From: Paenibacillus lupini
Lineage (GTDB): Bacteria > Bacillota > Bacilli > Paenibacillales > Paenibacillaceae
NCBI RefSeq assembly: GCF_011761355.1
Contig: NZ_JAASRW010000004.1
Location: 237,866-301,865, forward strand
DNA: 64,000 nucleotides
Reading direction: 5' to 3'
A model generated the notes under the pieces. It did not search any database and had not been told where the DNA came from. It saw nothing but the letters and a program-made list of their open reading frames with translations. The position numbers and the translations under genes were made by a program. Of the stretch, positions 1 through 64,000 are shown in pieces. How positions within the stretch are numbered: the first letter of the stretch is position 1; every line of letters begins with the position of its first letter.

Positions 1-1
1 A

Positions 2-379
2 GAGCTGTCTGATGAAGAAATCTTAAGCGAGTTGTCCCGTACGGAGGAGCTTATCAAGCAAGTGACAGGTTCGCGTGCTGCCACAATGCGGCTTCCTTAT
101 TTGGCAGGTGACGAGAGAGTTCATGCCCTTCTAGTTCGGGAAGGCTATCCAGCACTAGGGGCATTAAACATGGATGCGAAGGACTGGGACATGCCTGGCG
201 TCCAGCATATTCTCGACCATACGCGTGACACCGTCCGTAATGGAAGTGTGCTGATCTTCCACGACGGTTACGGCGACCGTTCACAGTCAGTGGAGGCGGT
301 ACGTGTACTCACGAAGGAGCTGACAGCAAAAGGTTATCGGTTAGTGACGGTGAGTGAACTGCTTCGTATGGGGGAGTAA
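2..379 (+). CDS. Polysaccharide deacetylase (NodB domain), C-terminal part
   Basis: The frame is open to the window edge, so only the last 125 residues are present. The visible part holds the later NodB (carbohydrate esterase 4) motifs: a TMRLPY segment corresponding to the R-P-P-Y motif, a DWDMPG segment, and VLIFHDG, which carries the histidine of the final motif. These enzymes remove N-acetyl groups from chitin oligomers, peptidoglycan or surface glycans, usually outside the cell. The N-terminal signal or anchor and the metal-binding D-D motif lie outside the window, so substrate and location cannot be judged. The gene ends before a palindrome array and a terminator shared with the convergent M15 peptidase gene. 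Confidence 0.85.
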   Translation, partial: ELSDEEILSELSRTEELIKQVTGSRAATMRLPYLAGDERVHALLVREGYPALGALNMDAKDWDMPGVQHILDHTRDTVRNGSVLIFHDGYGDRSQSVEAVRVLTKELTAKGYRLVTVSELLRMGE

Positions 380-406
380 GTTTATACTTGCGAAGACAAT
401 TGGTGG

Positions 407-678
407 CTTAACGATGCGGCATTGTTAAGCTAGTTAAATTGGCTCCATTCATCACCCTTAATGATGTGCGACATCATTAAGGCGTAAAAACTCGGGAGAT
501 TGACCGGTTTGGGGCAGTTTAGAGGTAGCTTAACGATGCGTGACATCGTTAAGCGTGCTAAATTGGCTTCATTCATCGCTCTTAAAGATGCACGACATCG
601 TTAAGGGTGTGAAAAACCGGGAGAATGGATGGTTTGCCGCAGTTTGGAGGTAGCTTAACGATGCGCGGCATCGTTAAG
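407..678. repeat. Array of five related palindromes in units of about 124 bp
   Basis: Five inverted repeats of 23-25 bp lie at 407-429, 457-481, 529-553, 581-605 and 654-678. Each has arms close to CTTAACGATG / CATCGTTAAG around a 3-5 base centre. The sequence between them is also repeated: a TAAATTGGCT-CATTCATC segment, and a GGGAGA...TTTGGGGCAGTTT-like segment followed by GGTAGC. The array is therefore about 2.5 tandem units of 122-125 bp, each with two palindromes. It fills the gap between convergent genes and has no coding potential. A single related palindrome recurs at 56595-56621. Function is unknown. Confidence 0.85.
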
Positions 679-728
679 GGGGTAAACTCCCGGTGAATGA
701 AGCTTTTGGCAGATGCCCTGCAAAACAA

Positions 729-773
729 AAAGCCATGACCCGCTGCAATCGCAGCAGGTCATGGCTTTTTTTA
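729..773. terminator. Bidirectional intrinsic terminator
   Basis: A GC-rich stem (AGCCATGACC / GGTCATGGCT, with inner pairing CGCTGC / GCAGC around AATC) is followed by a T-run on the plus strand and preceded by an A-run. It can therefore end the deacetylase transcript and the convergent M15 peptidase transcript. Confidence 0.9.
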
Positions 774-775
774 TT

Positions 776-1405
776 TTACTCTGCAGTAGGAGGGCGCTTG
801 CCTTTCTGCAGATCTTTTATTGAATAGCCGAAGTCCATTTGCAGATGGGGGTAATCTTTGAAGCTTGTCCAGTCTCCACCCCAGGTAAAACCAAGTTTTT
901 TCGCGGTTGTAACTACTTCCATCCAGTCAGCCTTTCCGTTGCTGTTCCCGTCATATTTCATATCCCATATCACATCGCCGTCAGGCTTCACAAGCGCAAA
1001 GTCGACTGCCAGCCCATAGTTATGGAATGAAGCGCCGCCTTTGACGTTCGTCACCACCTGTCCAGGCTCTGAACGTCCTTGTTTGTAGAGAACATTCTGC
1101 TCCTCGCTTGAGCGATAGTCATCCGTGATCAGGATCTTGATACCGATCTTGCCGGTTTGGGCGACAAGTGCATCCGCTTTCTGTGCAACAATTGGGTTAA
1201 GGGAGGTGATCGACGTGCTTCGTTCGGCTTCCGGTGCGGCTGGTGCCGGTTGGTCCTGTATAGAATCTATCCATCTCCAGCCCATTATGATAATAGCGAT
1301 CAGAATGAGTGAAGTCATTACTTTGTTGCGCTTCTGCGCCGGTCTCATATAAGGCGGGTTTATTCGGCCAACCGTGGCTTCTCGCCGGGACATAGGTTCG
1401 AGCAT
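776..1405 (-). CDS. M15-family D,D-/L,D-peptidase (CwlK / VanY-like), membrane anchored
   Basis: Predicted cell-wall peptidase of 209 residues. An N-terminal hydrophobic segment (TSLILIAIIIMGWRW) should act as membrane anchor or uncleaved signal. The catalytic domain has the M15 zinc pattern: SFHNYGLAVDF supplies His and Asp, and DYPHLQM supplies the second His. YRSSEEQNVLYKQGR is typical of the CwlK/VanY branch, which cuts peptidoglycan stem peptides. The frame extends 21 codons upstream, but a strong AAGGAG lies 5 bases before the ATG at 1405, so that start was chosen. Whether it is an L-alanyl-D-glutamate endopeptidase or a D,D-carboxypeptidase cannot be settled from sequence alone. Confidence 0.85.
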   Translation of the reverse strand: MLEPMSRREATVGRINPPYMRPAQKRNKVMTSLILIAIIIMGWRWIDSIQDQPAPAAPEAERSTSITSLNPIVAQKADALVAQTGKIGIKILITDDYRSSEEQNVLYKQGRSEPGQVVTNVKGGASFHNYGLAVDFALVKPDGDVIWDMKYDGNSNGKADWMEVVTTAKKLGFTWGGDWTSFKDYPHLQMDFGYSIKDLQKGKRPPTAE

Positions 1406-1605
1406 TGCTTGCTTCTCCTTCCAATCTATCTCTAGTAATCTATAACTCTCTCTATCTATCATGCGCAATTATGTACGTCATTAAACGTTCGGATCGTTAT
1501 ATTGTAACATAGTGAAGGACATGCTACCCCCGCCCAAGGTAGGGGAGTTGCTTTGGAACTGGCTGGCGAGTGGGCAGTTAAAGTGATCGGAAGCAGTCTC
1601 TTTAA

Positions 1606-1640
1606 AAAACACAAAAGGCCCATAAAATGGGCCTTCTGAG
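1606..1640 (-). terminator. Intrinsic terminator of the YjcZ-like gene
   Basis: The stem AAGGCCCAT / ATGGGCCTT around AAA is followed, read on the minus strand, by a T-rich tract. It lies about 45 bases downstream of the small minus-strand gene. Confidence 0.8.
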
Positions 1641-1681
1641 TGAGGATTAAGGTGCTTCTGCTGGTGCGATTATTGGATTAA

Positions 1682-1786
1682 TTAACGGTAACCGCCAAAG
1701 CCACAACCACAAATAATGATCACCAACAGTATGAAAAGCACCAGGATGAAACCTGTAGAGTTAACACCACCAACGTAACCGGACAT
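1682..1786 (-). CDS. YjcZ-family sporulation micropeptide, 34 aa
   Basis: This short gene begins at an ATG preceded by a near-perfect AAGGAGGTG, 9 bases upstream. It encodes a 34-residue peptide: a glycine-rich head (MSGYVGGVNSTG), one hydrophobic membrane helix (FILVLFILLVIII) and a CGCGFGGYR tail. That architecture is typical of the YjcZ/SscA group of tiny membrane proteins, which are made during sporulation in Bacillaceae and are often present in several copies. The family link is by motif pattern. It is followed by its own terminator and stands alone between the M15 peptidase and the SLH-GH18 gene. Confidence 0.8.
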   Translation of the reverse strand: MSGYVGGVNSTGFILVLFILLVIIICGCGFGGYR

Positions 1787-1820
1787 TATACATGCACCTC
1801 CTTACGTCTTGAGTACTCTA

Positions 1821-1847
1821 TAAGTTATGACGATTTGCTCCATGGTG
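1821..1847 (-). promoter_or_regulatory. Possible sigma-K-like promoter of the YjcZ-like gene
   Basis: Read on the minus strand, CATAACTTA fits the sigma-K -10 pattern CATANNNTA, and an AC dinucleotide lies about 16 bases upstream. It is about 35 bases before the YjcZ-like start, and expression in the mother cell would suit the family. The -35 match is weak, so this is only a candidate. Confidence 0.25.
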
Positions 1848-2017
1848 CTTGGGTGTTTGTTCCTGAGGCATTTGACTAATTATAAATGCACATTAATGAT
1901 GCCTGTACCGGACGGACAGCAGCCGTAAACGCTGATTGCCATTTTCTTGCCGATGATCCGAAGGTTGAACTTTGTTACCATGAAGAGAGTATCTATAGCT
2001 AATAGGGGGACAATCTC

Positions 2018-3634
2018 TTGATTCAGGACAAGTTTAAGAGATGGATCGCAGGTGCTGCGGCTGTGTCTTGTTTCATGGGGGCAATATCGGCAGGTGCTGC
2101 AGCAAGTTCTAACAAGCTGCCTTTTAACGACATCGCAGGCAGTTTCGCGAAGGATGCCATAGTACGTTTATATAATAAAGAAATATTAAGTGGTACCACA
2201 GAGAGTACCTTCTCACCAAAAAAATCAGTTACACGTGCTGAGTTCGTTATCATTCTCGATCGAGTTCTTGGAATAGAGCCTGTTCATAGTGCAATTAACC
2301 CGTTTAAGGACGTATCGGAAAAAGCCTGGTATTATGATGCGGTCACAGCCGCTGTCCAGGTTGGACTAGCTGATGGGACAGGTGCACATACCTTTGAACC
2401 AGCGAAGGCTGTTACCAGGCAGGAGGCAGCGGTTCTGCTGGTCAGAGCGCTCAATCAGACAGGTATTAATGGTTCGACATCGGCTTATGTAGATGAAGAA
2501 GAGATCGCAAGCTGGGCGGATTCGGCAGTTGGCGCCGTCCGGACACTTGGACTAATGAGTGGTGACGAGAATGATCAATTCCGCCCTAGTGACGGAATGA
2601 GCAGGCAGGAAATGGCTGCGGTCATTGATCGTGTACTGCAAAATGTGAAATGGGCTGCAGCACTTAATAAGCAATCAAATGCGACGCGGATCCAGATGGG
2701 CTGGCAATATGGCCAAACGACTGCTCAATTCGAACAATCTGTCTTCCAAGCCAAGGTGACAACTTTATCGCCAAGGTGGTTCTTTTTCGATCCAAATGGT
2801 GTGGTAGCAGATAATGCAGATCAATCACTCGTCACGTGGGCGAGCAAAAATAAGAGGCAGATCTGGGCGATGGTCGGCAACCGTTCGAACCAGGAAGTTA
2901 CGCATCAGAATTTGTCTAACGTAACTTACCGCGGGAAAGTTGTAAGTCAACTGACGAGTTACGTACAGAAATATGGGCTCAAGGGACTTAATATTGATTT
3001 CGAAAATCTCGCTCCTGCGGATCGCGCGTCGATGACGGCTTTTATCACGGAACTAAGTACGCAGCTGCACAAGATTGGTGCTGTTGTCTCTGTCTGTGTT
3101 TCCCCTGATCTAGGAAGTGACTGGACGGATGGCTTCGATTACCAAGCGCTTGGCGCGGTGGCTGACTATATTGTTATGATGGCTTATGACGAACATTGGA
3201 GCACCAGCCCGAAGGCGGGGTCAGTTTCATCAATGCCTTACGTGAACAATGCCGTGACAACGCTGCTCAAAGTCGTATCTGCTAAAAAAGTCATTCTGGC
3301 ATTGCCTTATTACAATCGGGACTGGACGATCGCCAAAGACGGCAGTGTTATAGCTTCGGAGCTGACATTGGTTGAGCAGGATAGTCTAGTCCGAAAGCGA
3401 GCTCTAAGGCCGACCTGGGACGCTGCTGTGCAGCAATACACGGTCTCTTATCAGCTAAACACCCTTAAGCATCAAATATGGGTGGAGGACGGTCGATCTC
3501 TTGCTGCCAAGTATAAAACGGTGATGGATCATAATCTGGCTGGCCTTGCTTATTGGTATATGGGAGGCGCAAGCCCAGATATTTACACAAGCCTTAGTAA
3601 TGCGGAACGTTTCTACGGATTATCTTTTGACTAA
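2018..3634 (+). CDS. Exported S-layer-homology protein with GH18 catalytic domain
   Basis: A secreted surface protein of 538 residues. A signal peptide (about 1-30, ending ISAGAAASS) is followed by three SLH repeats (about 35-210; for example TRAEFVIILDRVLG), which bind pyruvylated secondary cell-wall polymer. A GH18 TIM barrel (about 220-535) follows, with the motif GLNIDFE carrying the general acid Glu329 and the assisting Asp327; VMMAYDEHW is a second GH18 hallmark. Similar SLH-GH18 proteins act on chitin-like or peptidoglycan-related beta-1,4 glycans. The first Asp of the usual DxxDxDxE motif is replaced by a non-acidic residue, so specificity is open. Start is a TTG with AGGGGGA upstream. 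A terminator follows. Confidence 0.88.
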   Translation: MIQDKFKRWIAGAAAVSCFMGAISAGAAASSNKLPFNDIAGSFAKDAIVRLYNKEILSGTTESTFSPKKSVTRAEFVIILDRVLGIEPVHSAINPFKDVSEKAWYYDAVTAAVQVGLADGTGAHTFEPAKAVTRQEAAVLLVRALNQTGINGSTSAYVDEEEIASWADSAVGAVRTLGLMSGDENDQFRPSDGMSRQEMAAVIDRVLQNVKWAAALNKQSNATRIQMGWQYGQTTAQFEQSVFQAKVTTLSPRWFFFDPNGVVADNADQSLVTWASKNKRQIWAMVGNRSNQEVTHQNLSNVTYRGKVVSQLTSYVQKYGLKGLNIDFENLAPADRASMTAFITELSTQLHKIGAVVSVCVSPDLGSDWTDGFDYQALGAVADYIVMMAYDEHWSTSPKAGSVSSMPYVNNAVTTLLKVVSAKKVILALPYYNRDWTIAKDGSVIASELTLVEQDSLVRKRALRPTWDAAVQQYTVSYQLNTLKHQIWVEDGRSLAAKYKTVMDHNLAGLAYWYMGGASPDIYTSLSNAERFYGLSFD

Positions 3635-3683
3635 CTCATCAATTTCATGCCATTATTCATTAACTTATCTAAATAACTTGTCT

Positions 3684-3728
3684 AAGAACCACGCCAGAGT
3701 CGAAAGACGTCTGGCGTGGTTCTTTTGT
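3684..3728 (+). terminator. Intrinsic terminator after the SLH-GH18 gene
   Basis: A perfect stem (AAGAACCACGCCAGA pairing with its complement ending at 3724) and a 10-base loop precede a TTTTG run. Confidence 0.9.
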
Positions 3729-3748
3729 TAACGGCCATTGCCATGATA

Positions 3749-3913
3749 AGCTTATGCTTACGAAGTAAGAATCGCCGCCAAAAGCGATGGCAATTCTTTT
3801 TAGCTTATGCTTACGAAGTAAGAATCGCCGTCAAAAGCGACGGCAATTCTTTAAGCTTATGCTTACGAAGTAAGAATCGCCGCCAAAGAGCAGCGGCAAT
3901 TCTTTTTAGGAGG
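3749..3913 (+). promoter_or_regulatory. Three tandem double-hairpin units abutting the ddlR Shine-Dalgarno
   Basis: Three copies of a 52-53 bp unit begin near 3749, 3802 and 3854. Each has a mini-hairpin TGCTT-ACG-AAGTA, then a larger hairpin opened by AAGAAT and closed by ATTCTT. The inner stems differ: GCC/GGC, GCCGTC/GACGGC and GCCGC/GCGGC. The last copy runs through TTTTT directly into AGGAGG of the MocR gene. The same layout precedes murG (16786-16980), a permease gene (53642) and the DUF4247 gene (57499-57575). A structured 5' leader is inferred. Each large hairpin plus T-run also resembles a weak terminator, so attenuation is possible. Confidence 0.75.
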
Positions 3914-3920
3914 TGATCGG

Positions 3921-5384
3921 GTGTATTCTGATATTCAATTTGCGGGCGATCGGCCGGTATCGATGCAGGTTAAGGACTATATGAAACGGCTAATGATAAC
4001 GGGCGCGCTGCAGGCGAATCAGAAGCTCCCGTCCACACGAGAACTAGGACTGCTGATGAATGTCAGCCGCAATACAATCGTGACCGCTTATGCGGATTTA
4101 GTGGAAGAAGGCTTTATTTATGCCGTTAAAGGCAGGGGCAACTTTGTCACTCAATCGGCGGGCGGCGTTGCTGCTGAAGATGGAAGTGGCAAAAGGCTGG
4201 AATGGCGGGACCTGGTTAGCAACTTTGCCCGCACAGCCGAGGAGCATGATCTGATGAAGCATGGCATCCGCGCGAAGCGGGGGGCTATTTCTTTTACCAG
4301 TATCGCTCCGGATGAGAAGCTGTTTGATCTGCAAAATGTAAAGCGTGCATTCCTCGACCGGATGTCACTTGAAGGCAACATTATATTGAATTATGGCTAT
4401 GCCAAAGGTTACAAACCGTTGATCGATTTCCTGATGCGTTATATGGAGAATAAAGGTGTCGAGCTGGCTGGCAAAGATATGCTTATTACAAATGGCTTTA
4501 CGGAAGGGTTCGATCTTGTCCTGTCTGCACTAGGGAAGCGCAGCGGGAATGCGCTTTGTGAAAACCCCACTCACCATACGGCAATAAAAAATATAAAGAT
4601 GCACCAATTCGCCATTACTGGCGTAGATATGGAGCCTGACGGCATTAGCCTAGACCAGCTTGAAGACGAGCTTGGCAAGCGGGAATACGATCTTGCTTAT
4701 CTTGTCCCTTCGTACCATAACCCGACAGGGATTGTGATGTCCCATGTGAAGCGGGCGGAGACGATCCGTTTGCTGAACGAGTGTCAAATCCCAATTATTG
4801 AAGACGGGTTTAACGAAGAGCTGCGTTACTCTGGTGCTCATGTCGCTCCGCTTATCGCCTATGGCGGCAATCGAAATAACGGGACGATTTACTTAGGCAG
4901 CTTCTCTAAAATCCTATTCCCCGGCCTTCGAGTCGGATGGATTCTGGCGGATAAAGAGCTGATCGACTACCTCGAAAGCGTCAAACGTGCACGCACGATC
5001 CATACGTCGACACTCGATCAGTCTTTGCTGTATCAGTATCTTCATAACGGCAATTTCGAGAAATACCTAAAGCGAGCCAAATCGGAGTATAAGCGCAAAT
5101 ATGAGCTGGCTGTGGAAAGCTGCAAGACGTATTTGCCGCTAAAGAGGCTTTCAGGCGATGGAGGACTCCACCTGTTTGTTGAGTTTGAAGAGGCATTCTC
5201 CACGAGGGAACTGCTGCAGGCTTGTACCGATGAAGGCGTGTTGTTCACGCCAGGCGATATTTTCTACACCGATGGTGGAGGACAGCATACGATGCGGCTT
5301 GGTTTCTCCCGCGTATCCGATGAGAATATCGTCAAAGGGATTCAAATCATAGGCAAGACTGCGAAAGATATTTTAGGGTATTAA
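3921..5384 (+). CDS. ddlR: MocR-type regulator (GntR domain fused to aminotransferase fold), probable DdlR
   Basis: A 487-residue transcription factor. Residues 1-75 form a GntR winged helix (KLPSTRELGLLMNVSRNTIV; GRGNFVT wing). The rest is an aminotransferase class I fold that binds pyridoxal phosphate through Lys330 in GSFSKILFPGLRVGW. MocR regulators usually control the adjacent gene, and here ddl follows 39 bases later on the same strand. Known precedent: Brevibacillus DdlR, a MocR protein that activates the D-Ala-D-Ala ligase gene. The symbol rests on this context plus domain structure. Start is GTG with AGGAGGTG 7 bases upstream. It follows the tandem hairpin leader. Unlike classical GabR cases it is co-oriented with, not divergent from, its likely target. 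Confidence 0.82.
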   Translation: MYSDIQFAGDRPVSMQVKDYMKRLMITGALQANQKLPSTRELGLLMNVSRNTIVTAYADLVEEGFIYAVKGRGNFVTQSAGGVAAEDGSGKRLEWRDLVSNFARTAEEHDLMKHGIRAKRGAISFTSIAPDEKLFDLQNVKRAFLDRMSLEGNIILNYGYAKGYKPLIDFLMRYMENKGVELAGKDMLITNGFTEGFDLVLSALGKRSGNALCENPTHHTAIKNIKMHQFAITGVDMEPDGISLDQLEDELGKREYDLAYLVPSYHNPTGIVMSHVKRAETIRLLNECQIPIIEDGFNEELRYSGAHVAPLIAYGGNRNNGTIYLGSFSKILFPGLRVGWILADKELIDYLESVKRARTIHTSTLDQSLLYQYLHNGNFEKYLKRAKSEYKRKYELAVESCKTYLPLKRLSGDGGLHLFVEFEEAFSTRELLQACTDEGVLFTPGDIFYTDGGGQHTMRLGFSRVSDENIVKGIQIIGKTAKDILGY

Positions 5385-5385
5385 C

Positions 5386-5411
5386 AATTTTCTGTGAAAA
5401 TTTTTTAGGAG
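5386..5411 (+). promoter_or_regulatory. Hairpin between ddlR and ddl abutting the ddl Shine-Dalgarno
   Basis: AATTTTC-TGT-GAAAATT forms a 7-bp stem with a 3-base loop, followed by TTTT and immediately by AGGAGG of ddl. The order (hairpin, T-run, Shine-Dalgarno) is that of the larger leader family in this window, but the TGCTT mini-hairpin is missing. It may act as a weak attenuator or keep the ribosome binding site open. Confidence 0.5.
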
Positions 5412-5423
5412 GCTAAACACATC

Positions 5424-6335
5424 ATGAAGAAAATCGGAGTTATTATGGGCGGTATTTCGTCCGAGAGAGAAATTTCGTTATTAACAGGCCAAGAAATGAT
5501 CGCGAATCTGGATCGCAGCAAATACGAAGTATTGCCGATCGAGATTAACAGCAAACGCGATTTGATTGATAAAACAGCAGGCATCGACTTTGCACTGCTT
5601 GCACTGCATGGCAAATACGGCGAAGACGGTACTGTGCAGGGGACTCTGGAATCATTGGGTATTCCTTACTCTGGCTGCGGCGTGTTGTCGAGCAGTGTGA
5701 GTATGGATAAAGAGTTGGCCAAAAAGCTGATCCGCTTTGACGGCATCCTGACAGCAGATTGGATTAATGTCGCCAGCATGGAAGAACTCGCAGCGGCGAA
5801 CGTAGAGCGTCTTGGCCTGCCGGTAGTCGTTAAGCCTAACTCAGGTGGTTCTAGTATTGCGACACGTCTAGTAAAGTCGCAGGAAGCCATTGAGGAAGCG
5901 GTAGCGGAAGCCTTGCATTGGGATGAGTCCGTCATGATCGAGCAGTTCGTTGGCGGGGATGAAATTACATGTGCCGTACTGAACGGCAAGCTGCTGCCAA
6001 TCGTATCGATTCAAGCGAACTCAGATTTCTTCGATTACGAGTCCAAGTACCAAGATGGCGGAGCGACAGAGCAAGTTATCGAATTGCCTGCCGATGTGCA
6101 TGCACGCGTTGAAGCGTCTGCCTTAGGCTGTTATAAAGCACTAAAATGCAGCGTGTACGCACGTATCGATATGATTATTACAGACGGAGTTCCATATGTG
6201 CTGGAAGCAAATACGCTGCCAGGCTTAACGAAGAACAGCCTGCTGCCAAAAGCGGCAAAGGCAGCTGGTATCACATTCAGCGAGCTGCTTGATTACATCA
6301 TCGACTATTCTCTTGAGGAGAGAAAAGAGAAATAG
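5424..6335 (+). CDS. ddl: D-alanine--D-alanine ligase
   Basis: ATP-grasp enzyme of 303 residues that joins two D-alanines for the peptidoglycan stem peptide in the cytoplasm. Visible family features: the N-terminal MGGISSEREISLLTG nucleotide/substrate loop, LHGKYGEDGTVQG, the PYSGCG segment, the central-domain VVKPNSGGSS, and the C-terminal metal site VLEANTLPGLT. The length fits the short DdlB-type enzymes of Bacillales. AGGAGG lies 11 bases before the ATG. It sits between the probable DdlR and an aminotransferase, forming a small D-alanine/cell-wall cluster. Confidence 0.95.
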   Translation: MKKIGVIMGGISSEREISLLTGQEMIANLDRSKYEVLPIEINSKRDLIDKTAGIDFALLALHGKYGEDGTVQGTLESLGIPYSGCGVLSSSVSMDKELAKKLIRFDGILTADWINVASMEELAAANVERLGLPVVVKPNSGGSSIATRLVKSQEAIEEAVAEALHWDESVMIEQFVGGDEITCAVLNGKLLPIVSIQANSDFFDYESKYQDGGATEQVIELPADVHARVEASALGCYKALKCSVYARIDMIITDGVPYVLEANTLPGLTKNSLLPKAAKAAGITFSELLDYIIDYSLEERKEK

Positions 6336-6355
6336 TCGGCTAGGGAGAGATTAAT

Positions 6356-7525
6356 ATGCTGACGAAGAGCACTTGGGTATCGCCGCTTGTACGCGATTTG
6401 CCGCCATCGGGCATTCGCAAGTTTTTTAACGCGGCTGAGGGGAATAAGGAAATCATATCGCTTGGGGTTGGGGAGCCGGACTTTGCAACGCCAAAGCTGG
6501 CCAGAGAAGCCTGTATCCGCGCACTTGAGCGGGGCCGGACGATGTATACGCCTAACGAAGGGCTGATGGAGCTGCGGGAAGAGATTGCAGCGTACATGCA
6601 CGGAAACTTCGGTGTAAGCTATGAACCGGCCAAGGAAGTGCTGGTTACGGTAGGCGGAAGTGAGGCGATTGATCTGGCAATGCGTGCGATTCTCGAGCCT
6701 GGCGATGAAATGATTATTCCAGTACCTGGTTACATTGCTTACGCACCAATTTGCACGTTGAACGGAGGGGTCCCTGTAGAGCTGGAGATGACAGCGGACC
6801 AATCGTTCAAGCTGACGGCAGAGGCATTGCGGCAGGCCATTACCCCTCGATCCAAAGTGCTCTTCGTCAACTTCCCAAGCAATCCGACGGGGGCAGTCAT
6901 GACGTATGAAGATTGGCTTCCGATCATTAAGCTTGTGGAAGAGCATAACCTCATCGTATTGTCCGATGAGATTTATGCCGAGCTGACGTATAACAGCAAG
7001 CATACGAGCTTTGCTTCTCTGCCAGGGATGAAGGAGCGGACGGTTGTGATCAGCGGCTTCTCCAAAGCTTTTGCCATGACAGGAATGCGGGTAGGTTATG
7101 CATGTGGTGGTCAGGAGCTGATCGCGGCGATGACGAAGATCCATCAGTATACGGCGCTTTGTGCTCCAATTATCGGTCAGGTTGCGGCAATTGAATGTTT
7201 GCGGAACTGCATGGAGGATAAGGATGAAATGGTTGAAGCGTTTAATCAGCGCCGGCGGTTGTTTATCAAGGGCTTGAGCGAGATTGGGCTTACTTGCCGC
7301 GATCCGCAGGGTGCGTTCTACGCTTTCCCATCCATTGCTTCAACGGGTCTCAGCTCCGAGCAGTTCGCTCAGCGGCTGCTGCAGGAAGCGAAGGTAGCTG
7401 CTGTGCCAGGCTCGGTGTTTGGGCGAGGCGGAGAGGGCTTCATCCGCTGCTCCTATGCTTCCTCAGTAACGAATCTGACTGAAGCGTTGGAACGTATAAG
7501 CCGCTGGATCAGAACGGAAGTGTAG
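6356..7525 (+). CDS. PLP-dependent aminotransferase class I/II (PatA/AspC-like)
   Basis: A 389-residue fold-type I aminotransferase. It shows the substrate-binding GVGEPDFATP, the cofactor loop VGGSEAID, the FPSNPTGA motif, and Lys237 in SGFSKAFAMTGMRVGY for the Schiff base. It resembles the PatA/AlaT group that transfers amino groups between alanine, aspartate, aromatic amino acids and 2-oxo acids. The exact substrate cannot be read. It starts 20 bases after ddl behind GGGAGAG and is probably cotranscribed with it, suggesting a supply role for alanine or cell-wall amino acids. The transcript ends at the terminator at 7566. Confidence 0.85.
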   Translation: MLTKSTWVSPLVRDLPPSGIRKFFNAAEGNKEIISLGVGEPDFATPKLAREACIRALERGRTMYTPNEGLMELREEIAAYMHGNFGVSYEPAKEVLVTVGGSEAIDLAMRAILEPGDEMIIPVPGYIAYAPICTLNGGVPVELEMTADQSFKLTAEALRQAITPRSKVLFVNFPSNPTGAVMTYEDWLPIIKLVEEHNLIVLSDEIYAELTYNSKHTSFASLPGMKERTVVISGFSKAFAMTGMRVGYACGGQELIAAMTKIHQYTALCAPIIGQVAAIECLRNCMEDKDEMVEAFNQRRRLFIKGLSEIGLTCRDPQGAFYAFPSIASTGLSSEQFAQRLLQEAKVAAVPGSVFGRGGEGFIRCSYASSVTNLTEALERISRWIRTEV

Positions 7526-7565
7526 TTTTGCCTTTTAGCAAAGTAACAATCGGCTATAAAACAAA

Positions 7566-7604
7566 AAACAGCCCTTGGGAGTATATGTCCCAAGGGCTGT
7601 TTCT
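7566..7604. terminator. Bidirectional terminator between aminotransferase and ugpB
   Basis: The stem AACAGCCCTTGGGA / TCCCAAGGGCTGTT with loop GTATATG is flanked by an A-run on the left and T-rich sequence on the right. It sits between convergent genes. Confidence 0.9.
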
Positions 7605-7625
7605 GTTTGAAGCAGCTTTCGCTGC

Positions 7626-9035
7626 TTATTTGGATACCGTCTTGTTATAGATATCGATCTTCTCTGTAATTTGTTTTGCCGCATCATCAAGCGCAGCCTT
7701 AATATCCTTCTTGCCTGAGAATACTTCTTCGATCGCACCTTCCACCGTCTGGCGAGCATCTGGGAATACGCCCATAACGGCGCCTTGGCTTGCTGTGCTT
7801 GGCTTGGAGGCATGAAGCTGGTCAACAGCTGTCTGGAACTGTGGATACTTCGCCAAATTATCTTTTACAATTTGCTCGTCATAAGCTTTTGTTGTGATTG
7901 GGAAGTAACCTGTGCTGATATGCCACTCCGCTTGAACAGCTGGCTCAGCCAGATACTTGATGAATTCCCAAGCAGCCTTCTGCTCTTCAGCCGACTTGTT
8001 ATTCAGAACCCACAAGCTCGCACCACCTACAACAACACCACCTTCGGAAGAGGTGTCAGGCTTCGGAAGGAAGGCTGTGCCAACTTCGAACTTGCCTGCT
8101 GCACCATCAACGATGCCGCGCAGCGATGCAGTGGAATCCAGCGTCATGGCGATTTGGCCGGCCAGGAACGCTTTCTTTGTATCATCTGTCTTGCGTCCAA
8201 GATTCAGAGCCGACTTGTTATCTACCATGCTCTTCCACCAAGTCAGCGTAGTCGCAGCTGCTTCCTGGTTCACGAGTGATTCCGTAGCGGAGCTCTCGCG
8301 GCCGTTGCCGTTATTGACGAGGTCCTTGCCCTGATTAGCGAGCAGTTGCTCCATGAACCAGCCGTAGATGGCAAAGGACGCTCCTGTTACGTTGCCCTCG
8401 GTCAGTTTTTTGGCATCGTCAGCAACCTCTTGGTAAGTGGTTGGCGGATTTTCAATACCGGCTTTTTTGAACAGGTCCTTGTTGTAGTAAAGAATAGGGT
8501 TGGAAGTGTTAAAAGGCATGGAGTACTGCTTGCCGTCAAACGTGTAGTAGCTGCTAATATTTGGTTCAAGCGTTGACACGTCATATTTTTCTTCATCGAT
8601 GAATTGCTGCACGGGCGTAACCGCACCGGAATCGATCATGAATTTCGAACCAATCTCATACACCTGGATTAAGGAAGGGCCGGACTTTGAATCCATGGAA
8701 GCCTTGAGCTTGTTCAAGCTCTCGTCATAAGTGCCTTGGAAGACACCTTCTACCTTGATGTCCGGATGTGATGCGTTGAAGTCACTGACCAGCTTGTCCG
8801 CCGCTGTGCCAAGCTCGCCGCTCATGGAATGCCACCAGACCACCTTGACCGGCTCTTTGGCTGGTTCCGTGGAAGCTGCACCAGCATTAGCCGTGCTCTC
8901 CGTATTGGAAGCTGATACAGTAGGTGACGGATCGTTGTTTTGAGCGCCGTTATTCGGATTTGATGCACATGCAGATAGAGGCAGCACGAGCATAGCCGCC
9001 ACAGGTAATACCATTTTCCAATTGCGATTAATCAT
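7626..9035 (-). CDS. ugpB: Extracellular solute-binding lipoprotein, UgpB-like
   Basis: A 469-residue family 1 substrate-binding lipoprotein. The signal peptide ends in a lipobox (LPLSAC), so the mature protein is tethered to the outer membrane face. The body has the UgpB signature: VVWWHSMSGELG near the mature N-terminus, FQGTYDESLNKLKAS, and YSMPFNTSNPILYYNKDLFKKAG. UgpB binds sn-glycerol-3-phosphate or glycerophosphodiesters; some homologues take sugars instead. Assignment is helped by the two permease genes upstream on the same strand and by ugpQ on the opposite strand. GGGAGAGGGA precedes the ATG. No ATPase gene lies nearby. Confidence 0.85.
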   Translation of the reverse strand: MINRNWKMVLPVAAMLVLPLSACASNPNNGAQNNDPSPTVSASNTESTANAGAASTEPAKEPVKVVWWHSMSGELGTAADKLVSDFNASHPDIKVEGVFQGTYDESLNKLKASMDSKSGPSLIQVYEIGSKFMIDSGAVTPVQQFIDEEKYDVSTLEPNISSYYTFDGKQYSMPFNTSNPILYYNKDLFKKAGIENPPTTYQEVADDAKKLTEGNVTGASFAIYGWFMEQLLANQGKDLVNNGNGRESSATESLVNQEAAATTLTWWKSMVDNKSALNLGRKTDDTKKAFLAGQIAMTLDSTASLRGIVDGAAGKFEVGTAFLPKPDTSSEGGVVVGGASLWVLNNKSAEEQKAAWEFIKYLAEPAVQAEWHISTGYFPITTKAYDEQIVKDNLAKYPQFQTAVDQLHASKPSTASQGAVMGVFPDARQTVEGAIEEVFSGKKDIKAALDDAAKQITEKIDIYNKTVSK

Positions 9036-9114
9036 GTTGAATCCCTCTCCCTCTCCATTTGAAAAAATATTTATATATGTGGTAAGTCCCGTAGGACGAG
9101 TACCCGGATCAAAT

Positions 9115-9954
9115 TCAGCCCTTAACCGCGCCAGCGGTTATGCCACGCACAAGCGGCTTCAAGCCAAGCCCCAGAAGAACGAAAGAAGGCACCAGAACGA
9201 GCGCCACACCGCTAAGGACAAGATTCCAGCTTGTCAACTCCTCAAACTGGAGCATAGCGATTCCGATCTGGACCGTTCTCATGGCATCACTGCTCGTAGT
9301 GAGCAGCGGCCATAAGTACTGGTTCCATCCGTTCAGGAACACATATACAGCAAGCGATGCAGCAGCTGGTCCAGATAACGGCAGCACGACGGAAACAAAG
9401 TGACGGAAATGCCCGCAGCCGTCGATGCGCGCCGCTTCGAAAAGCTCACGGGGCAGCTGCATGAAAAACTGACGGAGCAGGAACACACCAAATGCCGAGG
9501 CTGCGAACGGCACAATAAGTCCCTGGAACGAATCGAGCCAACCCCAGCTTTTGACCGTTAAATAGTTGGGAATAATCGTTACTTCCCATGGAATCATCAT
9601 GGTGCTTATGAACAAGGCGAACCAGAAGCGGCTGCCAGAAAACCGGATATATACGAATGCGTAAGCGGCGAGAGCGGCAGTTAGGACTTGAAGCACCATA
9701 ATCGCCGTCGCCAGAACAAAGCTGTTGAAGATAAAGCCGAAAATAGGTACGGTTTCGATCGCGTTCTTCAGCTCTCCCGTGTAAAGACCGGAAGGAAGCA
9801 GCTTAGGCGGATATTGGCTTGCCTCGTCCGGAGTCATGAAGATCTGAGTAAGCAGATACAGCAGTGGTCCCAGCACGAGAAGCGTTAAGAGAATAAGCAG
9901 GCCGTAATGGCTGAATAACCGTAGCGGATTACGCGGATGACTAAGTGCCTTCAC
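9115..9954 (-). CDS. ugpE: ABC transporter permease, UgpE-like
   Basis: A 279-residue inner-membrane permease with about six hydrophobic segments. The MalG-type EAA loop EAARIDGCGHFRHFVSVVLPL contacts the ATPase. The protein ends with TAGAVKG, typical of the MalG/UgpE subfamily. The GTG start overlaps the ugpA stop codon (CAGTGA), implying translational coupling, and an AAGAAGGTG lies upstream. It pairs with UgpA to form the channel; the binding protein gene follows 79 bases downstream. Confidence 0.88.
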   Translation of the reverse strand: MKALSHPRNPLRLFSHYGLLILLTLLVLGPLLYLLTQIFMTPDEASQYPPKLLPSGLYTGELKNAIETVPIFGFIFNSFVLATAIMVLQVLTAALAAYAFVYIRFSGSRFWFALFISTMMIPWEVTIIPNYLTVKSWGWLDSFQGLIVPFAASAFGVFLLRQFFMQLPRELFEAARIDGCGHFRHFVSVVLPLSGPAAASLAVYVFLNGWNQYLWPLLTTSSDAMRTVQIGIAMLQFEELTSWNLVLSGVALVLVPSFVLLGLGLKPLVRGITAGAVKG

Positions 9955-10916
9955 TGGTAATGCACCTTCTTTCCAAGTGCGAGGAATTGTACCGCCGTCA
10001 AGAGAAGCATCAAGATGAACAGGACGATGGCCAGCGCACTGCCGGTTCCGAACTGGTAATTGATGAACGCTTCCCGATATATGGAGTACACCAGTACATT
10101 TGTGGAGTCAGCAGGTCCCCCGCGGGTGAGAATATTGATTTGCCCAAACGATTGGAAGGCGCTCATGATGGACACTACCGCAAGGAAGAAGAGTGTCGGC
10201 GACAGCAGTGGCAGCTTAATGGAGAAAAATGTTCTCCACATCGAAGCGCCGTCGATACGTGAGCTGTCCATGACATCGTTGTCGAGTCCCTGAATGGCAG
10301 CGAGGAGCAGGACAAACGGAAACCCCGAATTCATCCATATGGTCATAAGGGAGACGGAACCAAGAGCCGATCCGGGATCGGTCAGCCACTCAATTGGTCC
10401 GATACCGAATTCACCAAGCAAGTAATTAAGCATGCCGAGTGACGGATGGTACAGGATCATCCACAGAATAGATGCTGTTCCGACCGAGAGTGCCAGCGGA
10501 ATGGAGAAGATAAAGCGGAAGATCTTGCTTCCTCTGCCTGTGGAATGGACAAGGCTGGCGCATAGCAAGCCAAGGACAAGTCCGGCAGGAACAGTCAGCA
10601 GTGTGAATTTGACCGTGATCCAGATGCTGTTCCAGAAAGCGGAGGATTCTATCATCCGTGAATAATTGTCCCAACCCACATAAGCGGCTACTCTGCCGCG
10701 AGGATCGGTGAGCTGAAAGCTCAAATAGACGGACCGAACCATCGGGTAAAATAAAAACAAGATGAATACGACCAGGCTAGGTGACAGGAACAGGTAACCT
10801 AGCAGCTGCTCCCGCAACCGTCTTAACCTGCCTGCGTTGCTCGTGGTTCCGGCCGAGACTACGGAGGCCGGAGACAAGACTTGACTAGACTTGTCCGAAT
10901 AGAGGGATGTGTTCAT
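9951..10916 (-). CDS. ugpA: ABC transporter permease, UgpA-like
   Basis: A 321-residue permease of the MalF/UgpA subfamily with about six membrane helices after a charged N-terminus (RLRRLREQLLGYLFLSPS). The EAA-type loop reads DSSRIDGASMWRTFFSIKLPLL. It is first in the minus-strand operon ugpA-ugpE-ugpB. The ATG at 10916 has no well-spaced Shine-Dalgarno: an AGGAAGGGCGG sits about 18 bases upstream, and internal TTG codons exist. The start is therefore less certain than the function. Confidence 0.86.
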   Translation of the reverse strand: MNTSLYSDKSSQVLSPASVVSAGTTSNAGRLRRLREQLLGYLFLSPSLVVFILFLFYPMVRSVYLSFQLTDPRGRVAAYVGWDNYSRMIESSAFWNSIWITVKFTLLTVPAGLVLGLLCASLVHSTGRGSKIFRFIFSIPLALSVGTASILWMILYHPSLGMLNYLLGEFGIGPIEWLTDPGSALGSVSLMTIWMNSGFPFVLLLAAIQGLDNDVMDSSRIDGASMWRTFFSIKLPLLSPTLFFLAVVSIMSAFQSFGQINILTRGGPADSTNVLVYSIYREAFINYQFGTGSALAIVLFILMLLLTAVQFLALGKKVHYQ

Positions 10917-11001
10917 ATGTGACTGAAACCGCCCTTCCTAGAGATTGTTTAGCCGGATTCGGCTTGGCAAGTCCAACAATAACGACCTTTTGTAACCTCA
11001 A

Positions 11002-11044
11002 TGTCAGCGTTTTATTAAGATTAGGAAAGGTGATAACGTTTTAT
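11002..11044. promoter_or_regulatory. Two cre-like direct repeats between ugpA and ugpQ
   Basis: TGTCAGCGTTTTAT at 11002-11015 and TGATAACGTTTTAT at 11031-11044 each match 12 of 14 positions of the CcpA cre consensus TGWAARCGYTWNCW. They are spaced 29 bp apart in the intergenic region of the divergent ugp genes. Paired repeats suggest catabolite control or another LacI-type regulator. The match is by eye only. Confidence 0.4.
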
Positions 11045-11094
11045 TGAAAATGAACCGTATCTTTCTAAAGATTTATTTACATTACCTTTTAGCA

Positions 11095-11123
11095 GGGACA
11101 GACTTTACGAGAGGGTCTATAAT
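11095..11123 (+). promoter_or_regulatory. Candidate sigma-A promoter of ugpQ
   Basis: GGGACA, 17 bases, then a perfect TATAAT. The expected transcript start, near 11130, leaves a leader of about 55 bases. This supports the ATG at 11185 rather than an upstream start as the real beginning of ugpQ. Confidence 0.6.
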
Positions 11124-11184
11124 CGTGATCAACGGGATTGCCAATTGTAATGAAATGAAGCCCGTGCCGGGAGGAGACAAAAGG

Positions 11185-11976
11185 ATGTTAGGGGAAATGG
11201 AGCAAAGCATAATGGTGAACAGTCCAATCGTAATTGGGCATAGAGGCGCAGCCGGAGAAGCGCCAGAGAATACACTGGCAAGCTTCAGGCTTGCAGCTGA
11301 GCAAGGAAGCCATATGGTAGAGCTGGACATCCATATGTCGGAGGACGGCAAGCTCATCGTCTGTCATGACGATACGCTGGACCGGACGACAGATATCTCC
11401 GGGGCGATACGCTCCTTGCATTCGGATGTTATCCGTGAGGCGGATGCGGGAAGCTGGTTCTCGCCTTCCTTTGCCGGGGAACGAGTTCCGTTTCTGGAGG
11501 AAGTCTATGACCTGCTCCCGGAGCACATTGAAATCAATGTTGAAGTGAAGGATTCCGGAGGAGCGCTTTTTGATGAAGTTCTGCTGAACTACCTGCGCGG
11601 CAACAATCGGATAGATCGCACAGTCGTATCCTCCTTCGACCACAAACTGCTTCTTAGGCTGAAGCAGGCAGAACCGGAGCTTCGCATCGGACTGCTGTAT
11701 GCTGCAGATCTCATCCATCATGCTTCATATGCAGCGCTGCTGGAGACGGAGGTCTGGTCGCTTCATCCGCATCATGGCCTCATCGGGGCATGCGATGCCG
11801 AAGATGCGGTCGCAGCGGGGCTTCACATCTATCCTTACACGGCCAATCGTTCTGCTGATTGGGACAGGCTTCTCTCTATTGGCGTAACAGGCATCATTAC
11901 CGATTATCCGGGTCGATTGAAGGGACATCTAAGCCGGCTTAATCTCATAGGCACAACAAACAGCTTGCACGGATAA
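11185..11976 (+). CDS. ugpQ: Glycerophosphodiester phosphodiesterase, UgpQ-like
   Basis: A 263-residue cytoplasmic GDPD enzyme that hydrolyses glycerophosphodiesters to glycerol-3-phosphate and an alcohol. Motifs: GHRGAAGEAPENTLASF (catalytic His and Arg, metal-binding Glu), VELDIHMSEDG, and VCHDDTLDRTT with the second catalytic His. The frame extends 47 codons upstream, but homology starts just before VIGHRG. GGGAGGAG lies 8 bases before the ATG at 11185, and a TATAAT box lies inside the upstream extension, so the shorter form was chosen. Divergent to ugpAEB, it should process the imported phosphodiester. Confidence 0.9.
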   Translation: MLGEMEQSIMVNSPIVIGHRGAAGEAPENTLASFRLAAEQGSHMVELDIHMSEDGKLIVCHDDTLDRTTDISGAIRSLHSDVIREADAGSWFSPSFAGERVPFLEEVYDLLPEHIEINVEVKDSGGALFDEVLLNYLRGNNRIDRTVVSSFDHKLLLRLKQAEPELRIGLLYAADLIHHASYAALLETEVWSLHPHHGLIGACDAEDAVAAGLHIYPYTANRSADWDRLLSIGVTGIITDYPGRLKGHLSRLNLIGTTNSLHG

Positions 11977-11999
11977 CCCGTGCAGGCTGTTCTTTTTTT
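11959..11999 (+). terminator. Terminator overlapping the ugpQ stop codon
   Basis: AACAGCTTGCACGG / CCCGTGCAGGCTGTT pair around ATAA and are followed by a seven-T run. The left arm covers the last codons of ugpQ. Confidence 0.9.
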
Positions 12000-12126
12000 G
12001 CAATGACAAACTGTTTTTCAACGAAGTTGGAACGTTGCAGACGACTGGGCAGCGGGTATAGTATGAAGGAAGGCGCTTGTGCGAGATACTAGACTAATAG
12101 TTAATGTTAGAGGGGCGGTGAATGAG

Positions 12127-13017
12127 ATGCCTATACATATCGGGCTTGCGGGCTGGGGAGATCAGGATGCGCTCTATGGTCCAAGTGTGAAAGCAAAGGA
12201 TCGTCTGAAGGAATATGCGAAGCATTTTCCTCTGGTGGAGGTGGATAGCAGTTTCTACGCGATTCAACCGCGGGAGCGGTTCGCCAAGTGGACGGAGGAG
12301 ACGCCGGAGTCGCTGCATTTTATCATAAAAGCCTATCAAGGGATGACTGGCCATCAGCGTGGCCCGGCAGCGGCTGCTGCGGCCAATGATCCGGATGCTA
12401 CATTTGCGGCTTTCCGCGAGTCGATTGAGCCTGTGATGGAAGCTGGGCGTCTTAGAGCCGCTCTGTTCCAGTACCCGCCTTGGTTTGATTGCACACGGGA
12501 CAATGTGCGGCTGCTGCGCGAGACGAAGCGGCGGATGGAAGGCATCCCTGTTGCGCTGGAGTTCCGGCATCAGAGCTGGTTTATACCCGAGTACCGGGAG
12601 CGGACGCTAGATTTCATGCGTCAGGAAGGCTGGATTCATAGCGTATGTGATGAGCCGCAGGCAGGTTTGGGGTCGATTCCAACTGTGCTTGAAACAACGG
12701 ATGCGGCTATGACAGTGGTTCGGTTTCATGGCCGTAATGCGAGCGGCTGGAATCAGGGCGGCGCGCCGAACTGGCGGGATGTCCGTTATTTGTACCGCTA
12801 TAACTCGGACGAGCTGCAGCAATGGGCGGATTATCTTGGGCAGCTTCAGGAGAAAAGTGAGCATATTTGCGTAATTTTCAACAACAACTCCGGCGGTGAT
12901 GCTGCGGATAACGCGAAGCAAATGATGAACCAGCTTGGATTGCTCCGCCCTGACGGACGGGACCCGCTTGAACCAATTGAAGAGCCTCCCCAATATGAGC
13001 AGCTCGATCTGTTCTAA
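12127..13017 (+). CDS. DUF72 family protein (YecE/YunF-like)
   Basis: A 296-residue DUF72 TIM-barrel protein. Recognisable parts are IHIGLAGWGD at the N-terminus, VEVDSSFYAIQPRERFAKW, and FHGRNASGW, followed by ICVIFNNNSGGDAADNAKQM. The biochemical role of DUF72 is not established; a nuclease-like or sugar-isomerase-like fold has been suggested. The ATG at 12127 was chosen because a GGGGCGGTG lies in front and the family begins near this point. A GTG 16 codons upstream, with AGGAAGG before it, is a possible alternative. It appears monocistronic after the ugpQ terminator. Confidence 0.85.
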   Translation: MPIHIGLAGWGDQDALYGPSVKAKDRLKEYAKHFPLVEVDSSFYAIQPRERFAKWTEETPESLHFIIKAYQGMTGHQRGPAAAAAANDPDATFAAFRESIEPVMEAGRLRAALFQYPPWFDCTRDNVRLLRETKRRMEGIPVALEFRHQSWFIPEYRERTLDFMRQEGWIHSVCDEPQAGLGSIPTVLETTDAAMTVVRFHGRNASGWNQGGAPNWRDVRYLYRYNSDELQQWADYLGQLQEKSEHICVIFNNNSGGDAADNAKQMMNQLGLLRPDGRDPLEPIEEPPQYEQLDLF

Positions 13018-13103
13018 TACCGCCTTAATATGCAGCATGAAGCTGGCATACCTCGTGGTACACTTAGAGATGTTATTTTAGCTGGGTTAAGCGAGGTTGT
13101 TTT

Positions 13104-13739
13104 ATGAAAAAAACAAGAACATTATACTTGGCCATGGCCATCGTGTCCGGTGTCTTTATTCTATATACGACTTATAGTAACTTCATTCGTGATCCCGAGG
13201 CGTCCGGGTTCCTTGGTCATAAAACAAACATGAAGCATGTTTCTGTTTGGCTCAAGGTTATGGATGTTCACATTGCGGGTGCCTGCGTGGCGATGATTGC
13301 GGGACTGCTAAATTTTTCGAGATGGATAAGAATGAACTACGCGAAGGTTCACCGCAAAATCGGCTATGTGTACGTGACTGCTGTAGCTGTGGTTGATCTG
13401 ACCTCCGGATACATGGCCCCATACTCGACAGGCGGGAAGATCAACAGTGTCGCTTTTAATATGGTGAATATCATTTGGTTGGCAGTTACCGTTATAGCAA
13501 TCGTGAAGATTCGGAAAAAAGAAGTCGAGGCCCATCGGAAGTGGATGATCCGCAGTTATGCATTTGTGTTCACAAATATGTTCATACACGTGATTACATC
13601 GGTCATGAACAAGGGATTCGGCATCACCTATACAACAAGCTATACGATTGCGGTGTACAGCACGATTATTTTATTGCTGCTGATTGCTGAGCTAATTATA
13701 AGGACAAGGATGACAGACCCGGAACGGACATCAGAATGA
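13104..13739 (+). CDS. DUF2306 integral membrane protein
   Basis: A 211-residue membrane protein with about six hydrophobic helices. Family signatures are KVHRKIGYVYV and EAHRKWMIRSYAF: paired histidines at helix ends that recall haem- or quinone-binding cytochrome b561-like bundles, though no haem function is shown. Start ATG with GCGAGGTT upstream. It lies between a DUF72 gene and a sugar dehydrogenase-like lipoprotein gene, and neither gives a clear functional hint. Confidence 0.8.
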   Translation: MKKTRTLYLAMAIVSGVFILYTTYSNFIRDPEASGFLGHKTNMKHVSVWLKVMDVHIAGACVAMIAGLLNFSRWIRMNYAKVHRKIGYVYVTAVAVVDLTSGYMAPYSTGGKINSVAFNMVNIIWLAVTVIAIVKIRKKEVEAHRKWMIRSYAFVFTNMFIHVITSVMNKGFGITYTTSYTIAVYSTIILLLLIAELIIRTRMTDPERTSE

Positions 13740-13840
13740 CCGCTTCAGGGTCTTTTCTTTTCATCTTTTTTGACCACAATAAGAGTAAGTACATCAAGCT
13801 CAGTCAGCCTCTGTAACTATGGAATAGAGGAGTGATGGGA

Positions 13841-14923
13841 ATGAAAAAGAGGTTAATGTCCGTTGTTTTGCTTGCAGTAGGGGCATTATGGCTTACCTCC
13901 TGTGACGGTAATAAGTCGTCTGTCAAAACAGGAGGCACGCAAGTATCTGGTGAACAGGCTTCTTACCAAGTTGTGGCGGAGAAGCTTCAGGCGCCGTGGG
14001 TGATCGCTTTTGACGGTGACGTAATTTATATTAGCGAGCGAGACGGTAATGTTGTGCGGGTTGAAAATGGGAAGCAGACACGTATGCCCGTCGAGTTCCG
14101 TAAGAACGTTCATGCTGAGGGTGAAGGAGGCTTCCTCGGTTTCCTTCTTGCTCCTGATTTTCAGAAGTCGAAGGAGGCTTATGCCTACCATACTTATGAA
14201 GAGAACGGCAAAATTCTGAACCGTGTCATTGTGTTGAAGCTGGAGAAGGGCACTTGGACCGAGTCGAAGGTGCTGCTTGAAGGTATTCCGGGTTCGTTTA
14301 ATCATGATGGCGGGCGGATGGCGATTGGTCCGGACGGGTTACTATACATAACAACAGGAGATGCGGGTCAAGACGAGCTGGCACAGGACCGGGGAAGTCT
14401 CGCAGGTAAAATCCTTCGTATGAAGCTGGACGGAACGATTCCGCCAGGCAATCCTTTTCCCGACTCCTACGTCTATTCCTATGGACACCGTAACCCGCAA
14501 GGTCTTGCTTGGAGCAGCTCTGGTATGCTGTTTGTCGCGGAGCACGGACCATCAGGGGACCCCGGTGGGCATGACGAGATTAATAGTATTGTGCCTGGAG
14601 GGAATTACGGCTGGCCGGTCGTTATTGGGGGCGAGCATCGTGATGGGTTGATTGATCCCGTCTTTCACACAGGGGAGGATACCATTGCGCCATCGGGAAT
14701 TGCGATGAATTCGGGTAACAATTTGCTGATCGCTGCACTTAGGGGAGAGAAGCTGTTTCGCTACAATACGCTGACCAAAAAGATGTCCGTTGTACTTGAG
14801 GGTGAAGGACGGCTGCGTGATGTTCAGGTGCATAATGGCGGTATATATGTCATCACGAATAATACCGATGGCAGAGGGACACCATCTGATAAGGATGATC
14901 GGTTGCTGCTTCTGGCGAAATAA
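13841..14923 (+). CDS. Glucose/sorbosone dehydrogenase-like beta-propeller lipoprotein
   Basis: A 360-residue exported lipoprotein; the signal peptide ends LWLTSC, a lipobox. The body is a six-bladed propeller of the soluble quinoprotein glucose/sorbosone dehydrogenase family: GEGGFLGFLLAPDF, FNHDGGRMAIGPDGLLYITTGD (with the catalytic-type His), YSYGHRNPQGLAW, and GGNYGWP. Related enzymes oxidise sugars with PQQ, but many Gram-positive members have no proven activity. No pqq genes are seen here. The ATG at 13841 has GAGG 8 bases before it; two upstream in-frame starts are poorly placed. Confidence 0.85.
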   Translation: MKKRLMSVVLLAVGALWLTSCDGNKSSVKTGGTQVSGEQASYQVVAEKLQAPWVIAFDGDVIYISERDGNVVRVENGKQTRMPVEFRKNVHAEGEGGFLGFLLAPDFQKSKEAYAYHTYEENGKILNRVIVLKLEKGTWTESKVLLEGIPGSFNHDGGRMAIGPDGLLYITTGDAGQDELAQDRGSLAGKILRMKLDGTIPPGNPFPDSYVYSYGHRNPQGLAWSSSGMLFVAEHGPSGDPGGHDEINSIVPGGNYGWPVVIGGEHRDGLIDPVFHTGEDTIAPSGIAMNSGNNLLIAALRGEKLFRYNTLTKKMSVVLEGEGRLRDVQVHNGGIYVITNNTDGRGTPSDKDDRLLLLAK

Positions 14924-14928
14924 GGTTA

Positions 14929-14958
14929 TTGACAGGAAACCGAATGGTTTCCTATAAT
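14929..14958 (+). promoter_or_regulatory. Consensus sigma-A promoter with embedded palindromic operator
   Basis: TTGACA at 14929 and TATAAT at 14953 are both perfect, 18 bases apart. The spacer is almost filled by an inverted repeat (14934-14953) with arms AGGAAACC and GGTTTCCT around GAAT, touching both promoter boxes. A second, weaker repeat (GAAAC / GTTTC) lies just downstream. A dimeric repressor bound here would block polymerase. The obvious candidate is the ArsR-family protein encoded by the last gene of the operon (15858). Confidence 0.75.
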
Positions 14959-15004
14959 GAAAAGCGAAACCAAAACGTTTCCTATTGGAGGAATCGAGTA
15001 CAGG

Positions 15005-15403
15005 ATGAATGAGGAATTGGTGAAGAAGCTTCGCTATAAGTCCGGACAAGCTTCGGTGATCCATGCACCTGAGGGCTATCGTCTTGGGATTGAGACGGCA
15101 GCTGCTTCGGATACAGGATCGGAAGCAGTTGGTCCATTTGAGTTTGTGCAGCTGTTCGTGAATAATGCGGCAGAACTTGAGGATAGTCTTCCTGGCGTGC
15201 TTTCTTTGCTTGAGGAAGATGCGGTGTTTTGGATTACCTATCCGAAGCAGAGCTCGAAGGTGAAATCAGACCTTAATCGGGATACTCTTGCAGCTGCTGT
15301 ACAGGAATCGACGCCATACCGGCCGGTAAGCAACGTTGCAGTGGATGAGAAATGGTCAGCGCTTCGTTTTCGCCTGAAGGAAAAAGTGAAATCTAAAAAC
15401 TAA
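15005..15403 (+). CDS. DUF3052-like protein
   Basis: A small cytoplasmic protein of 132 residues. The middle and end read FWITYPKQSSKVKSDLNRD and NVAVDEKWSALRFR, which match the pattern of DUF3052-type proteins found beside SRPBCC and ArsR genes; the function is unknown. An ATG at 14957 overlaps the TATAAT box and cannot be used by the promoter described here. The start at 15005, with GGAGG 13 bases upstream, was therefore taken. First gene of a three-gene operon. Confidence 0.72.
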   Translation: MNEELVKKLRYKSGQASVIHAPEGYRLGIETAAASDTGSEAVGPFEFVQLFVNNAAELEDSLPGVLSLLEEDAVFWITYPKQSSKVKSDLNRDTLAAAVQESTPYRPVSNVAVDEKWSALRFRLKEKVKSKN

Positions 15404-15421
15404 TCGGAGGTTTGATTAATA

Positions 15422-15856
15422 ATGAGTAACTCGACAAACACATTGCCTGACGTTCGTCAGACAGTTGAAGTGAACGCACCAATTGAAAAAGTATGGAACG
15501 CGGTATCTACTCCAGAAGGGATTGCAGCTTGGTTCATGCCGCCAAGCAGTGATTTCAAGCCGGAGATCGGCTGTGAGTTCCATCTGGAATCCGGCCAGTT
15601 CGGCCAATCCCCATGTAAAGTGACAGAAGTGGATCCTCCGAACCGTTTGTCTTTCAACTGGGCTAAGGACTGGACGCTGACTTTTGAGTTGAAAGAGCTG
15701 GAAGCCGGCAAGACCGAGTTTACGCTGATCCATGGCGGCTGGGATGCAGACAAGGTTACCGAGTTTGGACAAGCGCATACGCAAGTACGCGAGCATATGG
15801 CCGGCGGCTGGGTTGGCATCATGAAGAAGTTTGTCAGCGTTGTCGAAGCTGGATAA
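15422..15856 (+). CDS. SRPBCC (AHSA1-type) domain protein
   Basis: A 144-residue START-like helix-grip protein of the AHSA1/YndB group. Features: VRQTVEVNAPIEKVWNAVSTPEGIAAWF at the N-terminus (given here as separate familiar motifs: VNAPIEKVW and AAWFMPP), and GGWVGIMKKF in the long C-terminal helix. Such proteins have a hydrophobic cavity for small ligands. In Firmicutes they are commonly encoded with an ArsR regulator, as here, where the regulator gene starts 1 base after the stop codon. Confidence 0.85.
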   Translation: MSNSTNTLPDVRQTVEVNAPIEKVWNAVSTPEGIAAWFMPPSSDFKPEIGCEFHLESGQFGQSPCKVTEVDPPNRLSFNWAKDWTLTFELKELEAGKTEFTLIHGGWDADKVTEFGQAHTQVREHMAGGWVGIMKKFVSVVEAG

Positions 15857-15857
15857 T

Positions 15858-16232
15858 ATGGCGGCGGAGCCGAAGCACGACGTTTTCCAGGCTATTGCTG
15901 ATCCAACTCGCCGCAGCCTGCTGCAGCTGCTAGTCGATCAGGAAATGCCGGTAAATGTGATCAGCGGTCATTATTCAATGAGCCGGACGGCGGTGTCGAA
16001 GCATCTCCGTGTACTTGCAGAAGCGGGACTGGTGAAGGAGCGCAAAGTCGGGCGTGAGACACGCTATCGGCTGGAGCCGGAACCACTGCTTGAGCTGAAG
16101 CGCTGGCTCAGCTACTACGAGCGCTTCTGGGAGAACAAGCTTCAGGCGCTCAAGCGCTTCGTCGAAGAGGATATGCCAGCCGGCGAGCCGTCAGGTCCTC
16201 TGCAGGTTGTTGAAGGAAAGCAGGAAGAATAG
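15858..16232 (+). CDS. ArsR-family transcriptional regulator
   Basis: A 124-residue winged-helix protein. The helix-turn-helix is MSRTAVSKHLRVLAEAGLV, followed by the wing KVGRETRYRLEPEPL. The N-terminal IADPTRRSLLQLL is typical of ArsR members paired with SRPBCC proteins, and no metal-binding ELCVCD-type motif is present. The ATG one base after the SRPBCC stop implies translational coupling; a longer in-frame version would overlap that gene. It probably represses its own operon through the palindrome in the promoter at 14929. Confidence 0.88.
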   Translation: MAAEPKHDVFQAIADPTRRSLLQLLVDQEMPVNVISGHYSMSRTAVSKHLRVLAEAGLVKERKVGRETRYRLEPEPLLELKRWLSYYERFWENKLQALKRFVEEDMPAGEPSGPLQVVEGKQEE

Positions 16233-16239
16233 CGGAAGA

Positions 16240-16285
16240 AGCCGCGATTGGACGAGCTTATGCTCGGAAGATCGCGGTTTTTTAT
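16240..16285 (+). terminator. Terminator after the ArsR gene
   Basis: GCCGCGAT pairs with ATCGCGG(T) across a loop containing a GAGC-TTAT-GCTC mini-hairpin, followed by TTTTTT. Confidence 0.8.
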
Positions 16286-16350
16286 TGCGCTGGGAGCTGC
16301 TGTGGGAGATGTACAGGGCCAAATCAGTCAGGGGGATGCGCCTTCTTGGT

Positions 16351-16653
16351 TTGTAAGTCCGAAAACAGCCTTAGAGAGGCAGATACACGGAGAAAACATA
16401 ACCGTAAGGCTGAATTCAGCCTTACGGTTCGGTCAAAACGCAATAGCTAAGGCTGCTTGAGAGCTGTAAGTCTGATAACAGCCTTACAGAGGCAAATACG
16501 CGGAGAAACCATCACCGTAAGGCTGAATTCAGTCTTACAGCTCGGTCCAAATGCAATAGTTGAGGCTGTTTAGGAGCCGTAAGTCCGAAATCGGCCTTAC
16601 AGCAGCTGCTGTGTGGGGATATGATAGCCATAAGGCTGAAATCATCCTTACAG
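16351..16653. repeat. Tandem array of 113-bp units with two palindromes each
   Basis: Six palindromes of about 26 bp lie at 16351, 16402, 16464, 16515, 16577 and 16628. They alternate between a GTAAGTCYGA-type and a GTAAGGCTGAATTC-type version, both closed by a CCTTAC-type arm. Spacing alternates 51 and 62 bp, so the unit is exactly 113 bp and nearly three copies are present. The intervening sequence is repeated too. Short frames crossing it are not convincing genes. With the leader hairpins that follow, it fills the 750-bp gap before murG. Layout parallels the array at 407-678, with different sequence. Confidence 0.85.
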
Positions 16654-16785
16654 CGATCAAACGCTTAAAGGTGGTAAGCCGTGCAAAGACATTAGCCTCT
16701 ATGCTCACTCCCGATGGAAAGTTTTCACGCATACTGGCAATTTACAAGCTTGCTGGCTTACAATAGACTTCGATAAGTGGGCCTT

Positions 16786-16980
16786 TATCCTTTCGAAGTA
16801 AGAATCATCACGACCGATGGTTGGGTGATAATTCTTTAGATAATGCTTTCGAAGCAAGAATCATCACAGCTAGCTAAGATAAGCTAGCCTGGGTGATAAT
16901 TCTTTGGATAATGCTTTCGAAGCAAGAATCATCACAGCTAGCTAAGATAAGCTAGCCTGGGTGATAATTCTTTTTAGGAG
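16786..16980 (+). promoter_or_regulatory. Three tandem double-hairpin leader units before murG
   Basis: Units start near 16786, 16839 and 16907; the last two are identical 68-bp copies. Each has a mini-hairpin of the TGCTT-TCG-AAGCA type, then a hairpin bounded by AAGAAT...ATTCTT with inner stem ATCAC/GTGAT. In the last two copies the stem is extended by a second helix, GCTAGCT/AGCTAGC. The final T-run flows into AGGAG of murG. Compared with the ddlR leader, the inner stem changes on both sides (GCCGC/GCGGC becomes ATCAC/GTGAT), which argues for selected pairing. Confidence 0.75.
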
Positions 16981-16989
16981 TTGAGCGGT

Positions 16990-18054
16990 GTGCGTAAAAT
17001 TATGTTTACAGGCGGCGGATCGGCAGGGCATGTAACGGTTAACCTGGCGTTGATCCCCCATTTTATACAAGAAGGCTGGTCGGTGGACTACATAGGCTCG
17101 GAAGCCGGCATTGAGAAGCAGCTCATCGAGCCGCTCCAGAATGTGCGTTACCATGGTATTGCAACGGGCAAGCTGCGCCGTTATCTGGATTGGCAGAACG
17201 TCAAGGACCCGTTCAAAGTCATTAAGGGAGCGTTCCAGGCGTACCGAATTATAAAAAAACAAAAGCCCGACGTGCTATTTTCCAAGGGTGGCTTCGTGTC
17301 CGTTCCCGTTGTGATTGGTGCAAGGCTGAACAAGGTGCCGGTCCTGATTCATGAATCCGATCTGACGCCGGGTCTGGCGAATAAGATTGCGATTCCGTTC
17401 GCGGCGGGGGTATGCACGACATTTCCGGAGACGCAGCAGCATCTTCCTGACGGGAAGTCCCATTACGTTGGAGCGGTCATCCGCGATCAATTGAAACAAG
17501 GCGACGCGGCAAAAGGCCGCAAGTTTGTTGGCTTCGTGTCCACCAAGCCGGTTCTGCTCATTATGGGCGGCAGCCTTGGTGCACGCAAGATCAATCAGGC
17601 GGTTCGTGCGTCGCTCAGCAAGCTGACAGAGAAATTCCAGATCGTCCATCTATGCGGCAAAGGGCAGGTTGAGCCTTCCCTGCAGTCCCCTCAATACAAA
17701 CAGTTCGAGTATGTGAATGAGGAGCTGCCTGATCTGCTGGCGATGTCGGATGTGATCATTTCGCGTGCAGGATCGAACTCGATCTTTGAGTTCCTGTACC
17801 TGCGTAAGCCGATGCTGCTTATCCCTCTAACGAAGGAAGCAAGCCGCGGCGATCAGATTCTGAATGCGCGCTCGTTCCAGTCGGCAGGCTTCTGCGAAGT
17901 GCTCTACGAGGAGAACATGACCCCAGAGACGCTCGTGAGCAGCGTAACCGAGTTGCATGCGAACCGAGATAAATACGTTGATAATATGCAGAAAAATGAT
18001 AACAAGGACGCTTTGTCCCAGCTCATTGGCCTCATCAAAAAGACGGCAAAATAA
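16990..18054 (+). CDS. murG: MurG-type UDP-GlcNAc:lipid I N-acetylglucosaminyltransferase
   Basis: A GT28-family enzyme of 354 residues. It adds GlcNAc to lipid I on the inner face of the membrane to give lipid II. Motifs: [16 protein letters not shown] (first glycine loop), [38 protein letters not shown] (second loop), and [12 protein letters not shown] for UDP-GlcNAc. The gene stands apart from a division/cell-wall cluster, so it may be a second paralogue. TTG at 16981 touches the AGGAG; the in-frame GTG at 16990, 9 bases after it, is the better start. The gene is preceded by the tandem hairpin leader. Confidence 0.9.
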
Positions 18055-18072
18055 TCGTCGAATGAACTCGAA

Positions 18073-18122
18073 TGACCGCTATTAACCAGCAAGTATGTCT
18101 TGTGGTTATGGCGGTCTTTTTC
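18073..18122 (+). terminator. Terminator after murG
   Basis: GACCGC-(T)-ATTAACCA pairs with TGGTTAT-GGCGGTC across an 11-base loop, followed by TTTTTC. Its right half also carries the thrC promoter. Confidence 0.85.
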
Positions 18123-18128
18123 TATAAT
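18100..18128 (+). promoter_or_regulatory. Candidate thrC promoter inside the murG terminator
   Basis: TTGTGG, 17 bases, then perfect TATAAT. Transcription would start near 18135, about 30 bases before the thrC ATG. The -35 box lies in the terminator stem of murG, so the two signals overlap. Confidence 0.55.
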
Positions 18129-18165
18129 AGGGGAAAGGTTAGGCAATAGTAGGAGGGAATTACAA

Positions 18166-19566
18166 ATGGAATATATCAGTACTCGCGGTAATGTGGGCAA
18201 AATCGGCTTTGTCGACGCATTCCTTATGGGTCTTGCAGACGACGGCGGTCTTCTCGTACCTTATGAAATTCCGGTCGTTTCCGCGGCTAAGCTGAAAGAA
18301 TGGCAGGAGCTCAGCTATCAAGAGCTGGTGCTTGAAATTTTCTCGCTTTATACGAATGATGAAATTCCTTATGAAGATCTGAAGAAAATGGTATACGACG
18401 GCTATTCGACGTTCCGCCATCCGGAAGTAACGCCGGTGCATAAACTCAGCGACAGCCTCTATTTGCTGGAACTGTTCCATGGTCCTACCTTTGCATTCAA
18501 GGACATTGCGCTCCAGTTCATGGGCCAATTATATACGTATGTGTCCAGCAAGCAGAACAAGAAAATTCATATTCTGGGCGCAACTTCCGGCGACACCGGC
18601 GCTTCGGCGATTGAGGGTGTCAAAGGTAAAGAAGGCATCAAAATTTGCATTCTGCATCCGAACGGCAAAGTAAGTAAAGTGCAGGAGCTGCAAATGACGA
18701 CGGTTCAAGAGGACAACGTCCTGAACCTGTCCGTTGAAGGCAACTTCGATGACTGCCAGCGCATTATTAAAGATCTGTTCGCTGATCTGGAATTCAAATC
18801 GACGAACCATCTGTGCGCGATCAACTCGATCAACTTCGTGCGTATCATGGCGCAGACGGTCTACTACTTCTATTCCTACTTCCAAGTAGCGAAGCAGACA
18901 GGCAACTCGGATGCGAAAGTGAACTTTAGCGTTCCAACAGGCAACTTCGGCGATATCTTCGCAGGCTACCTGGCGAAACGTATGGGTCTGCCGGTTGATA
19001 AGCTGATTCTGGCGACTAATGAAAACAACATTTTGGAGCGCTTCATCAAGGAAGGTGTGTACAAGCCGGGCGATTTCCGTTCGACATACAGCCCTTCGAT
19101 GGACATTCAGGTTGCCAGCAACTTTGAACGTTACCTCTACTATGTACTGGGTGAAAATCCGGAGCAAATCCGTTCCATCATGGATGGCTTCAAATCAGAT
19201 GGGCAAATCGTTGTATCCGGCGATGCGCTCCGTAAGGTACAGGAAGAGTTCGCTGCACATGGCGTACAAGGCCAAGAATGCCTCGACACTATTGCTGCTT
19301 ATAACAAAGAGACAGGCTATCTGCTGGATCCGCACTCCGCATGTGGTGTAGCGGCATCGAATCAATACGCAGATGCTGACACAGTGACCATCTCACTGGC
19401 AACGGCTCACCCTGCGAAGTTCAACGAAGCGATCGAGCTGGTTGGTATTGAGCAGGAGTTCCCTGCACCAATTCAAGCGCTCTTCAACAAACCACAGCGT
19501 CAGACGCTTGTGGATGGCACGCAGGAAGCAATCGTACAAGAAATCGTGAAGTTCTATAACGCTTAA
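18166..19566 (+). CDS. thrC: Threonine synthase
   Basis: A 466-residue PLP enzyme converting O-phospho-L-homoserine to threonine, the last step of threonine synthesis. It belongs to the longer, Escherichia coli-like class. Features: N-terminal MEYISTRGN, LFHGPTFAFKDIALQ with Lys112 as PLP lysine, LGATSGDTGAS phosphate loop, VPTGNFGDIFAG. AGGAGGG lies 8 bases before the ATG at 18166, so the upstream in-frame extension, which runs through promoter and terminator, was rejected. It appears monocistronic, without hom or thrB nearby. Confidence 0.93.
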   Translation: MEYISTRGNVGKIGFVDAFLMGLADDGGLLVPYEIPVVSAAKLKEWQELSYQELVLEIFSLYTNDEIPYEDLKKMVYDGYSTFRHPEVTPVHKLSDSLYLLELFHGPTFAFKDIALQFMGQLYTYVSSKQNKKIHILGATSGDTGASAIEGVKGKEGIKICILHPNGKVSKVQELQMTTVQEDNVLNLSVEGNFDDCQRIIKDLFADLEFKSTNHLCAINSINFVRIMAQTVYYFYSYFQVAKQTGNSDAKVNFSVPTGNFGDIFAGYLAKRMGLPVDKLILATNENNILERFIKEGVYKPGDFRSTYSPSMDIQVASNFERYLYYVLGENPEQIRSIMDGFKSDGQIVVSGDALRKVQEEFAAHGVQGQECLDTIAAYNKETGYLLDPHSACGVAASNQYADADTVTISLATAHPAKFNEAIELVGIEQEFPAPIQALFNKPQRQTLVDGTQEAIVQEIVKFYNA

Positions 19567-19577
19567 TCGATAGTTGG

Positions 19578-19638
19578 AAAAAGGGCTGCTTCGAGCAACC
19601 GAATGTTACATTCGGATTGTTCGGAGCAGCCCTTTTTG
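19578..19638 (+). terminator. Long-stem terminator after thrC
   Basis: AAAAAGGGCTGCT pairs with AGCAGCCCTTTTT, and a second helix, CCGAATGT / ACATTCGG, closes on a short loop. A T-run follows. Confidence 0.85.
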
Positions 19639-19814
19639 TTTTATCGCGCTGGAATTAACGGATTAATCGTCAACTTAATGGAATTCTGATCAAATACGAA
19701 ATTCTATATAAATGATAGAATATCTACAGCATAGACGGAGGAAGTCCTGCATTGTTGCGGATAAAACAACAAGTTGATGTAAATATAAGCGTTGCTGGGA
19801 AGGGAGGGAGAAGA

Positions 19815-20594
19815 ATGTCCATGCGGTTTAAGGAGAAGATCGTCATTGTCACGGGCGGCGGATCGGGAATCGGTGAGACAAGCGCGCGTCTGTTTGCTGC
19901 CGAAGGGGCATTCGTTGTCATCGCCGATTGGAACGAAGAGGATGGGCAGCGGGTGGCCGCATCGTTGAATGCGGAATTTAGCAGCATGATTCCCCGGTCG
20001 ATTGCAGTCCAGACAGACGTATCCCAGGAGAGGTCCGTCGCTGCGTTAATGGAACGGACGAGGCAAATGTTCGGAAGACTCGACGTGTTATTTAACAATG
20101 CGGCGGTTATCCATCTGAAGCCGATTGAGGAGATAAGCGAGTCTGATTTCGACCGATTGCTTGCTGTTAATTTGAAGGGCGTCTACTTCATGATTAAGCA
20201 TGCGATACCGCTTCTGCGCCTCTCGAAAGGCTCGATTGTTAATATGGCTTCGCTTGGCGGACTTGTCGGCCAGCGGAATAATCCCATCTACGCTGCATCA
20301 AAGGGCGGATTGATCGCGCTGACCAAGTCGCTCGCGCTCGACTTCGCACCGGATGGCGTGCGGGTCAATTGCGTCTGCCCGGCCGGCGTGTCTACGCCGC
20401 TGCTCGAGGCGTGGACGAGGGAGCAGGCCGACCCGGCGGCAGCGGCGAAGTCGCTAAGCGACATGCATCCGCTCGGACGCCCGGCCACCTCAGAGGAGGT
20501 CGCGCAGTCGGTGCTTTACTTGGCGTCGGAGCAGGCGGCATTCGTGACTGGGGTCGCCCTGCCCGTCGAAGGCGGCGCCTCGCTCGGCTACTAA
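19815..20594 (+). CDS. Short-chain dehydrogenase/reductase (classical SDR)
   Basis: A 259-residue Rossmann enzyme. TGGGSGIGE is the NAD(P)-binding loop; the NNAA structural motif is followed by a Ser in VNMASLGG and the catalytic YAASKGG (Tyr-x-x-x-Lys). VCPAGVSTPLL fits the classical family. Asp59-type residues after beta-2 (IADWNEE) suggest NAD preference (inference). Substrate unknown; glucose 1-dehydrogenase and 3-oxoacyl reductases share these motifs. The ATG at 19815 has GGGAGGGAG in front; an earlier in-frame start lacks one. The gene's 3' half has higher GC than the neighbouring sequence. Confidence 0.85.
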   Translation: MSMRFKEKIVIVTGGGSGIGETSARLFAAEGAFVVIADWNEEDGQRVAASLNAEFSSMIPRSIAVQTDVSQERSVAALMERTRQMFGRLDVLFNNAAVIHLKPIEEISESDFDRLLAVNLKGVYFMIKHAIPLLRLSKGSIVNMASLGGLVGQRNNPIYAASKGGLIALTKSLALDFAPDGVRVNCVCPAGVSTPLLEAWTREQADPAAAAKSLSDMHPLGRPATSEEVAQSVLYLASEQAAFVTGVALPVEGGASLGY

Positions 20595-20763
20595 CTAAAT
20601 ACAAAGGAACCGGACGGTAAGCGAAGAGGCTTCGTATCCAGTAGAATAACTTGATGAAGACAACTGTGAATCTATCTAATGGCAGTTGTCTTTTTGCATA
20701 AATTGTGGTTATTTATATAGAGATAGGAAGCCGATTTCCGAAGATAGTAACCGTCTTTCAAGT

Positions 20764-20782
20764 TATAATGTAAGCGCTTTAA
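20764..20782 (+). promoter_or_regulatory. TATAAT box overlapping a cre-like site before the AraC regulator
   Basis: TATAAT at 20764-20769 runs into TGTAAGCGCTTTAA (20769-20782), which matches 13 of 14 positions of the CcpA cre consensus. The cre would cover the transcript start, a classical repressing position. The -35 box is not clear. Confidence 0.6.
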
Positions 20783-20802
20783 ATACAGGAGGGGGCTATT
20801 CT

Positions 20803-23109
20803 GTGACGAAGCATTCCACCATTTTTCGCAAATTCCTCGTTTCGTACCTAATCATTCTAATCATACCGAGTATTGCCGGCTTCGTATCTTACCGCACGTC
20901 CATCGAAGTTACACAGTCTGTCTCTATCGAGAATGGCGTTACACAATTGGAGCGCAGCAAAGAAATATTGGAGAGAAGGATGGCAGAGGTCGAAGGCTTC
21001 ACGAGGCAGCTGGCTTTGAATCCAGATTTGAACACGCTGATGAACGAGAAGATTGAAGGAGATAAAGAGAACGTGTACGGCATCTGGAACGTGATGAGGC
21101 AGGTCATGCCTTTCAGCCAGACGAATGACTTCCTGCAAAATTATTTTATTTACTTAAGTAACTACGACGTCATCTTGTCGCAAGGCTCCGCTTATTTCCG
21201 GCCGGAGCATTACTACGACAATTTCCGCTACAACGATATGTCTTTAGCTGAATGGAAAAGTACGGTGCTGGATCAGCATCATGGCAGTGAAATTATGCCG
21301 CTTCGCCCGTTTACTAACAATACAAAGCAAACCTCGGTCGTGACGTATATGCAGTCCCTTCCGCTGGACAGCTTCAGCGGCACGTCGCCTGCGACAGTAG
21401 TTGTCATCATAGATGAAGAGAATATATCGAGTCTGCTCTCCGGACTTGAGGAGCGGTATGGAGGTTGGACCCATATCAGCGATGCGCAGGGAAATACAGT
21501 CAGTCTGCATGGCATCGATGAAAAGGCAGCACTTCTGCTAAGCAGGGACGCTAGCTTCGACCCGGCCAAAGTCAGTCAGTTCTACAACAACGACCTCGTT
21601 ATTACGATTCACTCAGACAAGAATGATTGGGTATATCAGGCGGGCATTCCGCGCCACGTCCTAATGGAGAATGCGAATCAAATCAGAACAATGACATGGC
21701 TTGTGACCGGTGCTGCCCTTCTGCTCGGTTTGCTTGCCGGCTTGCTGCTTGCGTACCGAAATAGCGTACCAATCAACCGCCTACTAGGTGTCATGAAGGA
21801 GCACTTTGGCAAGGAAGGCATAACGGGGCGGAATGAATTCGATTTCCTGCAGGGGAACATTTCGAGGATGATTACAAGCAACCGGCATTTGGAGAACGAG
21901 CTTAACCGGCAGCTACCGCTCGTCCGTGACGGCTTCCTGAAACGGTTGATCGCTGGTGAGTTCCAGTCAGGAGAGGAGATTGCCGCGGCTGCTGCGCAAG
22001 CAGACGCACATTTCCAGTCGCAGCAAGGGTTCGTCGGCATGCTGCGAATTAACGGCTACTCCGGTATGGACAGTGTCGAAATTCTTAACGAGCTGACAGC
22101 CGCGCGGCTGATCGTGAAGCAGATGCTTCTTGAACTTGGCAGTGACTTTCTTATGACGGATCTTGGGTCAGATCGGATCGTAGCGATTTGTCCGGCAACT
22201 CGTGAGGAGAACGAATTCGAGGAGAAGACGGAACGGGAGATAATTACGGATACGTTCGAGAAGCTGATAGAGCTTGCCTACCGGGATTACAAAATTCATC
22301 TTACTGCATCCTTCGGTGAACTGTTTCAAACACTGCTCGAGGTGAGTCATTCTTCTGAGCAGGCGAAGCAGACGATGGATTATGCTGATTACGATAACAA
22401 GCAGAGCATCGTATGGTTTGGAGACTCGCACCTGGAGACGGCTACGTATTATTATCCGCTTGATATTGAGCAGCGCCTGATCAGCACGATCCGGGCGGGC
22501 GACCGGGAAGAAGCGGGGCGTATGGTGCAATCCGTCATCGAGAAAAACACGGATAACCGCCAGCTGTCGATTGAGATGAAGCAGCAGCTGGTAGGTGAGC
22601 TGAAGGGAACACTGCTTAAGCTGCTTGATCAGAAGGCATTCCTGGAATCGGAGCTGCAGCTTACACTCAAGAATCAGATCGTAAGTGTGCAGGCGTCGAA
22701 TCCGGCAGCTGTCATCCAAGAGGAGATTATTGCAATCGTCGATGCGCTATGCGGTGTCATTAGCAGCAAGAAAAGTCATGCTCATATCCAAATTGTTGAG
22801 GAAATTAAACAGTTCATAGCCGTGTCGTATGGGGATCCGGAGCTGACGCTGTACCGGATCTCAGAAAATTCGGAGAGGCCAGAGAAGTATATTTCTCAAT
22901 TGTTCAAGGAAGTGACAGATACAAACATTTCAGATTATTTGGAAATGGTCAGAATCGAACATGCATCCGAGTTGTTAAGGACGAATGCATACACGGTGGA
23001 CGAAATTGCTGAACGCGTCGGGTATAATAGTGCTCATTCCTTCCGCAGAGCGTTCAAGCGGGTAATGGGTATCGCGCCAAGCTCTTACCGGCAGTCCATC
23101 AAAATTTGA
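20803..23109 (+). CDS. Membrane-bound AraC-family regulator with extracytoplasmic sensor domain
   Basis: A 768-residue one-protein sensor-regulator. The first membrane helix (about 13-35, FLVSYLIILIIPSIAGF) and the second (about 292-312, TWLVTGAALLLGLLAGLLLAY) enclose an outer domain of roughly 250 residues, probably Cache-like. A cytoplasmic linker leads to two C-terminal AraC helix-turn-helix motifs, ending VDEIAERVGYNSAHSFRRAFKRVMGIAPSSYR (motif seen across 730-765). Such proteins sense extracellular sugar or a binding protein and control the adjacent ABC transporter. Start is a GTG with AGGAGGGGG; an upstream in-frame ATG would read through the promoter and cre. It heads the glycan-use locus. 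Confidence 0.88.
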   Translation: MTKHSTIFRKFLVSYLIILIIPSIAGFVSYRTSIEVTQSVSIENGVTQLERSKEILERRMAEVEGFTRQLALNPDLNTLMNEKIEGDKENVYGIWNVMRQVMPFSQTNDFLQNYFIYLSNYDVILSQGSAYFRPEHYYDNFRYNDMSLAEWKSTVLDQHHGSEIMPLRPFTNNTKQTSVVTYMQSLPLDSFSGTSPATVVVIIDEENISSLLSGLEERYGGWTHISDAQGNTVSLHGIDEKAALLLSRDASFDPAKVSQFYNNDLVITIHSDKNDWVYQAGIPRHVLMENANQIRTMTWLVTGAALLLGLLAGLLLAYRNSVPINRLLGVMKEHFGKEGITGRNEFDFLQGNISRMITSNRHLENELNRQLPLVRDGFLKRLIAGEFQSGEEIAAAAAQADAHFQSQQGFVGMLRINGYSGMDSVEILNELTAARLIVKQMLLELGSDFLMTDLGSDRIVAICPATREENEFEEKTEREIITDTFEKLIELAYRDYKIHLTASFGELFQTLLEVSHSSEQAKQTMDYADYDNKQSIVWFGDSHLETATYYYPLDIEQRLISTIRAGDREEAGRMVQSVIEKNTDNRQLSIEMKQQLVGELKGTLLKLLDQKAFLESELQLTLKNQIVSVQASNPAAVIQEEIIAIVDALCGVISSKKSHAHIQIVEEIKQFIAVSYGDPELTLYRISENSERPEKYISQLFKEVTDTNISDYLEMVRIEHASELLRTNAYTVDEIAERVGYNSAHSFRRAFKRVMGIAPSSYRQSIKI

Positions 23110-23140
23110 GGTGCTGCTAAGGATCAAGGGGGATTTTATT

Positions 23141-24799
23141 ATGATCAAAAACATCATAAGCAGCGTTGTTACCACCCTGGCAGGCATCCTGCTGTTGACA
23201 GCTTGTGCAAATACGGACGGGGCAGTTATGGATGTTAGAGAAGTCGTTACGGGTGAGGCAACCGCACCACTGGCTATTCGTATATTTGCCCAGCAGGAGA
23301 ATGGCATCGATCTGGAGACGAATACGTTCACGAAGCTGTTCGAGGAGCAATTCGGCGTTAAGTTCGACTGGGAGATCGTATCGGGGGAAGGGGCTAAGGA
23401 GCAGCGGCAAATCTCGCTAGCTGGCGAAGATTATCCTGACGCGTATTGGTTAACTACCTATATTGACCAGTTCTCACAGGCCGACTTAATGAAATACGGC
23501 AAGCAAGGGGTCATTATACCGCTTAACGAACTTATTGAGCAGTATGCACCCAATATTAAGGCCGCGCTTGAGCGGGATCCGGCGTTAAAGGCGCTGCATA
23601 CGGCACCGGACGGCAACATATACGGCCTCGCTAGTTATTCGGATTGCTTTCATTGTTCCTATCCAAACAAAATGTGGATCAACGCCAAATGGCTGAAGCA
23701 GATGAACCTGGAGCCGCCGGCAACAACGGAGCAGTTCAAACATATGCTTGAAGCTTTCAAGCTCGGCGATCCGAACGGCAATAGCCTGCAGGATGAGGTG
23801 CCGCTCAGCGGCTCGACCGAGAACTTCGGCGTCCACATCGTTCCTTACCTAATGAACGGTTTCATTTATCATGATGACCGTACTTTCCTCGGCTTGGCAG
23901 ACGGGAAGCTGTATACGGTTGTTGACAAGCCGGAATGGAAGGAAGGGCTTGCTTATATCAAGTCTTTATATGACGAGGGATTAATCGATCCAGGCGCATT
24001 CACGCAAAACTCGGAAGCGCTTCGAAAAGTCGGCGAGAACGCAGCAGCGGAAATTCTTGGCGCCGCAGCTGCCATGCATCCGGATATATTCGTCTACGGT
24101 GAGCGCAGCGCTGATTACGAACCGCTTCCTCCTCTCGCTGGCCCGCATGCTGCTTATGCGTCGTTCGTTGGAGGCGGCCTTAGTCCAGGGGCGAAATTCG
24201 TCATCACAAGCAAAGCAACGGAGGAAGAACAGATTGCGTTAATCCGGATGGTTGACTACATCTATACGCCGGACGGACAAACGATCGCACAGTCGGGTCT
24301 AGAAGGAACAGGCTGGAGAAAGCCGGAAGCCGGAGAAATTGCGCTGGGTGAAGGGGTTCAGCCGAAGTATGCGGCCATTCCAAACGAGGTGGGCAAGCAC
24401 GGACAAAATTCCGGCTGGAGCGGGATGGCACATTTTTACATGCCAAGGGAATACCGTGACAGCTGGGTGGCAGCGAAGGATATTTTCGCAAATACTGGCT
24501 ACGAGCGCAGACTGTATGAGGCATCGCTCCTCTACGAAGGGCATGAGCCGGAGGAGGTGTTTCCGTACTGGGCAGTATGGATCGCTCCCGAAGAAGCAGA
24601 CGAGGTGGCTATGCTTCAAACGAATCTTAAAAACTACATCGAACAAAGCACACTGCAGTTCATTACAGGCAACCTGGATGTAAATAAGGATTGGGACGAG
24701 TACGTACAAGGGCTGAAACAATTGCAGATCGGCCGGTATGTGGAGTTGATGCAGCAGGCGTATGATGATTACAACAAAGAGAAAAGGAAATCGCCATAA
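23141..24799 (+). CDS. Extracellular solute-binding lipoprotein 1 of the glycan locus (LplA-like)
   Basis: A 552-residue lipoprotein. The signal peptide ends ILLLTAC, with Cys at the lipobox. It is a family 1 type binding protein of the large LplA/YtcQ class found in Paenibacillus oligosaccharide importers. Recurrent blocks such as DAYWLTTYIDQFSQADL and HCSYPNKMWIN are nearly identical to the second binding protein at 27171, so the two arose by duplication. The frame starts 10 codons earlier, but AAGGGGGA points to the ATG at 23141. A terminator follows, so this gene may be made in different amounts from the permeases. Confidence 0.87.
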   Translation: MIKNIISSVVTTLAGILLLTACANTDGAVMDVREVVTGEATAPLAIRIFAQQENGIDLETNTFTKLFEEQFGVKFDWEIVSGEGAKEQRQISLAGEDYPDAYWLTTYIDQFSQADLMKYGKQGVIIPLNELIEQYAPNIKAALERDPALKALHTAPDGNIYGLASYSDCFHCSYPNKMWINAKWLKQMNLEPPATTEQFKHMLEAFKLGDPNGNSLQDEVPLSGSTENFGVHIVPYLMNGFIYHDDRTFLGLADGKLYTVVDKPEWKEGLAYIKSLYDEGLIDPGAFTQNSEALRKVGENAAAEILGAAAAMHPDIFVYGERSADYEPLPPLAGPHAAYASFVGGGLSPGAKFVITSKATEEEQIALIRMVDYIYTPDGQTIAQSGLEGTGWRKPEAGEIALGEGVQPKYAAIPNEVGKHGQNSGWSGMAHFYMPREYRDSWVAAKDIFANTGYERRLYEASLLYEGHEPEEVFPYWAVWIAPEEADEVAMLQTNLKNYIEQSTLQFITGNLDVNKDWDEYVQGLKQLQIGRYVELMQQAYDDYNKEKRKSP

Positions 24800-24842
24800 A
24801 AATAGCGGTTCAGGGATAGCACCCTGAGCCGCTATTTTTATG
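24799..24842 (+). terminator. Terminator after the first binding-protein gene
   Basis: AAAATAGCGGTTCAGGG / CCCTGAGCCGCTATTTTT is an almost perfect stem with a short loop, ending in T-rich sequence. Nothing gene-like was seen from here to 25142 except the cre-like site. Confidence 0.9.
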
Positions 24843-25026
24843 GCGATTTTTCATATTGGCTGATGTGTGAGCTCTTTCCATGTTCCATGTTGACGGTACC
24901 CTTTGTTTATGCGGAAAAGGTACGTTTTCCGGCTGAATTGGCCCTTCAAAAATGGAGGATTTGTACGCTAAACGACCCAAATGTACCTACCTGCATGAGA
25001 GTGCTCTCCCCTATGATCAGGGGTAT

Positions 25027-25040
25027 AGAAAGCGCTGTCA
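25027..25040 (+). promoter_or_regulatory. cre-like site before the permease operon
   Basis: AGAAAGCGCTGTCA matches 12 of 14 cre positions. It differs by one base from the site at 30701, before the GH27 gene. It lies about 100 bases before the permease gene. Confidence 0.55.
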
Positions 25041-25142
25041 AAGCGCAGGCATCGAGTCGTTACATGAAGAAGCAATACGCTTCAGATGCCAAGGGTAAGC
25101 AACGTCAGGCAACAGGGTACAACATTTTGAGGAGGGATCGTT

Positions 25143-26111
25143 CTGCTGCAACAACCTACCACCAAACATCAACCCATTAAGCCCGTCTATGCGAAGAATG
25201 GGTATGGCAGGCAGTTTGCCAAAAGCTTGCGGTCGCATTGGCAGCTATATTTGCTCGTCATTCCGCCGCTGCTGTTTTTCATTATTTTTAAATATGTACC
25301 GATGGCGAACGCGGTGCTGGCATTCAAGGAGTACAACGTCGTCAAAGGGATCTGGGGCAGCCCTTGGGTCGGATTGAAATATTTCCGGATGTTCTTCGAC
25401 AATCCGATCTTCTGGACGCTGATCCGCAATACGCTGCTTCTAAGCTTCTATCAGCTGCTGGCCGGCTTCCCGATACCAATCGTGCTGGCACTCATGCTGA
25501 ATGAGATAGGGAATGGCCGCTTCAAGCGATTCGTGCAGATGGTCACATTTGCACCGTATTTCATATCCACGGTCGTTATGGTGTCCATGATCATGCTGTT
25601 CATGGCACCACGGCTTGGTTTTATCAACGTTGCGCTCCAATACTTCGGGTTCGAGCCGGTTAACTTCTTGGGCGAGCCGGGTATGTTTCGGTCGATCTAC
25701 GTATGGTCGGATATTTGGCAGACGGCAGGTTACGCAGCAGTCATCTATCTTGCGGCACTTGCGGGCATCGATCCGACGCTGTATGAGGCAGCCAAGGTTG
25801 ATGGAGCATCACGTTTTCAGAAAATCTGGCATGTCGATCTGCCCGGTATTCTTCCAACCATTACGATTATCCTGATCCTGAACGTCGGCAACATCATGTC
25901 AGTTGGCTTCGAGAAAATTTATTTGCTTCAAAATTCGCTGAACTTGCCTACGTCCGAGGTCATCGCGACCTATGTGTACAGCATGGGTCTTCTGAACGCC
26001 AACTACAGCTTTGCCACGGCAGTTGGCCTGCTTAATTCCGTCATCAACCTTATCCTTTTGGTCACGGTGAACAGCTTGGCGAAACGAATATCGAATAACA
26101 GCATCTGGTAA
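25143..26111 (+). CDS. ABC transporter permease, LplB-like, possible CTG start
   Basis: A sugar importer permease with about six helices. WQLYLLVIPPLLFFIIFKYVPM is the typical first segment, split here as WQLYLLVIPPLL and FKYVPMANA; the EAA loop reads YEAAKVDGASRFQKIWHVDLPGI. Start choice is unusual. A consensus AGGAGG (25130-25135) sits exactly 7 bases before CTG at 25143, and the frame from there (LLQQPTTKHQPIKPVYAKNG...) gives 322 residues with a usual basic N-terminus. The first conventional start is TTG at 25227, which has only a weak site and would leave almost nothing before the first helix. Confidence 0.82.
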   Translation: MLQQPTTKHQPIKPVYAKNGYGRQFAKSLRSHWQLYLLVIPPLLFFIIFKYVPMANAVLAFKEYNVVKGIWGSPWVGLKYFRMFFDNPIFWTLIRNTLLLSFYQLLAGFPIPIVLALMLNEIGNGRFKRFVQMVTFAPYFISTVVMVSMIMLFMAPRLGFINVALQYFGFEPVNFLGEPGMFRSIYVWSDIWQTAGYAAVIYLAALAGIDPTLYEAAKVDGASRFQKIWHVDLPGILPTITIILILNVGNIMSVGFEKIYLLQNSLNLPTSEVIATYVYSMGLLNANYSFATAVGLLNSVINLILLVTVNSLAKRISNNSIW

Positions 26112-26128
26112 GCAAGGGGGAATGGGAC

Positions 26129-27037
26129 ATGGCAAAATCAATGGCAGCACCTAAATCAAAAATTCGGGAATCAGTCGGCGACCGCATCTTTGTCTTCGCG
26201 ATCTACGTGATATTGAGCCTCGTGCTCGTCGTCGTCTTGTATCCGCTTATTTACATCGTCAGCAGCTCGATCAGCAGCCCGGCGGCCGTTGTATCCGGCA
26301 AGGTCTGGCTTTGGCCGGTAGACCTCTCGTTCAAGGGCTTCCAAACGATATTGAAAACGCCGCTCATCATGACTGGCTATGGCAATTCGCTTTTCTACAT
26401 GTCGGTGGGGACGCTCATCAGCGTCATTATGACGGTCATGCTGGCTTATCCGCTGTCGCGCAAGACGTTTTTTGGCCGCAATGGCATTCTCATGATTGTT
26501 ATGTTCACGATGCTGTTCGGCGGAGGGCTGATTCCGACTTACCTGGTTGTGAGGGAGCTCGGCATGATAGATTCCCGCTGGGCACTGCTTATACCAAATG
26601 CGATCTGGGTATGGCAGGTCATCATCGCGCGCTCCTTCTTTCAAACGACGATTCCAAGTGAACTGGTTGAAGCAAGTGAAATCGATGGGTGCAGCGACTG
26701 GCGATTTCTGGCGAGCGTCGTCATCCCGCTCTCGAAGCCGATATTGGCCGTACTCGTCCTCATGTACGCCGTTGGGCAGTGGAATGCGTACTTCGACGCG
26801 CTGATCTACTTGAAATCCGACAATCTTTATCCGCTGCAGCTCGTGCTTAGAAGCATCATCATACAGAACAACAGTGCTGGTGCGATGGATATCAGCGTGC
26901 AGGTGCAGAGGGCGCAGCTAGCGGAGCTGCTCAAATATGCGCTCATCGTTGTAGCTACGCTGCCTGTCCTGATCATCTATCCGTTCGTACAGCGCTACTT
27001 CGTGCAGGGTATGCTAGTTGGTTCTGTTAAGGGCTGA
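26129..27037 (+). CDS. ABC transporter permease, LplC/YtcP-like
   Basis: A 302-residue second channel subunit, starting 17 bases after the first permease behind AAGGGGGAA. It has a MalG-type topology of about six helices, GGGLIPTYLVVRELGMID, the EAA loop EASEIDGCSDWRFLASVVIPLSKP, and the C-terminal FVQGMLVGSVKG common to this subfamily. It forms the importer with the upstream permease and one or both of the flanking binding proteins. No ATP-binding subunit is encoded in the locus. Confidence 0.9.
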   Translation: MAKSMAAPKSKIRESVGDRIFVFAIYVILSLVLVVVLYPLIYIVSSSISSPAAVVSGKVWLWPVDLSFKGFQTILKTPLIMTGYGNSLFYMSVGTLISVIMTVMLAYPLSRKTFFGRNGILMIVMFTMLFGGGLIPTYLVVRELGMIDSRWALLIPNAIWVWQVIIARSFFQTTIPSELVEASEIDGCSDWRFLASVVIPLSKPILAVLVLMYAVGQWNAYFDALIYLKSDNLYPLQLVLRSIIIQNNSAGAMDISVQVQRAQLAELLKYALIVVATLPVLIIYPFVQRYFVQGMLVGSVKG

Positions 27038-27062
27038 TAGCCGTTTGGCGGTTATTTCATTA

Positions 27063-27082
27063 AGGAGGTGGGGGCGATGTAG
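27063..27082 (+). other. Strong Shine-Dalgarno followed by a start-stop pair (ATG TAG)
   Basis: AAGGAGGTG (27062-27070) is followed, 8 bases after AGGAGG, by ATG and directly by TAG; an ATG-TGA pair comes a few bases later. The real binding-protein gene begins 90 bases downstream with its own site. A ribosome loading here would terminate at once. It may be the remnant of a lost start or a minimal regulatory ORF. Confidence 0.4.
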
Positions 27083-27170
27083 CCATATGTGAACCATCAC
27101 AATGTTTGATGCTGCAAGCCCAAAGAATTCGGCTTCACAACTACGGTTACTATGCAAAGGGGAGCAAAAA

Positions 27171-28814
27171 ATGAAAATGAAGAGCTGGAGTTTATTGTCG
27201 ATTATACTCATCCTGTCTATGGCGCTGTCGGCCTGCTCGAGCAATAACGGTCAGTCCGGAGGTAATTCGTCAGAGACGAATGCTTCGACCAAGCCGCTAG
27301 AGGTCAGTGTATTCGCTGTACAGGAGCAAGGTATCGACCTGCCAACGAATAAGTACACGCAGTTTGTGGAGGATAAGTTCAACATTAAATTCAAATTCGA
27401 GCTGGTACCTTCTGATGGTGCCAAGGAGAAACGCCAAATTTCGCTTGCGAGCGGAGATTATCCGGATGCCTACATTCTGACTCATTATATCGATCAGTTC
27501 TCGCAAGCGGACTTGTTAAAATACGGCAAGCAGGGTGTCATTGTACCTTTAAACGATCTTATCGACAAGTACGCGCCGAACATTAAGGCAGCCATGGAGT
27601 CTAATTCGGATCTCAAGACGCTGAATACGGCACCGGACGGCAAAATTTACGGGCTTGTTGCCTATACACAATGTTTCCACTGCTCCTATCCAAGCAAAAT
27701 GTGGATTAATAGCGAATGGCTGAAAAAGTTGAACCTAGATATGCCAACAACGCCGGAGGAATTCAAAAATGTCCTGAAAGCGTTTAAGACACAAGACCCT
27801 AACGGCAATGGCGCAGCGGACGAAGTGGCGCTGAGCGGTTCTACTGAGGAATTTGGCGTACGCGTACTTCCATTCCTGATGAACGGATTCGTCTACGATG
27901 ATGACCGTAACTATTTGAATATGTCAGGCGGTAAAGTGGAATCTGCGGCGATTAAGCCCGAATGGAAGGAAGGGCTTACTTACGTTAAATCCTTGTATGA
28001 TGAAGGATTGATTGATCCAGGCGCATTCACGCAAAACGCGGAAGCATTCAAAAAAATCGGCGAAAATGCTGACGCTGAAATCTTGGGCGCTGGCGCTGGC
28101 ATGCACCCGGCTATCTTCATCGATCTGGGAGGACCTCGTTCTGCAAAATATAATCCGGTACCACCTCTGAAAGGGCCAAACGGTGCCTTCGGTACACATG
28201 ACAATGGAGGAGTCTCTCCAGGCGGTAAATTCGTAATCACGAACAAGGCGAGTGAAGAGGAGCAGATCGCACTCATTAAGCTCGTGGACTACATGTACAC
28301 GCCGGAAGGACAGACCAATGCAGGCTCCGGAATGAAAGGCATTGATTGGGAAGACCCGGCACCTGGCGACAAGGCACTTGGTGAAGACGTTAAGCCGATG
28401 GTCAAAACGATTCCGAGCAAAGAGGGTGAAAAGCCTCGGAACGCAGGCTGGTCCGGCATGGGTCACTTCTACATGCCGAAGGAGTACCGAGACAGCTGGG
28501 TGCAAGGAGAGGACATCTATGATTCAGCAAACTATGAACGCAGGCTGTATGAAGCGACGAAGCTGTACGAAGGCAGCGAGCCGAAGGAGCTGTTCCCGTT
28601 CTGGTCGATCTGGGTTGACCCTGCACAAAGCGATGAAATGAGCATGCTGCAGACGAACATCCGCGACTACATCGAACAGAATGCGCTTCAATTCGTTACA
28701 GGTAACAAGGATCTGGACAAAGACTGGGATAGCTATGTAGAGGGCTTGAAAAACCTCAAGCTTGATCGCTACCTCGAAATTTTGCAAGCTGCTTACGACG
28801 CTTCGGCAAAGTAA
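27171..28814 (+). CDS. Extracellular solute-binding lipoprotein 2 of the glycan locus (LplA-like)
   Basis: A 547-residue lipoprotein with signal peptide ending ALSAC and a Ser/Asn-rich tether. It is the sister of the binding protein at 23141: shared blocks include IDQFSQADLLKYGKQG, HCSYPSKMWIN and EGLIDPGAFTQN. The order of conserved segments is the same throughout. It follows the permeases, so importer and sister binding protein are probably cotranscribed. The start at 27171 is supported by AAAGGGGAGC; the frame runs 23 codons further upstream without support. The ligand is probably an oligosaccharide released by the adjacent glycosidases (inference). Confidence 0.88.
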   Translation: MKMKSWSLLSIILILSMALSACSSNNGQSGGNSSETNASTKPLEVSVFAVQEQGIDLPTNKYTQFVEDKFNIKFKFELVPSDGAKEKRQISLASGDYPDAYILTHYIDQFSQADLLKYGKQGVIVPLNDLIDKYAPNIKAAMESNSDLKTLNTAPDGKIYGLVAYTQCFHCSYPSKMWINSEWLKKLNLDMPTTPEEFKNVLKAFKTQDPNGNGAADEVALSGSTEEFGVRVLPFLMNGFVYDDDRNYLNMSGGKVESAAIKPEWKEGLTYVKSLYDEGLIDPGAFTQNAEAFKKIGENADAEILGAGAGMHPAIFIDLGGPRSAKYNPVPPLKGPNGAFGTHDNGGVSPGGKFVITNKASEEEQIALIKLVDYMYTPEGQTNAGSGMKGIDWEDPAPGDKALGEDVKPMVKTIPSKEGEKPRNAGWSGMGHFYMPKEYRDSWVQGEDIYDSANYERRLYEATKLYEGSEPKELFPFWSIWVDPAQSDEMSMLQTNIRDYIEQNALQFVTGNKDLDKDWDSYVEGLKNLKLDRYLEILQAAYDASAK

Positions 28815-28836
28815 ACGGCGTAACCATAGGAACAAC

Positions 28837-28873
28837 AGAATCGGACGCTTCTTTGTGAAGCGTCCGATTCTAT
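28837..28873 (+). terminator. Hairpin after the second binding-protein gene
   Basis: AGAATCGGACGCTTC / GAAGCGTCCGATTCT form a perfect 15-bp stem with a 5-base loop. Only a weak T-tract follows, so termination may be partial, with readthrough into the GH110 gene 40 bases later. Confidence 0.65.
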
Positions 28874-28910
28874 TGCAGGCAGAGCAGAACGACAAGCGAG
28901 GTGGGATCGA

Positions 28911-30581
28911 ATGGACATTTCTCCTACGATAATCCGATTGGCTGATTTCGGGGGCAGACCGAATTCGGGAGAGGACGCAGCAGCGGCGATGCGCGGTGCG
29001 CTTGAAGCAGCTTCTGTTATTGAAGGCCCCGTTGTACTCGCTTGCGAGCAGGGACTGTATGATTTTTACCCTGAGCAGGCGGCCAGAGCAAAGTACTACA
29101 TTTCAAATACAGCCAGTGAAGAGGAGAACCCTGACGTTACAAGGACGATCGGAATCTTGCTGCATGGCATACGGAACATGATGCTGGATGGAAATGGTTC
29201 CTTGTTCGTCTTCCATGGCAAACAGACGATGATCGTAATCGACAGCTGCGAACAGATTGCCATTCGTAATTTGCGTATGGATTTCGCTTATCCGACGGTT
29301 GTCGAGATGACTGTGGAGGCGATAGGCGTTAATTGTCTTGACATGGCGGTTCATCCGGACAGCCGGTATGAAATCGTAAGCGGAGCGTTATATTGGTTCG
29401 GCGAGGGATGGCGGTTCCGGGACGGGCCAATGCAGGAGCACGACACGCTGACGGATACGACTTGGCGAACCGGCAATTTATCGGCCTCGGCGGTCCGTGT
29501 CGAGGAGAGAGGGCCAGGGAAGCTTCGGCTGTTCTATGAGGCATGGTGTATGCCTACGACGTCAGTCGGGCGAGTGTTCCAAGCTAGAGACGGCATCCGC
29601 GACCAGGTCGGCGCGTTTATCGTCCAGAGCAGCAAGATTGCGTGGAGCGATGTTGGCGTCCATTTCATGCATGGGCTTGGCCTTGTCTGCCAATTCAGCG
29701 AGGATATATCATTCGAACGCATGGAGCTGGCTCCGCGTCCGGAGACAGGGCGGACCGTCGCGGCTTTCGCCGATTGCATCCATGTATCGGGCTGCCGGGG
29801 AGTTGTCCGCGTGGCGGACAGTCGATTCGTTGGTGCTCATGACGATGCTATTAATGTGCATGGCACGTATATGCGTGTCGCGGGACTGCCTGCGGCAGAT
29901 GAGGTGCTGCTTCGATTCATGCACCCGCAAACCTACGGCTTTCCCGCGTTTTTTCCAGGAGATCGCATCGCATTTGTTCGTGCTGGCACGCTGACCAGCT
30001 TCGCGGAGGCTGTTGTGTCCGAAGCGGAGCTCCTTGAGCCACGCGTCATGCGGGTGAAGCTGGATAGGGACGCGCCGCAGGATATACGTTCTGACGACGT
30101 TGCGGAGAACGTGACGTGGGCACCCGAGGTGGAGATTGTCCGTAACCAGATGTCCCGCATCCCGACTCGTGGTGTATTGGTTACGACTAGCCGGAGGGCA
30201 CTGATTGAGGAAAACCGATTCGAGAGGATCACAATGAGTGCGGTGCTTGTCGCGGGCGATGCCGGAAGCTGGTATGAATCCGGGCGTGTAAATAACCTGA
30301 CGATTCGGGGTAATTCGTTCTTTGAGTGCGGCGAGGCGGATCATGCTGTCATTGCTATTTCTCCCGAGAATACAGAACCATCGTTTGTGCATGCCCACAT
30401 TAAGATCGAAGACAACCAGTTCGAGATGAGGGCTACACCCGTCCTTGATGCTCGTTACACGAGGGATCTGACGTTTGTGAATAATCGAATCGCTCTTCAC
30501 GGGCAGGCTCGGGAAGCCGGAGCAGCGATACGATTGCTGGGCTGTGACGAAGTGTCACTGTCATGCAACCACTATATCTGA
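28911..30581 (+). CDS. GH110 exo-alpha-1,3-galactosidase
   Basis: A 556-residue beta-helix enzyme of family GH110, which removes terminal alpha-1,3-linked galactose (as in the blood-group B or linear alpha-Gal motifs). Family-like blocks: DFGGRPNSGEDAA, LDGNGSLFVFHG, HFMHGLGLVCQFSEDI, GAHDDAINVHGTY and RFMHPQTYGF. Asp288, Asp311 and Asp312 have the same 23/24-residue spacing as the catalytic Asp triad reported for the Pseudoalteromonas GH110 enzyme (D321, D344, D345; from memory). No signal peptide is visible, so it should act in the cytoplasm on imported oligosaccharides. Start ATG with GAGGTGGGA. Confidence 0.85.
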   Translation: MDISPTIIRLADFGGRPNSGEDAAAAMRGALEAASVIEGPVVLACEQGLYDFYPEQAARAKYYISNTASEEENPDVTRTIGILLHGIRNMMLDGNGSLFVFHGKQTMIVIDSCEQIAIRNLRMDFAYPTVVEMTVEAIGVNCLDMAVHPDSRYEIVSGALYWFGEGWRFRDGPMQEHDTLTDTTWRTGNLSASAVRVEERGPGKLRLFYEAWCMPTTSVGRVFQARDGIRDQVGAFIVQSSKIAWSDVGVHFMHGLGLVCQFSEDISFERMELAPRPETGRTVAAFADCIHVSGCRGVVRVADSRFVGAHDDAINVHGTYMRVAGLPAADEVLLRFMHPQTYGFPAFFPGDRIAFVRAGTLTSFAEAVVSEAELLEPRVMRVKLDRDAPQDIRSDDVAENVTWAPEVEIVRNQMSRIPTRGVLVTTSRRALIEENRFERITMSAVLVAGDAGSWYESGRVNNLTIRGNSFFECGEADHAVIAISPENTEPSFVHAHIKIEDNQFEMRATPVLDARYTRDLTFVNNRIALHGQAREAGAAIRLLGCDEVSLSCNHYI

Positions 30582-30700
30582 TTTGCGGCAATTCGTACGC
30601 CGAAAGGGGGGATTGCCCCTCTCGAAGCAGGAGGATTGTACGGAAAATGAAAAAATGTACCTATTGGAGCAGACCTGCATTCAGCTATTATCGATTTGAA

Positions 30701-30714
30701 AGTAAGCGCTGTCA
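30701..30714 (+). promoter_or_regulatory. cre-like site before the GH27 gene
   Basis: AGTAAGCGCTGTCA matches 12 of 14 cre positions and is almost identical to the site at 25027. It lies 74 bases before the start of the S-layer-anchored galactosidase. Confidence 0.55.
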
Positions 30715-30787
30715 TTATGTAAACGGGTATTTGCCTAGGGAGGGAAATTAAGCGGATTGCCATTTTAGATGAAAAGGGGATGAAAGA

Positions 30788-33700
30788 TTGAACGGATGGA
30801 TGAGGATAACACGGTTATTGGTAATTATCGTATTGGTGGCGCAGTTCGGTATCGGTGTTGGTGTCGTCGCACCTGGAAGCGGGGTGGCAGAGGCAGCCAA
30901 GAAGGAATTGGCGGCAAAACCGTATATGGGCTGGAGCAGCTACAGCATGCAGGTCTACTCCGGCAACGGTCAATGGATTACTGCAGAGCAGATCAAGGCG
31001 CAGTCGGACGCGATGCATGTGAAGCTGCAGCCGTACGGCTATGAATATATTAACGTGGATGCGGCGTGGAACGGGGGAATGGATGGATACGGACGGCCGA
31101 TTCCAAGCACAACGCTATTCCCCGATGGCCTGCAGGATGTCATCGACTACGTTCATGCGAACGGGCAGAAGTTCGGCCTGTACGGCATTCCGGGCTTGTC
31201 ACCGGATGCTTACAAACAGGATCTCCCCATCTATAATGCTCCCGGTTGTTCGATGAAGGATATTGGCGACCCTACAAAGGGATCAGACTATTGGGGCTTC
31301 GGCTACAAGATCGATTACTCCAGCCCGTGTGCACAAAAATACATCGATTCAATCGCCAATCTCTATGCTGAATGGGGCGTCGACTTTTTAAAGTTCGACA
31401 GCGTCACGCCGGGTTCGGGCATTAGTGACTTGTCCTTGGATGCGCGGGATGACGTGAAAGCCTGGTCACAGGCACTTGAGCCGCATGATATTTGGCTGGA
31501 GCTGTCCTGGGCGCTCGATATCAAGTATATCGATTACTGGAAAAAGTACGCCAACGGGTGGCGTGTCGATTGGGATATCGAATGCTATTGCGGTAACGGC
31601 GGCCTGACCGCATGGCCGAATATCTCACGGCTGTTCCCGATAGCGGAGAAGTTTTGGCGTCATGCCGGCCCGGGTGGCTGGAACGATTTCGATTCACTCA
31701 ACATCGGCAACGGCTCGATGGACGGTATTACACCGGAAGAGCGTAAGACGGCGATGTCGTTCTGGGCAGTTTCGTCGGCTCAGTTATATATCGGTAATGA
31801 TATGACCAAGCTGGACGATTACGGTCTGGAGCTGCTTACGAACGAAGAGGTGATCGCTGTTAATCAGGCAGGACATCCAGGACGCCCGGTGTCGATCGAT
31901 ACCGAGCAGCAGGTGTGGTATGCCAATAATGGTGATGGGACATATACGGTCGGCTTGTTCAATCTTGGAGGCAAGGAAGCGACGGTATCCGTTCATTGGA
32001 GCGACATCGGTCTCACAGGTCCGGCTTCCGTCCGTGATCTATGGAGCCATAAGGAGCTCGGCGAGTTCGAGAGTGGATTCAGCTCGGCTGATCTCGCATC
32101 ACATGGCTCGCGCCTTCTGAAGGTAACCGCATTGGACGGTAAGGTCGCCGTTAACGACGACGATACCGGTATGAAATATACGGGGGAATGGACGCGCAAC
32201 GGCGGCAAGGAAATGGCCGCTGACAAGCAGAACCTCGTGATCGGTGTAAGCGATTCGGAGGCGGAGAACAGCTCCATCAGCCCGGTGTCGGCAAGCTTTG
32301 ACAAGAAGGAGTCTGAGCAGAAGGATGTCCAGACGACAATGACGCTGAATGGCAATACGCTGGTCGCCATTACGAATGGTGGAGCTGCACTAGCGGCAGG
32401 CACTGACTATACGGTAGAGGACAATGTAATCACAATTAAGAAGGATTATTTGGCCTCGCGGTCAGTCGGAACGACGAATTTGTCCGTCGCCTTCAGCGGC
32501 GGTACTGCCCAAAGCTTTGCCATAGCCGTTAGTGACACAACGACGCGGGACAGCCGGGTGACGCCGGGCGCAGTAAGCTACGACAAGAAGGTAGGCAGTG
32601 ACATCCTCCTGACGGTTTCGCCGAACGGTAATGTTTTGACGGGAGTAAGCCTGGGCGGTACGCCGCTGACAGAAGGCACCGATTATACGGCGGTTGATAC
32701 TCAAATCACTATACCTAAGAGCTATCTCTCGGCGTTGCCGACGGGCACGTCTGAGCTCAAGTTCGAGTTCGACGGCGGTGAGAATCAGCGCGTTGCGTTG
32801 GTCGTCAGGGATACATCTGCAGGCGGAACGATTTCCTATAACAACGATCACCCCGACATTCATTATGCTGGCGCCTGGAATCGGAGTTATAACCGGGGAT
32901 TAGGCGATTTTATGGATGACGTCCATTTTGCAGAAAAGAATGACCAGGACTACATCGAATTTACGTTCACGGGAACGGGAGTCGAGTACGTAACGGAGCT
33001 TGACCCTTCGCAGGGCGACATGGATATTTACGTGGATGGTGAGTTTAAGCAGACGGTTAGCACGTCAAACCTCGGTCGACTGGCTCAGCAGCCTGTATAT
33101 AACATCACGGGGCTGCCTAATGGCGAGCATACGTTGAAGGCCGTCAAAAAATCCGGCATCTTCATGCTGCTCGACCGGTTCGTTGTAAGTGTCCCTGATC
33201 AGTTTAGTCCAGCTGTCGTAAACTTCGATAAAGCAGAAGGTGCGCAAGCAGACGTCACGATCGAGGCACCGGGCACGGGCGGCGGTCTCAGCGGGATCAC
33301 GAACGGTGCGACTACGCTCGCGAAGGATACCGATTATACAGCAGCGGACGACGAGGTTACGCTGAAGAAGGAATATTTGGCATCTCTGCCGGTCGGCACG
33401 ACCGCTCTCTCGTTCACATTCGCTCAAGGCGCGACGCAGACACTGACCGTTGTCGTCAGTGATTCGTCGGCTTCGAACAGCACGATCAGTCCAACGAGCG
33501 GCAGCTTCGACAAGAAGCAGGAAGCGCAGGCGGATGTTACGGTTACAATGGATTTGGCAGGCAATGTGCTTAGCTCCGTTTCGAATGGCGCCACGCTCAT
33601 ACAGGAAGGCACCGACTACGATGTAACGGATAGTCTAGTCACACTTAAGAAGGATTATTTAGCAGCACAGCCGGTTGGCGTCACAAGCCTGACCTTCGTC

Positions 33701-35587
33701 TTCGACCGAGGCGCTTCGCAGAAGCTCTCGATTACAGTGAGCGACTCGACGCCGAAGAACAGCTCGATTACGCCGTCGCAGCGCAGCTTTGACAAGAAGA
33801 CTTCCTTGCAGGCAGACGTAGCAACCGCGATCGCACTCAACGGCAATAGCCTGACTGGCGTGTCTAATGGGGCCGCTGATCTGACGGAAGGCGTCGACTA
33901 TACATTTTTCGGCAACGTTGTGACTATCAAGAAAGAATATCTCGCGCAGCAGCCGAATGGGATGACGAACCTGACCTTGACGTTCAGTGATGGGGTGCCG
34001 CAGACGCTGGCGGTCACCGTGAGCGATTCGGACAGAGGCCGTTATGTCGCAGTAAATAACGACGATACTGGTATTTCTTATAAAGGTGCTTGGCAGAGCA
34101 GTCGGAACAGAGGCCTTGGCGATTACAAGGACGATGTACAATACACCGAGAAAGACAATGACTACTTGGAATATTCGTTCTTCGGAACGGGCATTGAACT
34201 GATTACGGAGAAGGATCCGTCGCAAGGCGATATGGATATTTATATTGACGGCGAGTTCAAGCAAACGATCAGTACTTACAATGAAAGCAAGCAGGTTCTT
34301 CAGTCTGTATATAGCATTAATGGGCTGACCGAAGGCACGCACACGATTAAAGCGATCAAGAAATCGGGCTACTACATGCTGCTGGATCAATTCAAGGTGA
34401 AGACAGCCGATTTATTAGGCCCGGATTCAGCTAGCTTCGATAAGGCTGGTGCTGCTGATATAACGACGACACTTGTTGTGGACGGCAGTAACCTGATCGG
34501 TATTGCGAACGGTGGAGTGGCCTTGACAGCGGGAGTTGATTATACGATGTCGGGCAGTCAGGTCACGATCAAGAAGGAATATTTGGCGGCTCGGCCGAGC
34601 GGCTCGGTCAGCTTGACATTTTCCTTCGGAGGCGACCGTCACAACGATGTGCATTACACGATGAACGACGGTGATTATTACGAGTATGCCTTTAAGGGAA
34701 CCGGGCTGGAATTGATCATGCCAAAGGGGCCTTCGCAAGGTGAGATCGATGTGTACGTGGACGGTGAGAGGAAGACGACTGTGGATACCTACCATGCAAG
34801 CCGGTTGACGAAACAGAGCGTGTACAGTCTGTCCGGGCTTAGCAACAGCGTTCATACCGTTAAGGTGGTTAAAAAATCGGGCGCCGAAATGCTTGTGGAC
34901 GGCCTCGACTTCAGCGTCAAAGCGGATACCGTGACGCCAACCCCAACGCCTGATAACTCCGGCAATCCGGGAACGCCGTCCTCTACTGAACAACATACGG
35001 CCTATATGAATGGTTACGACGATGGCTCCTTCAGGCCGAATAACAACATCACTCGTGCCGAGATCGCAGCGATTCTATCAAGGGTAATTGAGCTTGATGC
35101 GAGTGAAACGGCGCTTGTTTACAGCGACGTGGGCTCTTCCCATTGGGCTAAAAAGGCAATCGAAGCTGTGACGAAGATGGGCCTGATGCAAGGCTACGGC
35201 TACGGCAGATTCGGACCGGAACGATTGGTTACCCGCGCCGAAATGGCGAAGCTGGCATCACTGCTTATAGAAAAGCCTGTAGGCGAAGGCAAAGGCTTTG
35301 CGGACATTGAAGGCTCATGGGCGAAGGCGCATATTCAGGCCGTGCAGGCTGCAGGCATCATGAAGGGATATGCAGACGGTACATTTAAGCCGAATAAAGT
35401 GCTGACTCGCGCCGAAGCGGTGACCATCATTAACCGGATCCTCGGCAGAGGGCCGCTTGAAGGCGTAAAGACGTCCCCTTGGAAGGACGTGCAGCCAAGC
35501 CACTGGGCGTACGGCGATATCGTCGAAGCGACGACGAAACACGCGTTCAAGGCTCGGACTGGCGGCGGCGAACAATGGATCGAGTAA
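30788..35587 (+). CDS. S-layer-anchored GH27 alpha-galactosidase with repeated X2-type modules
   Basis: An exported protein of 1599 residues. Signal peptide 1-37. GH27 catalytic domain about 42-440 (PYMGWSSYS; nucleophile Asp204 in FLKFDS; acid/base Asp263 in RVDWDIE), which removes alpha-galactose or related sugars. Two repeat types follow. X2-like Ig modules (SFDKK...TDYT...IKKEYL) lie at about 495, 585, 805, 895, 986 and 1207. A second module type (SYKGAW...DYLEYSFFGTGIE...DMDIYIDGEFKQT) lies at about 680 and 1082, with broken copies at 451 and 1282. After a Pro/Thr linker, three SLH motifs (about 1405-1590; DGTFKPNKVLTRAE) hold it to the cell wall. TTG start with AAAAGGGGA. Confidence 0.9.
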   Translation: MNGWMRITRLLVIIVLVAQFGIGVGVVAPGSGVAEAAKKELAAKPYMGWSSYSMQVYSGNGQWITAEQIKAQSDAMHVKLQPYGYEYINVDAAWNGGMDGYGRPIPSTTLFPDGLQDVIDYVHANGQKFGLYGIPGLSPDAYKQDLPIYNAPGCSMKDIGDPTKGSDYWGFGYKIDYSSPCAQKYIDSIANLYAEWGVDFLKFDSVTPGSGISDLSLDARDDVKAWSQALEPHDIWLELSWALDIKYIDYWKKYANGWRVDWDIECYCGNGGLTAWPNISRLFPIAEKFWRHAGPGGWNDFDSLNIGNGSMDGITPEERKTAMSFWAVSSAQLYIGNDMTKLDDYGLELLTNEEVIAVNQAGHPGRPVSIDTEQQVWYANNGDGTYTVGLFNLGGKEATVSVHWSDIGLTGPASVRDLWSHKELGEFESGFSSADLASHGSRLLKVTALDGKVAVNDDDTGMKYTGEWTRNGGKEMAADKQNLVIGVSDSEAENSSISPVSASFDKKESEQKDVQTTMTLNGNTLVAITNGGAALAAGTDYTVEDNVITIKKDYLASRSVGTTNLSVAFSGGTAQSFAIAVSDTTTRDSRVTPGAVSYDKKVGSDILLTVSPNGNVLTGVSLGGTPLTEGTDYTAVDTQITIPKSYLSALPTGTSELKFEFDGGENQRVALVVRDTSAGGTISYNNDHPDIHYAGAWNRSYNRGLGDFMDDVHFAEKNDQDYIEFTFTGTGVEYVTELDPSQGDMDIYVDGEFKQTVSTSNLGRLAQQPVYNITGLPNGEHTLKAVKKSGIFMLLDRFVVSVPDQFSPAVVNFDKAEGAQADVTIEAPGTGGGLSGITNGATTLAKDTDYTAADDEVTLKKEYLASLPVGTTALSFTFAQGATQTLTVVVSDSSASNSTISPTSGSFDKKQEAQADVTVTMDLAGNVLSSVSNGATLIQEGTDYDVTDSLVTLKKDYLAAQPVGVTSLTFVFDRGASQKLSITVSDSTPKNSSITPSQRSFDKKTSLQADVATAIALNGNSLTGVSNGAADLTEGVDYTFFGNVVTIKKEYLAQQPNGMTNLTLTFSDGVPQTLAVTVSDSDRGRYVAVNNDDTGISYKGAWQSSRNRGLGDYKDDVQYTEKDNDYLEYSFFGTGIELITEKDPSQGDMDIYIDGEFKQTISTYNESKQVLQSVYSINGLTEGTHTIKAIKKSGYYMLLDQFKVKTADLLGPDSASFDKAGAADITTTLVVDGSNLIGIANGGVALTAGVDYTMSGSQVTIKKEYLAARPSGSVSLTFSFGGDRHNDVHYTMNDGDYYEYAFKGTGLELIMPKGPSQGEIDVYVDGERKTTVDTYHASRLTKQSVYSLSGLSNSVHTVKVVKKSGAEMLVDGLDFSVKADTVTPTPTPDNSGNPGTPSSTEQHTAYMNGYDDGSFRPNNNITRAEIAAILSRVIELDASETALVYSDVGSSHWAKKAIEAVTKMGLMQGYGYGRFGPERLVTRAEMAKLASLLIEKPVGEGKGFADIEGSWAKAHIQAVQAAGIMKGYADGTFKPNKVLTRAEAVTIINRILGRGPLEGVKTSPWKDVQPSHWAYGDIVEATTKHAFKARTGGGEQWIE

Positions 35588-35614
35588 CGAGACAGTGAAG
35601 CGGAGGGCAAAGGG

Positions 35615-37987
35615 TTGAACTTACATGAACGAATTAGCAGACATGATTTGATCTACAGCAAGCCGGCGCCGACCTTTTTCGAAGGGGCACTACTGGGCAA
35701 CGGAGGTATGGGGGCGGTCGTAACGACCCGCCCCGATGCTGTCGTCATTCATTTTGGCCATAACAACGTATGGGATATTCGAATTGCTGAGGACCACCTT
35801 GATGAAATAGGGGATTTCGAAAGCCTGTTCGCTAGGCTGAAGGAAATTCCAGCAGACTTCAAGTTGCTCAGCGAGGAGGACTGGTATCGCGATTACGTCG
35901 CGATGACGAGTGAGAACTACAATAATCCTTATCCCCGTCCAATGCCGTGTGGTTCACTCCTGCTGGGCTTTGACCGGCGCAGGGTAGAGGTCCTTGGGCA
36001 TACGCTTCGCATCGGGAACGGCTTATGCGAAATCCGGTTTTTAGTGGAGGGACATCCCGTTTCGGTGCAGCTATTCGTCGATCAGGAGGCAGATCGCTTA
36101 TGGATCGCCTTCGGGGAGACGGACCGTCCGGACCTCGCCGCGTCGCTGTTTAATCGGATTAAGCTTATCCCGGATCCAAATACACCGGAAGAGCTGCCGA
36201 GTCCGCTAGGCTTCGTCGACGACTCCTCGCGAAGGTTAACGTTCCGCCAAAGGCTGCCTTACTCCCGCCGGGAGGCGGACTGGGGCGCAGGTGATACTCG
36301 GGATCGGGCCTTCCGGCTATCCGTGACTGTCGCTTCATCCGCCGAGCTTGCGGGTAACGTCGAAGGGCTCGAAGCAAAGCTTGCGGCAAGCGACAGTTTC
36401 GTCGTCTGCGTCGAGCTGGAGGAGGGGCTGGATGCCGAAGTATCCGAAGAAGCACTGACGAAGGTCACTCCATCCAGGGAGGACTTTGCCGAAGCTTTCG
36501 CCACGGCTTGCTCAAGCTGGAGCGAATACTGGTCGCGGTCAAGCGTGACTCTCGAAGACGATTTTATCGAGCAGGTATGGTACCGCAATCTGTACTTTTT
36601 CCACTGTTCCGTTAAGCCGGATGCGACTTGCCCGGGGTTGTTCGCGAATTGGAGCTACGGCAAGATCGGATCCGAATGGCATGGCGACTATCATATGAAT
36701 TACAACACACAGCAGCCGTTCTGGCTCGCTTTTTCCAGCAATCATATCGATAAGCATTTGGCGTACGTCAGCATGGTTGAGCATGTGCTTCCGATCAGCC
36801 GCAAATGGGCCAAGGACTATTACGGCCTGCGTGGGGCATATTTCCCGCATTCCGCTTATCCAGTCGAAATGAATGTTATGCCGTATCCTGTTCCGCATTG
36901 GGGCTGGGAGGTATGCGAGACGCCGTGGACGGTGCAAAGCCTTTGGTGGCATTACCTTTATACGATGGACCGGACTTTTCTGGAAGAGCGCGCCTTTGTG
37001 CCGATGAAGGAAGCTGCCTTGTTTATGGTCGATTATATGAAGCGGCCGGACGCTAAGGGCGAGGCTTGGGGAGATGACCGTTACCACGTGTTCCCGACTG
37101 TCGTGCCGGAGCTGTACGAGCTGACGCCTGGCTTCAAGAAGAACCACGACTGCATCGTCGATCTGACCCTGACGAAGTTTTTGTTCCTCGCCTTCGAGAA
37201 GGCGTGCGAAGTGCTAGGGTGGGAAGAAGAGGAGGCTGTGTTGCTTGACGAGATCCGCGAGGTGCTGGGCAGATTCCCGGATTATCCGACTGCAGAGTCG
37301 CAGCGGGGTACCGTATTCGTATCTGTACCAGGCGAGGATCCCGAAGTCGTGTATAACGTGCCGAACAGCATAACGACCGTGTTCCCGGGAGAGGAGCATG
37401 GCCTGCATTCTTCGCCGGAGGATTACGAGGTCGCGGTCAATTCGTATCGTAACCACCGTAACGAAGGGGGCAACGAGCTCGTCTTCTACCATATGGCCGG
37501 CGCGCGGCTTGGGCAGTTAGATCTGGAGCGCTTCAAACGACAGATCAACTACTGCCTGTTACCCAATGGCACATGCACGGACAAATTGCTGGAATCCGGC
37601 GGGCGGTATTCGGATACGACCCCGTTCGATTACATGGCTCCGATGGGCATCTGGTTTGAGAACTTCGCGCTTCCTGCTGTCATCAACGAGTGCCTGATGC
37701 AGAGTTATAACGGCATCATCCGGCTGTTCCCGAACTGGCCACCGGATCGGCGGGCTTCCTTCGAGACCTTGCGGGCCGTCGGCGGATTCCTCGTCAGCGC
37801 AGCCTTCGAGAATGGGCAGGTGCAGGCGGTAGAAATCGTCAGTGAAGCTGGTTCGCGGCTGCGGGCTTACAATCCGTGGGAAGGTGGAGCGATTTGCCGG
37901 ATCGGCGAACGCGAAGAAAGTCTGGAAGGGCCGGTTCTTGAGCTGGACACGGCAAAGGGCGAGACTATTCGCATGACAAGGGCTTAA
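35615..37987 (+). CDS. GH95-like glycosidase (alpha-L-fucosidase/galactosidase type)
   Basis: A 790-residue enzyme of the (alpha/alpha)6-barrel type. FFEGALLGNGGMGAVV opens the N-terminal beta domain. MNYNTQQPFW matches the Asn-x-Asn motif that GH95 uses to activate water, and the C-terminal RLFPNWPPD...RAVGGFLVSAAFENG resembles the GH95 tail. Family members cleave alpha-1,2-L-fucose or alpha-L-galactose. Family placement is by motif and is less certain than GH27 or GH110. No signal peptide, so probably cytoplasmic. TTG start, GGAGGG 7 bases before, 27 bases after the GH27 gene; likely cotranscribed. Confidence 0.72.
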   Translation: MNLHERISRHDLIYSKPAPTFFEGALLGNGGMGAVVTTRPDAVVIHFGHNNVWDIRIAEDHLDEIGDFESLFARLKEIPADFKLLSEEDWYRDYVAMTSENYNNPYPRPMPCGSLLLGFDRRRVEVLGHTLRIGNGLCEIRFLVEGHPVSVQLFVDQEADRLWIAFGETDRPDLAASLFNRIKLIPDPNTPEELPSPLGFVDDSSRRLTFRQRLPYSRREADWGAGDTRDRAFRLSVTVASSAELAGNVEGLEAKLAASDSFVVCVELEEGLDAEVSEEALTKVTPSREDFAEAFATACSSWSEYWSRSSVTLEDDFIEQVWYRNLYFFHCSVKPDATCPGLFANWSYGKIGSEWHGDYHMNYNTQQPFWLAFSSNHIDKHLAYVSMVEHVLPISRKWAKDYYGLRGAYFPHSAYPVEMNVMPYPVPHWGWEVCETPWTVQSLWWHYLYTMDRTFLEERAFVPMKEAALFMVDYMKRPDAKGEAWGDDRYHVFPTVVPELYELTPGFKKNHDCIVDLTLTKFLFLAFEKACEVLGWEEEEAVLLDEIREVLGRFPDYPTAESQRGTVFVSVPGEDPEVVYNVPNSITTVFPGEEHGLHSSPEDYEVAVNSYRNHRNEGGNELVFYHMAGARLGQLDLERFKRQINYCLLPNGTCTDKLLESGGRYSDTTPFDYMAPMGIWFENFALPAVINECLMQSYNGIIRLFPNWPPDRRASFETLRAVGGFLVSAAFENGQVQAVEIVSEAGSRLRAYNPWEGGAICRIGEREESLEGPVLELDTAKGETIRMTRA

Positions 37988-38007
37988 TAGAGTACTTGTT
38001 AATTAGA

Positions 38008-38040
38008 AAAAGGACGCCGAATCGCCGGCGTCCTTTTTTG
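38008..38040. terminator. Terminator between the GH95-like gene and ogt
   Basis: AAAGGACGCCG / CGGCGTCCTTTTTT with a 6-base loop, flanked by an A-run and a T-run. It can serve both convergent genes. Confidence 0.92.
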
Positions 38041-38082
38041 CTTTCGAAGCGTTGATGAATCCACTCCAGCTCGAACGATGCG

Positions 38083-38592
38083 TTAGCCGCGCTTTTGCTC
38101 AAGTTCTAGCAAGGCTGTCTTCATCGGTAAGCCTCCGCGGTAGCCGGTCATCGATCCCGTCTTGCCAACGATCCGGTGACAAGGAAGGACGATCAAAAGT
38201 GGGTTGGCGCCTACTGCCGCCCCTACTGCACGTGCAGCCTGCGGCCGGCCGATGGTCTCAGCCAATTCGGAATAGGCAGCTGTATTGCCATATTGGACCT
38301 CGCTCATCGCTTGCCACACCCGCTGCTGGAACGGAGTACCTACGAGATCAAGAGGCAGAGTGAAGACATCCAGGCTTCCTTGGAAATAATGTGAGAACTC
38401 ATGCGTATACCGCTCCATCTCCGTATCATGCCGCACTAATTCATATCCCGGAAGGCGGGCTTCCGCCCATTCGGCCAGCTCATCGAAGGAGGCTCCTTGC
38501 GAGCCTACATAACAGAGGCCATTATCTGTAGCGGCCAAATGCAGGTTCCAATCATCATGTTGAAGCAGGGTCCAATATACGTTTTTAGTCAT
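38083..38592 (-). CDS. ogt: Methylated-DNA--protein-cysteine methyltransferase (AdaB/Ogt)
   Basis: A 169-residue suicide repair protein that moves a methyl group from O6-methylguanine to its own cysteine. The active site is Cys138 in PLLIVLPCHRIVG, followed by GYRGGLPMK. VGTPFQQRVWQAM and the helix-turn-helix region IGRPQAARAVGAA are typical. The ATG overlaps the adaA stop (ATGA), so the two are translationally coupled, as in other Bacillales adaA-adaB operons. Confidence 0.95.
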   Translation of the reverse strand: MTKNVYWTLLQHDDWNLHLAATDNGLCYVGSQGASFDELAEWAEARLPGYELVRHDTEMERYTHEFSHYFQGSLDVFTLPLDLVGTPFQQRVWQAMSEVQYGNTAAYSELAETIGRPQAARAVGAAVGANPLLIVLPCHRIVGKTGSMTGYRGGLPMKTALLELEQKRG

Positions 38593-39158
38593 CGTTCAAA
38601 TTCAGCTCCTCGGTATTGGGATGGGGTTAGTCCAGTTATAGCTTGAAATCTTGTTGCAAAATGAGCCGCGTTCATAAAGCCTACTTGACCTGCTATGTCC
38701 GTAATAGGCAAGTCGGAGGAGGCAAGAAGCTTCATCGCCTCTTGAATTCGGATTTGCTGAATATAGGTAGCGGGTGTTACACCCGTTAATCTTTTGAAGG
38801 TTCGCTGTAAATGGTAAGGGCTCAAGTGAAGCACATCTGCAAGCACCGATAAGGAAAGCGGCTCGTTGTAATGCTGTTCGATATAAGTGCGGGCCTGACC
38901 TTCCCATTCTTCATCCGGCAGCAGCTGCGAAGCGGGCTTGCATCGTTTGCATGGACGAAATTGCTTAGACATGGCTTCCTCTGCATGATGAAAAATTCGA
39001 ATATGCTCACGATTAGGAGGCTTGGACTTGCAGGATGGCCGGCAAAAGATTCCCGTTGTGGTCACTCCATAATACCATTGCCCATCATAAGTGCTGTCAT
39101 TCGACAGAACGGCAAGCCATTTGTCTTCCGGAATGCTGGCTGTTATGCTATTTTCCAT
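38589..39158 (-). CDS. adaA: AdaA methylphosphotriester methyltransferase / AraC-type activator
   Basis: A 189-residue sensor of DNA alkylation. The N-terminal zinc domain has Cys39, Cys43, Cys70 and Cys73 (GIFCRPSC, RPCKRC), almost the spacing of E. coli Ada (C38, C42, C69, C72). Methylation of the first Cys by a methylphosphotriester turns the protein into an activator. Two AraC helix-turn-helix motifs follow (LSLSVLADVLHLSPYHLQRTF; ITDIAGQVGFMNAAHFATRF). GAGGTG lies 6 bases before the ATG at 39158, and the in-frame extension upstream looks non-coding. Divergent from alkA. Confidence 0.93.
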   Translation of the reverse strand: MENSITASIPEDKWLAVLSNDSTYDGQWYYGVTTTGIFCRPSCKSKPPNREHIRIFHHAEEAMSKQFRPCKRCKPASQLLPDEEWEGQARTYIEQHYNEPLSLSVLADVLHLSPYHLQRTFKRLTGVTPATYIQQIRIQEAMKLLASSDLPITDIAGQVGFMNAAHFATRFQAITGLTPSQYRGAEFER

Positions 39159-39252
39159 TTTCGTCACCTCTACGCTCAGTATACCTCGAATGGGGAAGGA
39201 TTCGTTAGCAAGTGTGAATGAAACCGCAAGAATACGAAAGCAGCCGGTCTGT

Positions 39253-39281
39253 TTGGTATGGTTGAATAGTCGTAGTAGAAT
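39253..39281 (+). promoter_or_regulatory. Candidate alkA promoter with upstream CGCAAG elements
   Basis: TTGGTA, 17 bases, TAGAAT. About 30 bases upstream of the -35 lie two AAG-containing repeats (AGCAAG near 39207 and CGCAAG near 39225). These resemble the GCAA part of Ada boxes. Activation of alkA by methylated AdaA is a reasonable guess, not shown. Confidence 0.4.
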
Positions 39282-39313
39282 TAATTGTATTAGCACATAA
39301 AAGGAGGATATCC

Positions 39314-40219
39314 ATGACGAAGTCAGCTCTGCTTCAAATACAGGTGCCAGAGCCTTTTAGTTATGGTGAGACAATCAGCTACCTGCAGCGATCACCAAAC
39401 GAGCCGTTATATCAGGTGGAAGGCGATAAGGTTTATCGGCTTATCCCAATAGGGGAAGAGCCAACGGTAGTTGAGATCGAAGAGTCCACTGATCGCGGAA
39501 CTCTTCTTTTGCGGATAATTGGTGAGGAAGCGGTTAGTGAGCAGCGGCAGATGGAAATAAAGGCTTTTATCAGGGAATGGTTTGATTTCGATCATGATCT
39601 GCTGCCATTTTACGAGATGGCCCGTCAGGATTCTCTGCTTAGTCAAACAATCAATCGTTTCCACGGTCTTCGGAATATTGGGATTCCTGATCTATTCGAG
39701 GCATTATGCTGGGGGATTATCGGACAGCAGATTAATCTGACGTTTGCCTACAAGTTGAAGCGCAGGTTTGTGGAGGCCTATGGACAAAGTACTGAGAGGG
39801 AAGATCGGACATTCTGGCGGTTCCCGGTTCCCGAGACAATTGCGGCGTTAAAGCCGGAGGATATGGCCCCTATGCAGATGTCAGTCAAAAAATCCGAGTA
39901 TCTGATTGGTGTTGCGCAATTGATGGCGGATGGTTCATTAAGTAAGCGGCAGCTGCTGGCGCTTAGCGATTTTGAGACCATAGAGAAGAGGTTGACGGGC
40001 ATTCGCGGCATCGGGCCTTGGACGGCCAATTATGCGCTTATGCGCTGCCTTCGGCTGCCGAATGCTTTTCCAATCGCGGATGTAGGTTTACACAACTCGA
40101 TTAAGGCCCTTACCGGGAGCAGTGTGAAGCCAACGATTAAAGAGATTAGGCAGATGGCGGAAGGCTGGAAGGGCTGGGAGTCTTATGCGACATTTTATTT
40201 GTGGCGAATGCTTTATTAG
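39314..40219 (+). CDS. alkA: DNA-3-methyladenine glycosylase II (AlkA)
   Basis: A 301-residue base-excision glycosylase that removes 3-methyladenine and other alkylated bases. The helix-hairpin-helix reads LTGIRGIGPWTANY, and Asp256 in FPIADVG is the catalytic residue of the HhH-GPD superfamily. WGIIGQQINLTFA is the usual minor-groove segment. AAAGGAGG precedes the ATG. Divergent from adaA-ogt, so the three make an adaptive-response cluster. Confidence 0.93.
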   Translation: MTKSALLQIQVPEPFSYGETISYLQRSPNEPLYQVEGDKVYRLIPIGEEPTVVEIEESTDRGTLLLRIIGEEAVSEQRQMEIKAFIREWFDFDHDLLPFYEMARQDSLLSQTINRFHGLRNIGIPDLFEALCWGIIGQQINLTFAYKLKRRFVEAYGQSTEREDRTFWRFPVPETIAALKPEDMAPMQMSVKKSEYLIGVAQLMADGSLSKRQLLALSDFETIEKRLTGIRGIGPWTANYALMRCLRLPNAFPIADVGLHNSIKALTGSSVKPTIKEIRQMAEGWKGWESYATFYLWRMLY

Positions 40220-40232
40220 GGAAGGGGTATAG

Positions 40233-40985
40233 ATGAAGATGAGGTTTGATGGGAAAGTTGTTGTCATTACCGGTGCGGGCAAAGGGATCGGAGCTGCAGT
40301 TGCTGCTGGTTATGCAGCCGAAGGTGCACGTGTTGCGGCTGTCGAACGTGACGCGGAGCTCGTGGCGCAGACGGTAAGAAGTATTGTAGAAGCGGGAGGG
40401 CAGGCGGCAGCCTTTACGGCAGATATTAGCCGCCCGGAGGCGATTGAAGCGATCTTTCAGGCCATTGAAGAGCAGTTTGGACGAGTAGATGTGCTGATCA
40501 ATAACGCGGGACTAGGGATTTGGAAATCCCCCTTTGACCTGGCCTTGGACGAATGGGATTATGTAATAAACACAAACCTGCGCGGCACGTTCTTATGTGC
40601 AAGGGAAGCAGCCAAGCGGATGCGTCAGCATGGAGGAGGGGCGATCGTCAATTTGGCGTCAACACGTGCGCTTATGTCCGAGCCTAACTCTGAAGCGTAT
40701 GCGGCGTCAAAAGGCGGGATCGTCGCGCTCACACATGCGCTTGCTGTGTCGCTAGGTCCCGATCATATACGGGTGAATGCAATCAGCCCGGGCTGGATCG
40801 AGAACGGAGATTACGATGCGCTACGTCCAGAAGATCATTTGCAGCATCCTGCAGGACGTGTCGGCAGGCCTGACGACATTACCAGAGCATGCTTTTATTT
40901 AACCGATCCGGCCAATGATTTCGTAACCGGTATCAATATGGTAATCGACGGCGGGATGACGCGGAAAATGATCTACGAGGAGTAG
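40233..40985 (+). CDS. Short-chain dehydrogenase/reductase (classical SDR)
   Basis: A 250-residue enzyme with TGAGKGIGAAVA (cofactor loop), LINNAGLG, a catalytic Ser in VNLASTRA, and YAASKGGIVAL (Tyr/Lys). VNAISPGWI and the C-terminal TGINMVIDGGMTRK are typical of the classical SDR family. After beta-2, VERDAE has an acidic residue, which would favour NAD (inference). It starts 14 bases after alkA behind GGAAGGGG and may be cotranscribed with it, although a role in repair is not obvious. Confidence 0.87.
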   Translation: MKMRFDGKVVVITGAGKGIGAAVAAGYAAEGARVAAVERDAELVAQTVRSIVEAGGQAAAFTADISRPEAIEAIFQAIEEQFGRVDVLINNAGLGIWKSPFDLALDEWDYVINTNLRGTFLCAREAAKRMRQHGGGAIVNLASTRALMSEPNSEAYAASKGGIVALTHALAVSLGPDHIRVNAISPGWIENGDYDALRPEDHLQHPAGRVGRPDDITRACFYLTDPANDFVTGINMVIDGGMTRKMIYEE

Positions 40986-41059
40986 AAGGCAGTCTGACTC
41001 CGCCACACTAGCCGCGTTCTGCTGCAGTCTGGTGCTGGTGTAATTCCTTCTGAAGTTAT

Positions 41060-41240
41060 GTTGGATTTTGTACAGCACAATCTGCTGTCAACTTGTCCAG
41101 TTACTGCTGGGTTGGATTTCATCCAACGCAATCAACTGCTTTAGAAGCAAAGAGGCGAATAGAACGCAAAACGCTGGATGGAATCCAACGCAGCATCTAT
41201 TCGCCTCTTTTGAGTGTTCATTTTACTGGATGGAATCCAA
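41060..41240. repeat. TGGAT...ATCCA palindromes and a long inverted repeat between convergent genes
   Basis: Palindromes of the form TGGATKKMATCCA lie at about 41112-41126, 41175-41187 and 41228-41240, with a decayed copy near 41060. Spacing is about 50-63 bp. Overlapping them, AAAGAGGCGAATAGA (41149-41163) pairs with TCTATTCGCCTCTTTT (41196-41211); this long stem, with T-runs on both strands, could terminate both converging transcripts. The layout recalls the palindrome arrays at 407 and 16351, with different sequence. Confidence 0.7.
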
Positions 41241-41253
41241 TGTAGCCGGCAGC

Positions 41254-42267
41254 TTACTTAGACCCCTGCAGACCAAGCGCCTCAGCGATCAGCCGATACG
41301 ACTTCACGCGTGCGTCGAAGTTATGGATCGAGCTCATGACGAGTACCTCGTCGGCGTTGTATTGCTCTGCAAGCTGTAGAATACCAGCTTTTACCTGGTC
41401 CGGTGTACCGATAATCCGGCGTTCCCGCGCGGAATTGATGCGGTACAGATCGGCCTCCGTATAAGGATAGTCGTAGGCAGTTTGAACAGAAGGGAAGCTG
41501 ATTTGATCAACGCCATTCTGAAGCAGGAGGAAGAAGAGGTCGGTACTAAGCGCCAATTCATTCGCCTCTTCCGGTGTATCTGCACAGATCGCAAGAGCAG
41601 CAACCATCGAATGCGGCTTCTCATTAATGACAGACGGCTCAAAGTTTTCTTGGTAATGCTTCATCGCTGCTTCTCCACCCGGTGTCCCGAAGAACTGCGC
41701 GAAGGCGTAGCTGGTTCCAAGCTGGGCGGCAATACGTGCGCTCTCGTAGCTGGACCCAAGCAGCCAAACCTCGGGAATCTGCTCGATGGCAGGGGCTGCA
41801 TGCAAACCGGCAAAAGGATGGCCTTCCGGCTGCCTGCCGCGCAAATATCCGATTAAATCCATGATTTGTTGTGGATACTTGTTAATATCAACGTATTTGT
41901 TTTCCTGCAGCGCTCTTGTAGCTATCGGCATACCGCCTGGAGCACGGCCAAGACCAACATCAATACGACCAGGATAAAGCGCTTCAAGCAGCTTAAAGTT
42001 TTCGGCAACTTTGTAGGAGCTGTAATGTGGCAGCATAATGCCGCCGGAACCCACGCGAATGCGTGATGTAGCTGCTGCCAGATGGGCGATCAGAATTTCC
42101 GGACTAGAGAAGGATAACATCCGTCCTGCATGATGCTCCGAAATCCAGTACCGGCCGTAACCGAGTTTGTCGGCTTCCTGTGCCAGACGAGTGGTGTCTT
42201 TCAAAGTGCTTGCTGCAGTCTGTCCTTCGTTAATATGAGACTGGTCGAGAATACCCAGTTTGATCAT
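41254..42267 (-). CDS. LLM-class flavin-dependent oxidoreductase (luciferase-like)
   Basis: A 337-residue TIM-barrel flavoprotein of the bacterial luciferase superfamily. Motifs: KLGILDQSHINEG at the start, GYGRYWISEHHAG, IRVGSGGIMLPHYSSYKVAENF, and LGRAPGG. Members are FMN-dependent monooxygenases or oxidoreductases, and the substrate cannot be predicted. Start taken at 42267, where MIKLGIL begins, with AGGAGGTG 12 bases upstream. An ATG 8 codons earlier lies in front of that Shine-Dalgarno and is unlikely. Confidence 0.87.
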   Translation of the reverse strand: MIKLGILDQSHINEGQTAASTLKDTTRLAQEADKLGYGRYWISEHHAGRMLSFSSPEILIAHLAAATSRIRVGSGGIMLPHYSSYKVAENFKLLEALYPGRIDVGLGRAPGGMPIATRALQENKYVDINKYPQQIMDLIGYLRGRQPEGHPFAGLHAAPAIEQIPEVWLLGSSYESARIAAQLGTSYAFAQFFGTPGGEAAMKHYQENFEPSVINEKPHSMVAALAICADTPEEANELALSTDLFFLLLQNGVDQISFPSVQTAYDYPYTEADLYRINSARERRIIGTPDQVKAGILQLAEQYNADEVLVMSSIHNFDARVKSYRLIAEALGLQGSK

Positions 42268-42440
42268 GAGTGCACTGCACCTCCTATGCAAGTAAGTATG
42301 TGTAAACTAGATTATACTCTAATTTAATAACTGTTACAAAATTTTGTACAGTAGCTCGTGCTAGGGCGTAAATATTGACTTCGGGCGCTATAAAGGGTAT
42401 TATTACACAAGCTTGAATACGAACAGTAAGGGTGAAAATC

Positions 42441-42719
42441 TTGAATTCGAAACTTCAAATTAAGAGCGTAACCTTAGCGGACAAAGACATGAAATCCGGT
42501 TTATTCCAGTACATTATGACGCTTGCAGACGGTTCCAAAGCAAGACTTTTCTACAACTCCAAGCCTGAGTGGCATTTGACAGGCGTAACTCGTCTGCTCA
42601 ACGTTCCATGCCCGCTGTGCATGAAAGACTACTACTGCAACTGCTTTGAGAAAAATGCAGCCTTTTTTGACCGTCAAGTGACTGAGAATGAATTGATTCC
42701 TGCATCCATGAGAGCTTAA
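42441..42719 (+). CDS. Small hypothetical protein with a CPLC/CNC cysteine cluster
   Basis: A 92-residue soluble protein that I do not recognise. The middle section is rich in aromatic residues. A cluster of four cysteines (VPCPLCMKDYYCNCF) near residue 55 could bind zinc or iron. No signal peptide or membrane helix. TTG at 42441 has AAGGG 8 bases before it and was preferred to the GTG at 42432. It is flanked by non-coding DNA and followed by a long stem-loop, so it is probably a single-gene unit. Confidence 0.6.
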   Translation: MNSKLQIKSVTLADKDMKSGLFQYIMTLADGSKARLFYNSKPEWHLTGVTRLLNVPCPLCMKDYYCNCFEKNAAFFDRQVTENELIPASMRA

Positions 42720-42734
42720 GCTTTATAACATGAT

Positions 42735-42811
42735 GAAACGGCTTCGTCTAAGCGTGAATCGATACTGTCTATTAAGACAGCGTCGGTTCATCGCTGGGAC
42801 GAAGCCGTTTG
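42735..42811 (+). terminator. Compound stem-loop after the small cysteine-rich gene
   Basis: AAACGGCTTCGTC pairs with GACGAAGCCGTTT over about 50 bases that contain an inner hairpin (CTGTC-TATTAA-GACAG). A T-rich tract follows. Confidence 0.65.
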
Positions 42812-42928
42812 TCGTTTTCGTATAGAGTTATACAAATGTTATTCTCGCGCATTGTCCCCTTGTAGCATAGGCGAGGTGTTATATAGAACAAACGGAAAGG
42901 AAAGGGGGAGGCATAGACGGATACGGAA

Positions 42929-43688
42929 ATGATTGAGAAGTGGATTGTCTCGGTACAAGACGGGCGCACTGAGGATTATTCGGCAATCGTCGAGTTGTAC
43001 CAACGCCGGATTTTTATATACTGCTGCAGGATGCTTGAGAACGAGCAGGAGGCAGAGGACGCGGCACAGGATATTTTCGTAAAAGCGTATCAGTCGATTC
43101 AGAGCTATAGGCCAACGGCCGGGTTCTCAGCATGGTTATACAAGATCGCCTATCGGCACTGCTTAAATGTTCTGCGAAGGCGTCGTTTGCAACTACATAA
43201 GCGAGCTTTGTTCCAGCCGGACAAATCCGTAGAGAGTCCTGAAGAGATCGTAGATCGACAGTTATTCAGCCCACCACTTGATTCCGTCTTAAAGTTTGTT
43301 GGAACGAGCTGCCGCAGCGAAAGGAACGGACAAGCTTATTATCCAGCCGGTGGACTGGACGAATACACTTGGCGTGAATTTGGGCTTTACCAACGGATCC
43401 ACTGTACTAAATCTAATGGCTCAAATTGGTCCTGACAATCCGGAGCATGGAGCGAAGGCAACTGTAGCTCAGTCAGCTTCCGCCACCTCGGAGACCGTCC
43501 GGATCGGAGAACAAGAGTTTCTCTATAGGAGTGACGACGGTCTGGGCGCTGATATCCCTCACTATTTGTTCTGGTACGATGAGCAGAAGAACGTCTATTA
43601 TTCGATTATGGATAGTACGGGCAGCGAACTAACCCGGAAGGATTTCATACGGATCGCTCAGAGTATGATTAAGCAGGCTGGAGAATAG
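42929..43688 (+). pseudogene. ECF sigma factor fused by deletion to the tail of a DUF4367-like protein
   Basis: The first frame (42929-43435) begins as a good extracytoplasmic-function sigma factor: EDYSAIVELYQRRIFIYC, EQEAEDAAQDIFVKAYQSI and AWLYKIAYRHCLNVLRRR form region 2. After about residue 115 (DRQLFSPPLDSVLKF) it loses all family resemblance; region 4 is absent. A second frame (43296-43688) carries only the C-terminal part of what looks like a DUF4367-type protein (HYLFWYDEQKNVYYSIMDSTG). A normal pair would be sigma gene then regulator gene. A deletion that removed region 4 and the regulator's N-terminus explains both. The ATG has no well-placed ribosome site. Confidence 0.72.
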
Positions 43689-43693
43689 AATGA

Positions 43694-43727
43694 GGGGCAG
43701 GTTCGTTATAGCGAACCTGCCCCTTTT
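43694..43727. terminator. Terminator between the sigma remnant and argS
   Basis: GGGGCAGGTTCG / CGAACCTGCCCC with a 6-base loop, followed by TTTT; shared by convergent transcripts. Confidence 0.9.
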
Positions 43728-43730
43728 GAT

Positions 43731-45425
43731 TTACATCTCTTTTAAAGCCTTAACCCCAAGCATCTGCAGACCATCCTCAAGACATTCAGTCGTCATGTAG
43801 ACAAGCTCGAGCTTTGCTCCTTGCTCGGCTGTGTTACCGGTAATGATCTTCTCGTGATGATAGAACCGATTGAACGTCTGAGCCAATTCGATTAGATAGT
43901 GGGCGACTACTGATGGCTCATACCGCTGTGCGGCTTGCGTAAGAGCATCGGGGTAGCGCATCAGAGCTTTGGCAAGCTGCCAGGCGTAATCGCTAGAAAC
44001 GAAGCTGAAGTCGGATATTGCCGCGGTACCAGCTGCTTCGGATTGCAAGCTTGCTTTACGCAATAAGCTTTGCGTCCGGGCATAGGTGTATTGTACGTAT
44101 GGCCCAGTCTCACCCTCGAAGTTAACGATGTCCTCCAGTGAGAAGTTTACTTCATGCAGCCGTGAATGGAGCAGGTCACCAAAGATAACGGCACCAACAC
44201 CAACCGCTTCTGCAACTTCACCCTTATCGGTGAGAGAAGGGTTTTTCTCATCGATAATGCGCAGCGCAGTCGCTGATGCTTCATCCAATACATCCTCGAG
44301 GAACACGACTTTGCCTCTGCGAGTAGACATTTTCTGCCCATCCATCAGCATCAGTCCAAACGGAATGTGCTTACATTGCTTCGCCCAGTCGAAGCCCATC
44401 CGCTCCAGCACGAGAAATAACTGGCGGAAGTGCAGCGACTGCTCCGCACCTACGACATACAGCAGCTCGTCTCCACCCATTTGTTCATGCCGGTAAAGTG
44501 CTGTTGCAAGATCACGGGTTGCATAAATCGAGGAGCCATCAGACTTCTTGATGATGCATGGCGTCAATCCTTCCTCATCGAGGCGGACGACCATAGCGCC
44601 GTCACTTTCTTCAAGCAGCTCAAGCTGTGCCAACTGCTCGACGACAGCGTCCATTTTATCGTTATAGAAGCTTTCTCCAAGATAATGATCGAAGGAAACC
44701 CCAAGACGGTCGTATAGCTGATTAAACGCTGCGAGGCTGTCATCGATGAAAAGATGCCAATAGCGGTGCGCCTCCGGATCACCGGCTTCCAGCTTCACGA
44801 ACCATTCACGCGCCTCATCCTCCAGCTCGGGATGGAGTTTTGCTTCTTCATGGAAACGGACGTAAAGCTCGAGATAGGCTTTTATCGGGTCTTCGGATTT
44901 CTGAGAAGGATCTCCCCAATGAAGGTAAGCAGCTATCATTTTGCCAAATTGGGTTCCCCAGTCGCCTAGATGATTAACGTTTACCGGTTCATAGCCCACC
45001 TTGCCTAGCAGATGATAAAGGGCGTTGCCGATCATCGTCGACCGCAGATGCCCGATGCCAAATGGCTTTGCGATATTGGGAGAAGACATGTCGATAATAA
45101 CACGTTTGCCAGACCCCAGTTTGGGGAAACGCAGACCCTTCTCACGGTGTTCATTTGCGAACTGCTTAATAACCTCAGCACGGTTAAACTTAAAATTCAA
45201 ATAGGGACCGGCAGCATCTGCAGTCCACAGCTCGCTTTGAACAGACTCACTTAACTGCTCAGCAATTAGAATGGGGCTTTGCTTCAACGTCTTGGAAAGA
45301 GCAAAGCAGGGGAAAGCAACGTCACCAAGCTGTTCGTTAGGTGGAAATTCCAAGAGCTCATAGATTTGCTGCTCGGTTAAAGAACAATGCTTTGCTAATG
45401 ATGCGACAATCATTTCTTTTAACAT
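43731..45425 (-). CDS. argS: Arginyl-tRNA synthetase
   Basis: A 564-residue class I synthetase that charges tRNA-Arg. The HIGH-like motif is FGIGHLRS in SPNIAKPFGIGHLRS, and the KMSKS-like motif is KMSTRRGKV. The C-terminal DALR anticodon-binding domain contains YAWQLAKALMRYPD and ends RFYHHEKI...LGVKALKEM. Expression is controlled by the T-box leader immediately upstream. An argS under T-box control may be the regulated copy if the genome has two, which cannot be seen here. Confidence 0.95.
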   Translation of the reverse strand: MLKEMIVASLAKHCSLTEQQIYELLEFPPNEQLGDVAFPCFALSKTLKQSPILIAEQLSESVQSELWTADAAGPYLNFKFNRAEVIKQFANEHREKGLRFPKLGSGKRVIIDMSSPNIAKPFGIGHLRSTMIGNALYHLLGKVGYEPVNVNHLGDWGTQFGKMIAAYLHWGDPSQKSEDPIKAYLELYVRFHEEAKLHPELEDEAREWFVKLEAGDPEAHRYWHLFIDDSLAAFNQLYDRLGVSFDHYLGESFYNDKMDAVVEQLAQLELLEESDGAMVVRLDEEGLTPCIIKKSDGSSIYATRDLATALYRHEQMGGDELLYVVGAEQSLHFRQLFLVLERMGFDWAKQCKHIPFGLMLMDGQKMSTRRGKVVFLEDVLDEASATALRIIDEKNPSLTDKGEVAEAVGVGAVIFGDLLHSRLHEVNFSLEDIVNFEGETGPYVQYTYARTQSLLRKASLQSEAAGTAAISDFSFVSSDYAWQLAKALMRYPDALTQAAQRYEPSVVAHYLIELAQTFNRFYHHEKIITGNTAEQGAKLELVYMTTECLEDGLQMLGVKALKEM

Positions 45426-45455
45426 AAGAAGACCTCCAACTTGTTTGTGAAAACA

Positions 45456-45710
45456 TAAAAAAACCCCGTCTCAGAAAGAGACGGGGTTGAATCCGTGGTA
45501 CCACTCTTGTTGCTTATAGAGGGACTATGGAAGTCGCGTCGTTATAAGCATCTCGCCGTTGTAACGGTGCTGAACCGGGCGGGCCTACTGTAAAGTTCGG
45601 CCAGCCATCTCCCGGGTCCTCTTCACCTTAATTGTCATCACCGGCTTTCACCACCCCGGCTCGCTGCTCATGAACATCATAAGGATACTGTCCCGTTCCT
45701 CGATATTAGT
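45456..45710 (-). promoter_or_regulatory. T-box riboswitch of argS
   Basis: Read on the minus strand, the leader holds a Stem I region with the AGTA loop-E motif, a specifier loop flanked by TAAGG and CCCG, the T-box core AGTGGTACCACGG at about 45495-45508, and an intrinsic terminator AACCCCGTCTC / GAGACGGGGTT plus T-run at 45456-45488. The specifier region (45618-45622) reads GAAGAGGA, which contains AGA and AGG, both arginine codons. Uncharged tRNA-Arg would stabilise the antiterminator and allow argS transcription. Confidence 0.92.
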
Positions 45711-45720
45711 TATAACGAGC

Positions 45721-45749
45721 ATCATACTGGATATTATCTGAAAAATCAA
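45721..45749 (-). promoter_or_regulatory. Promoter of the argS T-box transcript
   Basis: On the minus strand TTGATT, 17 bases, TATGAT. The expected start is about 10 bases before the T-box Stem I. The -35 part lies just past the stop codon side of the thioredoxin-like gene. Confidence 0.6.
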
Positions 45750-45753
45750 TCTA

Positions 45754-46074
45754 TTATTTCGTTCGACTGCTCAGAATGTTAATGAACGATTGGCAGGCCA
45801 CAAAGGTGCGCATAACGGTAATCGGCTGGCCATCTTTGTAGAGCGCAAGGGCAGGGACAGAACGAAGCTCCAGAGGAGCGGCAGTCTGCGGGAAAAGATC
45901 AATATTGACCGAAGTAACGGTCATTTCCTGACGAAGGGCAGGGGCGACGGCCTCAAGTTGTCCTGCAATGGTGTGGCAGGGAGTACAAAAGGTACTGCGG
46001 TATAGAACAAGCACGGAGCCTCCGTGCTGGATCTCTTCTTGGAGCTGCAGATCGGTATACTGATTTAATGACAT
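45754..46074 (-). CDS. Thioredoxin-like protein
   Basis: A 106-residue thioredoxin-fold protein with the active-site motif Cys30-Thr-Pro-Cys33 (STFCTPC) and the cis-Pro segment RSVPALALYKDG. The CTPC sequence differs from the usual CGPC, so redox potential and partner may differ. No signal peptide, so cytoplasmic. It starts 41 bases after the ldh gene on the same strand and may be cotranscribed with it. Confidence 0.85.
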   Translation of the reverse strand: MSLNQYTDLQLQEEIQHGGSVLVLYRSTFCTPCHTIAGQLEAVAPALRQEMTVTSVNIDLFPQTAAPLELRSVPALALYKDGQPITVMRTFVACQSFINILSSRTK

Positions 46075-46115
46075 GTTAGGATTCTCCCAGATTTGGAATG
46101 ATGCCTACCATTGTA

Positions 46116-47069
46116 TCATCCAAGTGACAACTGCTCAATTGCACTCCTAATCGTGCTGCATGAGAATGTCATCTGCTGCTCTTCCTCCGGAGATAAATTC
46201 AGCTCGACGATCTCTTTGACACCGTTGTGGGTAATGATAGCGGGAACGCCAGCTGCAATGCCAGTCTGGTTATATTCCTGCTCCAGGACCGAGGAGACAG
46301 CGATGATGCGGTGCTCATCGTTCAGAATGGATCGGGTAATATAGGCAAGCGCGTTGCCGATACCATAGTGTGTTGAGCCTTTACGAGTGTAGATCTCCCA
46401 GCCGGCGTTTTTGGTCTGAAGTGCAATCTCATCAAGCTTAAGATGGCCGAACCTGACCGGATGCTGGGTCAAAATATCATGAATCGGTTTCCCGCCAATC
46501 GTCACATGTGACCAGGCAGGGAACTGTGATTCCCCATGCTCGCCAAGCACATACCCATGGACGCTTCGCGGATCAACCGGGAAATGTTCGCAGAGCAGTG
46601 TTTTAAGGCGAGCGGAATCAATGGAGGTGCCAGTACCCATGACAGAGCTGCGGGGAAGCCCAGACAGCTTCCATACGACATAAGTAACGACATCAACAGG
46701 ATTAGCAGCCGCAAGAAAAATACCGCTAAATCCGCTGTTCATAATCTGCGGAATAATATGCTTGTAAATGTCAGCGATCGAGTTTAGCATGCCCATCCGG
46801 TCCTGGCCTTTCGGCGGATAGCCTCCGGCGCATAAGATGACCACATCCGTATCCGAGCATTCTTCATATGTGCCTGTGTATATTTTGGTACGGCTGTGAA
46901 CGAAGTCCATCCCGTGCGTCATATCGAGTGCCTGTGCGATCGCGCGGTCCGGCGTCCGGTCAATAAGCATGATTTCATCACATATCGACTGATTGATAAG
47001 GGAATACGCGCAGCTTGAACCTACATTGCCAACCCCAACGATCGCTACCTTGCGCGCTTTGCTCCTCAT
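46116..47069 (-). CDS. ldh: L-lactate dehydrogenase family protein
   Basis: A 317-residue NAD-dependent 2-hydroxyacid dehydrogenase. VAIVGVGNVGSS is the dinucleotide loop, MLIDRTPDRA places Asp to bind NAD, NPVDVVTYVVWK and GEHGES (catalytic His) follow. These match L-LDH rather than malate dehydrogenase, but the active-site loop GYPPKGQDRMGML is somewhat unusual, so substrate preference is not certain. The frame extends 22 codons upstream; AAGGGGC 5 bases before the ATG at 47069 supports the shorter start. Confidence 0.85.
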   Translation of the reverse strand: MRSKARKVAIVGVGNVGSSCAYSLINQSICDEIMLIDRTPDRAIAQALDMTHGMDFVHSRTKIYTGTYEECSDTDVVILCAGGYPPKGQDRMGMLNSIADIYKHIIPQIMNSGFSGIFLAAANPVDVVTYVVWKLSGLPRSSVMGTGTSIDSARLKTLLCEHFPVDPRSVHGYVLGEHGESQFPAWSHVTIGGKPIHDILTQHPVRFGHLKLDEIALQTKNAGWEIYTRKGSTHYGIGNALAYITRSILNDEHRIIAVSSVLEQEYNQTGIAAGVPAIITHNGVKEIVELNLSPEEEQQMTFSCSTIRSAIEQLSLG

Positions 47070-47273
47070 GCCATCCAGCCCCTTAACAAATGTTGTTACT
47101 CTAATATATGGGCTTGCATACGAATCATGTGACAAAGATAGGTAGGTGTGAAGAAGGGTGACACGGAGTGCTCGTATTCCTTGTCTGTAGCGGAATCTAA
47201 GGACTGTAACAGTTTGTCTGTAAAGAGTGAAACTGTTCCACTTATGAATAGCGTGTTATTCGGTGATAAAAGT

Positions 47274-47302
47274 AAAAAAAGGACGCTCATTTACGAGCAC
47301 CC
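47274..47302 (-). terminator. Terminator after the glycosyltransferase pair
   Basis: On the minus strand GGGTGCTC pairs with GAGCGTCC (two G-U pairs) over a 6-base loop and is followed by seven T. The rest of the 320-bp gap to ldh (47070-47389) holds no convincing gene. Confidence 0.75.
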
Positions 47303-47389
47303 CGGTAATTTTCAATTTGTTGTTTTGTCCACAGACTGGCCCGCATGCAAGCTCTAGAATTGGCCACTCTTTTACTGTGCATGCCATGC

Positions 47390-48079
47390 CTAGTTTACGT
47401 ACCGTCTGTAATGCTTCGTCTTACGAACAAGCTTGCAGTGCGACATATAGAGGCGCGTGCTTTTCTTTTGCGTATGGCTATTAGTATCTTTTCTTCTAAT
47501 ACAAACATAGTGCCGCTTAGATACGGAATACACTCGAAAGCCTCTGCGGATGCACCGCCCGACCCAGCCGGAATCCGTACCGACCTCTTTGAACTCGGGA
47601 AACGGGACACGCTCCCAGACCGATTTCCGGAAGACCAGCGTGCCGCCCTTGATGCTGCGCACGTATTTCTCTTCGGCCCCCTTGCGGAAAACCATCAATG
47701 CACGATTCGCCTCGAAGTAAATGAAAGAGGTATTTTTGCCTACAATGGACGCTTTGCCGCTTTTGATAGCACGGGCGGCTTCACGCAAAAACTTGGGTCC
47801 GTAATAATCGTCATCGTCAAACTTGGCGATGATGCCGTCCTCGGCCAATTCTATGGCGTGGTTCAGGCATTTGCCGAGCTTATATTTTTGGGGAAGCTGG
47901 ATCACTCTGACTTCGTTCTCCGGGTATTGGCTTGCCCGCTCCTGATAGGGTTCGATATCCATTTTGTCGTTATTCAAGACGATAATCATTTGTTTGTCCT
48001 TCCAAAGCTGCCGGTCGTAATTCTCGAATACGTTATCAATGAATGAGGATCTCATCGTACATGCGATTACGGTGATCAT
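47390..48079 (-). CDS. Family 2 glycosyltransferase
   Basis: A 229-residue GT-A fold enzyme: VIACTMRSSFIDNVFENY at the N-terminus, GKCLNHAIELAEDGIIAKFDDDDYYG with the DxD-type metal site, then GGTLVFRKSVWE and KEVGTDSGWVGRC. It should transfer a sugar from a nucleotide donor; the acceptor is unknown. The C-terminus is very basic (RRKDTNSHTQKK), fitting membrane or polymer contact. Starts one base after the GT4 stop codon; AAGGAG lies inside the end of GT4, so translation is coupled. Confidence 0.87.
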   Translation of the reverse strand: MITVIACTMRSSFIDNVFENYDRQLWKDKQMIIVLNNDKMDIEPYQERASQYPENEVRVIQLPQKYKLGKCLNHAIELAEDGIIAKFDDDDYYGPKFLREAARAIKSGKASIVGKNTSFIYFEANRALMVFRKGAEEKYVRSIKGGTLVFRKSVWERVPFPEFKEVGTDSGWVGRCIRRGFRVYSVSKRHYVCIRRKDTNSHTQKKSTRLYMSHCKLVRKTKHYRRYVN

Positions 48080-48080
48080 C

Positions 48081-49103
48081 TTAACCCATCTCCTTAGGCG
48101 CGGCTAGAAGCTTGGCTTTGCGACGGTTCCATAATGTATTTTTTTTGATTTTGTACAACTTTTTATCGATGATTTTTTGATACAGACTTAGGAATCGATC
48201 GGTCATGATGCTGTCGGAGTAGCGGTCTCTGACATAGCGTCTGCATTCGCGGGCTGCGGGCAGCCGTTTGCGGTATTTGACCTTCATCGCCATATCGGAT
48301 GTCGTTCTGCATAGGAGCTGAGGCATTCCTTTAAGCACCTCGGCAACGCCGCCTTTCTTAAAGCCTAGAACGGGCGTGCCGCTGGCCAGCGCTTCGATGA
48401 GGACTAGCCCAAAGGGTTCATCCCAAGTCGACGTGAACAAGACGCAGCTTGCATTGGCGAGCAGCTCGCGTTTGCGGTCTCCTCCGACGGGGCCGATATA
48501 GCTGATTTTTTTGCCAAGATGAGGCTTGATCTTAGCATTGAAATAGGTTTTGTCGTTTAGTGTGCCGGCTATGATAAGCCGCATCCCTGTTTTTTTGGCA
48601 ACCTTGATGGCAAGGTGGACGCCTTTCTCCTTGATTAATCTTCCCATAAAGAGCAGGTAATCCTGTTTGTCTTTCGTGAACGTATAATCCTCCAGTCGAA
48701 TGCCGTTATGGACGGCATAACCTCTTTGTTTTCCGTATTTACGAAGGATGAATTTGCTGACGTATACCCGAAGCTGCGCGTCTCCCTTGATCCCTTTGGA
48801 ATGGGATTGGGAGATGGTCGGAATAGGCGGATTCGCTTTCGCCACGATGCCGTAGTGATCGTGTATGATATCCACGTCTGGCGGGAGGTTTTTAATAATG
48901 AAGTCCAACTGCTCTTTCGGATCATCCGACTCGTATTCGAACGTTTGGGTCGCATTCGAGGTCGATCCTTTTTTGGCAAACAGAATTACTTCATGCCCCC
49001 GGTTGACCAACTCTTCCGTTAAATAATGCACATCGCGCTGCGTGCCTCCATAATCCTTCGGTGGCACAGGAATTGTATTCGTCGATATCTGAGCAATTCT
49101 CAA
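48081..49103 (-). CDS. Family 4 glycosyltransferase
   Basis: A 340-residue GT-B enzyme: PPKDYGGTQRDVHYLTEELVNRGHEV, FMGRLIKEKGVHLAI, and the donor-binding TSTWDEPFGLVLIEALASGTPVLGF (EX7E motif). Reported members build lipopolysaccharide-like, teichuronic or exopolysaccharide chains. It is divergent from the rmlA-like and ugd genes, whose nucleotide sugars may feed it. TTG start, AAGGAG about 11 bases upstream. The basic tail (LYKIKKNTLWNRRKAK) suggests membrane association. Confidence 0.87.
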   Translation of the reverse strand: MRIAQISTNTIPVPPKDYGGTQRDVHYLTEELVNRGHEVILFAKKGSTSNATQTFEYESDDPKEQLDFIIKNLPPDVDIIHDHYGIVAKANPPIPTISQSHSKGIKGDAQLRVYVSKFILRKYGKQRGYAVHNGIRLEDYTFTKDKQDYLLFMGRLIKEKGVHLAIKVAKKTGMRLIIAGTLNDKTYFNAKIKPHLGKKISYIGPVGGDRKRELLANASCVLFTSTWDEPFGLVLIEALASGTPVLGFKKGGVAEVLKGMPQLLCRTTSDMAMKVKYRKRLPAARECRRYVRDRYSDSIMTDRFLSLYQKIIDKKLYKIKKNTLWNRRKAKLLAAPKEMG

Positions 49104-49296
49104 ATGTCTCTCAACTCCTTAGGTCAATAACTTCCCATAGGCATTCCTTGTAGGATATGAATGGACTCCTGTGCAGGGCACGGCGCTTTCACCAATCTCA
49201 GCGGTCTAATTTAAACCGTGTACAGGGTATAGCCTATACCGAATGAAAGTAGTTTTCATAGAATAGTAGATATTGATAGAAAGAGGTGAGAAGCTG

Positions 49297-50289
49297 TTGA
49301 AAGGATTAATTCTCTGTGCAGGGAAAGGAAGTCGCTTATATCCGTTTACCAATAATCGGCCAAAGACGCTTATACCTGTCGCAAATACGCCCTTGTTGCA
49401 ATTATCAATCGTGAAATTAATGGAGCTTGGAATAGTTCATATCGGCATAGTCATTCATCCATCCCAAGAAGCCGACATTCGCGGGCAATTCGGCGAGGGA
49501 GAAGCGCTTGGCATCTCGATTACGTACATCTATCAGCATGAGGCCAAGGGAATCGCGAATGCGCTAAAACAAGCGAAAGACTATATATCAGGCGATGCGT
49601 TCCTGCTTCTTCTGGGGGATAATTTGATTTCCGCTCCGTTATCCGATCTGAAGAGCGACGTCGAGCTTGGGGGTGTACAGGCATCCTTGCTGCTCGCGGA
49701 AGTTGCGGTCCCACAGGATTACGGTATCGCGGAGATCCAAGATTCGCGCATCATAGGTCTGGAAGAGAAGCCTGTTCATCCGAAGTCTAATTTGGCGGTA
49801 TTAGGGGGTTACGCGTTTACGAAAGAGATCTTCGACGCGGTCGACGAAATTACGCCCTCTAAGCGTGGCGAGTATGAAATAACGGATGCGATTCAGTGGT
49901 TGATCGACCAGCAGCAAGCCGTCGCTTATCATGTTACCGACCAATTGAACATCGACGTCGGCACGATGGATCGATGGCTGCTGGCCAATCAAAAAATGCT
50001 GGACGCAAAGGCATTAAAGAAACGGGTTCACGACTCTGTCCGGCTGGAGCGCTGCACAATCGTAGAGCCGGTATCGATCGAGAAAGACAGCGTGCTGAAG
50101 GATTGCCGGATCGGTCCTTACGTTTCGGTGGGCGCGGGCTCCAAGCTGGAGAACTGTGAAATCGAGAACAGCGTCATTTTGAATGGGGTTCATATGAAAG
50201 ACATCCCATTCCCTATTAAAAATGTTATTATCGGCGAACATTCCATTGTCGCCGGGGCACTAATTGATAAAGAGGTGAAAGAGCCTTGA
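49297..50289 (+). CDS. Sugar-1-phosphate nucleotidylyltransferase (RmlA-long type)
   Basis: A 330-residue nucleotidyltransferase: LILCAGKGSRLYPFT is the pyrophosphorylase signature, LLLGDN the metal site, and EEKPVHPKSNLAVLGGYAF the sugar-binding part. A C-terminal left-handed beta-helix (CTIVEPVSIEKDS, CRIGPYVSVG, CEIENSVILNG) places it with the long RmlA/StrD group making dTDP-glucose or UDP-glucose. Given the adjacent ugd, UDP-glucose is plausible. TTG start with GAGGTG 8 bases upstream. The stop overlaps the ugd start. Confidence 0.83.
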   Translation: MKGLILCAGKGSRLYPFTNNRPKTLIPVANTPLLQLSIVKLMELGIVHIGIVIHPSQEADIRGQFGEGEALGISITYIYQHEAKGIANALKQAKDYISGDAFLLLLGDNLISAPLSDLKSDVELGGVQASLLLAEVAVPQDYGIAEIQDSRIIGLEEKPVHPKSNLAVLGGYAFTKEIFDAVDEITPSKRGEYEITDAIQWLIDQQQAVAYHVTDQLNIDVGTMDRWLLANQKMLDAKALKKRVHDSVRLERCTIVEPVSIEKDSVLKDCRIGPYVSVGAGSKLENCEIENSVILNGVHMKDIPFPIKNVIIGEHSIVAGALIDKEVKEP

Positions 50290-51581
50290 AAATTTTGATT
50301 ATCGGTACGGGCTATGTAGGGGCCACGACCGCAATGGTTTTTGCCGAGATCGGCTGGCAAGTAACCGGACTTGATATCGATGCAGGAAAAATCCAACGGC
50401 TGAGACAGGGACGCCTGCATTTTCACGAACCTGGCCTCGAAGATTTGATTGCCAAGCATGTGAAAAACAGCCGACTGCAGTTTACGACGGATAAGGAAAC
50501 CGCCATTAAAGAACACGACGTTATATTCCTCTGCGTCGGAACGCCATCGCTGCCGGATGGAAGCGCGGACCTGCGCTACATTGGGCAAGCGGCCAAGGAT
50601 ATCGGACGTTCTATGAAAGGCTATAAACTTATCGTCACGAAAAGCACTGTTCCCGTCGGAACGCAAGAGCAAATAAAAAAGTGGATAGCAGCAGCGCAGC
50701 AAGATGCTATTCCATTCGATGTCGCTTCCAATCCCGAATTTCTGAGGGAAGGCAAGGCCGTCGAAGACGCATTGCGGCCCGACCGTATCGTGATCGGCAC
50801 TGATAGTCAGCGGGCAACCGAGCAGCTTCAAAGGCTATATAGCTCTTTTGTATGCCCTTGGATCATAACCAAGCCGAGGACCGCAGAGCTTATCAAGTAT
50901 GCTTCCAATTCGTTTCTGGCAACGAAAATATCGTATATGAACGAGCTGGCAAAGCTCTGCGACGAGCTGGAGGTCAACGTAAAAGAGATTTCTGAAGGGA
51001 TGGGCCTTGATCCCCGGATCGGGTCAAGCTTTCTACAAGCCGGCTTAGGGTATGGAGGTTCCTGTTTTCCTAAAGATGTCTCGGAATTGGTTATGACTTC
51101 AAGAAAGCATCATGTAAATCTTCGTATCCTGGAGGGAGTCATAGAGGTCAATCGCACGCAGTACACCTATTTGCTTGACAAGGTGCGGTTGCGGCTGGGG
51201 GGCTTTGCGGGCAAGAACATTACGGTACTGGGACTTGCGTTCAAACCAGATACGGACGATATTCGGGAAGCGCCGGCTATAAGGATTATCGATCAATTGC
51301 TGCTCGAACAGGCCAACGTTCAGTTGTTCGATCCGATTGCGGCTTTACCGGGGCACGCTTCCTACAGGGCAGTGAAGGTCTGTTCCTCAGCCGAAGAAGC
51401 ATTGCGAGGCTCGGAAGCGATTATACTATGCACGGAATGGCCCGAGTTCGGCCAGTTGGATTGGAAGAAAGCGAAGAGACTTCTCGGGCAACCCAACTTC
51501 TTTGACGGGCGTAATATGTTGGATGCTAAGCGGATGCGCGGGATCGGGTATTATTATCAAGGTATCGGCAGCGATCATTAA
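50286..51581 (+). CDS. ugd: UDP-glucose 6-dehydrogenase
   Basis: A 431-residue enzyme oxidising UDP-glucose to UDP-glucuronate, for acidic surface polymers such as teichuronic acid. Features: GTGYVGATTAMVFAE (NAD loop), VGTPSLPDGSADL, TVPVGT, NPEFLREGKAV, and the catalytic Cys260 in GYGGSCFPKD. LGLAFKPDTDDIREAP is the C-terminal UDP domain. The TTG start overlaps the previous gene's TGA; GAGGTG lies 8 bases upstream. The pair stands divergent from two glycosyltransferases. Confidence 0.94.
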   Translation: MKILIIGTGYVGATTAMVFAEIGWQVTGLDIDAGKIQRLRQGRLHFHEPGLEDLIAKHVKNSRLQFTTDKETAIKEHDVIFLCVGTPSLPDGSADLRYIGQAAKDIGRSMKGYKLIVTKSTVPVGTQEQIKKWIAAAQQDAIPFDVASNPEFLREGKAVEDALRPDRIVIGTDSQRATEQLQRLYSSFVCPWIITKPRTAELIKYASNSFLATKISYMNELAKLCDELEVNVKEISEGMGLDPRIGSSFLQAGLGYGGSCFPKDVSELVMTSRKHHVNLRILEGVIEVNRTQYTYLLDKVRLRLGGFAGKNITVLGLAFKPDTDDIREAPAIRIIDQLLLEQANVQLFDPIAALPGHASYRAVKVCSSAEEALRGSEAIILCTEWPEFGQLDWKKAKRLLGQPNFFDGRNMLDAKRMRGIGYYYQGIGSDH

Positions 51582-51748
51582 GAATCATTCGCTCGGACAA
51601 AAAGAATAACTGTATCTATTAATTTAGGTGCGAAATATAAAGGATGTGACAGGCGGGCAACAACATGTTTTTGAGATAAAAACTAAAAAGCAGGACAATC
51701 TGATGCGCGACAGCAGTTTATCCAGCTATAGTTTTGTGAAGCTGTAAA

Positions 51749-51785
51749 AGGAGTTGCCTCGGCAGCTCCTATCGTCTGTTTTTCC
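51749..51785 (+). terminator. Possible terminator after ugd
   Basis: AGGAGTTGCC / GGCAGCTCCT form a tight hairpin with a 2-base loop, but the T-run (TGTTTTTCC) is about 8 bases away. It lies 170 bases after ugd. Confidence 0.4.
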
Positions 51786-52113
51786 ATTCTTAGTTATTAT
51801 ATCGAGAGCCTTAATTCCTTTTTGACGAGGCTAGTTTAAGAATAGAGTTATATGATAACTCATAAGCCTCTCGGTTTCGACCACTCCGATTTTTCGCTTC
51901 TGTTCATTCAAGTATCACTCCTCTTTAGAATTTACATTAGTTTCCTCTACAGCAGTACATATGTCTGGGTGCCTTAAACGTTAAGTTGGGGCGGAAAACG
52001 GAGAAATCCAAAGATAAGTCTAAATTTATACCGATTAAATTGGATGCAAACAGAGGAAAAATACAATTGCTCCACGGAACAAAAACACCGATCATGATCA
52101 ATTTTCGCCGAAC

Positions 52114-52237
52114 TCAGCGTTTTAAAAAAGAAGCTTTCCTTTGCTCGATGATCACATCAATAAGCATCTCGATGACGCCAGCTGCCACTGCTTCTCCTTC
52201 AGATCGCGGGACCATTAGGATGGAATCCGATCCGACA
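52114..52237 (-). pseudogene. Possible gene remnant (end of an unidentified protein)
   Basis: On the minus strand, a short open stretch ending at TGA (52114-52116) reads like natural protein: YVGSDSILMVPRSEGEA then AAGVIEMLIDVIIEQRK. No start or ribosome site fits it. I do not recognise the family. The surrounding 1-kb gap (51582-52662) is AT-rich and otherwise non-coding, as expected for a decayed gene. Confidence 0.2.
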
Positions 52238-52367
52238 TAAATACAAGGGAAGTAAGAGTAATCGCGTCAGGAAGCTGATGAGAAGGTGGATGAACATCAG
52301 GTGTAAGATGCTGGTTATGGTACTTTAGTCCAAGTTATATAGGCGGATGTGCAAATTATTTTCTTCA

Positions 52368-52468
52368 TTTTCTAACATAATACGACAAATATATTAAATA
52401 TGTTTTATAGGTTTATTTGAATTGAACTTGGCACAAAAGGAGGGTGGATGTGAGAGTATGTTAGAAAA
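52368..52468. repeat. 12-bp inverted repeats 77 bp apart in the leader region of the third ABC operon
   Basis: TTTTCTAACATA (52368-52379) and TATGTTAGAAAA (52457-52468) are perfect inverted copies. Between them lies an AAGGAGGG followed by ATG TGA, another start-stop pair. They could be ends of a small mobile remnant or the base of a large RNA stem. No target duplication was noticed. Confidence 0.45.
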
Positions 52469-52514
52469 TTAAGCTCTTTCACCCAAAAATCCCTAAAATC
52501 GTCCATAATAAGTA

Positions 52515-52543
52515 TTGAAATAACATATTGAATATATTATATT
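52515..52543 (+). promoter_or_regulatory. Candidate promoter of the third ABC operon
   Basis: TTGAAA, 17 bases, TATATT in a very AT-rich stretch, giving a leader of about 110 bases before the permease ATG. Confidence 0.5.
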
Positions 52544-52662
52544 TATATCAGAAGATGAAACCGCTTTCTTGGAATGGGGGAAAGAAGCTAAAACCACATG
52601 AAGAGCAAGAGCTGCGTATGGGATGCACATTAGCCTTAAACCTATTAGGAGGTGGATGGAAA

Positions 52663-53622
52663 ATGATTGTGAATGAAGCAAGGGTTGAGGCAAGAGTCGA
52701 GGCCGTAAAGCCAAAAAAGAACACGACTTGGTCGAGGGTTTGGAGCTTCAGGGCTGCCTATCTATTTATGCTGCCAGCTGTTATCTGGTATCTGGTGTTC
52801 AGCTATTATCCGATGTATGGCATTTTGATTGCATTTAAAGATTTTAAGTACAACCTCGGAATAATGGGAAGTCCATGGGAAGGACTGCGGTACTTCAAGC
52901 AGTTTTTGAATGATTCTAGTTTTTATACTGTCCTCAAAAATACGCTGTCCATCAGCGGACTTAAGCTGTTATTCGGATTTCCGGCGCCATTAGTCCTTGC
53001 TTTAATGCTTAATGCTGTGATGCGCAGCAAAATAAAGCGGATCTTCCAAACGATTTCTTATCTGCCCCACTTTGTATCATGGGTCGTTGTCGTAACCCTG
53101 ATGCAAAAGATTCTTTCTCCCAACGTGGGACTTGTTAATGACATCCGTGAAAAAATGGGCCTGGATTCGATCTTTTTTATGGGCATGCCAAACTTATTTT
53201 ATCCTCTCGTCATTTCCTCTGACATCTGGAAGGGCATCGGCTGGGGATCAATCATTTATTTGGCCGCACTAACCAACATTGATCCACACTTGTATGAAGC
53301 CGCAGAAATGGACGGGGCGGGCCGTTGGAGCAAGCTGTTCAAAATCACGCTGCCAACCTTGGTACCTACGATCGGTATTCTGCTGATCTTCTCCTTAAGC
53401 GGCATTCTGAATGCTGGATTTGACCAAATATGGCTAATGCAGACGCCTGCTACATTAAGCGTCTCTGAGATATTGGACACCTACGTGCTTAAAACAGGTA
53501 TCCAGCAAGGACAATTTGCTTATTCCACGGCGATCGGCTTGTTCAAATCGGCGATCTCGCTGGTCCTCATTATAACGGTTAACAAGGTAGCCAAGAAGGT
53601 AAGCGACGTGTCTTTATGGTGA
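52663..53622 (+). CDS. ABC transporter permease, LplB-like
   Basis: A 319-residue permease: a 35-residue charged N-terminus, about six helices beginning AAYLFMLPAVIWYLVFSYYPMYG, the EAA loop YEAAEMDGAGRWSKLFKITLP, and a C-terminus VAKKVSDVSLW typical of LplB. The start at 52663 has AGGAGGT 9 bases upstream; the frame continues 45 codons further up through the promoter region and was not used. First gene of an importer for an oligosaccharide of unknown type, without an ATPase or regulator gene nearby. Confidence 0.9.
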   Translation: MIVNEARVEARVEAVKPKKNTTWSRVWSFRAAYLFMLPAVIWYLVFSYYPMYGILIAFKDFKYNLGIMGSPWEGLRYFKQFLNDSSFYTVLKNTLSISGLKLLFGFPAPLVLALMLNAVMRSKIKRIFQTISYLPHFVSWVVVVTLMQKILSPNVGLVNDIREKMGLDSIFFMGMPNLFYPLVISSDIWKGIGWGSIIYLAALTNIDPHLYEAAEMDGAGRWSKLFKITLPTLVPTIGILLIFSLSGILNAGFDQIWLMQTPATLSVSEILDTYVLKTGIQQGQFAYSTAIGLFKSAISLVLIITVNKVAKKVSDVSLW

Positions 53623-53641
53623 GGAATGACAATTTTAAGAC

Positions 53642-53685
53642 TATGCTTTCGAAGTATGAATTGCTTCACAATTCATTTCAGGAGG
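53642..53685 (+). promoter_or_regulatory. Single-copy double-hairpin leader before the second permease
   Basis: ATGCTT-TCG-AAGTAT mini-hairpin, then ATGAATTG / CAATTCAT closing a 5-base loop, then TTC and AGGAGG of the next gene. It has the same layout as the leaders of ddlR and murG, but with the main stem's sequence changed on both sides (AAGAAT...ATTCTT becomes ATGAATTG...CAATTCAT). It lies inside the operon, so it probably acts on translation or mRNA stability. Confidence 0.65.
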
Positions 53686-53692
53686 TGCGGGA

Positions 53693-54607
53693 ATGGGCAT
53701 GAGAAAATTGTCGACAGCCGATAAAATTTATTCGAGCTTGAATTATACCGTGCTGCTCATATTTTGCCTGACGGCACTGTACCCCTTTATTTATTTTTTA
53801 GCGCTTTCGTTCAATGATGGCTATGACGCCATGAAAGGCGGCATTTACTTCTACCCTAGAGTTTTTACACTTGAGAACTACTCCAAGGCATTTAATAATC
53901 CGCAGATCTTAAATGCCTTTACGATTTCCATTTCACGGACTTTAATCGTTACCCTATCTTCCGTCATACTGACTTCTTTGCTCGCTTATGGTCTTTCGCG
54001 GAAAGGTCTACCCGGAAGGAAGTATATCGTCTTTTTCTTCTTCTTTACGACCTTGTTCAGCGGCGGTTTGATTCCAACCTTCATTTTGTACCGGCAAATT
54101 CATATTATCGATACGTATTGGGTGCTAGTCTTGCCTGTACTGTATGACTTCTTTAACGCAATTGTCATGAAGACGTTCTTTGACGGGATCCCTCCTAGCT
54201 TGTCAGAGTCGGCCCGAATCGACGGGGCAAGCGAACTGCAGGTATTTGCACGAATCATTCTCCCGCTATCCATGCCGGTGTTGGCTACCATAGCTTTGTT
54301 TGTAGGGGTTGGCGTGTGGAACGACTGGTTTACCGGGCAGTTCTTCATCCAGAAAGAAAACCTTCAGCCTGCAGCGACGTTCCTGAACAAAATGATCAGC
54401 GAAGCGTCCTTCCAGTCGATGACGGGTTCAGGCAGTGGTTCGACTATCCAAAACATGAGTCAATCCCAAATGGAGCTGCGGGGCGTAACGCCGGAAGCAC
54501 TCCGAATGACTTTTGTCATCATCATTACCACTCCGATCCTCTGCGTGTACCCATTCCTTCAAAGGTTCTTTGTAAAGGGTGTACTGGTAGGTTCGCTCAA
54601 GGAGTAG
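53693..54607 (+). CDS. ABC transporter permease, LplC/YtcP-like
   Basis: A 304-residue MalG-type permease: GGLIPTFILYRQIHIIDTYW, the EAA-type loop SESARIDGASELQVFARIILPLSMP, and the C-terminal FVKGVLVGSLKE. About six helices. ATG with AGGAGG 7 bases before, preceded by the hairpin leader. It works with the permease 70 bases upstream and the binding protein downstream. Confidence 0.9.
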   Translation: MGMRKLSTADKIYSSLNYTVLLIFCLTALYPFIYFLALSFNDGYDAMKGGIYFYPRVFTLENYSKAFNNPQILNAFTISISRTLIVTLSSVILTSLLAYGLSRKGLPGRKYIVFFFFFTTLFSGGLIPTFILYRQIHIIDTYWVLVLPVLYDFFNAIVMKTFFDGIPPSLSESARIDGASELQVFARIILPLSMPVLATIALFVGVGVWNDWFTGQFFIQKENLQPAATFLNKMISEASFQSMTGSGSGSTIQNMSQSQMELRGVTPEALRMTFVIIITTPILCVYPFLQRFFVKGVLVGSLKE

Positions 54608-54616
54608 TCGCGAAGA

Positions 54617-54643
54617 ATATAAAAGGCACACTGCCTTTTATAT
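54617..54643 (+). promoter_or_regulatory. Intercistronic hairpin between permease and binding-protein genes
   Basis: ATATAAAAGGCA / TGCCTTTTATAT is a perfect 12-bp stem with loop CAC. Hairpins here often protect the downstream binding-protein mRNA or cause partial termination, so that binding protein exceeds permease (general knowledge; role here inferred). Confidence 0.6.
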
Positions 54644-54673
54644 ATAAATTAAAAAACGAAAGGGGCTAGTCAA

Positions 54674-56374
54674 ATGCGTATGACCAGATTGAAAGGTTCT
54701 CTTAGCCTAGCGGTTGCGATCCCGGTACTTGCGTTGTCAATGACGGCGTGCAGCGGTAATGGAGGAAACAATGAACCTAATGCGACCACGGGGAACACAT
54801 CGAACACGGGGCAAAAAGAAGCAGATGCACCCAAGCAGGTAACGTTAACCTTTCTGAGTGCCTGGAATGGTGGTGGAGCAAGCTTCCCGCAGGACCAAGT
54901 GAACAATCCGGTAGCCAAAGCGATAAGAGAGAAGACGGGCGTAACGCTCAAGATGGAATCGATCACGACAAGTGAGGTCGAGAAACTGAATACAATCTTC
55001 GCTTCCGGCACGGTTCCGGATATCGTAAACGCTCCGTACTGGTCGACAACCGGCGGTGAAGGACAAGTTATTAAAAAAGCCGCGCTGGAAGGTCAGCTTC
55101 TTGACTTAACGCCTTATCTCGATAAATATCCGAATGTTAAGAGACTGGTCACAACTGGTATTGCCAAGGACTTTGCCGAGTTTGACATGAACAGTCCCGA
55201 TCTGGAAGGCAAGCAATATATTATTCCAACGGAAACGCCTGACGGTTCAATCGAAAGCATTCATAACTGGAATTATGGCCTTTTTGCCCGCGGAGATATT
55301 TTGAAGGCACTGAATGTAAATGCGGCGGATATTGATACGCAGGAAGAGCTGTACGACTTGCTGGAGAAGATCAAAAACGGCAATTTCAAAGATATCAGCG
55401 GCAAGCCGGTTATCCCTGCCGGCACGATGCACAACGGTTGGGATTCCAGCCAATTCACGAAGGGCTGGACGGATTACAATATTTCGGACTTCCGTGAGGA
55501 AGACGGCAAGCTGAACTTCTGGGCTTTATCCAAAGACGAAGAAGACAAAATGTTGTATATGCGCAAGTTGATCAAGGACGGATTATTTGATCTTGAAGCG
55601 TTCAGCAACACCGACACGACAGCCAAAGAGAAGCTGACTACCGGTAAGCTGGCTGTATTTGGAGCCCAACCTCTGCTCCTCGATCTGCAAAAAACGCTGT
55701 ATAAAACCAATCCGGAAATGCAATACGAGCTGCTTGGTCCAATGAAGAATAAAAAAGGCGAAATCGCGACGCAGGTTGAGAAACCTGGACGTTCCGGATT
55801 CCCAGCTATCTTCTTGAGCGCGAAGATCAAAGACCCGGATGCGGCACTGCGTTATCTTGATTTTGTAAACAGCGAAGAAGGCCGTCTGCTCGCGTACTGG
55901 GGTATTGAAGGCAAGGATTATACGTTGGTGGACGGAAAGCCGCAATGGATTCCGGACGTGAAGAAACAGTTTGACGAGAATCCGGACTTGAAGCGCGACG
56001 AAGGACTTAACTTCCTTCCGGGAAGATTCATTGGCGCATTCTCTGATACTGTGACATGGCCAAAAACGGACGATCAAAAAACGCAATGGGATAAGCTGGA
56101 GGAAAGCTTCTCGGTAAAAATGCCAATTAAAATTATTGATAAAGTAAGCGCCAGCTATCTTGAAAGAGAATGGCCGAAATATCAGCAATATCGTGATAAA
56201 ATAAACGGCTTCGATTTCAATACGGAATTACAGAAAGCCTACTTCGCGAAATCGGATGAAGAAGCTTTGAAAATCCTTCATAATGCCCAGAACAAATTCA
56301 AGGATGCTGGGGTGGAAGAAATGACCGAGTTTGTCGCTCAAAAAGCGGCAGAACGGGATGACATTGGTTACTAA
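54674..56374 (+). CDS. Extracellular solute-binding lipoprotein (LplA-like)
   Basis: A 566-residue lipoprotein: signal peptide ending ALSMTAC, then a Gly/Asn-rich tether. Typical LplA-class blocks: VTLTFLSAWNGGGASFPQDQ, GTVPDIVNAPYWSTTGG, and GLFARGDILKALN. It differs clearly from the two sister proteins of the glycan locus. GAAAGGGG precedes the ATG. The ligand is unknown; the absence of glycosidase genes here gives no hint. Confidence 0.88.
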   Translation: MRMTRLKGSLSLAVAIPVLALSMTACSGNGGNNEPNATTGNTSNTGQKEADAPKQVTLTFLSAWNGGGASFPQDQVNNPVAKAIREKTGVTLKMESITTSEVEKLNTIFASGTVPDIVNAPYWSTTGGEGQVIKKAALEGQLLDLTPYLDKYPNVKRLVTTGIAKDFAEFDMNSPDLEGKQYIIPTETPDGSIESIHNWNYGLFARGDILKALNVNAADIDTQEELYDLLEKIKNGNFKDISGKPVIPAGTMHNGWDSSQFTKGWTDYNISDFREEDGKLNFWALSKDEEDKMLYMRKLIKDGLFDLEAFSNTDTTAKEKLTTGKLAVFGAQPLLLDLQKTLYKTNPEMQYELLGPMKNKKGEIATQVEKPGRSGFPAIFLSAKIKDPDAALRYLDFVNSEEGRLLAYWGIEGKDYTLVDGKPQWIPDVKKQFDENPDLKRDEGLNFLPGRFIGAFSDTVTWPKTDDQKTQWDKLEESFSVKMPIKIIDKVSASYLEREWPKYQQYRDKINGFDFNTELQKAYFAKSDEEALKILHNAQNKFKDAGVEEMTEFVAQKAAERDDIGY

Positions 56375-56406
56375 AAGCAGGCTGACATTATCGTAACTTA
56401 TAATAA

Positions 56407-56447
56407 AGAAACCGCCCGATAGATGTAAAGCTCGGGCGGTTTCTTTT
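56407..56447 (+). terminator. Terminator of the third ABC operon
   Basis: AGAAACCGCCCGA / CTCGGGCGGTTTCTTTT with a loop of about 13 bases and a short T-run. Confidence 0.88.
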
Positions 56448-56594
56448 GTGTCATTGCACAGGCAAAGACAAACCCTCGGGGGCCAAGCCGTGTTTCCGCG
56501 AAGAAGACGGGAATGCCGTCTTCGGAGTGCCGGAGCTTGTACGGAGTATGGCAGGAAACGGTGGGAACCGATTAGAAGCACCTGATCAAGATGA

Positions 56595-56621
56595 GCTTAA
56601 CGATGTCGCACATCATTAAGC
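56595..56621. repeat. Solitary palindrome of the CTTAACGATG family
   Basis: GCTTAACGATG and CATCATTAAGC enclose 5 bases, closely matching the palindromes of the array at 407-678. The segment around it also repeats: GGCAG-AAACGGTGGGAA occurs on both sides. The rest of the gap from 56448 to 56701 has no gene. Confidence 0.6.
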
Positions 56622-56701
56622 AAGGGCAAAGTGGCAGAAAACGGTGGGAAGTAGCTGGTTTAGGTGAGCGGAGCCACCTATTCACGTTGGCCTAGCCCAA
56701 C

Positions 56702-56735
56702 AAAAAAAGCCAACCAGGTTTCTGGTTGGCTTTGG
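56702..56735 (-). terminator. Terminator of the PspA operon
   Basis: AAGCCAACCAG / CTGGTTGGCTT around a short loop; on the minus strand a run of seven T follows. It lies just after the DUF4247 gene. Confidence 0.88.
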
Positions 56736-56752
56736 CTTTAAACCTTATAGCG

Positions 56753-57490
56753 TCATCGCCGTCGCGATATGCGGCCGGAGCCTTTGCGGATCTTCGGCGT
56801 CGACTTCTTCGGCTTGGTGAACACGGAGCCCGACTTCTTCGAAGAAGAGGAGCCTCCGGTAACGACCTTGCCGGTTGAGCCGCTTGAACCGCTGCCGGAA
56901 CCAACTGCAGAAGAATCCGCGTTCTTCGAACGCTTGAAGATCGTTCCGGTCCGATTGACGGTCACTGGAGGTGCTTTTTTCAAATCCTGAGCGGTTGGCG
57001 CATGATAGGTCGTTTTTGGTTTATAAGTGTCTTTCGACGAATAACCGCGATAAGTGCCTTTTCCATACCGGCCATGATCAAACAAATCATTAAGTACGCT
57101 GGCGAGCAAATAACCTTGCAGGAAGCTGCTACTGTAGTTATTGCGTACATATTCCTTGGAGTCGATCTCAATCAACGTATCGGCTGGATCATCCGGAGCC
57201 TGCTGGATCTGGATGACTTCGTCGTTGTAGACGAGGAACATCCGCTCGGTACTTTCCGCGGATTGCTGCTCCGGCTTTTTCTTATCAACAAGCTGCTTCG
57301 CGACCTCTGGAACGGTCTGATCCGCTGCACGGTAGACGTAAGACGTCTGATTGCCTGAGCCGTTCACCGATTCAAGCGGATACTGCTCCTTTACGGTGTC
57401 AGAGATGGCGCAGGCAGCTAGCATTGGAACGATGAAGCTGATTAATAATAGGATTTTGATGCTATGAAGCCACCATTTCTTGCTCATCAT
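56753..57490 (-). CDS. DUF4247 lipoprotein-like protein
   Basis: A 245-residue exported protein. The N-terminus has a hydrophobic signal ending VPMLAAC (lipobox). YPLESVNGSGNQTSYVYRA, RMFLVYNDEVIQIQ and YSSSFLQGYLLASVLNDLFDHGRYG are typical of DUF4247, a family of unknown role encoded with PspA, DUF350 and DUF4178 genes. The C-terminal third is low-complexity Ser/Gly/Lys ending in a very basic KIRKGSGRISRRR. First ATG taken, with GGAGG 8 bases upstream. It is last in the operon and has its own double-hairpin leader. Confidence 0.8.
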   Translation of the reverse strand: MMSKKWWLHSIKILLLISFIVPMLAACAISDTVKEQYPLESVNGSGNQTSYVYRAADQTVPEVAKQLVDKKKPEQQSAESTERMFLVYNDEVIQIQQAPDDPADTLIEIDSKEYVRNNYSSSFLQGYLLASVLNDLFDHGRYGKGTYRGYSSKDTYKPKTTYHAPTAQDLKKAPPVTVNRTGTIFKRSKNADSSAVGSGSGSSGSTGKVVTGGSSSSKKSGSVFTKPKKSTPKIRKGSGRISRRR

Positions 57491-57498
57491 GCTTCTTT

Positions 57499-57575
57499 CC
57501 TCCTAAAAAGAATTTCCACATGGTATTTGTGGTAATTCTTACTTCGTAAGCAAAGCTCTATGCTTCGTAAGCTAT
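57499..57575 (-). promoter_or_regulatory. Double-hairpin leader before the DUF4247 gene
   Basis: Read on the minus strand: a first AGCTT-ACG-AAGC mini-hairpin that begins in the stop codon region of the DUF4178 gene; a second, TGCTT-ACG-AAGTA; then AAGAATT...AATTCTT with inner stem CCAC/GTGG; then TTTTT and AGGAGG. It matches the ddlR and murG leaders in order and spacing, with a different but paired inner stem. Confidence 0.72.
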
Positions 57576-58078
57576 GCGCCCCGAATGACACGGACATCAG
57601 CAGGGAGCACCGATTCACCAACATAAAGCATGAAGCGCCCATCGAGCCATTCCACACGGAGCAGCTTCATATCGTCGGATTGATACTGCCACACGTACTG
57701 CTCGCCGCCTTGCATAAACGGCGTCTTGCCGTTTGCTGCAATAACGCCCGAGAAGTTCTCTTCCATGTGATAAGCCCGATCGTCCAGCTCAAGTGTTGTT
57801 GGCACCTCATCAAAGGTGTCGAGACGTCCGTCAATCTGCTCATACAGGGCGTATACGGTACGCTCACGTTCTTCTATCGACAGATAACGAATGTCTGTCC
57901 CATCCTGCAGCGTAAGAACTACAGCGTTACGACTGCGGTTCCGGCTGCTGCCTGTCACCTGGTAAGTCACAAGCGAGACTTCACAGACATCGCCTGGTGC
58001 GAGTGACAGAATGCTTTTCTCCACTTTGACTGGTTCGGGCTTGGCTATAATATTTTTAATCCGTTTGAAAATACTCAT
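57572..58078 (-). CDS. DUF4178 protein
   Basis: A 168-residue soluble protein: MSIFKRIKNIIAKPE at the start, LAPGDVCEVSLVTYQVTG, YLSIEERE and YVWQYQSDDMKLLRVEWLDG. The pattern fits DUF4178, predicted to be a beta-rich domain that accompanies PspA and DUF350 in envelope-stress clusters. Function not established. It lies between the DUF350 and DUF4247 genes on the same strand. Confidence 0.82.
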   Translation of the reverse strand: MSIFKRIKNIIAKPEPVKVEKSILSLAPGDVCEVSLVTYQVTGSSRNRSRNAVVLTLQDGTDIRYLSIEERERTVYALYEQIDGRLDTFDEVPTTLELDDRAYHMEENFSGVIAANGKTPFMQGGEQYVWQYQSDDMKLLRVEWLDGRFMLYVGESVLPADVRVIRGA

Positions 58079-58108
58079 TAAGGTTTACTCCTTCGTACGT
58101 TCGTTCTG

Positions 58109-58510
58109 TTATACCGATCCAATGATCAGGGCGCCTGCAATATGAAGGGAACCCGCGATAAGCGCGAAGCCGATCTTGCCATCATGAATGCCTTTATCCA
58201 GCTGGATACCAGCGACTGCGCCAAAGATAATACGGAAAATAGCTTCAACAATGAGCAGCGTAATGAACGATACAAGCGAGATCACAAGGGCTTCCCACAT
58301 GTAAGTCGCCTGTCCGATCGACGAGGCTAAAATATACGCCTGCGCGCCTAGCTTCATCACAAAACGAATCGTTACTGCAATATTACCATCTTTCATTTCC
58401 TTAAAATCATGGTATTTCGTGGACAGCGAGTCTAAATACATGAGGATAAACAGCAGAAGCGCCCCAGCGCCGGTCCATACCGGAATTTGCAACAGATCCG
58501 TCCAAGTCAT
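58109..58510 (-). CDS. DUF350 (UPF0719) membrane protein
   Basis: A 133-residue membrane protein with about four helices: GAGALLLFILMYLDSL, AYILASSIGQATYMW, ALVISLVSFITLLIVEAIFRIIFG, and FALIAGSLHIAGALII. DUF350 proteins (YjfL in E. coli) sit beside PspA-type genes; their role is unknown. GGGGGA about 9 bases before the ATG at 58510 supports this start over an upstream extension that looks non-coding. Confidence 0.85.
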   Translation of the reverse strand: MTWTDLLQIPVWTGAGALLLFILMYLDSLSTKYHDFKEMKDGNIAVTIRFVMKLGAQAYILASSIGQATYMWEALVISLVSFITLLIVEAIFRIIFGAVAGIQLDKGIHDGKIGFALIAGSLHIAGALIIGSV

Positions 58511-58627
58511 TACAATTTTTCCCCCAATAAAAAGTAGTAGAACTGCAAAATCCGCCGGCGCTGCCGGAAAAGCACTAGCGCCGGCGGACATGATACGTCA
58601 GTCCATTTTATTCAATACGGTTATGAG

Positions 58628-59302
58628 CTATTCCTTCTTCTCGTATTGCTTAAGCAGAGCAGCAAGCTCATCTTCAACCGCTTTGTCTTTGCCAAGAGCG
58701 GCGAACTCATCATCCAGCGATTTGCCTTTGGATTGTGCCATCTCGTTGCTTGCTTCTGCGCGAGCTTCCGCTTGAAGCATTTTTTCTTCCATACGCTTCA
58801 GGCCTGCACTTGCCGAATCGGAGCTGAAGCCTGCGAGCGATTTGTTGATATGCTCTTGCGCTTTCGCCGCCTGGTAGCGGGCAACAAGCGTCTCACGTTT
58901 GTTCTTCATATCTGTCAGCTGTTTACGCATTTCGTCGAGCTTCCCACGAAGGTTGTCAGCCATTGCTTTGTTGTTATCGAAGCTTGTTTTGTACTCTGCA
59001 GCTTTTGCTTCTGCTGCTTTCTTCTCTTCCAAAGCACGGCGGGCAAGGTCAATGTTCTGAGCTTGTGCTGCGATATGCGCTTGCTCACCGCGTTTTTCCA
59101 CAAGTTGAGCTTGCTCTTCATACAGTTGTTTGAATTTCTTCTCGAGGGCGATTTGAGCGGCTACCGCTTTCTCCGCATCTTCGAGGTCTTCTTGCATGTC
59201 ACGGATATATTGGTCAGTCAGTTTGATCGGATCTTCAGCTTTCTCAATCAGAGCATACACATTCGATAAAGTAAGGTCACGCAGTCGTTTGAATACAGAC
59301 AT
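58628..59302 (-). CDS. pspA: PspA/IM30 (ESCRT-III-like) membrane-stress protein
   Basis: A 224-residue, mostly coiled-coil protein. The N-terminal amphipathic helix MSVFKRLRDLTLSNVYALIEKAEDP binds membranes (key residues Phe4, Leu7 and Pro24), followed by the long hairpin AVAAQIALEKKFKQLYEE and a C-terminal LAALLKQYEKK. PspA proteins polymerise on the inner membrane to limit leakage and remodel lipids. ATG at 59302 lies 9 bases after GGGAGG; an ATG inside the ribosome site was rejected. First gene of the stress operon, behind a sigma-W-like promoter. Confidence 0.92.
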   Translation of the reverse strand: MSVFKRLRDLTLSNVYALIEKAEDPIKLTDQYIRDMQEDLEDAEKAVAAQIALEKKFKQLYEEQAQLVEKRGEQAHIAAQAQNIDLARRALEEKKAAEAKAAEYKTSFDNNKAMADNLRGKLDEMRKQLTDMKNKRETLVARYQAAKAQEHINKSLAGFSSDSASAGLKRMEEKMLQAEARAEASNEMAQSKGKSLDDEFAALGKDKAVEDELAALLKQYEKKE

Positions 59303-59358
59303 TTTGGACATCCTCCCGCATTTTTCAATTTTCAATATTTGATCTTATAACACCTACA

Positions 59359-59385
59359 TACGATTATACGCCTGAAATAGTTTCA
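59359..59385 (-). promoter_or_regulatory. Sigma-W-like ECF promoter of the pspA operon
   Basis: Read on the minus strand, TGAAAC (59385-59380), 17 bases, CGTA (59362-59359). This is the sigma-W consensus of Bacillus subtilis (TGAAAC, 16-17 bases, CGTA). The start would be near 59352, 50 bases before pspA. B. subtilis pspA is itself in the sigma-W regulon (established knowledge), which supports the call. A TATAAT overlaps the spacer end, so sigma-A use is also possible. Confidence 0.72.
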
Positions 59386-59493
59386 TTTCGATAGCTCGGG
59401 AAAAAGTGGTGCCAGTGAATGATTGAACTAAATTAGAAAAGTTTGGTAAAATTAAAGGAAGTCCAACATTCATAATTAAGGGAGATGAGCAGA

Positions 59494-60003
59494 ATGAGTC
59501 ATGAAATAAGCAATCAGTACGACTATCATATTTGGGCAAACAATAAGTTGTTCGGGCACTTGAAGCAGCTGCCACAGGAAGTATACCATGCAGAGGTTCA
59601 AAGTGTATTCCCATCCATCTCGGCTGTGCTGGAGCATTTATATGTAAGAGAAGAGATGTGGCTTGGTGTTATTTCGGGAGAGAGTACAGATCAAGTCATG
59701 CTATTGGTTAACCGGCTTACGGAAGAGGTAAAAGGTATTGGGGTCTCGGAAATGGAAGAGCGTTACGCCAATCTGGCAGACCGTTTCCGCGATTATATGA
59801 CAGGTACCGACGACCTGGACAAGCTTACAACGATTACGCATCCACGTTATGGATCCATGTCAGCGCCAATATCTGGCCTTATTCAACATGTTGTGAATCA
59901 TGGGACGTATCATCGGGGTAATGTGACGGCAATACTAAGACAACAGGGACATCCAGGCGTAGCAACGGATTATATATTTTTTCTATACGGACAATATAAC
60001 TAG
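59494..60003 (+). CDS. DinB/YfiT-family protein
   Basis: A 169-residue four-helix-bundle protein. The likely metal-binding histidines lie in LEHLYVREEMW and HVVNHGTYHRGNV, as in the DinB superfamily. Members include thiol S-transferases and DNA-damage-induced proteins of unknown role. The ATG at 59494 has GGGAGATGAG before it; an ATG directly on the GGAG was rejected. It stands alone, divergent from pspA. Confidence 0.87.
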   Translation: MSHEISNQYDYHIWANNKLFGHLKQLPQEVYHAEVQSVFPSISAVLEHLYVREEMWLGVISGESTDQVMLLVNRLTEEVKGIGVSEMEERYANLADRFRDYMTGTDDLDKLTTITHPRYGSMSAPISGLIQHVVNHGTYHRGNVTAILRQQGHPGVATDYIFFLYGQYN

Positions 60004-60022
60004 CATACACCTCAAGGAAAAG

Positions 60023-60122
60023 ATATCCACAGAGTTATCCACATTATCAACATAGCTGATTCCCCAATAAAAATAAGCTTTTGCAAAAATTGCTCACATA
60101 TCCACAACAAAGACTGTCCACA
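60023..60122 (+). promoter_or_regulatory. Cluster of four DnaA-box-like 9-mers
   Basis: ATATCCACA (60023-60031), TTATCCACA (60035-60043, perfect consensus), ATATCCACA (60098-60106) and CTGTCCACA (60114-60122) all point the same way. They sit as two pairs spaced 12 and 16 bp, about 60 bp apart, with an AT-rich stretch between. They lie between DinB and the WsfD-like gene. Such clusters outside oriC titrate DnaA or regulate genes. Confidence 0.7.
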
Positions 60123-60187
60123 TAAAGTCCTAGGCCGTAAGTCAGGTTGATATATGCAAAAAAGGTAGAGATTTGTCGGAGGTTCAT

Positions 60188-61606
60188 TTGAAATCTTGGA
60201 TTCGGTTGGAATGGCTGGTTGTGATCGCCGCAGTTGTTGTCTTATTGCCACTATTATTCCTAAGCCCAATTGGCATTGCGAATAACGGCGACTTTTACCG
60301 TATCATGCTTGCGGGTGGAATAGACTTCGCAGATACTGGTGAGTCCTATCACGATAAATACTTTGGGTATTTTCATGCGGCGTATCATTATGGGCCATTC
60401 TCCGTGGGCAGTTATATCTCCTCGCAGATTGTTGTTGTGTTCGCAGCGGGGATGATCGGCAGGCTGATGAATGCGGAGCAGTTCGACATTCGGATTCTGG
60501 CGTTCCTTTATTCTCTCCTCTATATCACGGCTTTATATGTGCTGGTTAAATACAACAAAGAGCGCTCAGTTCTGTTTAATACAGCACTTATATTCAGTAT
60601 GTCGCTGATTTTTCTGGATATCGGCTACATCGCTTATTTCAACTCTTTCTTCGGAGAAGCAGTTACTCTGATTTTTATGCTGCTTACTTTTGGGTTTGCG
60701 CTAGCCTTAACACGCGTGGACAAGCCTTCGATTTGGATGCAGACGGCTTTCTTCCTATCGGCTGTCTGCCTTATTGGCACCAAGCTGCAAAATGCACCAA
60801 TTGGCATTCTGCTTCTCTTGCTTGGTCTGCGTTTCTGGAAGCTTCGGGCCGATCAAGCATGGCGCAGAGCGATAGTGGCCTGGTCTACGATTTTACTGCT
60901 AACCACAGTGACGATGTATGCCGCCGCGCCAAGCGAGCTCAAGCATATTAACCTGTATCAGACCGTGTTCTTCGGCATATTGAAGGATTCTCCTGATCCA
61001 GCAGCAGATTTGAAGGAGCTTGGTTTGCCGGAGGAATTTAAGGTGAACGCAGGGACGAACTTTTTTCAGCCAGATACCATCATAAAGCAAAATGATCCTC
61101 GTATCCTGGAGGCGCTAAGCAGCATTAGTCACAAAGACGTTCTCTTGTATTATACGAAGCATCCTTCAAGATTCGTGCAAAAGCTGAAGCGAGCCTCAGA
61201 GAACGGAATGAGTATCCGGCCGCTATACTTGGGCAGCTACGAGAAGTCTGCGGGCAAGCCTTATGGTGAAGTGAGCTACACCTATAGTGGCTGGAGTGCT
61301 TACAAGCTTAAGCATATGCCGAATAATCTAGGTTTTATGGCGGTATTTGCTGCTGTTTATCTAGTGATTCTGGGTATGGAATATGTAAGGCGGAGGCGCT
61401 TGGTACGGCAGAAGCTTTTTTTAGAAACCCTGCTCGTTTTGGCTTTGGTTGGAATGTTTGGTTTTGCGGTCCCGGTGCTTGGCGACGGAGAGGCGGATAT
61501 GGGAAAGCATTTGTTCCTGTTTAACGTCTGCTTCGATATGATGGCGGTGACGGGCTTGTTGTACGTGGTGTGGAGAATGTCGAAGCTATTATCTCGAAAA
61601 AGCTGA
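60188..61606 (+). CDS. Polytopic membrane protein, WsfD-like (GT-C-type glycan transferase)
   Basis: A 472-residue membrane protein with ten or more helices. After the first helix comes IGIANNGDFYRIM, an acidic first outer loop resembling the catalytic loop of GT-C glycosyltransferases and of proteins annotated as WsfD hexose transferases in Paenibacillaceae S-layer glycan clusters (from memory; uncertain). A large outer loop spans about residues 255-375. TTG at 60188 follows GGAGG by 5 bases; a TTG five codons earlier overlaps that site. The upstream region holds the DnaA-box cluster. Confidence 0.6.
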   Translation: MKSWIRLEWLVVIAAVVVLLPLLFLSPIGIANNGDFYRIMLAGGIDFADTGESYHDKYFGYFHAAYHYGPFSVGSYISSQIVVVFAAGMIGRLMNAEQFDIRILAFLYSLLYITALYVLVKYNKERSVLFNTALIFSMSLIFLDIGYIAYFNSFFGEAVTLIFMLLTFGFALALTRVDKPSIWMQTAFFLSAVCLIGTKLQNAPIGILLLLLGLRFWKLRADQAWRRAIVAWSTILLLTTVTMYAAAPSELKHINLYQTVFFGILKDSPDPAADLKELGLPEEFKVNAGTNFFQPDTIIKQNDPRILEALSSISHKDVLLYYTKHPSRFVQKLKRASENGMSIRPLYLGSYEKSAGKPYGEVSYTYSGWSAYKLKHMPNNLGFMAVFAAVYLVILGMEYVRRRRLVRQKLFLETLLVLALVGMFGFAVPVLGDGEADMGKHLFLFNVCFDMMAVTGLLYVVWRMSKLLSRKS

Positions 61607-61611
61607 GACAA

Positions 61612-61668
61612 ACAGCAGGGCTGTCCAAACGGAGGAGACTCCATTTGAACAGCCCTGTTGTTGTTACA
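61612..61668. terminator. Bidirectional terminator
   Basis: Two helices (GCAGGGCTGT / ACAGCCCTGT and AAACGGAG / CTCCATTT) form a long stem shared by the WsfD-like gene and the small minus-strand gene. Confidence 0.8.
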
Positions 61669-61673
61669 GATGA

Positions 61674-61850
61674 TTAGCGTTGCGCACCTGGACGAATACG
61701 GACAACACCAATCTCGGAAGCATTGATGGCAAACGCATTGCCACCTTGGTTGATTATTGCTTTAGCGGATTGACCAACACGTACGTTAGTTGTGCCTGAG
61801 CTCCATTTGACAACGTTTTTATCAGCGGATTTTGTTCTTTTACGACCCAT
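61674..61850 (-). CDS. Small hypothetical protein, 58 aa
   Basis: A 58-residue basic protein (MGRKRTKSADKN...GGNAFAINASEIG...RIRPGAQR) that I do not recognise. The ATG at 61850 has an excellent AGGAGGTGA 6 bases upstream, and the sequence composition is natural, so it is very probably a real gene. No membrane segment. It lies downstream of a second small gene on the same strand, 57 bases apart, suggesting a two-gene unit. Confidence 0.65.
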   Translation of the reverse strand: MGRKRTKSADKNVVKWSSGTTNVRVGQSAKAIINQGGNAFAINASEIGVVRIRPGAQR

Positions 61851-61907
61851 TTGAATCACCTCCTCGCCATGGATGGCCTTAATTGATCATTAAAGAGGCT
61901 GGTAGAA

Positions 61908-62093
61908 TCATTTGCGTTTGTGTTTCTTTTGCTTCATGAGTTGCTTCATAATTTGCACATTAACGGCGTTGCTTGCGAGCACATTGCCAGCTTCGGCAGT
62001 TGCTGAGGCGCTTTGATAAATATTAATGACGATGTAGTTATTAGCGCCAATACGGTACCGATAGGTTTTCACATTTTGATGATTCAAGGACAT
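61908..62093 (-). CDS. Small hypothetical protein, 61 aa
   Basis: A 61-residue protein: a beta-rich first half (KTYRYRIGANNYIVINIYQ), an alanine-rich middle, and a strongly basic tail (KQLMKQKKHKRK). Family unknown. GGAGGAGG is placed 4-6 bases before the ATG at 62093. Pairing with the next small gene suggests a joint function, perhaps at the spore or cell surface, but this is a guess. Confidence 0.6.
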   Translation of the reverse strand: MSLNHQNVKTYRYRIGANNYIVINIYQSASATAEAGNVLASNAVNVQIMKQLMKQKKHKRK

Positions 62094-62183
62094 TCCTCCT
62101 CCTGACAGCAGCATCCTCTATAATCTATGTTCTATTGAGAGATTCCGTATCGGCGTATTGATAGGGTATTGATGATGGGTTAT

Positions 62184-62304
62184 GAAGAAAAGTATCTCCT
62201 TCCGGTTGCTGTTGTTATCTTGATATTTTGAATGATATCTCTAGCCGGTAATATCAAGATAACAAAGGCAAGCGCTGCGCTCCTCCAGGAGATACTATTT
62301 CTTC
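62184..62304. repeat. Cruciform repeat, copy 1 (minus orientation)
   Basis: A 121-bp near-palindrome. Outer arms GAAGAAA...TTTCTTC and GTATCTCC...GGAGATAC enclose conserved flanks (GTTGCTGTTG on one side, CAAAGGCAAGCG on the other) and a central hairpin TTATCTTGATATT / AATATCAAGATAA. Copy 2 at 62402-62516 has the same flanks in the opposite orientation but a different, still paired, centre. Confidence 0.75.
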
Positions 62305-62332
62305 AATACCATATCAATTGGTGGGGAAACAA

Positions 62333-62379
62333 AAAGGGTGGAACAGGAAGTAATGACCTGTTCCACCCTATATTTTTTA
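62333..62379 (-). terminator. Terminator of the M29 aminopeptidase transcript
   Basis: AGGGTGGAACAGG / CCTGTTCCACCCT over a 9-base loop; a T-run follows on the minus strand and a T-rich stretch on the plus strand. It lies between the two cruciform repeats, so the aminopeptidase mRNA would contain copy 2. Confidence 0.8.
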
Positions 62380-62401
62380 TAAATTAATCGATAGGATCCA
62401 A

Positions 62402-62516
62402 AGAGAAAATATCTCCTGGAAGAGTGTAACGCTTGCCTTTGAAATCGTGATAAAACCAAAACCATTCCAATCAAATTATCACGATTTCAACAGCAACTGG
62501 AAGGAGATATTTCTCT
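62402..62516. repeat. Cruciform repeat, copy 2 (plus orientation)
   Basis: A 115-bp near-palindrome: outer arms AGAGAAA...TTTCTCT and TATCTCC...GGAGATA, inner flanks CGCTTGCCTTTG and CAACAGCAAC, and central stem AAATCGTGATAA / TTATCACGATTT around an 18-base loop. Relative to copy 1, both the outermost arms and the central stem changed on both sides, while the flanks stayed almost the same. Confidence 0.75.
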
Positions 62517-62603
62517 ATGAGATCACGATCGATTAACCCCCGCGATTTCAACAGCAACTGGAAGGAGATACTTTCTTTGCAGGATCACAGTCGATTAACC
62601 CCC
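62482..62603. repeat. 61-bp tandem duplication of the repeat's right end
   Basis: The segment from CGATTTCAACAGCAAC through GATCAC and CGATTAACCCCCG occurs twice in direct tandem (62482-62542 and 62543-62603) with few changes. It duplicates the right arm of the cruciform repeat plus flanking DNA and ends next to the aminopeptidase stop codon. Confidence 0.8.
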
Positions 62604-62608
62604 GTCGA

Positions 62609-63841
62609 TTAAAACGCCCAGTTGCCATTCAACAGGATTGGTTCACGGGTGCCGTCTTCGGTGACGCCGTAGAGGTTGAGCTCGGCGGAGCCAACCATGA
62701 AGTCGGTGTGAGCCATACTTTGGTTGAGGCCTCTTTCGAGCAGCTCTTCACGCGACAAGCCGGCGCCGCCTTTGATGCAGGAGGCATAAGCGCTGCCGAC
62801 CGCCAGATGGCAGGAAGCATTTTCGTCGAAGATGGTTTTATAGAACAAAATGTTCGAGTCCGAGATTGGAGATTTGTGAGGCACAAGTGCGACTTCACCG
62901 AGGAACTTGGCGTTTTCATCGGTTTCAATCAGGCCTTTGAGTGCTTCCTCGCCTTGCTCTGCTGTTACGTTTACAACACGGCCATTCTCGAAGGTGAACG
63001 AGAAGTTATCGATGATGTTGCCGTTGTAGCTGAGCGGCTTCGTGCTGGAGATCGTCCCGTTAACGCCAGTGCGTAGCGGAGCCGAATAGACTTCTTCCGT
63101 AGGCAGGTTTGGAACGAACCAAGTGCTTTGTTCATTTTGCTTGCTGCCGCCAAGCCATACTTGATCCTTCGGCATTTCAAGTGTGAGATCAGTGCCTGGT
63201 GCTTGATAGTGAAGATATTTATAAGCCTTATCGTTTAAGTATTTGGCTTTGATTTTGAGCTGCTTAATATGGGCTTCCCAAGCTGCGATTGGATCAGGCT
63301 GATCGGCACGTACCATTTGGAAAATCGTATCCCACAGCTTTGCAACTTGCTCTTCCTCAGGTAGATCCGGGAATACTTTAGCTGCCCAAGCGGCAGACGG
63401 TGCAGTAGCTAGAGACCAAGTGAATTTGAAGGCTTGTGCCATTTGACGGTATTTCTCGCTTGCTGTACGTGCCGTGCGGTCAGCCGTGCGGATACGTTCC
63501 TGTGGTACGCCGCGGAGCAGATCGGGATCGGCAGATCCGATGGTAATGGAGGCTGCTCCTTTTTCCGCCATCTCGGTTTTTTCCCCGGCAGACCATTTAG
63601 GCTCTTCTAGGAAGGATTCGAGTGGGGCAAGATCATAATGAAGACGGGATACCACGTCATCTTGCCAGAACACCTTCACTTGATAAGCGCCAGCTTCGTA
63701 CGCCTTCTTGACAACGAGTCGAACGAGCTCAGGCGCTTCAATTGTCGCATTAACCATAACCGATTGCCCTTGTTGTATGTTCGCTCCGATTTTTACGATG
63801 ATGTCCGCATAGTTGTTTAATTTTTGCTCAAAAGTCAGCAT
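62609..63841 (-). CDS. M29-family metallo-aminopeptidase (AmpS/PepS-like)
   Basis: A 410-residue aminopeptidase of family M29, which removes N-terminal amino acids with two metal ions. Typical sections: GANIQQGQSVMVNATIEAPELVR at the N-terminus, STWFVPNLPTEEVYSAP (metal-site Glu), LGEVALVPHKSPI, and C-terminal QSMAHTDFMVGS (metal-site His and Asp). The length fits the family. ATG at 63841 is 10 bases after AGAGG; an ATG 3 codons earlier sits on the ribosome site. Downstream lie the cruciform repeats and the terminator. Confidence 0.92.
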   Translation of the reverse strand: MLTFEQKLNNYADIIVKIGANIQQGQSVMVNATIEAPELVRLVVKKAYEAGAYQVKVFWQDDVVSRLHYDLAPLESFLEEPKWSAGEKTEMAEKGAASITIGSADPDLLRGVPQERIRTADRTARTASEKYRQMAQAFKFTWSLATAPSAAWAAKVFPDLPEEEQVAKLWDTIFQMVRADQPDPIAAWEAHIKQLKIKAKYLNDKAYKYLHYQAPGTDLTLEMPKDQVWLGGSKQNEQSTWFVPNLPTEEVYSAPLRTGVNGTISSTKPLSYNGNIIDNFSFTFENGRVVNVTAEQGEEALKGLIETDENAKFLGEVALVPHKSPISDSNILFYKTIFDENASCHLAVGSAYASCIKGGAGLSREELLERGLNQSMAHTDFMVGSAELNLYGVTEDGTREPILLNGNWAF

Positions 63842-63950
63842 GGGCTTCATTCCTCTCTCGTTATAAATATGTATAGTTTCCTGTGGACCCTATAGCTATA
63901 GTATGAACTTATTTTTGGGTAATTTCAAAAATGCTAGAGGCGGAAGGGAA

Positions 63951-64000
63951 TTGGCAATCGTGCAGGTGCTGCATTGGAGTGATAATGAGGCTGCCTCACT
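63951..64000 (+). CDS. Possible start of a plus-strand gene running off the window
   Basis: GGAAGGG at 63942 is followed by a TTG (63951) and GTG (63960) whose frame (LAIVQVLHWSDNEAAS) stays open to the edge. Only 16 codons are visible and another frame is open too, so this is tentative. Confidence 0.25.
   Translation, partial: MAIVQVLHWSDNEAAS

Follow-up and report, generated by a model that had tools for sequence, protein, structure and literature searches.

Directly before the Shine-Dalgarno sequence (SD) of a regulator gene starting at position 3921, three copies of a short two-hairpin unit stand in tandem, and the same layout precedes three further genes of the window, the whole stretch of 64,000 nucleotides of Paenibacillus lupini DNA analysed here. 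This locus raises the question of what such a module does ahead of genes with so little in common, and whether it is maintained there or has simply landed there. The features that bear on the question are listed below; G007 and G027 denote two relatives used for comparison.

3755..3798, forward strand: array A unit 1, with head at 3755-3772 and closing arm ATTCTT at 3793-3798
3808..3851, forward strand: array A unit 2, with head at 3808-3825, inner stem GCCGTC/GACGGC and closing arm at 3846-3851
3860..3904, forward strand: array A unit 3, adjoining the SD, with head at 3860-3877 and closing arm at 3899-3904
3908..3913, forward strand: SD AGGAGG abutting array A
3921..5384, forward strand: gene of a GntR/aminotransferase (MocR-type) regulator with GTG start, neighbour of the D-Ala ligase gene
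5386..5412, forward strand: probable remnant before the D-Ala ligase gene (start 5424), with hairpin AATTTTC-TGT-GAAAATT, T-run and AGGAGG, lacking a head
16788..16836, forward strand: array B unit 1, with altered head TCCTTTCGAAGTA
16844..16904, forward strand: array B unit 2
16912..16972, forward strand: array B unit 3, adjoining the SD
16976..16981, forward strand: SD AGGAGT of murG
16990..18054, forward strand: murG; the ORF list starts at TTG 16981, and GTG 16990 gives VRKIMF
53644..53676, forward strand: single short unit with the alternative main stem ATGAAT/ATTCAT, common to G007 and G027
53680..53685, forward strand: SD AGGAGG of an ABC permease gene (start 53693)
57508..57552, reverse strand: single unit with head at 57552-57535 and closing arm at 57513-57508, common to G007 and G027
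57559..57573, reverse strand: broken extra head with no hairpin, upstream, within the leader of the DUF4247 gene
57499..57504, reverse strand: SD AGGAGG of the DUF4247 gene (start 57490)

A preliminary description of this DNA had reported eight copies in four leaders, tandemly triplicated at two of them. The eight copies are present, with heads at 3755, 3808 and 3860 (array A), at 16788, 16844 and 16912 (array B), at 53644, and at 57552-57535 on the reverse strand, and arrays A and B are the two triplicated loci; the starts downstream of the four SDs are at 3921, about 16990, 53693 and 57490. Several details had to be corrected. The last copy is followed by AGGAGG at three loci, as described, and by AGGAGT at the murG locus, where the head, said to be conserved, is altered in the first copy (TCCTT). 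A run of five T before the SD had been ascribed to all copies, and the permease copy has ATTTC instead; the altered main stem of that copy, ATGAAT/ATTCAT, had been read correctly. Among the genes served, the regulator linked to D-Ala ligase, murG and the permease stand, while the supposed stress lipoprotein was not confirmed, the gene at 57490 encoding a DUF4247 protein. Between the upstream gene and array A lies a long GC-rich inverted repeat with a T-run (3684-3729; AAGAACCACGCC...GGCGTGGTTCTTTTGTT), which looks like the terminator of the upstream gene; similar repeats occur at the equivalent place in two relatives.

Each unit consists of a near-invariant head, TGCTTNCGAAGYAWG (15-18 nt in P. 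lupini), a variable hairpin and a few T, followed by the SD. The transcript would fold into two hairpins, GCUU-NCG-AAGY and then AAG-stem-loop-stem-CUU, with no base between helix 1 and helix 2. The outer stem of the second hairpin begins within the head (AAGAAT/ATTCTT, at times ATGAAT/ATTCAT), what it encloses can be as small as a triloop or as large as a stem-loop of some 40 nt, and a strong SD begins 3-4 nt past the 5-base closing arm. In arrays the units run head-to-tail, the last one abutting the SD and the inner ones being joined by TTTAAGCTTA-like linkers; one short tandem array has a period of 41 nt. Some unusual forms were seen. One unit (G000:C8:332773-332839) holds a second full head inside its own hairpin loop; at locus L017 (1398-1560), upstream of a single gene whose product has a lipoprotein-like signal, units of two kinds follow each other as A-B-A-B, as though an entire dimer had been duplicated; and in genome G037 a gene resembling a cation-efflux protein is preceded by tandem units whose second stem is unusually long (GGTTTAATGCTATACCATG...).

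The whole genome (6.67 Mb) contains 241 heads at up to two mismatches in 18 positions, 136 forward and 105 reverse, against 6 for the reversed pattern. Within the window, the 11-base core at up to one mismatch has 18 matches where 9.3 are expected, a number reached by one of 100 shuffles; the exact matches are nine, namely the eight unit heads and the broken extra head. The proposal that one module is repeated ahead of many unrelated genes is upheld by these 241 units, and no common theme was visible by eye in the genes of 76 element-gene pairs collected in the part examined. Element genes include what we take, by sequence recognition, to be grpE, dnaK, pnp, ndk, ileS, valS and dnaB. The module does not correspond to a known Rfam class: in the window the only match at gathering score is an unrelated T-box leader (RF00230, 113 bits; 45474-45709, reverse strand) before a 564-aa ORF (43731-45425, reverse strand), and array A searched alone at a permissive threshold gave 12 matches, none of them near its gathering score.

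The position of the element is strict. In 1.4 Mb taken without selection from three species (600 kb of P. lupini and 400 kb each of G007 and G027; heads with at most one mismatch), every one of the 39 intergenic arrays has the sense orientation and is immediately followed by an SD and start codon, 35 by rule and four by eye (three with a mis-found arm and one with a degenerate stem, each with SD and ATG or TTG). A random oriented position would lie 8-30 nt before a called start with a chance of 0.9%. Nine further matches fall inside gene calls and are lone heads, eight of them lacking a closing arm. Likewise, the first 460 kb of the contig hold 14 closed arrays, each with a same-strand start 15-21 nt on, and the other five head matches there have no closing arm. 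Among AGGAGG sites of the 1.4 Mb, the element is found at 28 of 201 called SDs, at none of 390 coding sites and at one of 95 sites elsewhere (Fisher p 2e-14 and 2e-4 for the called SDs against the two other classes), on gene calls from a crude caller that makes some start errors; the single site elsewhere is the SD of a gene truncated by the end of the sampled stretch. The enrichment before start codons that had been suggested for the window is thus confirmed. In the 76 collected pairs the SD lies 3-4 nt past the closing arm in 73, although the pairs had been chosen on the presence of both SD and start, which makes their placement no test of position. AGGAGG precedes 26 of 38 element genes and 173 of 1096 others (p 2e-12), and a co-directional gene lies upstream of 35 of 38 element genes and of 791 of 1092 others (p 0.005). 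Both enrichments are as expected of an intercistronic protector, while the three element genes with no co-directional neighbour indicate that the element site is not confined to operons.

Compensatory pairing supports the second hairpin. In an alignment of 41 of the 59 distinct P. lupini units, 92.2% of cells were paired and double-sided changes numbered 40, where shuffles that keep relatedness gave 14.2, and the covariation score was 0.136, slid controls reaching 0.072; further pair types (12 against 11.4 shuffled) were the one measure of five not above the shuffles. Across several clades, 45 short units gave 58 double changes against 16.3 in shuffles of the same kind and a covariation score of 0.317 against 0.104, slid controls not exceeding 0.070; their 91.5% pairing flatters, since the units were hand-picked and visibly broken ones (such as L241 and L264) left out. 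An unpicked test took 92 units from other genomes, with 15 distinct arms among them: 80 had the 5-base arm exactly complemented in their own tail, against 4.9% for the tails of units with a different arm. The compensated stems seen at first in the window are part of a second stem that covaries both within P. lupini and across clades. The main stem differs wholesale between clades, and the head hardly changes. In the 45 units the head hairpin varies only from G-U to G-C, so its pairing is compatible with covariation and not proved by it. An alternative head pairing, CTTAC-GAA-GTAAG, was rejected, base counts fitting GCTT-NCG-AAGY better; positions 6/12 of the head in 90 units are A/T in 58, A/C in 18, T/T in 6, T/C in 5, G/T in 2 and A/G in 1.

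The comparison of orthologous genes showed that the element is retained between species. Of 232 ortholog pairs between P. lupini and G007, eight share the element, four have it in P. lupini only and three in G007 only, where 0.57 shared pairs are expected (p 4e-10); by eye the tally is nine, four and two, because the element at C4:577237 is shared and the P. lupini start was wrongly called. Against G027, 233 pairs gave five shared, three in P. lupini only and four in G027 only. Detection depends on a recognisable head, and decayed heads are scored as absent in these counts. Identity to P. lupini at four-fold sites is 0.556 in G007 and 0.505 in G027, and the retention of 8 of 12 elements relative to G007 is far above the neutral expectation. 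The eight heads shared with G007 differ at 0, 0, 1, 1, 0, 0, 1 and 0 of 15 positions; those shared with G027 differ at 2, 1, 2, 1 and 4, retention there being weaker (five of eight P. lupini elements). All four leaders of the window are common to G007 and three also to G027, in which the array A site is empty. The SD-adjoining unit of array A has a G007 ortholog with an identical head and no counterpart in G027, and that of array B has orthologs in both, with an inner stem that is altered yet still paired.

Upkeep within arrays follows distance from the SD. Among 31 arrays that were seeded by an interior unit and end at an SD, heads have on average 1.29 mismatches farthest from the SD and 0.19 nearest to it (p 0.001), with 15 arrays graded in this direction, one in the other and 15 ties. 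Such a gradient is predicted by a cis function at the SD and not by a decaying selfish repeat. Chance may account for a few of the most distant heads, as roughly 8% of 56-nt windows contain a head at up to four mismatches, and the gradient could also be mimicked by biased gene conversion.

At several discordant loci whole units are present or absent, with a clean join directly 5' of an SD common to both species. For instance, G007 reads CAGCTAA-GGGAGG where P. lupini has one 41-nt unit between the equivalent flanks, and P. lupini reads GTTTTCTT-AGAGGAGG at a site that is filled in P. glycanilyticus NBRC 16618. Units hence come or go whole beside SDs that exist without them. Two discordant cases, at ddl in P. 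lupini and at C4:340881 in G007, are remnants rather than clean absences. The D-Ala ligase leader carries head-bearing units with a different stem in G007 and G027, so that, judged from these sequences, the headless hairpin of P. lupini is probably a loss. On the other hand, C4:318876 is empty in both relatives, which suggests a gain in P. lupini. Inspection by eye of filled and empty pairs showed no clear target-site duplication, which together with terminal inverted repeats would mark a MITE or IS-derived repeat; their flanks are diverged. The patchy presence implies that no single gene needs the element everywhere.

A search of 51 genomes of the genus with a model of the unit (R1) found at least 83-107 copies each in seven (G000, G007, G009, G010, G011, G027 and G036), five of which were taken as P. 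catalpae (G007), three P. glycanilyticus strains and strain BK033. Fourteen further genomes have one or two weak matches each; by eye these show the same head, with the P. lupini stem in three and another stem in the rest, e.g. TGCTTACGAAGTAAG-TTTTGCTTCGCAAAA-CTTTTTAGGAGG. In an even draw of genomes from the order, presumably Paenibacillales, the head TGCTTACGAAGYAAG was found in 160 of 392, against 21 of 392 for the reversed control, which had at most two matches in each; a stricter cross-family pattern was found in 32 of 394 genomes. Within the order the head occurs in two families (f1 and f6), with none in 22 genomes of other families, and a frequent form in f6 is TGCTTACGAAGTAAGTTTTCTACGAAAACTCTAAGGAGG. 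Genera g5 and g17 are nearly devoid of the element. Outside the order, six of 360 genomes have one match each against seven for the control, which is chance level.

Three pairs of orthologous genes, drawn from 92 foreign genes, bear the element in both families, and this shared placement is suggestive only; by recognition we take the genes to be ndk, pnp and nrdI. For the gene that we presume to be sigE, one set of genomes has a head (up to two mismatches) in the leader of four of five g42 and none of 15 g9 genomes, and the head was also found outside that set, in the g9 genomes L211, L215 and L217 and in the g42 genome L255. From these leader sequences, the sigE element may have been gained separately in the two families. 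Five genomes of family f6 (L250, L256, L257, L265 and L268; genera g42 and g47) carry a compound element, formed by a full unit, a spacer CAACATGG, a half head TGCTTACGA and the SD, before a gene that is presumably rpmJ (ribosomal protein L36).

What has to be explained is a module of fixed place and orientation with a compensated second stem, a near-invariant head, retention between species, best upkeep next to the SD, and presence or absence as whole units. Natural selection appears to maintain the two-hairpin element, which probably tunes the duration or the efficiency with which the message of the downstream gene is used. That it is under selection as a cis element, and that it works on the mRNA where the ribosome binds, we hold with high confidence. 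It very probably forms part of the mRNA, since the SD marks its end and a co-directional gene lies upstream of most genes that carry it. A stem-loop directly upstream of the ribosome-binding site, as looked for in a 5' stabiliser, is found here in place and structure, its occurrence in the mRNA being inferred.

The best explanation overall, in which our confidence falls just short of even, is a structured mRNA module that selection keeps at the ribosome-binding site and that acts in cis, its hairpin protecting or defining the 5' end of the cistron and its head being read by a factor. The second hairpin, next to the ribosome-bound SD, would shield or mark the 5' limit of the downstream cistron, the head would be read by a nuclease or an RNA-binding protein, and tandem copies would arise by local duplication. 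Granted a selected cis element on the mRNA, protection or definition of the 5' end is plausible as its mechanism, and we propose it tentatively. It is favoured because the stem before a strong SD and the near-invariant head resemble what is seen at cggR-gapA and glnRA. In the maturation of these Bacillus subtilis transcripts, the available part of one report describes the downstream hairpin as mainly stabilising the cleaved product, to which mutational scanning of cggR-gapA also points (PMC11780869). As far as that account goes, the hairpins at these RNase Y sites are alike to the present one in lying on the 5' side of the downstream cistron of an operon. The two sites are, to our knowledge, single and have no shared sequence, whereas the Paenibacillus element combines a near-invariant head with a hairpin, has about 240 copies and abuts the SD.

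Translation control by a head-binding protein would rank next on our weighing. A protein or small RNA would bind the head hairpin beside the SD and raise or lower initiation, the genes forming one post-transcriptional regulon; we regard this as possible rather than likely. It would account for a head that stays near-constant while the neighbouring sequence varies, for the fixed offset from the SD (3-4 nt between closing arm and SD in 73 of 76 pairs) and for the better preservation of the SD-adjacent copy, and in some example folds the head pairs with the SD. However, there is no candidate regulator, the gene set is very broad and includes housekeeping genes, and the mean predicted accessibility of the SD is unaltered: its unpaired probability is 0.440 with the array, 0.486 without it and 0.434 in other AGGAGG genes, with no significant difference. 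In six example folds some SD bases were paired in four minimum-energy structures and in two centroids, so that a state hiding the SD is conceivable.

A wider conjecture, which we offer at low confidence, joins regulation and copying: the units would form a genome-wide post-transcriptional regulon built on a copying module, its head read by one factor of the order. They would have spread without a Y1 transposase and perhaps without reverse transcriptase, and would be left only at working SDs, initiation sites being the target of landing or of selection.

A selfish, mobile repeat whose location would reflect a preference for targets 5' of AGGAGG, and whose structure would serve movement, is an improbable account of the element. 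The whole-unit presence or absence with clean joins 5' of SDs common to both species, the tandem arrays, and the clade-specific stems, as if copied within a genome, would all agree with it. Against it, no coding AGGAGG site among the 390 carries the element, nor does any of the other intergenic ones when the truncated gene is taken into account; retention and head identity are far above neutral; and the SD-proximal copy is kept best. Two kinds of mobile enzyme were looked for, and neither was common to the copy-rich genomes. Y1_Tnp (PF01797) has no match in the seven, its matches among the 51 genus genomes being in eight others, and RVT_1 is absent from P. lupini, G007, G009 and G027 and present in G010, G011 and G036, which leaves no shared reverse-transcriptase partner. 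A phage-borne element was rejected with 0 exact full elements in viral contigs. Of the early suggestion of a mobile or copied module, copying fits the presence or absence of whole units, and for mobility by a transposase neither Y1 nor RVT_1 was found in P. lupini.

REP/RAYT and other palindromes derived from IS200/IS605 have a short hairpin with a conserved side sequence in many copies, and REPINs are inverted pairs with no fixed relation to genes. The Paenibacillus element is likewise a many-copy hairpin, but it is tied to the SD in position and orientation and occurs in copy-rich genomes that lack Y1; REP/RAYT descent was rejected on this absence, and the inverted-pair layout on the head-to-tail arrays and the 39 of 39 intergenic arrays in sense before an SD. 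Pneumococcal BOX elements are interspersed and structured, have tandem inner modules and are reported to affect neighbouring genes, and the available part of the same source takes a lean of repeats to regions downstream of genes as a parasitic sign (PMC3049150). As far as that description extends, they are set apart from the Paenibacillus arrays, which when intergenic are all in sense and directly before an SD. A survey of RNA structures in 50 genomes lists structured mobile or repeat candidates with many copies per genome and, in the portion available, regards inconsistent orientation to genes as the mark of mobile repeats (PMC11109978). The orientation of the Paenibacillus element is uniform, in contrast to those candidates as described in that portion.

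A transcription attenuator, in which hairpin and T-run form an intrinsic terminator before the gene that some factor relieves, is decidedly unlikely. In P. lupini, a run of 4-5 T falls within the final 16 nt, stem bases included, in 63 of 76 last units, yet of 55 rows from the second family, a few of them doubtful, 39 have no run longer than two, the A-T rich stem base uses part of the T-run, and 35 of 38 element genes follow a co-directional gene. Because the T-run is mostly missing in the second family, termination or attenuation, which had been among the roles first suggested, is rejected as the general function. Scarcely credible is a DNA-level site (a transcription factor operator or promoter), since although TGCTTNNNAAGCA is an inverted repeat, the orientation and SD offset are strict, the adjoining hairpin has compensatory changes and the '-10-like' AAGAAT reads AAGTTT in relatives.

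We return to the selected mRNA module as the preferred reading. No earlier description of the element was found in the open-access literature searched, and a word search of the main texts of two structured-RNA surveys, including PMC11109978, did not return Paenibacillus. Short interspersed repeats of bacteria are often taken as selfish and position-tolerant, while this one is tied to ribosome-binding sites, is maintained at given genes and reaches 28 of the 201 (14%) called AGGAGG-type SDs examined in three species. This poses a sharp question, namely how a sequence of about 40 nt reached so many SDs with no recognisable mobile enzyme. If the interpretation is true, these bacteria would be able to adjust cistrons one by one through modular and evolvable parts, a shared factor, be it an RNA-binding protein or a nuclease, would await discovery, and the unit would be a ready-made expression part.
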